Below are positions 1 to 25,637 of a stretch of DNA of 25,637 nucleotides, in pieces. This stretch comes from a virus: IMG/VR virus record IMGVR_UViG_3300037558_000322, positions 1 to 25,637 of that record. The stretch is one strand, 5' to 3'. A model generated the notes under the pieces. That model ran no database searches and had not been told where the DNA came from. It was given only the letters and a program-made list of their open reading frames with translations. Numbering within the stretch: the stretch's first letter is position 1; each line of letters opens with the position of its first letter. The position numbers were made by a program, and so were the translations under genes.

Positions 1-129
1 GTATGCGTCCCACCGTATATACAGATATGCACCTGCCATGAGGAGCGCCCCCAGGACATACGGTAAAACGCGGGCAATGACAACCCCAGCGCGTGTTCCG
101 AACCATTTTATGAGTAGACCTGCTAACAT
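1..129 (-). CDS. Partial small membrane protein, possible inner-membrane spanin
   Basis: The first 43 codons are visible and the gene runs off the left edge. The start is supported by a strong GGGAGGT ribosome site 3-4 bases upstream. The protein opens MLAGLLIKWFGTRAG, followed by a hydrophobic stretch at about residues 16-38 and then IRWDAY, so it looks like an N-terminally anchored protein with the rest outside the visible part. A short anchor followed by a soluble tail, directly after a holin-like gene, is the usual layout of Rz-type spanins, which fuse inner and outer membranes at lysis. The diagnostic periplasmic coiled coil lies outside the window, so the spanin call is an inference from context; another small membrane protein is equally possible. 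Confidence 0.5.
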   Translation of the reverse strand, partial: MLAGLLIKWFGTRAGVVIARVLPYVLGALLMAGAYLYIRWDAY

Positions 130-284
130 GCGACCTCCCTGGACGTGCTGGTGCCGGGGCAATGGGTAACAGCACAGCCAGCGCCGCCACAGGACGCGTC
201 AGAGGGCCGCTTGTGCTGCCCTTGGGCTACCTTACCACCCGCCAACCATTGCGGGCGTCCCTGGACGTCCCTATGCGTCGTCAT
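123..284 (-). CDS. Doubtful 53-residue ORF between holin-like and spanin-like genes
   Basis: An ATG overlaps the end of the holin-like gene and has GGGGAG upstream. The frame ends inside the first codons of the next gene, so the spacing would suit translational coupling. The product is polar with four cysteines, no membrane segment and no lipobox that I recognise, and it matches no family I know. The stretch is also flanked by an 11-base direct repeat, so it may be an inserted or duplicated spacer that happens to stay open. I list it because it would fill the only gap between the two lysis-type genes, but coding is not established. Confidence 0.2.
   Translation of the reverse strand: MTTHRDVQGRPQWLAGGKVAQGQHKRPSDASCGGAGCAVTHCPGTSTSREVAC
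136..268. repeat. 11-bp direct repeat around a 111-bp spacer
   Basis: TCCCTGGACGT occurs at 136-146 and again at 258-268. The right copy lies directly after the stop of the holin-like gene, and the left copy carries the ribosome site of the next gene. On the minus strand the two contexts also share a degenerate purine box followed by CGC and ATG, so the repeat may be a duplicated start region. Confidence 0.55.
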
Positions 285-510
285 TACGCATTCTCCCCTG
301 CTCATAACTTGCTGCGACATAGTAACCTAGGATCAGGGTCGACCATAGACCTGTCGCCGTTGTGATGAGCCAGCGAAGATCGCTGAGTCGTTGTGTCATC
401 TCAGCACTGTATAGCCCAAGGAGAACCAGCAGTATCAAGGTTCCAGACATCAGAATGAAACTGGTCTTGGCGATCTTGCGTCGGTGTTGAAATCTAGCTT
501 CTACGTTCAT
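271..510 (-). CDS. Holin candidate, 79 residues, two membrane segments
   Basis: The small protein has a basic N-terminus (residues 1-15, several Arg/Lys), a first hydrophobic segment at about 17-35, a short polar turn with RLSDLRW, a second hydrophobic segment at about 47-68 and a polar acidic tail ending NDDA. Two segments with both ends probably cytoplasmic is the class II holin layout. Its place, after the last tail gene and before another membrane protein, supports a role in making holes in the inner membrane at lysis. The start overlaps the stop of the tip gene (TGATG), with GGGAG about nine bases upstream. No endolysin is visible in the window. Other small phage membrane proteins look alike, so the function is inferred from topology and position. 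Confidence 0.6.
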   Translation of the reverse strand: MNVEARFQHRRKIAKTSFILMSGTLILLVLLGLYSAEMTQRLSDLRWLITTATGLWSTLILGYYVAASYEQGRMRNDDA

Positions 511-3500
511 CAGAATTCACTCCCGTTTGCGATCATCGTGCCAGCATAGAGAGCCTTACCCTTGTAGATCTTGACTTCGTCAATCCAACCATTGAACAAA
601 AGCGATGAACCACCAGCAGCACCGATGCGAAGCAGATCAGTGGAGTTATGTAGGGTGCGAACAGTTGTTCCTGTTGCGACCACCACACCGTCTACATAGA
701 GACGATAGGTTGTTCCATCAAATTCACCAGTGATATGATACCAAGTGTTGACAGTCGGGGTCCATGTGTATGGAGTTACGAGTTCAACAACAGTAGAGCC
801 ATTCTCCGAACCAACGAGACGTAGATCAGAACCGTCCCAGTATAGACCCCAAGATCTCTGGTTTCCACCTGTTGAATAATTCGCCAGAAGCCATGTGGCA
901 GCAGCAACAGAGTTCCAGCGGAAGTGACCTTCGACAGTGAAACTATCATTACCGAATTGCCAGTCAGCGTCGTTGGGCAAAGTTACTTGGTCGCCAGTTC
1001 CATCGAGCAGAAGGGAAGTGCTGCCGAACTTCTTCTGAGCATCGTCAAGCTGCGCGTTGCCAACGAAAGTGAACGATCGCTTGTTATAGCTGCGCTCGGT
1101 GTAAGCCGTGGCGGCATCAGCACCTTCGAAGCTGGCCCATAGTTTCTTCTGTGAATTAACGGCGCTTGCGACTTGCGGGCTGCGAACACCCCAGACAAAA
1201 GTGAGAGTCTGCTCCTGACGAACACAGATTATATTCCACCCAAAGGTGACAGGTTGTGTAGCGAAAGTCTGGCGCGACCCCCATGCGTTATTAGAAGTCG
1301 TGTTGGCATACCCTACGAAGTTACCATTGAGATAAACCCCGATTTCATCTACGAAGTCAACATCGTAGAACTCGAAGCTGAGATCAACGTCTGTCAGTGT
1401 TTCATCGTCAACGTAGAATGCAAGATAGACTTCATGATCTGGATTGAGAGCACTCGCAGGGTATGCACCACCCTGAGCCCACTCGGTCGTTGATGGGACC
1501 GCATCGTTAATGAGAATAGTTTCACGCGACAGTGCTTCTTTCATCATTGCGTTCATGAAAGAAGTTGCTTGTGTTCCGGTGAACAGTGTTTTCTCTGCGA
1601 TGCCAAACTCGAAGATTTCATGTTTGAACGGCAGGGCTTGGTCAGTTCTGTTGCCGACTTCAAGTGCCTTGAGTTCCACACCAGAGAAATCAAGAATACT
1701 GCTATCGGAGACGGTCCAGTCCAAGCTAGTCCCGATAACTTTCGCACCAGAATAGTCTGGAATATACATGCCGAGATTACTGGCATCTTGTTCGCCGTAG
1801 ACGATCATTCCACGAAGCTGGAGATTACCATTAACGTAGAAAGGATCTCTTTCGTTCCAGGTGCTGACGACAGCATTGGTGGAGTTTTGATGAACGAACC
1901 CAGTATGAGCGAATGGCGTCAAAGCAGGGTTTTCACCAACATCATGGGTGATGCTGAGAAGATATTCATTATTCCCAGAAGGATTATTAGTTCTGTAGAA
2001 ACCGATCCACATCATCGGCCTGTCAATGGCGTGTGCATTGGGCGAGGCAGAGTTGAACGTCGGCCCACGCAGGATATCGTCAACACCGTCCCACGACATA
2101 GCGTAGTCACCATTGCGGAACGGGTGAGCGCCCAAGAGAGGCTGGTCTGCATTGGTCGGAGCCGTGACGTCCAAGCCTTCTCCAGACTGGTCATACACAG
2201 TGACGATATACGGGTTGCCAGTTACGGTGAACGAAGCCAGCGCACCGATCTCATTCTGGCCGACATCTTGCTCACTATCATCGAAATCATCACGGATGCG
2301 GATCAGAGGTCCAGTGTAATCGGAGACGCGACGACGCAGACCGTAAACGCCTTTCAGATTTAGAGGAGAGAACTCACCATAAGTGTCCCAGAGATCTGCG
2401 AACGCAATCAGGATTACCTGATCAAAGGTAACAGGTAGGAAGGCATAGTCAACATTGCTGACATCAGCAATAGGAGCATCATAATCCCATTGTGCGATCA
2501 GCCTGATTTCTCCAGGTCCAGTTAGACTAGTTGCTGAGAAGTTGATGTTGATTGGAGAACCAGCATTGTCAACAGAACCAAGAGCAGGAACGAGAATTCC
2601 ATTGTTGTAGACTTGAACATCATAGTTCTCAGCAAGAGCATCAGAGATATTTGGAACCTGATCAGGATCAGTCTCGATGGCGATCTCAGAAGCTTCTCTG
2701 TTAGAGCGTGCGAAAGTAAGATCAACAGCACCAGTCGAGTTATTGATAATGATGTTTGTGCGATTGCCGTCAAGTTGAAGGTTACGAACACGCTGCGGGC
2801 GACGCGCCCACCGAGCCATCAACTGACTTGCCTCAACGATTGCAGCTTCGTCTATTGCTTCCGGACCGACGCGATCCAGCAGCTTGTAGTAAAGAGTATC
2901 ATCTTCAGCCAGATCGTCCAGGGTGCCGAGACCATATAGATCTGGAGTAAGCTGATAGAAACGAGTTCCGATAGGATGCGTCTTGGGCGAAGTTCCAAGC
3001 AGGCCACGGTAGATATTCGAGAAAGTGTAGCTGCCATTCCCATTGTCGATGAACCCACGGAAAGCCATGAACTCTCCGTTACCGTAGAGCAAACCGACTT
3101 CGCCTTGCTTTGCTTCTGCTTCGCTGCCAGCCGCAACAAAGTTCTCAGCATTGTAGGTGTTGATCAGAGTGAAACCGTCAACAGTGTCGTAACCATTCGA
3201 GAACCCGGATAGTCTGTCATAGCCCGAGAGGAGTGTGCCGCTTGCAGGATAAGAAACTTGCTGAGGCTCACGAACATCGAGATCACCGCTAACGTCTCCA
3301 GCAAGCAAATCAAAACCAGAAGACGCGGTGCTAGGCGGGATCGCCATTGGGATCACACCAGCGTTACCATCAGGGATCGGGAATTGCAGACGGTTCATGA
3401 AGAACCGTGGCATTTCGATAATATCGGAGACAGCGATGGGCTGAGGATCGACAATCGGCGCGACCCACCCACTGTCCGGAGGCGGCAAGAATACGACAGT

Positions 3501-4889
3501 ATCAAGAGCGAAGTTGTCCTGAAGGCAGCGAATGACCAGCTTGCCATCGAGCAGCGAACCGAAGTCGAACTCCTGAACTCGCATTACAAGTTCGCTGATG
3601 CCGTAGTCAGCCCAAGAGACCTTGAACACGTCACCGGGTCGAAGAGTATTGGCGTTCCGGTTCATTTGCAGCGTCATGCGGAACAGAGGCACTGAAAGTT
3701 GAGCACGCTCACGGGAGGCCAGCTTGTTCGCCAAGTTCTTATCGTAGCAGAATGGCATCGCAATCGTAGTGCTGCGAAGCCGCCCGACCATGCCAGCAGT
3801 CGCCATGTCCTGAGAAATAGCTACCGCGTCACTGTCCTTGTCGCGCTGCGGGAAGCTGATCTTTACTTGAGCCATGACTTCGTCCCAACCAGAGCGGGAG
3901 AAGTTTTCGATCTTGATGATGTCAGTCTCATCATAGATATCGAGTAGATCGACATCATAGTCATCACGAATGAGCTTGAAGATGATACGACCAGTGGCCG
4001 GATCTTGATAAGCAACACCGTCGATCTGACGCAGGATCTCTTCTACGACTTTCTTACCAGTTGCCTCGGCTGTAACCTGAACCGAAACACCATTACCTTC
4101 GTCATATAGAACTTGACCAATAGCCTGAAGTGAGGCGATATCAATCAAGGATGGTGCGATACCCAAGCCGCGCCAGTTATCGGTCATGATTTGATACAAA
4201 GCCTCTGCCGGGTTCATATCATCGCCGATGCGACCGTTGTTCACCAAGCCAAGGCCGTTCGTGTAGCATTCCAGAACGAACGCCATTTTCCGCAACTGAG
4301 CACTTTCACCAAGCTCACCGTCAAGGGAGATATGGGCTGTGCCGAGCATAGCCGGAACATTACCAACGCCGACTTGTCCTTCAATGATTGGGTCAACTGG
4401 CTGCTCAGCGATATCAAACGAGCCGGAATAGAAATTCCCGCCCATACTCATTGCTCCGCCTTCTTTGTAACCGCCAAAGCTGATGCCGATGCCACTGACC
4501 GCAGTCACGCCAGCACCGCTCGTCGTGCCAGTCCAAGCGATCTTGTCGTCGACGTAGACTTCTCGCATAACGACACCCGGCCCCATTGCCAGAGCAAGGT
4601 CCATCGTGAGGAAGTAACGGTGAGCGACAGTAACAGTCGTTGAACTGAAAAGGCCAGTCTTGATTTTCTCTCTAATCGGAACAGTTCTGAAATTACCATA
4701 CCAAGTCACGTTCGGAGCGACCATGCGAACCTTACCCAAGATGAGAGGGATAGGTGCATCTTCAGTCGCTCTTGGGAAACTGACATCATCGAGCGTCTGC
4801 GCACGCGCATTCTCAATTTCCGGTTTCGGAGCAAGTAGTGCCACCACGAGGAACGAGATGACGAATAGGGCGAGTGTGAACCAGATCAT
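510..4889 (-). CDS. J-like tail tip protein with lectin-like C-terminal domains
   Basis: This 1459-residue protein is probably the central tip/host-recognition protein. It opens with a hydrophobic segment (about 2-20, ending LLAPKPE) followed by SFPRATEDAPIPLILGKVR, typical of the J-like tail proteins that follow a BR0599-type hub. Residues up to about 550 carry the phage-tail baseplate-like core. Around 846-935 the motifs YTGPLIRIR, EQDVG, VTVYDQSG and WDGVDD resemble the domain often annotated in tail proteins as arabinofuranosidase B-like (GH54). About 1128-1235 is a beta-rich module with LNGNFVGYA. About 1246-1455 is a LamG/concanavalin-like domain with STSLLLDGTGD, TVEGHFRW, YRLYVDGV and GWIDEVKIY. 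The three C-terminal modules suggest glycan binding; I cannot show enzymatic activity. The start overlaps the hub stop by ATGA. Confidence 0.85.
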   Translation of the reverse strand: MIWFTLALFVISFLVVALLAPKPEIENARAQTLDDVSFPRATEDAPIPLILGKVRMVAPNVTWYGNFRTVPIREKIKTGLFSSTTVTVAHRYFLTMDLALAMGPGVVMREVYVDDKIAWTGTTSGAGVTAVSGIGISFGGYKEGGAMSMGGNFYSGSFDIAEQPVDPIIEGQVGVGNVPAMLGTAHISLDGELGESAQLRKMAFVLECYTNGLGLVNNGRIGDDMNPAEALYQIMTDNWRGLGIAPSLIDIASLQAIGQVLYDEGNGVSVQVTAEATGKKVVEEILRQIDGVAYQDPATGRIIFKLIRDDYDVDLLDIYDETDIIKIENFSRSGWDEVMAQVKISFPQRDKDSDAVAISQDMATAGMVGRLRSTTIAMPFCYDKNLANKLASRERAQLSVPLFRMTLQMNRNANTLRPGDVFKVSWADYGISELVMRVQEFDFGSLLDGKLVIRCLQDNFALDTVVFLPPPDSGWVAPIVDPQPIAVSDIIEMPRFFMNRLQFPIPDGNAGVIPMAIPPSTASSGFDLLAGDVSGDLDVREPQQVSYPASGTLLSGYDRLSGFSNGYDTVDGFTLINTYNAENFVAAGSEAEAKQGEVGLLYGNGEFMAFRGFIDNGNGSYTFSNIYRGLLGTSPKTHPIGTRFYQLTPDLYGLGTLDDLAEDDTLYYKLLDRVGPEAIDEAAIVEASQLMARWARRPQRVRNLQLDGNRTNIIINNSTGAVDLTFARSNREASEIAIETDPDQVPNISDALAENYDVQVYNNGILVPALGSVDNAGSPININFSATSLTGPGEIRLIAQWDYDAPIADVSNVDYAFLPVTFDQVILIAFADLWDTYGEFSPLNLKGVYGLRRRVSDYTGPLIRIRDDFDDSEQDVGQNEIGALASFTVTGNPYIVTVYDQSGEGLDVTAPTNADQPLLGAHPFRNGDYAMSWDGVDDILRGPTFNSASPNAHAIDRPMMWIGFYRTNNPSGNNEYLLSITHDVGENPALTPFAHTGFVHQNSTNAVVSTWNERDPFYVNGNLQLRGMIVYGEQDASNLGMYIPDYSGAKVIGTSLDWTVSDSSILDFSGVELKALEVGNRTDQALPFKHEIFEFGIAEKTLFTGTQATSFMNAMMKEALSRETILINDAVPSTTEWAQGGAYPASALNPDHEVYLAFYVDDETLTDVDLSFEFYDVDFVDEIGVYLNGNFVGYANTTSNNAWGSRQTFATQPVTFGWNIICVRQEQTLTFVWGVRSPQVASAVNSQKKLWASFEGADAATAYTERSYNKRSFTFVGNAQLDDAQKKFGSTSLLLDGTGDQVTLPNDADWQFGNDSFTVEGHFRWNSVAAATWLLANYSTGGNQRSWGLYWDGSDLRLVGSENGSTVVELVTPYTWTPTVNTWYHITGEFDGTTYRLYVDGVVVATGTTVRTLHNSTDLLRIGAAGGSSLLFNGWIDEVKIYKGKALYAGTMIANGSEF

Positions 4890-5692
4890 GTCAGAGTGCT
4901 CGTGAATGGGTTGCGGGCCGGAACGATTGGGAAACCACCGAACCTTGCGCCGTTATTGAATTTGTTCTTGCAGTCACCATCGAATGCGTGGTCACAACCC
5001 TTGCGAATTGTAATCGTGTCTCCAACCTGGAGATTTGCAAATGGATAGGTGACAGTGATGTCTGTGCCGATAGTCGACACGACCATGCGTTGTTCGCCAG
5101 CAGGTGAGATGAGCTGACCAGCCACAGCGTCATCAGGTGCCCAAGGATAAGAAGCAAGCGTGATGATGTTTCCAGTGACCTGCGTAACAGTCGTGACGTG
5201 CTGATTAAGAGCAGGATCAACACCGCAACGCTGATCGTAAAGGACATGGTTGCAGGGAGCCTGATAGCGTGGCGTTGGAGCGTTGCCGTTCAGCGCATAG
5301 GACATCAGGGCAGGAACCTTGAGCTTGGCCGTGCGGCCCTCAACGCTGAACCCGGTGACGCGGCCTGCCCATAGTGTGACGCTATCGTTTGGGTCGGTCT
5401 CGTGCGCCCTGATCAGCTCGAAATTCAGATCTGGTGGTGCGTTCTGGTAGGCATACTCTTGAACCATCGGATGATCAAATGGCATGGTGATCTCAAGAGC
5501 ATTCTCTGTTTGCTCCTGAGTTGCGACTTTCAGTTTGTTGCGGTCAATCGCAAGCGGCGTATATATCTGACCACCGGAAATGACCTGCTCACTATAGCTG
5601 GTGAAATAGTAATCGTTGTAGGTTCCGTCGAACTTGTAAAGCTCGATTGGGCGACCTGTCGTTAGACCCGTTTCGTCATCTTGATATGCCAT
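4886..5692 (-). CDS. Tail hub protein, BR0599/DUF2163 type, with four-cysteine cluster
   Basis: This 268-residue protein resembles the hub proteins of gene transfer agents and related siphoviruses, functionally like lambda gpL, which link the distal tail ring to the tip. The N-terminal part has the DUF2163-like pattern (IELYKFDG, FTSYSEQV, YTPLAIDR, ITMPFDHP). The C-terminal part has C147 and C156 in PCNHVLYDQRCG, and C233 and C241 in GCDHAFDGDC, followed by KFNNGARFGGFP. Lambda gpL holds an iron-sulfur cluster with four cysteines in two pairs of similar spacing, so a cluster here is a fair inference. The gene follows the distal-tail-like gene directly (its ATG follows the TAA by no spacer) and overlaps the tip gene. 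Confidence 0.85.
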   Translation of the reverse strand: MAYQDDETGLTTGRPIELYKFDGTYNDYYFTSYSEQVISGGQIYTPLAIDRNKLKVATQEQTENALEITMPFDHPMVQEYAYQNAPPDLNFELIRAHETDPNDSVTLWAGRVTGFSVEGRTAKLKVPALMSYALNGNAPTPRYQAPCNHVLYDQRCGVDPALNQHVTTVTQVTGNIITLASYPWAPDDAVAGQLISPAGEQRMVVSTIGTDITVTYPFANLQVGDTITIRKGCDHAFDGDCKNKFNNGARFGGFPIVPARNPFTSTLT

Positions 5693-7405
5693 TTATTCGT
5701 CCGAGCTGAAGACACCAAAGCTGACCTCACTGTAGTTGGCAAAGTGTCTAAAGGCAACCCGGTCTGATGCCTTCCACTTCATGAGGAAGCTGATGTATTT
5801 GATCTGATCTGTCTCATCAGTATCGGGGATAGCTGGTGAGAACTGGACAGTGCAGGATCCGTCTGGGTTTGTCGTCGCGTTGTTGACTACATGCTGCGTG
5901 GTGGTTCCATTCGGATATTCGATCTGAATGCGTTTCCACGTATCGTAAGCGTAATAAAGTCCAGGATAGTAGTCCTCGTTTACGTCAATAGTGGAGAGAG
6001 CACGAACACTCGCATTTGGATTTACTGGTGTCAGATCAGGGAAGAAAGTCGAGAGCAAGAATGATTTCTGCCCACCACGAACAGTATCAAATAGCGAGCG
6101 CCAGTAATCCATCTCATCAGGATCAGCAATACGCTGAATGAGAAACTTGCGATTTCCGCTGATCTTCGGGTGCAGCCAAGAGCTATTCAGATCACGAGCA
6201 CCAGTTTCGTTGTCTAGGATCTCTCGCTCATAGTTGAACTTTTCATCAGCATTGATAAGAGGACGACGATTGATAAACGGTAGTCCATCAAAAGTGTCAA
6301 TCGTGCGAGTAGCATTAGGCCGGAGTAGAGAACTCTCTTCAAAGCTATCTGCATTGACTTGTAGTTCACCAGTGACATTTCGCATATCGATGCCGCTACC
6401 GTCATTGACGATAGCATTGATAGCTGGGGCAGCAACCCAATGATCATCGATGTCAAACGACAGGGCCGACTTGAGAGTGATGCCATCAAGATCAATTGTA
6501 TCGATCCTACTGATGATTAGATCTTCAGTAGTTGGATTGACGATAATTGCAAAGTCCCCAGCACGCATGTTCGACTGGGCATTGTCCAGGAATACTTTGA
6601 AATCACCGATAGAAGCTGGACGATCAATGTTCACCGAATACTGATACATCGGCACAAGAGATTGCACCGTGATGTTCTTGCGAACGACGTTGTATTGAGT
6701 GCGACGCTGGCGCAAGTCGATAATTTCGAAAGTGAACTGCTGCTTGATGCGCGGATATCGACGAAGCGCGATACGCTGCTCAACGCCTTTGTGAGTGGTG
6801 AGAACATCTGTCTTGAACTCCCAGAACTCTTTGATCGGAACATCAGGTATCAGATTGAACGTGTCTGAGATCGCGGCGATAACGTCTAGGAAACCACTGG
6901 TATTCTCTGTAACGAATTGAACAGTTGCTTCGATGCTAGGCTCACCAGCAGCGATTTGCATGTTGACAGTGCGAAGCTGGAAATCATTGATCACAGAACC
7001 GATAGAGATATCAAATGAAAGCACCGAGCTTCCGTTAACCAAGACAGCACTAATCGTCTCTTCATCATACCAAGTATTCCACAATGTGAATGGAATGTCT
7101 GTATTCAACTGAGGATTGTTCAGCTGAAGAAGAGGCGGGATGACCCAAAGACGGAAATGGAAATCATGGTGATGATTGGGCGCAATGTGCCAAGCATAGC
7201 CAGGAAGCCCAGAAGGAGGAGTTCCACCTGAAAGCGGAGTGACTGCTTCAGCTTCAACATCACGAAACATACTGCGAATATTCGCAGCAGCGCCAGGATA
7301 TTGTGGAACAGCGCCGGGTTGCTGCAATACGAGTTGACCCGGCCGAGAAGGAACGGTCGGGTCAATAAATGCTACAGCATCTTCCTCGAACAGGAACCCA
7401 GACAT
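5693..7405 (-). CDS. Putative distal tail protein, 570 residues
   Basis: No catalytic motif is visible. The protein is beta-rich and sits where gene transfer agents and lambda-like tails have the distal tail protein, between tape measure-side genes and the hub. The segment around 390-470 (FLIQRIADPDEMDYWRSLFD, then GGQKSFLLSTFFPDL) resembles the DUF2460/distal-tail theme of a Trp-containing helix followed by a Gly-rich turn and a substrate of beta strands; this is a pattern judgement, not a search. At 570 residues it is far longer than the usual 200-residue distal tail protein, so it may be a fusion of a tail-ring domain with extra beta domains. The start overlaps the previous stop by TAATG. 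Confidence 0.6.
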   Translation of the reverse strand: MSGFLFEEDAVAFIDPTVPSRPGQLVLQQPGAVPQYPGAAANIRSMFRDVEAEAVTPLSGGTPPSGLPGYAWHIAPNHHHDFHFRLWVIPPLLQLNNPQLNTDIPFTLWNTWYDEETISAVLVNGSSVLSFDISIGSVINDFQLRTVNMQIAAGEPSIEATVQFVTENTSGFLDVIAAISDTFNLIPDVPIKEFWEFKTDVLTTHKGVEQRIALRRYPRIKQQFTFEIIDLRQRRTQYNVVRKNITVQSLVPMYQYSVNIDRPASIGDFKVFLDNAQSNMRAGDFAIIVNPTTEDLIISRIDTIDLDGITLKSALSFDIDDHWVAAPAINAIVNDGSGIDMRNVTGELQVNADSFEESSLLRPNATRTIDTFDGLPFINRRPLINADEKFNYEREILDNETGARDLNSSWLHPKISGNRKFLIQRIADPDEMDYWRSLFDTVRGGQKSFLLSTFFPDLTPVNPNASVRALSTIDVNEDYYPGLYYAYDTWKRIQIEYPNGTTTQHVVNNATTNPDGSCTVQFSPAIPDTDETDQIKYISFLMKWKASDRVAFRHFANYSEVSFGVFSSDE

Positions 7406-8490
7406 TAGATCACTTTCTTATATGCGAAACCAAATGGTCCGCTGCTCACCACGGCATCTTGTCCAAGAGTATTCATAGCCTTTTGGCACAGCATTGGGAA
7501 AACGACCCACGTGTCTCCACCATATGTGATCTCATCACCATCTAGCAAGTTCTGCATAGAGCAGACACGGACATTCGGAGCCGATCCAACATTGATGAAA
7601 CGCAAAGTTGAACTGTTGGAAGTCGTATTTGCGATAAGGATCGGCAAGGGTCTGAAGCTGACACCGCCGGAATATGGCTGCGAAACATGATATAGAGCAT
7701 GACTGCTGAATTTGGTATTGTAAGTTCCAATATCAACGAAGTCTGTTACATGAATTTCTGTGCTGGAGCTATTTGGTCCATAGGTATCAAGAAGACGAGA
7801 CTCATCATAGCTGGTATCAGCGGCAGGCCAGATCGGCAGAGCAGGAAACGGCGAGTTAGTCGGATCAACAATATATTGAAAATTGTTGTAAGTGAGTCTG
7901 CTCGTGTAACTGTAACCCAAACGGCCAGTGAAATGCCGATAGATAGACTGATAGTTCCCGGCATTCCAGTCGTCAGCAAAGTTCTCGTCACTGCTCACTC
8001 CAGCAGCGAAACCACGACAAGGATGTGCGCTCGCATATGCGAGACCGCCATAAGTCATACCGTGCTTGTTGAGTTCCCCAAAGGAGAAGTGGCCGAACAC
8101 TTTCGCATCGACGCCGTTGCTGAACTGCACGACAACATTGATGTGATCACCAATGCTGGGATCAGAGAAGATGTGCCACGTATCGATCGTGTATTCCATA
8201 TTCGGGAAACTGGCAGAAGTCGCTGTGCTGGCAGCATTTGCAGTCGCAGCAGCAGGAGTTTCCCCTACAGCGAGTCTGATCCAGCGTGTAGTCTTGGGTG
8301 ATCCACCGCCGCCAGTGTAATCTGTATTCGAGACAGTAAAAGTGGACCAGTCAACACCCCTGACATTTCCTTTGCTGATAGGCCAGCCAGTGCCAACACC
8401 ACCAGCCTCTACCCAGCCATCAGCAACCGCATGTGCGAGGACAGCGGCCATCAAGGCATTGTAATCGCCGGAACCTGTTGAATAAGCCAT
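7405..8490 (-). CDS. Minor tail protein, paralogue of the gene upstream (361 residues)
   Basis: The N-terminus (YNALMAAVLAHAVADGWVEAGG) repeats the theme of the neighbouring 483-residue protein (SELLAAINTLVTANGWTKLRG). The C-terminal module also corresponds: a PLPILIAN stretch, a GSAPNVRVCSM strand, a GGDTWVVFP strand and a final FGFAYKKV, against PLYPAIAV, GAMQGVYV, NYRAFPN and WFLVRED next door. In between the chains differ, and this one lacks the discoidin-like domain. Proteins with this opening and ending are common among tail-associated genes of phages of Proteobacteria; their exact role is not known to me. Position before the distal tail and hub genes suggests a virion tip or side-fibre component. 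TAATG overlap on both sides indicates tight co-translation. Confidence 0.6.
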   Translation of the reverse strand: MAYSTGSGDYNALMAAVLAHAVADGWVEAGGVGTGWPISKGNVRGVDWSTFTVSNTDYTGGGGSPKTTRWIRLAVGETPAAATANAASTATSASFPNMEYTIDTWHIFSDPSIGDHINVVVQFSNGVDAKVFGHFSFGELNKHGMTYGGLAYASAHPCRGFAAGVSSDENFADDWNAGNYQSIYRHFTGRLGYSYTSRLTYNNFQYIVDPTNSPFPALPIWPAADTSYDESRLLDTYGPNSSSTEIHVTDFVDIGTYNTKFSSHALYHVSQPYSGGVSFRPLPILIANTTSNSSTLRFINVGSAPNVRVCSMQNLLDGDEITYGGDTWVVFPMLCQKAMNTLGQDAVVSSGPFGFAYKKVI

Positions 8491-9941
8491 TAGTCTTCCC
8501 TCACGAGGAACCAGTTGCAGCCATCACGTCGATCTCTGTTCGGAAATGCGCGATAGTTCACTGCACTGATTGTCACAACTTGTTCTGGAACGACGACTCC
8601 ACCAGGAATGACATAAACACCCTGCATTGCTCCAATGTTGCCGAATTCTCTGTGAACGGCAATAGCTGGATAAAGAGGATAGTCGCCCTGAGCAGTCGGA
8701 TCTTGCTGGTTCAAAAAATGGTTGTCAAAGTCCACATAGTCACCGATGAAAGTGAAAGGCCAGTTACCGCGATCAGTTCCACCAATATGATAAGGCCAAA
8801 CATAGCTGACTGGGAATTCTTTGTAGACGTTCGTCAAACCGGAAGAATTTCTGTTAGAGAGTTCATACCAGTTGTTGTCCCAAAGACGCATCCATGCAGC
8901 ATTATCACCAGGATCACACATACTGGAGAGGCGATTGTCCGTCACGTTGTAAGCGTCAAACTGATAACTCGTAGCAGACATGAAGAGAGGATGCGGAAAG
9001 TTGTCTGGATCAGCGAACGCACCCAGGAAACCGATATAGGCAGACGTATAATCATCAGCGCCATTTTTGACGATCACGATCAAACGTGTGCTGTTCATGT
9101 AAATCCAATATTCTATTGGATTGATGTCAAATATCAGAAGAACATCTTGAGAAGTTCCACCGATTTGATTGTGAAACCCTGGAACGTTTCCATCGTATTC
9201 TGGGCTCAAAGTGAAACGAATGTAATTTGAACTCGAAGACAGATTGGAATGCCCCTGTGCCTGAATATAGATGCGACGGTTTGCATCGTAACCCGGCGCT
9301 TGCCAAATGAAGCGATCATCGCACCATTCAGCATAAGGATCGGTGAAAGAACGAACTGTATCGAAGTCAGAACGAACGTCAAATCCGATACGACGAGCTT
9401 CCGTCCCGCTCGTATGAATGGGATCAATATACCCATCATCGAACTGGAAAATCTTGGTTTCGTTATCAATCCAACCGAGATTATTTGTTCGATACATCGT
9501 AGTCCACGTGAGATCATCATTCGACCATTGGATCATGAAATCACGAGGAGCTTCGTTATCGGTCTGACACTGGATCACAGCTTCACGAACGATCGTTGCA
9601 GAACCAGCGTCCAGTTTGACCCAGAAGATCTGATCATCGATGTCAGCCGAACGGAAATAAGCCGGAGGAGCGCCTGTCACAACGCTACGAGCAGTCCAAG
9701 TTCCTGCGATAGCAGCGCCACCAAGAGTCGTGCGAAACTCAATAGAATTCAATTCACGAAAATCGTTGGCGGTGTCTTCGTTCTCGATCCAGAGCAAACG
9801 CCAATAGCGAGCAGCTTTCGGAGACGCACAGTTCATGTCCGTCTCACCGCGCAGCTTAGTCCAGCCGTTGGCAGTCACAAGAGTATTGATTGCTGCGAGC
9901 AGTTCGCTCGGCGTATTGGCTGTTCCCGTTGCGTTAGGCAT
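8490..9941 (-). CDS. Minor tail protein with discoidin-like (F5/8C) domain
   Basis: The 483-residue chain begins with the LLAAINTLVTANGW module found in several phage tail proteins. Residues about 44-165 look like an F5/8 type C (discoidin) jelly roll: ARYWRLLWIEN, LNSIEFRTTLGG and later DFMIQWSNDDLTWTTMY, the usual core strands of that fold, which commonly binds sugars. A large beta-rich part follows and the C-terminal 80 residues match the paralogous 361-residue neighbour. It is the first gene after the tape measure, separated by only three bases. I infer a surface-exposed tail component that may touch host polysaccharide. The fold call is from motif recognition and binding is not shown. 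Confidence 0.65.
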   Translation of the reverse strand: MPNATGTANTPSELLAAINTLVTANGWTKLRGETDMNCASPKAARYWRLLWIENEDTANDFRELNSIEFRTTLGGAAIAGTWTARSVVTGAPPAYFRSADIDDQIFWVKLDAGSATIVREAVIQCQTDNEAPRDFMIQWSNDDLTWTTMYRTNNLGWIDNETKIFQFDDGYIDPIHTSGTEARRIGFDVRSDFDTVRSFTDPYAEWCDDRFIWQAPGYDANRRIYIQAQGHSNLSSSSNYIRFTLSPEYDGNVPGFHNQIGGTSQDVLLIFDINPIEYWIYMNSTRLIVIVKNGADDYTSAYIGFLGAFADPDNFPHPLFMSATSYQFDAYNVTDNRLSSMCDPGDNAAWMRLWDNNWYELSNRNSSGLTNVYKEFPVSYVWPYHIGGTDRGNWPFTFIGDYVDFDNHFLNQQDPTAQGDYPLYPAIAVHREFGNIGAMQGVYVIPGGVVVPEQVVTISAVNYRAFPNRDRRDGCNWFLVRED

Positions 9942-9944
9942 TTC

Positions 9945-12900
9945 TTACCCCTGGACGATCTGTCGAACAGTGGAGGCGTTCCGCTGGATCATGTTGACCA
10001 CAACTGTTTCACCTTCTGCACCGTCGAATGCGTTAACGATGTCGTTTGGCGAGATGACTGCTGCTACGTTGGTCGTGTTATTGACCGTAGTGCTTCCGCC
10101 TCCGCCGTTCATGTTGTTCCTCTGTGCCGCTTGCTGACCCGGTGTCAGGATATCGACCCGCTCGTCTGGGCGCTTGTTGAACGCTACGACTTGCGAGTCG
10201 GTTGAACCAGGTCCAGTTGGGTTGATACTACCGCCACCAGCAAAGGATGGCAAGATCGAACCGCCCTGACTGAACCCAACAAGACCGCCGCCAGGAATGC
10301 CCAAGAAGCCACCAAGGAACTGGAGCAGAAGGCGCTGGGCTGCGAGTTTCAGAAGCTGAGCAAATAGGTCCTGGAAGAACTGCCGAATATTGAACTGACC
10401 AGTCTTGGCAAATTCGACGATTGCATCAGCAGCCTTGCCAGCCGCACCGACAACGAAGTTACCAAGCGTCTCGCCGAATTGACCAGCAGATTGGATGCTG
10501 GATGCAATGGCAGCGCGGAACCCGCCGCCGAGAGTATTGGCAGCGCGGTCAGCGGCGATCTGTGTCTCACGTAGCTTCGTGTTATACTGTTCGAGTGTGA
10601 TCGCACCTTCTGCGAACAGTTCGTTGAGCGCGGCCTGTGTGAACCTGAGAGTTTCCTGCGGTCCAAGGATCTCCTGGAGAACTTCACCTTGAATACGGCT
10701 GATTTCCAAGAGTTCAGTGGCGCGGGCAACCTGCTCCGCTTCAACAGCGGTCAGCTCGCGCTTGATAGCACGCTCGATGCTGAGAATGTTATTCGTGATC
10801 TCTTTCTGGATACCATACTGGCGTTCCAGTTCGATCTGCTGTTGAAGCTGAGCGAGTTCGGTGGCAAAGTCACGAGAGTTACCAGAGCCAGAACCACTAC
10901 CAGTTCCGCCAGCACTGGGACGATTTGGGTCGATCTCACTATCGGTGATATTACCTTCTTCAAGGCTTGCGATATTCTCACGAGCCCGATCAATGATCGC
11001 TCCACCGATACGTTCGGAAGCATCGATTATAGCTTGACCGGCTTCGCCAGCAAAGTTGCGATTATAGGCGTTGCTGAACTCTTCGGCATAGATTGTGCCA
11101 ACCTCACGAGCAGCACCAGTAACTTCACCACGGAAGCGATCAAGTGTGAGCCTACCATCTTCAATGAAACCGTCGAAGCTGGGTAACTCTGGAAGACCAA
11201 GATCAACGTTTTCAAAGGCAGTTGACATATCTTCGCCAACATTGAGCGCAATTCCTGGGAGAGTATTCAGAAGTCGTTTGATGCCGTTGACAGCATTGGT
11301 GAATGCGGCCAGCAGAACTCGACCAGCTTCTTCAGCAATAGCACGAATTGCACCGGGCAAAGCGTTGAAAGCATCGCCGATGAATTGCACAGCGTCGCGA
11401 CCAAATTGAACAATCTTGTCCATCGCAGAGCTGAAGAATTCAGGAATTTTACGAACACCATCGATGAAGCCATTCACGATGTTTTCAATAACAGTGAGAA
11501 TTCCATTCCTGGCGATATTCATGATATCGATCAAGGCAGCAGGCAGCAGATCCCATGCTCTGATCGTGCCGTTGACAAATCCGACAACAGTGCCGACAAG
11601 GCCGTTGAAGATGTTGAGGAAGATCTGCCCAAGACCGATAAGAACAGTATTCGCCACTTCACCCAAGGTGGTGAACGCTTCGGAGGCGAACGTGATCACT
11701 GGGCCAAGTTGCTCTCGTAGAGCTGAGACAACCCTACCAACCCACTCAGTGACGAGTTGGAAAGCAGCGATCGCAGCATCTTTGAAAGACACTACTCCAT
11801 CTTCAGTAACCTTGAAGCGATCACCTAGCGTGAACACGCCTACAGTCAGCAAGCCGATTGCTGTGATGACAGCGCCAATCGGGTTTGCAGCCATAAGCGC
11901 AAAGAGCCCTCTGAGCGCCCCTAGAGCCAGTCTGATGGCCCCTGCCAGCGTGGGGAAGGTAGCGGTAAGCCGTGCCACAATGCCGCTCTGAGCGGCCTGT
12001 GCTGCGGCCTGTGCTGCCGTTGCTTGTGCTGCCCTACTTTGCGCGGCGGTCAGCGCGGCGGTATTGGCCGCTTGAAGTCTGGTCAATGCGTTTACACGCG
12101 CCTGGGAAGTTGCCAGAGCCTGCTGGGAGGCTACCAGTCGACTGACAGCCGCTTGGTTAGAAATGTAGGAATTGGTCTCCAAATCACGTGCGCCCTTAGA
12201 AGCGAACGTGCTGCGGATTTGCTGAGCCGTTGCTGCATTCTCAGCCAGTTTTGCCCGAGCAGATGCAAGCGTCTGTGCGAGTTCTGCTTGACGAGCAGTA
12301 AGATCTGCCACACGACCAGCACGAGCCGTGGCTTCAACGGTAGCGGTGGCAGCGGCGATACTGCGATAACGAGTGAGAGCAACACCCGCATTCCTCACAG
12401 AGCCGACATAGCTGACGATACCTGCGAGCAGCCTCTGGGTGAATAGCCCAGTGAGAGCAACGGCAACTGCGCCGACAGCAGCGAGCAGAACATCGAAGTT
12501 CTCAGACAACTTGATGATCGCGTTTGCAATCGCTCCAGAAATACCAGTGAAATCGTCGAAGGTGTCGAGGAACTGGAGGAAGTTGGTCTCTGCGATCTGG
12601 AACGCTTGTTCAATCGTAGGCTGTGTCTCAGCAAACAATGCGGAGATATTGCCCTGTGCAGTTTCAATCGCACGGAACACAGTCTCGGCAGTCAGTTTGC
12701 CTTCACGGCCAAGTTCACGCAGCGTGCCACGAGTGACTTCCCCGAACTCGCCAGTCTGGTTCAAGTAATCAACGATGATATCAGCAACGGCAGGAAGCTG
12801 TTCAAGAACAGAACGAAGTTCGTCGCCAGAGAGACGATCGGAGGCGATACCTTGCCCAAGCTGAACGAGCGCAGCGTTGGCTTCTCGTGCGGACGCACCG

Positions 12901-13304
12901 GAGATGATAGCGGCTTGTTGGAGCGTCTCGGTCACATTCAAGATTTGCTGCTGTCCAACCCCGAGGTTTCGGGCCGACAGAGCAATTCGGTTGTAGACAT
13001 CAGCAGTAGCTTGGAAGCCAGTGCGCGATCGCCGAGCCACGTCGAAGAGTTCGGTCTGCACAGCTTCAAGGTTTGCCGTGCTCTCGGTGGTGAGACGGAG
13101 CCTGTTCTCCACGTTGGTCAGTGCGTCTGCATACCTCTGAAGCCCACGGGCGATACCAGCACCGCCAATGACGAACAGTGCTCGCTGAAGCAGAAAGATA
13201 CCACGGGTGGCCCGGTTCGCACTTTCACCAATTTCGTCGATGCGCCGCTTGATAACTCGGGCACCAGACTCTCGGAAGCGGACATTGACGTTCTCTGTGA
13301 CCAT
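9945..13304 (-). CDS. Tape measure protein
   Basis: The 1119-residue protein fixes tail length and probably is ejected with DNA. The N-terminal tape-measure domain is clear at about 50-230 (NVENRLRLTT, FQATADVYNRIALSARNLG, ANAALVQLGQGIASDRLSGDELRSVLEQLP in shorter pieces). Several hydrophobic segments lie in the 255-310 and 440-520 regions (ALGALRGLFALMAANPIGAV), Ala/Gln-rich helical stretches at about 310-450, and a glutamine/glutamate-rich helix at about 860-960. The C-terminus is Gly-rich (GIPGGGLVGFSQGGS, DILTPGQQAAQ) as is usual. With 0.15 nm per residue the tail would be about 165-170 nm. The gene follows the chaperone pair and the gp10-like gene, the standard order. The start has GGGGG nine bases upstream. 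Confidence 0.93.
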   Translation of the reverse strand: MVTENVNVRFRESGARVIKRRIDEIGESANRATRGIFLLQRALFVIGGAGIARGLQRYADALTNVENRLRLTTESTANLEAVQTELFDVARRSRTGFQATADVYNRIALSARNLGVGQQQILNVTETLQQAAIISGASAREANAALVQLGQGIASDRLSGDELRSVLEQLPAVADIIVDYLNQTGEFGEVTRGTLRELGREGKLTAETVFRAIETAQGNISALFAETQPTIEQAFQIAETNFLQFLDTFDDFTGISGAIANAIIKLSENFDVLLAAVGAVAVALTGLFTQRLLAGIVSYVGSVRNAGVALTRYRSIAAATATVEATARAGRVADLTARQAELAQTLASARAKLAENAATAQQIRSTFASKGARDLETNSYISNQAAVSRLVASQQALATSQARVNALTRLQAANTAALTAAQSRAAQATAAQAAAQAAQSGIVARLTATFPTLAGAIRLALGALRGLFALMAANPIGAVITAIGLLTVGVFTLGDRFKVTEDGVVSFKDAAIAAFQLVTEWVGRVVSALREQLGPVITFASEAFTTLGEVANTVLIGLGQIFLNIFNGLVGTVVGFVNGTIRAWDLLPAALIDIMNIARNGILTVIENIVNGFIDGVRKIPEFFSSAMDKIVQFGRDAVQFIGDAFNALPGAIRAIAEEAGRVLLAAFTNAVNGIKRLLNTLPGIALNVGEDMSTAFENVDLGLPELPSFDGFIEDGRLTLDRFRGEVTGAAREVGTIYAEEFSNAYNRNFAGEAGQAIIDASERIGGAIIDRARENIASLEEGNITDSEIDPNRPSAGGTGSGSGSGNSRDFATELAQLQQQIELERQYGIQKEITNNILSIERAIKRELTAVEAEQVARATELLEISRIQGEVLQEILGPQETLRFTQAALNELFAEGAITLEQYNTKLRETQIAADRAANTLGGGFRAAIASSIQSAGQFGETLGNFVVGAAGKAADAIVEFAKTGQFNIRQFFQDLFAQLLKLAAQRLLLQFLGGFLGIPGGGLVGFSQGGSILPSFAGGGSINPTGPGSTDSQVVAFNKRPDERVDILTPGQQAAQRNNMNGGGGSTTVNNTTNVAAVISPNDIVNAFDGAEGETVVVNMIQRNASTVRQIVQG

Positions 13305-13307
13305 TCC

Positions 13308-13760
13308 TCAGAACCCCCGGAACAGACGGAACCCACGGACCTCTGCCCGTGCCTCCGTGACAGAAGCTTCAAGACCGCCAGGAACGACAGCCTTTTGGAT
13401 ATAGTCTACATTATTGCTGATGAAGATACCTGTGGTCAGGCCAACACCGCTGATACCACGCACCGAATTGATGCGGGCGTTGCCAGCAGCGATCGCAGCC
13501 GCAGCATTGGCGCTTTCACCAATTCCTTGACCATCGGCCTTGGAACCTTTGGGATACGGGTTGTATGGATCGATCACAGCACGAGCAGGCGCACCGATAC
13601 CGACACGCCAGTTGGAGCGAGCCTTACCAGTGTCAGCTTTCGTATTGAGAACGAGGGAGCGCAGAGTTCGTTTCGCCATGCGCCGAACAAGCTCAGACGC
13701 CGAGTTCTCGAACTGCCTGCCACGGCGGCGGATATTTTTCGAGAACTGGAGCGTCGGCAT
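13308..13760 (-). CDS. HK97-gp10-like tail completion/minor tail protein
   Basis: The 150-residue basic protein has a helical N-terminus (SASELVRRMAKRTLRSLV) followed by KADTGKARSNWRVGIG, which is the signature stretch of HK97-gp10-like proteins, and a C-terminal strand FISNNVDYIQKAVVPGG. That family usually sits among the neck genes between connector and tail terminator. Here it lies after the chaperones and before the tape measure. Its start overlaps the T-frame stop (TAATG). Either the gene moved in this lineage or this copy acts at the tail tip side; I cannot decide from sequence. Confidence 0.7.
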   Translation of the reverse strand: MPTLQFSKNIRRRGRQFENSASELVRRMAKRTLRSLVLNTKADTGKARSNWRVGIGAPARAVIDPYNPYPKGSKADGQGIGESANAAAAIAAGNARINSVRGISGVGLTTGIFISNNVDYIQKAVVPGGLEASVTEARAEVRGFRLFRGF

Positions 13761-14089
13761 TACTTGTTCTTCTTTTGCATGTGCTTGATATAAGCTCTGT
13801 CCATTTCAGCGACGTGATGGTGCATCGCCGCCCGTTGATCATCATCTAACTCCATGAAATCGCTATATTGCTCAATAGCGAGCCACGGAATTGGACCTAT
13901 TCCAAACCCGCCGAGTGACCGTGACGAAGTAAGGTCCAGGAACCCGATGTAGTATAGCTCCAGCCCCGGCAAAATGCTAGGGGCATTTTCAATCCGATCG
14001 GGTAGAGGCAGGCCGCTCCTAACGGCCTGCTTGATGATCTGCTCCTCGATGTGTCCTTGCTCCATCTGGTATTCAAGGACAGCTACGAG
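13760..14089 (-). CDS. T segment of tail assembly chaperone GT (frameshift extension)
   Basis: The T frame is open from the slippery site at 14089 to a stop at 13760, adding 109 residues (LVAVLEYQMEQGH and onward) to the first 142 residues of G, for a fusion of about 251 residues. An internal ATG at 14065 could start a free 101-residue product, but I see no good ribosome site and the known biology of this gene pair favours fusion. The chain has the typical short helical pattern of tail chaperone T domains: LPGLELYYIGFLDL, IPWLAIEQYSDFMEL and DQRAAMHHHVAEMDRAYIKH. In lambda the T part recruits tail tube subunits to the tape measure. The stop overlaps the next gene by TAATG. Confidence 0.85.
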   Translation of the reverse strand, partial: LVAVLEYQMEQGHIEEQIIKQAVRSGLPLPDRIENAPSILPGLELYYIGFLDLTSSRSLGGFGIGPIPWLAIEQYSDFMELDDDQRAAMHHHVAEMDRAYIKHMQKKNK

Positions 14090-14514
14090 TTTCCCGCTTC
14101 TTCCTCGAGTTCAGCCTTGCGGAAGTTGGCAATGGAGTTCGCCTGTTCCTGAATGTCGATGAACAGGTTGGGCAGGTCCATGAACGCCTGACGAACAGTC
14201 TCATAGTTCATCGGAGCGATCTTGCCATCGCGCTGCTCGATACCCTTCTTCATCTTGCCGTCTTCCATGGTCTCCCAATCGAGAACGATGGTCTTGGCGT
14301 AGATGTCGGACATAATCGCGATGGAACGCTCGTTGGACAACGCTCCGGCCTGCATCGCCTTGCGAACAGGCTTGAGCGCCTTCTCGGCGTATTTCACGTA
14401 TTTCTTGTTGCCCTGACCAGCAGATGCGATCTTCACGCGGAAGTCGCCATAGTCGAGCCAGATGCCGGAAGTTTCGAGATCTTCGTCAGTCTCGAAGACG
14501 TCATACATACCCAT
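14083..14514 (-). CDS. Tail assembly chaperone G
   Basis: The 143-residue soluble, charged protein sits between tail tube and tape measure genes, the position of lambda G. It has a short beta opening (IWLDYGDFRVKIASAG), then helices (KYVKYAEKALKPVRKAMQAG, YAKTIVLDWETM, YETVRQAFMDLPNLFIDI) and an acidic C-terminal helix (FRKAELEEEAGNS) that overlaps the slippery site. These proteins coat the tape measure and are not kept in the virion. It would be made in excess over the GT fusion. A TGGAG ribosome site lies upstream of the ATG, and the start follows the tail tube gene's 3' hairpin. Confidence 0.88.
   Translation of the reverse strand: MGMYDVFETDEDLETSGIWLDYGDFRVKIASAGQGNKKYVKYAEKALKPVRKAMQAGALSNERSIAIMSDIYAKTIVLDWETMEDGKMKKGIEQRDGKIAPMNYETVRQAFMDLPNLFIDIQEQANSIANFRKAELEEEAGNS
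14089..14095 (-). promoter_or_regulatory. Programmed -1 frameshift site GGGAAAC
   Basis: The minus strand reads G GGA AAC TCG TAG in the G frame, a perfect X XXY YYZ heptamer placed one codon before the G stop. After a -1 slip reading continues CTC GTA GCT into the T frame with no stop until 13760. Lambda uses GGGAAAG at the same place in its G-T pair. No long stem-loop is needed in lambda and I see none here. Confidence 0.9.
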
Positions 14515-14546
14515 GTGTTTCTCCAGTTCTTCAGTATGGGGCGGCG

Positions 14547-14568
14547 GACCGCTGCTTACGCAGCGGTC
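14547..14568 (-). terminator. Stop-codon hairpin at the 3' end of the tail tube gene
   Basis: A perfect 9-bp stem (GACCGCTGC with GCAGCGGTC) closes a four-base loop that reads GTAA on the minus strand, a GNRA-type tetraloop, and contains the TAA stop of the tail tube gene. No U-run follows, so it is not a classic intrinsic terminator. It may protect the upstream mRNA from 3' exonucleases or cause partial termination. Confidence 0.7.
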
Positions 14569-16115
14569 GGCACATAGTCAAAGTAAGTGATCAGGGCCGT
14601 GTGGTCCAGATCAGTCGAGACGTCCTGGCCGGAGGCCGCGTCAGTGGAGAGCGGCAGCGTGATGGGCTGGTCCACTTCCACGTTGAGACGTCCATCGCCC
14701 AAGGAGATCAGCGGCAAGTCCATGATGAGTGCCGTGTTGTCCTTGACGAACGAGATGTCCAGCGTCACGTCGGCGTTGGTCCGAACGGCCTGCGTCGCAG
14801 CCACGCTGGAGAAATACGCCGTGAGTTCGCCGGAGACTTCGAACGTGCCTGCGGTCACATCGAATGCACCAAGAACACCGACCGCCTTGTTGGGCGTGAC
14901 GTTGTTGTTGATGTTGATCGTTGCTTCCGTGACATACGCGAAGAGCGCCGTGGGTGCCTCGTCAACGTCCGAGACGGTCGCCAGCCGGATACGGCCGATG
15001 TCGCTCGAAGTGTTGTATTCGGAGGCAGCGGCAGGCTCGATCACACCAGTCTGCTTGGGACCAGTTGCACCGTCGCGCTGTTCGTTGTCAGTTGCCACGA
15101 AAGTGATGTCCACAGAGGCCAGATCAGCCTGCGGAATGTTGAACGCCACTTCGTTGGGAACAGCACCTTTCAGCACTTCAGACTGGATCTGTGCCGGGGC
15201 AGCATCGTCAGGAGCGCCAAGCGTCCGCTCGATGTTGTAAGTCCTGCGCTTGATGAGAGCACCAGTCTCGTTGCGAAGCACATCGCCGTAGAAGAGACGG
15301 ATGGTCTTGCCAGCGACACCAGCATCGGCCACCATTGCGGCATCAGACTTGTCGAACGTGATACCGTCGGTCGCAACCGCACGGATACGCTTGAAGCCGT
15401 TGTTCTCAGCATCGCCGAAAGTGTTGGCTGCGACATCGCCGCCGAGGTAGACCCACTGACCGGGGACGAGGCCCAAGGTGGTGAAGTCTGCCAGACCACC
15501 ATTCGAAGTCAGGCGAGGCAGGTTGCCAGTGACATCGATCACAGCATCTGCATCACCGAACTCGTAGCCAACCACCTTGAGGACCGCATTGGCCGGAGGC
15601 GTTTCATCAACGAGCTGACCATCAGCAACTTCCACCGAAGTGGAGGGAGTGATCGCAGTGACACGGTTGACAGCGTTGTTCGCTGCGTTGGCGAAGTTCT
15701 TGCCCATCACGAGGTTGCCGACGATGTAACCGCTGGTGTCAGCGATTTCATATTCGTCAGGGTTCGCGAGGTCCACGTCGACGAGCGTGACAGTTTCTTC
15801 TGCCTGCGCACGCAGATCGGCGAAGAACACGCCCTGCATGAGATCGGTCAGGTTCTCGTAAGTCAGGTTGTGGTTGAAACCACCAGACGCATTGAGGTCA
15901 GTGGTCACACCCTTGCGGCGCTGACGAGAGGGGTTGATGGGATTGGGTGCCACAGTGACGATTTCACCGCCGAAATCGTTGTAGCTGTTCGGATTGAGGC
16001 GCTTCCATACCGGAGAACCTCCAAGACCCCCTTCACCGGGCAGAAGGCCGAGGCTGGCTTCTTCCGCATACGCGAGGCCGGTGATATTGGAGTCGATCTT
16101 TGGGACCTGTGCCAT
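14556..16115 (-). CDS. Major tail (tube) protein
   Basis: The protein resembles the tail tube proteins of siphoviruses with a GTA-like architecture: an N-terminal arm (IDSNITGLAYAEEASLG), a loop with NDFGGEIVTVAPNPINPSRQRRKG, a helix ENLTDLMQGVFF, and C-terminal strands TFEVSGELTAYFSS and NADVTLDISFVKDNTALIMDLP. At 519 residues it is about twice the length of a simple tube protein. The extra middle portion (about 190-290: PGQWVYLGGD, FKRIRAVATDGITFDKS) looks like an inserted beta domain that would be exposed on the tube. An AAAGGAGG ribosome site lies just upstream, fitting high expression. A hairpin surrounds its stop codon. It directly precedes chaperone G. Confidence 0.9.
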   Translation of the reverse strand: MAQVPKIDSNITGLAYAEEASLGLLPGEGGLGGSPVWKRLNPNSYNDFGGEIVTVAPNPINPSRQRRKGVTTDLNASGGFNHNLTYENLTDLMQGVFFADLRAQAEETVTLVDVDLANPDEYEIADTSGYIVGNLVMGKNFANAANNAVNRVTAITPSTSVEVADGQLVDETPPANAVLKVVGYEFGDADAVIDVTGNLPRLTSNGGLADFTTLGLVPGQWVYLGGDVAANTFGDAENNGFKRIRAVATDGITFDKSDAAMVADAGVAGKTIRLFYGDVLRNETGALIKRRTYNIERTLGAPDDAAPAQIQSEVLKGAVPNEVAFNIPQADLASVDITFVATDNEQRDGATGPKQTGVIEPAAASEYNTSSDIGRIRLATVSDVDEAPTALFAYVTEATININNNVTPNKAVGVLGAFDVTAGTFEVSGELTAYFSSVAATQAVRTNADVTLDISFVKDNTALIMDLPLISLGDGRLNVEVDQPITLPLSTDAASGQDVSTDLDHTALITYFDYVPTAA

Positions 16116-16127
16116 TCCTGGCCTCCT

Positions 16128-16544
16128 TTACTTCGTTTCGTAGTATTCGAAATCAACGACCACGTTGGTCTGGAAGAAAGTGCCTTCCCGGCCTAGCTCG
16201 TTGATGCGAACGTTGCGGAACCAAACTCCATTCGGTGACGATACGCCCTCATAGGCGTCTGCCACGACTTTAGCCAAGTTATAGCCCTCTGACAAGCCAG
16301 AACTTGCTGGAGTGTTGATGGTGACGACAACTGCACCAAGGCGCAGAAACTGCCGATTACCAATCCCGCCGAGTGTATCTTGCTGCCCTGCCGCATGACG
16401 GACAACGACTGTCGCCCACGGCGACATGTCAGTCTCACGATCATCACGCACGCCTTCCCAGAACATCTTGTGACCAGTGGTGTCCCACGCAGTCTTGAGA
16501 AGTGTGAGGATATCGTCATTCGCTTGCTTGTATGTGAGGCTCAT
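16128..16544 (-). CDS. Tail terminator protein
   Basis: The 138-residue alpha/beta protein begins with a helix (YKQANDDILTLLKTAWDTTG), followed by strands (WATVVVRHAAGQQDTLG, RLGAVVVTINTP) and a C-terminal strand FFQTNVVVDFEYYETK. This pattern and its position between the head-closure protein and the tail tube gene match the terminator (lambda gpU-like) proteins that cap the tube and join it to the head. The start overlaps the upstream stop by ATGA, and an AGGAGG for the tail tube gene overlaps its own end. Confidence 0.75.
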   Translation of the reverse strand: MSLTYKQANDDILTLLKTAWDTTGHKMFWEGVRDDRETDMSPWATVVVRHAAGQQDTLGGIGNRQFLRLGAVVVTINTPASSGLSEGYNLAKVVADAYEGVSSPNGVWFRNVRINELGREGTFFQTNVVVDFEYYETK

Positions 16545-16945
16545 CGGCGAACTCCTATGAACCCGAGCAAGGTAGTGTTCGCGGGCTTGAGAGCCTGCGT
16601 TGCTTCAACTTGAAAGTCTACACCACCATCACGAACGATACTGTAGTCTTCAAGGTTTGCTTCACCTTGAAATACAATATACACGAGTTCGGAATAGGTG
16701 ACGAGACCTTGGAACTCGTTAGCATCACCTAGAGCAGATAGCCCAAAGATACGCACAGCATTCGGCAGGAGTTGAACCCCTGGAACGTCCAGCGTAGTCT
16801 CGTTCAACGAGATATCAGCCGGACCATTCCAAGGTTGGGCAGGGTTGGCAGGATTGCGATCACGTGCGACAAGCGTTATCGTCCGGCCAGCATTAGTGAC
16901 CAGACGTTCAGCAGTGAGAGCGAGCTTTGCATAGTCGATCGCCAT
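16541..16945 (-). CDS. Putative head-closure (stopper) protein
   Basis: The 134-residue, beta-rich protein begins with a short helix (YAKLALTAERLVTNAG) and continues with RTITLVARDRNPANP, VRIFGLSALG and ELVYIVFQGE. Its place between the connector adaptor and the tail terminator is where stopper/closure proteins lie, and the size fits that group. I see no unique motif, so the call rests on gene order and fold-like pattern. The start overlaps the upstream stop by TAATG and the end overlaps the terminator start by ATGA. Confidence 0.6.
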   Translation of the reverse strand: MAIDYAKLALTAERLVTNAGRTITLVARDRNPANPAQPWNGPADISLNETTLDVPGVQLLPNAVRIFGLSALGDANEFQGLVTYSELVYIVFQGEANLEDYSIVRDGGVDFQVEATQALKPANTTLLGFIGVRR

Positions 16946-17475
16946 TATCGAATTACGCCCCCTGCACCGGTGATCCAGAAGAGAAGGAGTTTGTCTGCGG
17001 CAGGATAAGGACGAATAAGGTCAGGCCGAGCAGCGCCGCCCTCATATTCGACCTCAGTTTCAATGGGACCAACTTTGTCGAAGGTTCGCTTGATAGCTTG
17101 ACCAGAGTCGGCAACAGTAGGATCAGGCAGAAGATCTGCAGAAAGGGCACGAAGAGCATATTCAGCGGTCGCCTTTTGAATGTCCGTTGGGATGCCATCA
17201 GCAGTGAAATCTACGAGTTCACCTTTGCGATCGTAGAAATACTGACGAGGAAAAGATAGGGTGGTTGCTTCAGGAGCAAGATTGCCTTTCCAGCGATCTT
17301 TGAACCGAAGCTCGATATAATCGGTAGCTTTGACCAACGCAGCTTCTTTGTCTGCGGTAACAGCAGCCGCCCACGTTGCGTTCGCACGGTCAGCGAAGTA
17401 GGCGTCAGCGAATGCGACGTCAGTGTAGGAGTTTGCGTCTGCGACCCCAGTGCCATCTTCAACTGTGAATGCCAT
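16945..17475 (-). CDS. Head-tail connector adaptor (often labelled DnaT-like)
   Basis: The 176-residue protein starts VEDGTGVADANSYTDVAFADAYFADR and includes WKGNLAPEATTLSFPRQ and a helical AEYALRALSADLLP region, the recognisable pattern of the phage family often labelled putative DnaT-like single-stranded DNA-binding protein. In phage structural clusters this family sits at the HK97-gp6 adaptor position, next to the portal ring. I favour the adaptor role because of its neighbours and see no sign of a replication job. It overlaps both neighbours by TAATG. Confidence 0.75.
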   Translation of the reverse strand: MAFTVEDGTGVADANSYTDVAFADAYFADRANATWAAAVTADKEAALVKATDYIELRFKDRWKGNLAPEATTLSFPRQYFYDRKGELVDFTADGIPTDIQKATAEYALRALSADLLPDPTVADSGQAIKRTFDKVGPIETEVEYEGGAARPDLIRPYPAADKLLLFWITGAGGVIR

Positions 17476-18098
17476 TAGATCGCCCTCACTTCGACATCAA
17501 CTGTGTCGAGATATGCGTTAAGCTCAGAGCCTGAGCCTCGGATGAATTGAAGCCAAACAACAACAGCTCTCGTATTGATTGGAACTGTCGTTGTGTATTC
17601 TTCAAGTTCCCAAGTATTGGCCGATGCGGGCCAAGTAGCGGGTCCGAAAACATTTGAGATGAAAGTATCGGTCTCATCTCTGAATTGCAGATTTACTCGA
17701 GCATAATCACCAGTATTGTTATCACGAGCCTTGTAATAAGATACAGCGACTTCAATTCCAGAAGCGTCGATTAAATCAGCGCCGGAAGATATATCGAGAG
17801 ATTGAGTCAGCTCGAGATTTGCTGCAAACGTATTCGGTTTGAGAAAACGAGTTCCTGATTGAGGAACAACACTTGCCTGAGAAGCAGAAGCTACGAGATT
17901 GGCAGATCCTGACCAAGGTGGAACAGGGTTCTGCCCTTCGCTATAACTGTCGAAGTTCTCAGAAAGTGTGACTGGTGTGAACCCGCCACCCGGCCCCTCA
18001 GAGGCCGCTAGACGGGCAAGCCGCCGCTTGCGGGCATAGTATAGCGCAGCCCGCACCTTGGCGCTCTGAAGGCCTCCGTGTGGGCTACGCATAGCCAT
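17475..18098 (-). CDS. Jelly-roll-like virion protein, possible decoration protein
   Basis: The 207-residue protein has a basic N-terminal helix (KVRAALYYARKRRLARLAA), a Gly-rich hinge and then a beta-rich domain opening with ENFDSYSEGQNPVPPWSG, with YYKARDNNTGDYARVNLQF and RAVVVWLQF later. This looks like a carbohydrate-binding or concanavalin-type jelly roll. The helix could dock on the head and the jelly roll project outward. It sits among connector genes rather than next to the capsid gene. The start at 18098 has GGGGG eight bases upstream; a second ATG two codons on is also possible. The DNA looks more AT-rich than the genes to its right. Confidence 0.5.
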   Translation of the reverse strand: MAMRSPHGGLQSAKVRAALYYARKRRLARLAASEGPGGGFTPVTLSENFDSYSEGQNPVPPWSGSANLVASASQASVVPQSGTRFLKPNTFAANLELTQSLDISSGADLIDASGIEVAVSYYKARDNNTGDYARVNLQFRDETDTFISNVFGPATWPASANTWELEEYTTTVPINTRAVVVWLQFIRGSGSELNAYLDTVDVEVRAI

Positions 18099-18113
18099 CC
18101 CGCTTGCCCCCTA

Positions 18114-18782
18114 TTACCGCACAGGCCGCTGACCGCCACGGGCAGTCTTGCGGGCAAACGCTTTGTCGATTGCAGCGCGAGGATCAAGCTTCGCGATGTC
18201 AGCAGGCTTCAAGCCGCCGAGGACCTTCTGGATCTCCGCCGCTTTGGCAGCGCGGTTCTCCTGCGAGGAGCGAATGTAAGCCTGGATCGCTTCCTGGTTG
18301 GACATGTCCGGCACCAGTTGCTTGATCCACGTCACGGTGAGAGCCTTGGACAGCTTCACCTTCCGCTTCATTTCCTCGACCTCTTTCTCCTTGGCTTCGA
18401 TAGCCTGGAGTTGCTCGGTCAGCATGGTCTCGATTTGCGGCAGAAGACGCGGGTCTGCTTTCTGCAGAACTTTGTCAGCGAACTCGTTCGGAAGCATAGG
18501 CTCCATTTCGGCGAACTCAGCAAGGATGGAAGCATCGACTGGTTCGTCGGTTACTTCTTCTTGCCCTTCCCGTAGCCCTTCTTCGGCATCGGTGGTCTCC
18601 TCTTCGATTTCGGTGAGATCCATGTTCTCACGCGAGAATTTCGGGGCTGCGTCCGTGATCTGGGCGCGGGTGACTTTCTGCCCAATGAGGTCGCTGACAG
18701 CCTGCGTCGCAGGAGCGCCATCGGCAGTCCAGTGCGAGTCTTCCATCGAGTCGAGTTGAGCGAGTGCTTCTTTGATATCCAT
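18114..18782 (-). CDS. Acidic phage protein of unknown function, 222 residues
   Basis: The N-terminus DIKEALAQLDSMEDSHWTADG, followed by VSDLIGQKVTRAQITDAAPKFSREN, is a short domain I have seen in phage structural clusters without a known role. Next comes a strongly acidic stretch (about 55-80), a helix-rich middle (LLPQIETMLTEQLQAIEAKEKEVEEM) that should form a coiled coil, and a basic C-terminus (ARKTARGGQRPVR). The gene lies between the small head protein and the decoration-like gene, with AAGGAG seven bases before the ATG. A head maturation or internal head role is possible but not shown. Confidence 0.6.
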   Translation of the reverse strand: MDIKEALAQLDSMEDSHWTADGAPATQAVSDLIGQKVTRAQITDAAPKFSRENMDLTEIEEETTDAEEGLREGQEEVTDEPVDASILAEFAEMEPMLPNEFADKVLQKADPRLLPQIETMLTEQLQAIEAKEKEVEEMKRKVKLSKALTVTWIKQLVPDMSNQEAIQAYIRSSQENRAAKAAEIQKVLGGLKPADIAKLDPRAAIDKAFARKTARGGQRPVR

Positions 18783-18793
18783 ATGGGTTCTCC

Positions 18794-19168
18794 TTAGTCG
18801 AGAATGGTCATGGTCAGGGTGCCAGTGCCATCGTCTGTGAAGGCGATGTCACCAGTCCCGGCTGCGGCCTCTGCCTTGCTTGCATGAAGCGAATAAGTAT
18901 TCGTCCCAGTATCGGCAAGCCAGTAGATCGTGCCAGTCTCGAGTTCGGCAGGCAGACTGCCTTCCAGGATAACCCGAGGATTGCCGACAGCGAGATCATC
19001 CTCGCCAGCGACTGTGATCGTGTTGGTGGTGTTGTCCGCGGTGAAGACGTGCTCGGGTTTCGACCCAGGAGTGATGCCCAAAGCAAGAGCGTCCTTCGTG
19101 TGGTCGAGACGTCCCCGAGCAAGGCCGTCTAGGTCGCGATGACGAAGGTGGCGCATACGAGCAGTCAT
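18794..19168 (-). CDS. Small beta-rich head protein, possible decoration protein
   Basis: The 124-residue protein has a basic N-terminus (ARMRHLRHRDLDGLARGRLDH) and a beta domain with VGNPRVILEGSLPAELETG, IYWLADTGTNTYSLHAS and GDIAFTDDGTGTLTM. This last pattern is a common small beta domain in virion proteins of phages of Proteobacteria. Placed directly after the major capsid gene, it may decorate or stabilise the head. A strong AGGAGG site lies seven bases upstream and the stop overlaps the next gene's ribosome site. Confidence 0.6.
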   Translation of the reverse strand: MTARMRHLRHRDLDGLARGRLDHTKDALALGITPGSKPEHVFTADNTTNTITVAGEDDLAVGNPRVILEGSLPAELETGTIYWLADTGTNTYSLHASKAEAAAGTGDIAFTDDGTGTLTMTILD

Positions 19169-19196
19169 GGGAAGTCCTCCTGATCAAGTGGCGGAA

Positions 19197-19214
19197 GGGG
19201 CGCCGAAGCGCCCC
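19197..19214 (-). terminator. cUUCGg hairpin after the major capsid gene
   Basis: On the minus strand GGGGCGC TTCG GCGCCCC forms a perfect 7-bp GC-rich stem with the extra-stable C(UUCG)G tetraloop, six bases after the capsid stop codon. The following bases TTCCGCC contain no real U-run, so partial termination or 3' protection of capsid mRNA is more likely than full termination. Confidence 0.75.
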
Positions 19215-19220
19215 AACCGA

Positions 19221-20279
19221 TTATGCTTCGCGGGTAACGAGGCGAGCGAACTTGATCTGCTTCCGCTCGGGATACACGCGGTTCCACGATGCGGCTTCGT
19301 CGAGGTCGTCGCTCGCGGTTCCGGTGTTCGCCGGGCCACCGTCACCAGCCGTGCCAGTCCAGGCGTGACCAGTCGGGTGGATGGTCCACATGACGCGCGA
19401 GTAGAGCACGTCCTGACCGCCACCGTTGCCGCCACCCGGCTTCCGGTCCACTTCGGTAGCGACCGGAGGAGTGCCGACACCCATCTGGGTCGCGCCAGCG
19501 CCGAAGAGCCACGTGTCGTAGACCGAGCCGGTGCGAGGCAGACCGTCGTCCACGATGACCTCACGGCCGAGGAACGTCGGAATGTTGATCTCGCCACGGG
19601 CGTCCGGGATGAAGTCGATCAGGTTGTTCTTCATCATCCGGTTGTAGACGACCGAGTGGACGGCCACGGCCACCAGATCTTCCTGCGAGTCACCCATCGT
19701 CTGGGCAGCATCGAGGAAGGCTTCAGCCGAGAAGTTGGTCACACCGTCGACGAAACCACCACCGGAGATATCGTTGATGTAGTCGCCGGAGTCGTTGGCG
19801 GCGTTGTCAGCGATAACACCGTTCCAGGTTGCGATGAACGCGGCCTGGAGGCGGCGAGTCCAGTAAGCGGCGACACGATTGGCGATTGCTTCCATCGGGT
19901 CAGCGCCTGCGAGGATCGCGGCGAGGTCGGTCGAGGACCAGGAGTTGTTGCGGTTCAGGCGAACAGCAATCTCTTTCTGCGTCTGGATCTTCAGCGGGTT
20001 GGGCGGACGTGCCACACCAGCCGGAAGGGTCGCGTCGGCGTCAGCGAACGGCACCGAGGTGTCGGTCGAGATGCGGTCAGCGTCGTTGTCCAGATCGCGG
20101 AACGAGGGCACCTGGAAGGTGATGCCGCCACCAGCGAGCAGATTGTCGAGGGCTTCAGAGCGAGAAAGCAGACCGGACTGAACCAGTCGGGATTTCTCCT
20201 CCGTGAGCACCTGCATGTAGGGTGTGAAGACTTCGGGGACGATGACGTCGCTCACCCGAGTCGCGGGACCTGCTGCCAT
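19221..20279 (-). CDS. Major capsid protein, HK97-fold
   Basis: The 352-residue protein resembles the capsid group labelled major capsid protein 13-like. Its start (SDVIVPEVFTPYMQVLTEEKS), GGGITFQVPSFRDL, the long helix (AAILAGADPMEAIANRVAAYWTRR) and the region DLVAVAVHSVVYNRMMKNNLIDFIPD followed by IPTFLGREVIVDDGLP are typical of HK97-fold proteins, the last part being the A-domain-like core. No separate protease or fused prohead peptide is visible, and scaffolding is encoded by the upstream gene. The start has AAAGGA about seven bases upstream. Hairpins flank the gene on both sides, and it follows the only sizeable leader within the operon. High expression is expected. Confidence 0.93.
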   Translation of the reverse strand: MAAGPATRVSDVIVPEVFTPYMQVLTEEKSRLVQSGLLSRSEALDNLLAGGGITFQVPSFRDLDNDADRISTDTSVPFADADATLPAGVARPPNPLKIQTQKEIAVRLNRNNSWSSTDLAAILAGADPMEAIANRVAAYWTRRLQAAFIATWNGVIADNAANDSGDYINDISGGGFVDGVTNFSAEAFLDAAQTMGDSQEDLVAVAVHSVVYNRMMKNNLIDFIPDARGEINIPTFLGREVIVDDGLPRTGSVYDTWLFGAGATQMGVGTPPVATEVDRKPGGGNGGGQDVLYSRVMWTIHPTGHAWTGTAGDGGPANTGTASDDLDEAASWNRVYPERKQIKFARLVTREA

Positions 20280-20334
20280 GAGTTCATCCTTTCATTGGCG
20301 TTTTCGAGGGGAGAGCGACCCATGTCGCAAATCG

Positions 20335-20353
20335 GTGATGACATCACGTCATC
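20335..20353. promoter_or_regulatory. Overlapping inverted repeats in the capsid leader
   Basis: GATGAC-5-GTCATC (20337-20353) and GTGATG-1-CATCAC (20335-20347) share bases, so the RNA or DNA can pair in two exclusive ways. The site is 56-75 bases upstream of the capsid start codon. It could be an operator or a small leader stem-loop; nothing shows which. Confidence 0.45.
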
Positions 20354-20367
20354 GAATAACACGCATC

Positions 20368-20396
20368 ACCATAGGGGGAAGCAGGAAAGAATGCAA
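20368..20396 (-). promoter_or_regulatory. Weak promoter-like pair ahead of the major capsid gene
   Basis: TTGCAT at 20391-20396 and TATGGT at 20368-20373 are separated by 17 bases on the minus strand. The match to consensus is moderate (three and four of six), and phage late promoters may use other signals. It is placed between the upstream hairpin and the capsid gene. Confidence 0.25.
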
Positions 20397-20415
20397 CAGG
20401 TATTTTGTAACGAAA

Positions 20416-20448
20416 GCGCCCCGGCGAGCTAGGCTCAAGCCGGGGCGC
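20416..20448 (-). terminator. Strong hairpin between scaffold and capsid genes
   Basis: A perfect 10-bp stem (GCGCCCCGGC with GCCGGGGCGC) is continued by GAGC/GCTC with a two-base bulge, leaving a three-base loop. On the minus strand it is followed by TTTCGTTAC, a weak U-tract. It may end part of the packaging transcript or serve as a processing site for capsid mRNA. Confidence 0.65.
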
Positions 20449-20476
20449 AGTATAGCGGGCGGTCGGCTACCAAACC

Positions 20477-20511
20477 CCGCCGCTACAGGCCACAAGTAAC
20501 CTGCGAGGCGG
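20477..20511 (-). other. Second, looser stem-loop after the scaffold gene
   Basis: CCGCC (20477-20481) pairs with GGCGG (20507-20511), and CAGG (20486-20489) pairs with CCTG (20500-20503) inside it, across small unpaired bulges. It lies 12 bases after the scaffold stop. Together with the next hairpin it makes the 244-bp capsid leader strongly structured. The remaining leader holds no ORF that I can support. Confidence 0.35.
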
Positions 20512-20523
20512 TGTTTGACAAGC

Positions 20524-21360
20524 TCATTTGCTCGCTTGGGGAGGCCGAGTTGCACCGATCTTGGAGCCAGCCGCCTGAGCGGCCTTCTGGGCTTCGGCCA
20601 TACCGTGCTCTTTGACATACTGACCCTGCTTGGTGAGGGACCAGCCTTTCGCAGACCACGGATTGTCTTCAGAGTCGCCGAAGTTCCGGCCACCACCAGC
20701 ACCGCCGCCTTGCGACTGAGGCCACCAGTGAGGACGCAGCTTCTGCATCTCTTTCATGAACTGTTTGACGTCTGCACCGGGCGTCACACCCTTGGCGTCT
20801 GCCTTGACGATGAATTCACCGGAAGTCTCGTCTCGTTCAAGATAGGCACCAGCCACCATTTCCACGTCAGGAATGGCGGTGGACAGCACCTTCATTTCGG
20901 TCGCCACGGCACGAACGGCATCATTCCGGTCGCGGGTGACGAGGGTATTCTTCAGCTGGCCGTTTTCCTGCTGAAGCTGTTCGAGAGTGGAAGTGGTCTC
21001 GCGGAGCTGACGTTCCAGCGGGGCGGTCTTCTGCCCAAGACGAGCCTCAACCATTTCGGTGATCTTGCTCTCGTCCAGCTTGCCGCCAGCGGCAGCTTCC
21101 AGCTCTGCGATACGATCGAGCTTGGACTGGATTTCGGTGGGATCATCGCCGAGCGATTTCCAAGGCTTGAGTGCCTCTTTCGCTGCTGCGTGATCGGCAC
21201 GTTCCTTACGCAGAGCTTCCTGAACATTCAGGACGTCCTGCGGAGTTTTCATGCCGTTGATGCCCGTGAGAACGGCTTTGCCGTCTTGCTCGCTATAGAG
21301 CGGGCGGAATGCCTCCGGCACTTGGTCCAGAGAGTCGTAGTTCAGTTCGAGCGGATCCAT
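20524..21360 (-). CDS. Scaffolding protein
   Basis: The 278-residue protein is charged and mostly helical. Residues about 42-65 and 75-140 (EIQSKLDRIAELEAAAGG, LERQLRETTSTLEQLQQENG) should form coiled coils. The central part holds LSTAIPDVEMVAGAYLERDE, a pattern seen in phage scaffolds. The C-terminus has a Gly-rich linker, NPWSAKGWSLTKQGQYVKEH and a basic tail (ATRPPQASK) that could bind the capsid protein. It lies between portal and major capsid genes, the standard place. TAGGAGA is seven bases before the ATG. I see no protease motif, so removal rather than autocleavage is likely. Confidence 0.88.
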   Translation of the reverse strand: MDPLELNYDSLDQVPEAFRPLYSEQDGKAVLTGINGMKTPQDVLNVQEALRKERADHAAAKEALKPWKSLGDDPTEIQSKLDRIAELEAAAGGKLDESKITEMVEARLGQKTAPLERQLRETTSTLEQLQQENGQLKNTLVTRDRNDAVRAVATEMKVLSTAIPDVEMVAGAYLERDETSGEFIVKADAKGVTPGADVKQFMKEMQKLRPHWWPQSQGGGAGGGRNFGDSEDNPWSAKGWSLTKQGQYVKEHGMAEAQKAAQAAGSKIGATRPPQASK

Positions 21361-21377
21361 ATCCGTTCTCCTATCTA

Positions 21378-22904
21378 TTATTGGGCGTCACGCCCGCTTG
21401 GATTTGTGGTCTGACCCGGAACCTGATTTTGGCCGTCCGGATCTTCCTCGTCGTTGGGCTGGGTGGCCGCACGGTCCCCGTCCCCTTGCTTGGCGAATAC
21501 GAATTCTTCGTCCTCCGCCTCTTTTTCTGCTTCGGCCACTTCTTCCTCGAACGTCTTGGTCGTCATACGACGCTTGCGCGAGAGGTCGTGCATGGATTTG
21601 GCAGAAATCGGCCAGCCGAGGTTCCGCGCTGTGGCGATCTCGACCATAGTCTGTCCCGTGAGTGGCATTTCGCCGAATTCTTTGTTCGGAAGGACCTCAA
21701 CCTCTTCAGGGTTCTCGCCCATCCATTCAGCGCAGATCTTCAGTATATGCTCAAGACCCGCCGCTCCTGTGTCTGCAATGGTGTTGAGGTCTGCGGTTCT
21801 TGCTGCAACTCGGATCCGGAGCGAGTCTCCGGACTCTCTTTCACGGCTGGTGCTGTCCAGGGTCTGTGCGCCCATGCTCCCAGCACGCCGCTCAAGGTTC
21901 TCCAGCGCCTGACGTTGCTCGCTCAGCCCCGCGCTGGTGACGCCGACATACTTGGCGTCACCACCTTGAGGCAGGTCGATGCGAGAGCCTGCTCCGACCC
22001 GGACTTCGTCCGTTTCGTCCCAGCCTCCACCAATCGTAACGAAGGTGTCTTGGCCCTGCATGAACAGGTTCTGACGATAATCGGCGTCTGCACGGTAGAT
22101 CGTCATGCACATATTGCCGAGATCAAGCAGAGGCGGATCATCAACGTCCGGAGTGATATCGCAGGAGTTGATAAATACGAATGGGATCTTGTTCAGAGTG
22201 CGACCGCGCCAACTCGGTGTCATAAGGCCGCTCTCAGAGAAGTTCTCTGCCTGAAAGACACCTTGTCGATAGACGCCTTCAGTTTCGTTGTCTTCCACTG
22301 ACCCAATGACGAGGACGCGATATTTCTGCTCTTCGTCCCAGGTGAAGTCGCTCTTGCGCTCGTATTCACTCTCGTTGATAACCACAAGGTTCAAACGCTG
22401 CGGAACAAGCTGCTCCACACGTCCGTCGTCCCAGTTGATCACACGCTCAGGGATATACGTCGCCAGATACGGAATATCTTCTCCTGGAGTCGGGTTCGTC
22501 GGCAAATCAGCCATGAGACCGACACGCCCAGTGAGAAGCTGCTCGGTGTTGATCTTCTGCAAGAGAACGTGCAGCGGCTCTCCCATGCGGCTCGTGATCT
22601 TCTCCATCGCCTTCGGAAGCTTGATTTCCGGCGGTTGGGAGTGCATCATGCCGAGAGCCTGCTGGATGGCCTCTCGAGTGAAATTCGGAAAGCGTGCTCG
22701 CTTCTTATAGGCGTCATACGCTTTGTAGCCGAGGCTCTCGATGTTTGTGAGCGCTCCATCGGCGATTTGACTGGAGGTCATCGGCAGATATACGGTATTC
22801 TTGCTCTTGACCTGCCGTTCGCCCTTATACGCATCGCGCATTAGGGTCCAGTCCGGCTTCGCGGCAGATGCCTCTGGATGGGCTGATGTGAGGGCGCTTG
22901 TCAT
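21378..22904 (-). CDS. Portal protein (DUF4055-like)
   Basis: The 508-residue protein forms the ring through which DNA is packaged and leaves. Motifs resembling the DUF4055 portal group include VYLPMTSSQIADGALTNIES-like and FPNFTREAIQQALGMMHSQPP near the N-terminus, LLTGRVGLMADLP, IPYLATYIPERVINWDDG, and PLLDLGNMCMTIYRADADY in the stem/crown-leading region. The C-terminal part is acidic (KTFEEEVAEAEKEAEDEE). It follows the terminase gene by 61 bases and precedes the scaffold gene. AGGG lies nine bases upstream of the ATG. Confidence 0.9.
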   Translation of the reverse strand: MTSALTSAHPEASAAKPDWTLMRDAYKGERQVKSKNTVYLPMTSSQIADGALTNIESLGYKAYDAYKKRARFPNFTREAIQQALGMMHSQPPEIKLPKAMEKITSRMGEPLHVLLQKINTEQLLTGRVGLMADLPTNPTPGEDIPYLATYIPERVINWDDGRVEQLVPQRLNLVVINESEYERKSDFTWDEEQKYRVLVIGSVEDNETEGVYRQGVFQAENFSESGLMTPSWRGRTLNKIPFVFINSCDITPDVDDPPLLDLGNMCMTIYRADADYRQNLFMQGQDTFVTIGGGWDETDEVRVGAGSRIDLPQGGDAKYVGVTSAGLSEQRQALENLERRAGSMGAQTLDSTSRERESGDSLRIRVAARTADLNTIADTGAAGLEHILKICAEWMGENPEEVEVLPNKEFGEMPLTGQTMVEIATARNLGWPISAKSMHDLSRKRRMTTKTFEEEVAEAEKEAEDEEFVFAKQGDGDRAATQPNDEEDPDGQNQVPGQTTNPSGRDAQ

Positions 22905-22930
22905 GGTTTTGGACCCTAACTCATGGTTCT

Positions 22931-22952
22931 AGGCTCTGGCAAGCCTGTTTTT
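22931..22952 (+). terminator. Possible plus-strand terminator between terminase and portal genes
   Basis: AGGCT-6-AGCCT followed by GTTTTT gives a short stem and a U-run in the plus direction, opposite to all genes here. The stem is only five base pairs, so it is weak. It would limit antisense transcription into the terminase gene if it works. Confidence 0.3.
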
Positions 22953-22965
22953 GTCTGTTCTGGAC

Positions 22966-24474
22966 CTAAAAATGGCCCGTTGTCGCTCCAGAACTGCTTG
23001 GAGCCTGCACCCAGCGGACCAAATAGCGAGTTTCGTCCGCAATATGGTCCTCTGCATCGGTATTTACGTCGTCCATGTTCTTTTCATCGCGTGGAAGCAC
23101 TGGAACGGTCTCGATGAACCACTTACAGCCCTCGCAAACGAACAAACCGGGCCTTTCACGCGGGTAAAGTCGTTTTTCTTCGCCGATTTGCTTGATATTC
23201 GGGTGTGCATTCTTCAAACGCTGCCGCATTTGCGTCCAACCAGTCGCTCGAGAGCCGGGTCGCTTGTCTGCAGGGTTCCATTTGATGCCTGGATAGCGAA
23301 AACCATCGTCTAGACGGACTTTCACCTTCATATCAGTGCTGATACAGTTGCCATTTTCGGCCGCGAAGATCTGAGAGTCGGCCACACCGGGCTTCACGCG
23401 ACACCAATTACTCCCTGGAACCCGCCAGCCCCACTCCAACTCCCGCTTTACGATGCCTTCCGCGATCTCAACAGCCAGGAGATCAAGCCCTTCGTTGGGC
23501 TTTCCTGTGCAGCCATACCACTCTTTGACTCGAAAAACGTCGCCCCGAACCGTGGATCGCCACTTTCCATCAGGCCAGAGCACGTCCGATCCGTCGGAGA
23601 TGGCCCACCACCCGACTGAGAACGGCTTGGAAGCGCCCCAGTCGAACGAGCGAACAATTTTCCACGTCTCCGGAATTTCGAAGTTAGGAACGACATTCCA
23701 TTTAGGATCCCAAACATCGTCGAACATGCCTCCCGATACGATATCCCAAGAGCCTTCCAGCCACGCCTTCTTCTCGGCCTCGTTGCGGGCCGCAGCAGCG
23801 ATCTTTTGCTTGTAGTCTGGGTCAGCTTCAAGCAGCGCCTTGTTCTCATCAATATGCGAGTGGATGGTAAGACGAGGAGGCTCCTTTAGACCATCCTCGT
23901 CTACCAGATCACGCCGCACAATCATGTTCATGACGCCGGGCTTGAACCGATACTTCACCCAGTTATGCCCAGGACCATACGGGTTCGTCGTGGCGCGAAC
24001 CATACGAGGCATACCCTTGGTCGAGGAGCGACAACAACTCATCATTCGCTTGTAGCCCTCGTCAGTCGCCCAGTTGCAGAGTTCTTCCCAGCCGATCCAG
24101 GGATATTCGTGTCCGTGATAGTTCCAGTAGTCGTCAGGCTTCTGAAACTGACGAAGAAGAAGCTGCTCTCCGCTTGGCCAAGTCCACACATGTTCGGAGT
24201 GGTTGAACTTCGCGTCCGGCCAGATCTGCGGGAACCACTTCTTGGTCTTCGTGATGACGTCTGTCAACTGCTTATACGTCTGCCGGAACAGGATCCCTTT
24301 CCACCCGGCTCCGAAACCCTTTCCGACGTGCATACCGAAAGACATGAGCAGGCAGTCGGTCTTGCCTCCTCCGCGCGTCCCTTCAAACAGCACTTCGAAA
24401 ATGGGATAGGAACTCAGAAACGCTTCCTGACTTCCTGGCATCGGCCTCCAGATGACATTATCAGGGAATTTCAT
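22966..24474 (-). CDS. terL: Terminase large subunit
   Basis: The 502-residue protein is the packaging motor ATPase and nuclease. Walker A is GTRGGGKT at 32-39, Walker B is WIGWEEL at 126-132 with catalytic Glu in EE (130/131), and a coupling-type motif RATTNPYG is at 160-167. The RNase H-like nuclease has acidic residues at SFDWG (D278), VADSQIF (D366) and NTDAEDHIADE (D473-D480). Length and order fit full-length proteins. A tag of Ser/Gly residues ends the chain (APSSSGATTGHF). It overlaps the small upstream gene by 14 bases, so they are probably co-translated; the ribosome site GAGGA is rather far from the ATG. Confidence 0.96.
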   Translation of the reverse strand: MKFPDNVIWRPMPGSQEAFLSSYPIFEVLFEGTRGGGKTDCLLMSFGMHVGKGFGAGWKGILFRQTYKQLTDVITKTKKWFPQIWPDAKFNHSEHVWTWPSGEQLLLRQFQKPDDYWNYHGHEYPWIGWEELCNWATDEGYKRMMSCCRSSTKGMPRMVRATTNPYGPGHNWVKYRFKPGVMNMIVRRDLVDEDGLKEPPRLTIHSHIDENKALLEADPDYKQKIAAAARNEAEKKAWLEGSWDIVSGGMFDDVWDPKWNVVPNFEIPETWKIVRSFDWGASKPFSVGWWAISDGSDVLWPDGKWRSTVRGDVFRVKEWYGCTGKPNEGLDLLAVEIAEGIVKRELEWGWRVPGSNWCRVKPGVADSQIFAAENGNCISTDMKVKVRLDDGFRYPGIKWNPADKRPGSRATGWTQMRQRLKNAHPNIKQIGEEKRLYPRERPGLFVCEGCKWFIETVPVLPRDEKNMDDVNTDAEDHIADETRYLVRWVQAPSSSGATTGHF

Positions 24475-24715
24475 CTTCCGAGACGTCCTCTACTTCTGCA
24501 ACATATTCTTCCATCGCGTAGTTTTCAAGGTTTTTCGCGTAGAAGAGTAGATCCCGAACGTCGGGCTCTCCTACCTCCATACACTTGATCCTCCCGCAAC
24601 CGCAAGGACATTCGAACAAGAGCACGCCCTGCTTCGCTCCTATACGTTTGGCGATGGTCATTGCTTCATCGGAGTCTACCGTCTTGATCAGTGGAAATTC
24701 AGTCACTTTAGGCAT
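24461..24715 (-). CDS. Small cysteine-cluster protein just upstream of terL
   Basis: I start it at the ATG at 24715 because GGGGAGGT lies nine bases upstream; the frame reaches a TTG at 24763, but that start would place the ribosome site inside the gene. The 84-residue product has C36, C38, C40 and C45 in ECPCGCGRIKC, which may hold a zinc ion, followed by a helix (DVRDLLFYAKNLENYAMEEY) and an acidic tail. Overlap with terL suggests a packaging-linked role, and a diverged small terminase is possible, but I see no helix-turn-helix, so the function is unknown. Confidence 0.65.
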   Translation of the reverse strand: MPKVTEFPLIKTVDSDEAMTIAKRIGAKQGVLLFECPCGCGRIKCMEVGEPDVRDLLFYAKNLENYAMEEYVAEVEDVSEDEIP

Positions 24716-24759
24716 TCGGAACCGACCTCCCCAATATGAATGGGCGCACGCGCCTCGTT

Positions 24760-24948
24760 TCAAGAAAAATCACAGGTGCAGGATTGAAACTCGGGGCTCT
24801 GTTCGTGTATAGCCATGAAGTCCCAGTCTGGGCAGCAGTGAACTTTCTTCTTACCTTGCTTCTTGTAATACAGGGCCAGGATGTCTTCATGGTCCATGTT
24901 CTCCGACCACTGAATTCCCAGCTTCTGGGCTAGTTTTCTCGGTTCCAT
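24760..24948 (-). CDS. Small protein with paired cysteines, 62 residues
   Basis: The start chosen is the ATG at 24948, ten bases after GGAGG and overlapping the end of the upstream gene by 19 bases; a TTG at 24984 lengthens the frame but has less support. The chain begins MEPRKLAQKLGIQW, with DHEDILALYYKKQGKKK, and ends with HCCPDWDF (C38, C39) and SCTCDFS (C57, C59), a possible metal-binding set. No family is recognised. Together with the next gene it forms a pair of small cysteine-containing proteins immediately before the terminase. Confidence 0.6.
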   Translation of the reverse strand: MEPRKLAQKLGIQWSENMDHEDILALYYKKQGKKKVHCCPDWDFMAIHEQSPEFQSCTCDFS

Positions 24949-25250
24949 AAACTGCGCGCCTCCGGTGTCTCGGGTTCCTGCCAACGCGACCTCAACTCTG
25001 CGACGTCGCGTTCCGCTTGTTTCTCGTCGAAGGACCGCTTTTTTCTCCAGAACTCTAGCTTTCGGTCACAGATCGCAAGCTCCTTGCTTGCCTTATGTCT
25101 ATCAATCATGTTCCCGTTGCGCAAGGTCAATTTTAGGAAGAACCAGTTCTCCAGATGCTTGCGGAATTGCGTGTTTGGGTTGAGGCTGTTAATCGGGGGA
25201 CCCGAATATTCGCCTTTGGACTCGTTTTCGTTGTAGATAAGGTATGACAT
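24930..25250 (-). CDS. Unknown 106-residue protein, first of the packaging operon
   Basis: The ATG at 25250 is preceded by GGAGG five bases upstream and by a promoter-like site. The chain opens MSYLIYNENESKGEYSGPP and then has a helical, charged C-terminal half (KASKELAICDRKLEFWRKKRSFDEKQAERDVAELRSRW in pieces) that could form a helical hairpin. The position would suit a small terminase, which is usually a helical DNA-binding protein, but no typical HTH is visible. I do not assign a function. Confidence 0.65.
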   Translation of the reverse strand: MSYLIYNENESKGEYSGPPINSLNPNTQFRKHLENWFFLKLTLRNGNMIDRHKASKELAICDRKLEFWRKKRSFDEKQAERDVAELRSRWQEPETPEARSLWNREN

Positions 25251-25266
25251 AATTGCCTCCGATTGT

Positions 25267-25291
25267 TTGCCTAGTATGGCACGGCAGGCAA
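25267..25291. promoter_or_regulatory. Inverted repeat spanning the promoter-like -10 region
   Basis: TTGCCT at 25267-25272 and AGGCAA at 25286-25291 are perfect 6-bp arms with a 13-base spacer that contains the -10-like CATACT. It is 17 bases upstream of the 106-residue protein start, a reasonable place for an operator. Confidence 0.4.
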
Positions 25292-25301
25292 TTCGTGAAA
25301 A
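25273..25301 (-). promoter_or_regulatory. Promoter candidate for the packaging/structural operon
   Basis: Minus-strand TTTTCA (25296-25301) and CATACT (25273-25278) lie 17 bases apart, and the -10 is preceded by TGC, an extended -10 element. Transcription would start about 15-20 bases before the ribosome site. Consensus fit is moderate (four of six in each box). Confidence 0.4.
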
Positions 25302-25401
25302 GCCAAATGAGTCCAGGTTTCTCTTCTATTTTTGGAAATCCGATCTTCAAAAGGCAGTAGGGTCGGGGTAGTGGTCGAATGACGGTGGACCGAGTGCGGG
25401 C

Positions 25402-25428
25402 CACGGCCCCGGCGGACCGGGTGCCGTG
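25402..25428. other. Strong GC hairpin in the non-coding leader
   Basis: CACGGC CCCGG CGGA CCGGG T GCCGTG gives an 11-bp stem with one bulged base. No U-run follows in either direction, so it may be a structured leader or processing site rather than an intrinsic terminator. Confidence 0.55.
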
Positions 25429-25447
25429 CTTGGGGCGGGGTGTGGCG

Positions 25448-25549
25448 CTAGGGCAACACCGTTGCCAGTGTTGCCAGCTTGGCAACAGTAGGCCAAAGGG
25501 CGTAGGCCACAAGGGCAACGGCGGAAATGGGCAGAATTATGTTATGCAT
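25448..25549 (-). CDS. Possible 33-residue membrane peptide
   Basis: An ATG at 25549 opens a short frame MHNIILPISAVALVAYALWP then TVAKLATLATVLP before a TAG. The first 20 residues are hydrophobic and could span a membrane. Only a weak AGGTG lies a few bases before the start. The DNA also holds several GGCAAC motifs, which may be the real reason for its composition. I record it as a possible gene with low confidence. Confidence 0.25.
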   Translation of the reverse strand: MHNIILPISAVALVAYALWPTVAKLATLATVLP

Positions 25550-25616
25550 GGGGCACCTATGGGGCAAGGGGTGGTGGCCTGCCCCGTAGGGCAGGCCGGG
25601 GCGCTTACTTGGCAAC
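25452..25616. repeat. Cluster of GGCAAC/GTTGCC motifs
   Basis: The hexamer occurs at 25452, 25461 (reverse), 25470 (reverse), 25481, 25514 and 25611 (start positions). Two pairs form small inverted repeats: CAAC-ACC-GTTG and TTGCCA-GCT-TGGCAA. TTGCC/GGCAA arms recur at the operator-like site at 25267-25291. The spacing is irregular. Part of the pattern falls in the doubtful 33-residue ORF and the end of the upstream gene. Confidence 0.5.
25576..25597 (-). terminator. cUACGg hairpin after the upstream gene
   Basis: GGCCTGCCC TACG GGGCAGGCC on the minus strand is a perfect 9-bp stem with a C(UACG)G tetraloop of the stable UNCG class. It begins seven bases after the stop of the gene at the right edge. 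No U-run follows, as with the hairpins after the capsid and tail tube genes. Confidence 0.65.
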
Positions 25617-25637
25617 CGGCACAAGGTAGCCTTGCGC
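25605..25637 (-). CDS. C-terminal end of an unknown gene entering from the right edge
   Basis: Ten codons (AQGYLVPVAK) and a TAA are visible on the minus strand, followed at once by a stable hairpin. The frame is open to the window edge. The short piece cannot be assigned to a family; the hairpin placement and same direction as the other genes support a real gene end. Confidence 0.45.
   Translation of the reverse strand, partial: AQGYLVPVAK

Follow-up and report, generated by a model that had tools for sequence, protein, structure and literature searches.

How the second of two overlapping reading frames is translated is the question raised by the tail region of this phage. The window, by which is meant the whole stretch of 25,637 nucleotides analyzed (positions 1 to 25,637 of the IMG/VR virus record IMGVR_UViG_3300037558_000322), carries a phage head-tail module on its minus strand. 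In this module, two open reading frames (G and T) are found between the genes for the major tail protein and the tape measure protein, the second in the −1 frame relative to the first and lacking a conserved start. The answer favored here, with a probability of about 0.94 as judged from the sequences, is that a programmed −1 ribosomal frameshift at a GGGAAAC heptamer yields a G-T fusion protein.

The G-T Cassette and Its Slippery Heptamer

All genes of the cassette are on the minus strand. G (14083–14514) is an open reading frame from ATG to TAG, the normal translation product of which has 143 residues, and it is preceded by the gene for the major tail (tube) protein (14556–16115; Pfam PF18906 Phage_tube_2, 9.2e-31). 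Read directly, the 3′ end of G is GAA GCG GGA AAC TCG TAG, with the heptamer G_GGA_AAC (14089–14095) in X XXY YYZ phase one codon ahead of the stop. An open −1 frame extends from 14110 to a stop at 13760. Since it opens just 25 nt ahead of the G stop, a shift is confined to this short overlap, in which GGGAAAC is the sole slippery heptamer. The T segment (13760–14091) continues after the heptamer as CTC GTA GCT ... AAG TAA, with its first codon CTC at 14089 and 109 sense codons in all. Translation of the −1 frame starting at the heptamer gives GK-LVAVLEYQMEQ... to 13760; with AAC read as Asn, the fusion has 142 + 109 = 251 residues and the junction EEAGN-LVAVLEYQ. Direct reading therefore agrees with an earlier sequence-only reading of the locus, which had given the codons at the end of G and the phase of the heptamer, a −1 frame open for 109 codons to 13760, and products of 143 and about 251 residues with this same junction. 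The cassette does not directly adjoin the tape measure gene: a 150-codon gene for an HK97 gp10-like tail completion/Neck1 protein (13308–13760; PHROG 169, 2.4e-16; a weak match below cut-off to Pfam PF04883), the ATG of which overlaps the T stop (TAATG), separates T from the tape measure gene (9945–13304, 1119 aa; Pfam PF20155 TMP_3, 4.7e-51).

It should be noted that GGGAAAC as a bare 7-mer is not rare, there being 5 copies in the window versus 2.7 expected. The 19 minus-strand open reading frames checked offer 7,675 in-frame positions. Canonical heptamers stand at 5 of these, and the class in which GGG or AAA is followed by AAAC or AAAG (G_GGA_AAC/AAG, A_AAA_AAC/AAG) occurs once among them, at the end of G.

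Family Identity and Predicted Folds

G matches PHROG 313, "tail assembly chaperone" (1.7e-24), and the N-terminal half of PHROG 8233 (4.6e-9); T matches PHROG 3817 (1.7e-29), the C-terminal half of PHROG 8233 (2.3e-22), and Pfam PF23812 Phage_TAC_18 (6.7e-19; 68.2 bits with a cut-off of 27). PHROG 8233 consists of fused tail chaperones and covers G plus T as a single protein. At E ≤ 1 there were zero Pfam matches for G and PF23812 alone for T, and an Rfam search returned nothing at the same threshold. The predicted structure of G (pLDDT 86) matches those predicted for tail assembly chaperones of other viruses (best E 4e-12), the 262-residue tail chaperone of phage Loki being among the best fold matches (E 1.3e-9). 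Among solved structures, sequence searches with G, with T, and with a profile of G gave no match (those of G at E ~0.6 are chance), and the PDB fold search gave none either, so that the fold argument rests on the predicted viral structures. By analogy, G and G-T would function as tail assembly chaperones.

Conservation of the Heptamer

The named relatives are distant, with every match below 60% identity among 321 phage records. They are YuA-, Loki-, and PA73-like phages from the Mesyanzhinovviridae, Queuovirinae, Lokivirus, Septimatrevirus, Steinhofvirus, and others; relatives in IMG/VR reach up to 97% identity in G. The loci of two scans of IMG/VR, together with 23 GenBank records, provided 56 distinct G/T junctions, which were reduced at <90% identity to 46 non-redundant relatives. 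A heptamer in the correct phase is present in 46 of these 46 (GGGAAAC in 24, AAAAAAC in 22), a count that carries shared ancestry, the relatives not being independent observations. The canonical heptamer thus stays in frame near the end of G, 0–39 nt from the G stop, in relatives whose T is as little as 26% identical, and the check that the sequence-only reading had proposed, conservation of the heptamer in related phages, comes out in its favor.

Intermediates between GGGAAAC and AAAAAAC were not seen among the relatives, and an AAG ending of the lambda or dnaX type was never seen among the junctions analyzed. The clade of the window holds both forms (10 and 9 of 19, respectively). Finding both side by side in one clade indicates that the switch occurred repeatedly, with the three leading bases changed each time. 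In the T alignment of this clade the heptamer's AAA codon never varies (19/19), and Asn 142 of G, decoded from AAC, is likewise invariant. Since Gly-Asn and Lys-Asn can also be written with other codons, conservation of the heptamer is not demanded by the protein alone.

One of the 56 junctions, shared by three contigs (L077, L078, and L081), is without either heptamer and has AAATTTG. There, A_AAT_TTG is found at about position 1426, where the −1 frame opens 21 nt ahead of the stop of the upstream frame, and it is possibly another shift site. Sulfitobacter phage M39 (PQ900653.1) has GGGAAAC at 1501 and at 1552, 51 nt apart and in the same phase; each copy directly precedes a stop in the 0 frame, and just the first is at the end of G.

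Hairpins Downstream of the Heptamer

Folding of the window reveals a hairpin (hairpin 1; 14052–14081, minus strand) that was absent from the sequence-only reading. It has an 8-bp stem, UGUCCUUG/CAAGGACA, the first base of which is 7 nt past the heptamer. A codon-preserving null, in which each sequence was compared with 300 recoded versions encoding an unchanged T protein and no grouping by hairpin register was used, gave for the hairpin 1 stretch (nt 10–54 from the heptamer start) a mean z of −2.12 (sem 0.20, 46 sequences), with p < 0.05 in 30 of the 46 relatives and z = −2.38 in the window. In later stretches the mean z is −0.99 (nt 46–90), 0.10 (nt 91–135), and −0.34 (nt 136–180). Several distant relatives have no significant hairpin under this null; they may use something else.

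Pair counts point in the same direction. In the subgroup with register 58, a 9-bp helix has 5 pairs changed on both sides, and its 18 double-changed cells compare with 7.3 ± 1.8 in shuffles (0/500 as high) and at most 5 in slid registers, it being understood that the alignments were grouped by hairpin register by eye, which favors the structure. In the subgroup to which the window belongs (register 59), pairing is seen in 95% of cells and the outermost pair alone varies, from U-A to G-C; because the arms are mostly invariant, covariation there rests on essentially one pair. Relative L055 and some others show yet another register. The hairpin is therefore kept while its bases and register change, and hairpin 1 is likely a 3′ stimulator of frameshifting.

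A second hairpin, GCAGGCCG/CGGCCUGC (hairpin 2; 14008–14030, minus strand), has z = −4.13 for its stretch in the window under the codon-preserving null. In close relatives 84% of its cells are paired and its covariation score was unreached in 500 shuffles; the 9 double-changed cells in the window's clade fall mostly on one pair. Hairpin 2 appears weaker than hairpin 1 and is supported in the window's clade.

Alternative Explanations

T could be a separate gene that starts at the in-frame ATG at 14063–14065, where a gene caller would begin a 101-aa reading frame, with ribosomes reinitiating after the G stop 18 nt upstream. Most database records of the relatives call T in this way. Against it, the ATG is not preceded by a Shine-Dalgarno sequence and is enclosed by hairpin 1, and in many relatives this codon, T codon 11, is a leucine codon (CTC, TTA, CTG, or CTT). 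Indeed, across the relatives the first possible start of T lies anywhere between 9 and more than 200 nt inside it (more than 150 nt in several), and T has no start codon that is conserved. The codons ahead of the ATG are conserved as protein, and in the AlphaFold2 model of T (pLDDT 92.5) the first helix comprises residues 2–27, beginning at the shift site and not at the ATG, so that these codons are predicted to belong to the domain. An independent start at 14065 was rejected on these grounds; reinitiation would also leave the conserved heptamer unexplained, and we regard it as very unlikely.

Even less probable is that the fusion arises through slippage of RNA polymerase rather than of the ribosome at the heptamer. 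AAAAAAC, found in about half of the relatives, is indeed a short run of A, which would suit such a mechanism, but GGGAAAC of the window has runs of three. Runs of three are too short for productive polymerase slippage. Moreover, GGGAAAC and AAAAAAC are interchangeable at this place, and a hairpin at ribosomal spacing fits translation. The frame break might finally be an assembly error or a mutation that disabled one former gene, for which the proteins spanning both parts in PHROG 8233 could be quoted; this is so improbable as to be nearly negligible, as the same break with the same heptamer recurs in independently assembled metagenome contigs and in complete isolate genomes from many genera. 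With a conserved in-phase heptamer and no conserved T start, comparison leads us to infer programmed −1 frameshifting. The G / G-T frameshift interpretation of the sequence-only reading accordingly finds support in the protein families, the gene order, the heptamers of all the non-redundant relatives, the missing T start, and the hairpin.

Annotation of T in Relatives

Among the 22 annotated relatives, the joined G-T gene is annotated in 2 (RcSimone-Hastad and RcHartney), T is absent from 4 (YuA, HD01, Pavpe01, and JWT), and T is begun at an internal start in 16; M39 is unannotated and stands outside this count. In the record of Achromobacter phage JWT (OQ938574.1) an open reading frame on the opposite strand (1638–2156) is called across the T segment, which is why T is missing there. 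It had been anticipated that calling T from its internal ATG misses the fusion, and these records agree: in 20 of the 22 the fusion is either truncated or not annotated at all, so that the databases hold truncated T proteins that start from unconserved ATGs.

A Codon-Frozen Element Inside T

T contains a further stretch, codons 37–48 (13987–13952, minus strand), in which the synonymous sites of AAT GCC CCT AGY MTT ... YTA TAC hardly vary. In the 19 T genes of the clade, the proteins of which are 52–100% identical, a 5-codon window gives an observed/expected ratio of ~1.7 (column-permutation p 0.002). The element occurs once per genome in 8 related genomes. It contains TAGYMT and TATACT 17 bp apart and looks like a putative promoter. 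A repeated promoter of the form CCCCTAG..TATACTA was considered and rejected: there are about 8 matches outside T, with varying spacings and some of them duplicated, which look like chance. Nor did inspection by eye support pairing between the conserved CCCCTAG in T and further conserved stretches. In YuA (AM749441.1), a fragment annotated by the depositors as a highly active −24/−12 promoter (3603–3763; 2000 MU) overlaps the end of the T frame, which that record leaves unannotated; it lies about 84 nt downstream of the equivalent of the codon-frozen element.

Comparison With Known Systems

The G / G-T frameshift is already familiar from many tailed phages, and Xu, Hendrix and Duda reportedly described this arrangement of frameshifted tail assembly chaperones in 2004. 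In lambda, the formation of gpG and gpGT by −1 frameshifting was shown experimentally; both attach to the tape measure protein, T makes contact with the tube protein, and the ratio is controlled (reviewed in PMC5009743). The window resembles lambda in that a short chaperone and its −1 fusion are encoded between the major tail and tape measure genes. It differs in the extra gene before the tape measure gene and in the heptamer, which in lambda is G_GGA_AAG (PMC7618472), so that the A site is read by tRNA-Lys in lambda and by tRNA-Asn here. Neither G nor T of the window has a match to the lambda G/T families in Pfam or PHROG, and membership of these families is not indicated. The designation "exact lambda-type" given to the cassette in the sequence-only reading is for both reasons not tenable. 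By analogy the cassette would work like that of lambda; homology to lambda G and T is unsupported here.

Closer counterparts are found elsewhere, and the same arrangement was already predicted for two phages. For Burkholderia phage KL1 (PA73-like), GGGAAAC was predicted right at the stop of the G-like gene (gp18/gp19), with a short product of 142 aa, a fusion of 264 aa, and a suggested stem-loop downstream (PMC3483164). KL1 has the same heptamer as the window and likewise a tail gene that separates the cassette from the tape measure gene, an extra gene that is also present in HK97 (PMC3483164); the KL1 stop (TGA) abuts the heptamer, whereas in the window one codon lies between them. In the covered portion of that report, no comparative test of the heptamer or the hairpin was found. 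For Acinetobacter phage Loki, a −1 frameshift was predicted at the stop of the G-like gene (gp12/gp13) (PMC5313236). Loki, too, has an HK97 gp10-like gene ahead of the tape measure gene (PMC5313236), and differs from the window in its heptamer, AAAAAAC as against GGGAAAC. In Yuavirus and its relatives (YuA, Bordetella FP1), G is ~40–42% and T ~41–49% identical to that of the window and GGGAAAC is in frame, the stop being 39 nt past the heptamer, which makes the overlap longer than in the window; the original YuA record leaves T unannotated. In the portions of the literature covered, comparative support for the site, a hairpin that covaries, and the restriction to AAC were not found; these would be the additions made here.

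Proposed Mechanism

Most ribosomes would translate G and terminate at TAG. In a minority, peptidyl-tRNA-Gly on GGA and tRNA-Asn on AAC would slip by −1 onto GGG AAA, aided by the hairpin that begins 7 nt downstream, and these ribosomes would continue in the −1 frame to give the 251-residue G-T. If lambda is a guide, G and G-T would coat the tape measure protein, T would recruit the tail tube protein, and tail assembly would be sensitive to the ratio of G to G-T.

In Escherichia coli, A_AAA_AAC is far less shift-prone than A_AAA_AAG (reviewed in PMC5009743), and the rate of frameshifting may therefore be low. It is possible, at about even odds, that frameshifting in this group always uses AAC (tRNA-Asn) in the A site and never the AAG of lambda, mostly together with a hairpin of shifting register 3–8 nt downstream, that the hairpin lifts a weak site to the needed rate, and that hairpin 2 contributes in the clade of the window.

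The finding is mostly an annotation matter. The pattern of GGG or AAA followed by AAAC at the end of G would provide a simple rule for correcting T annotations in these phages. And a hairpin that is kept while its register changes would offer a natural series on how the ribosome is tuned at a weak AAC slippery site.
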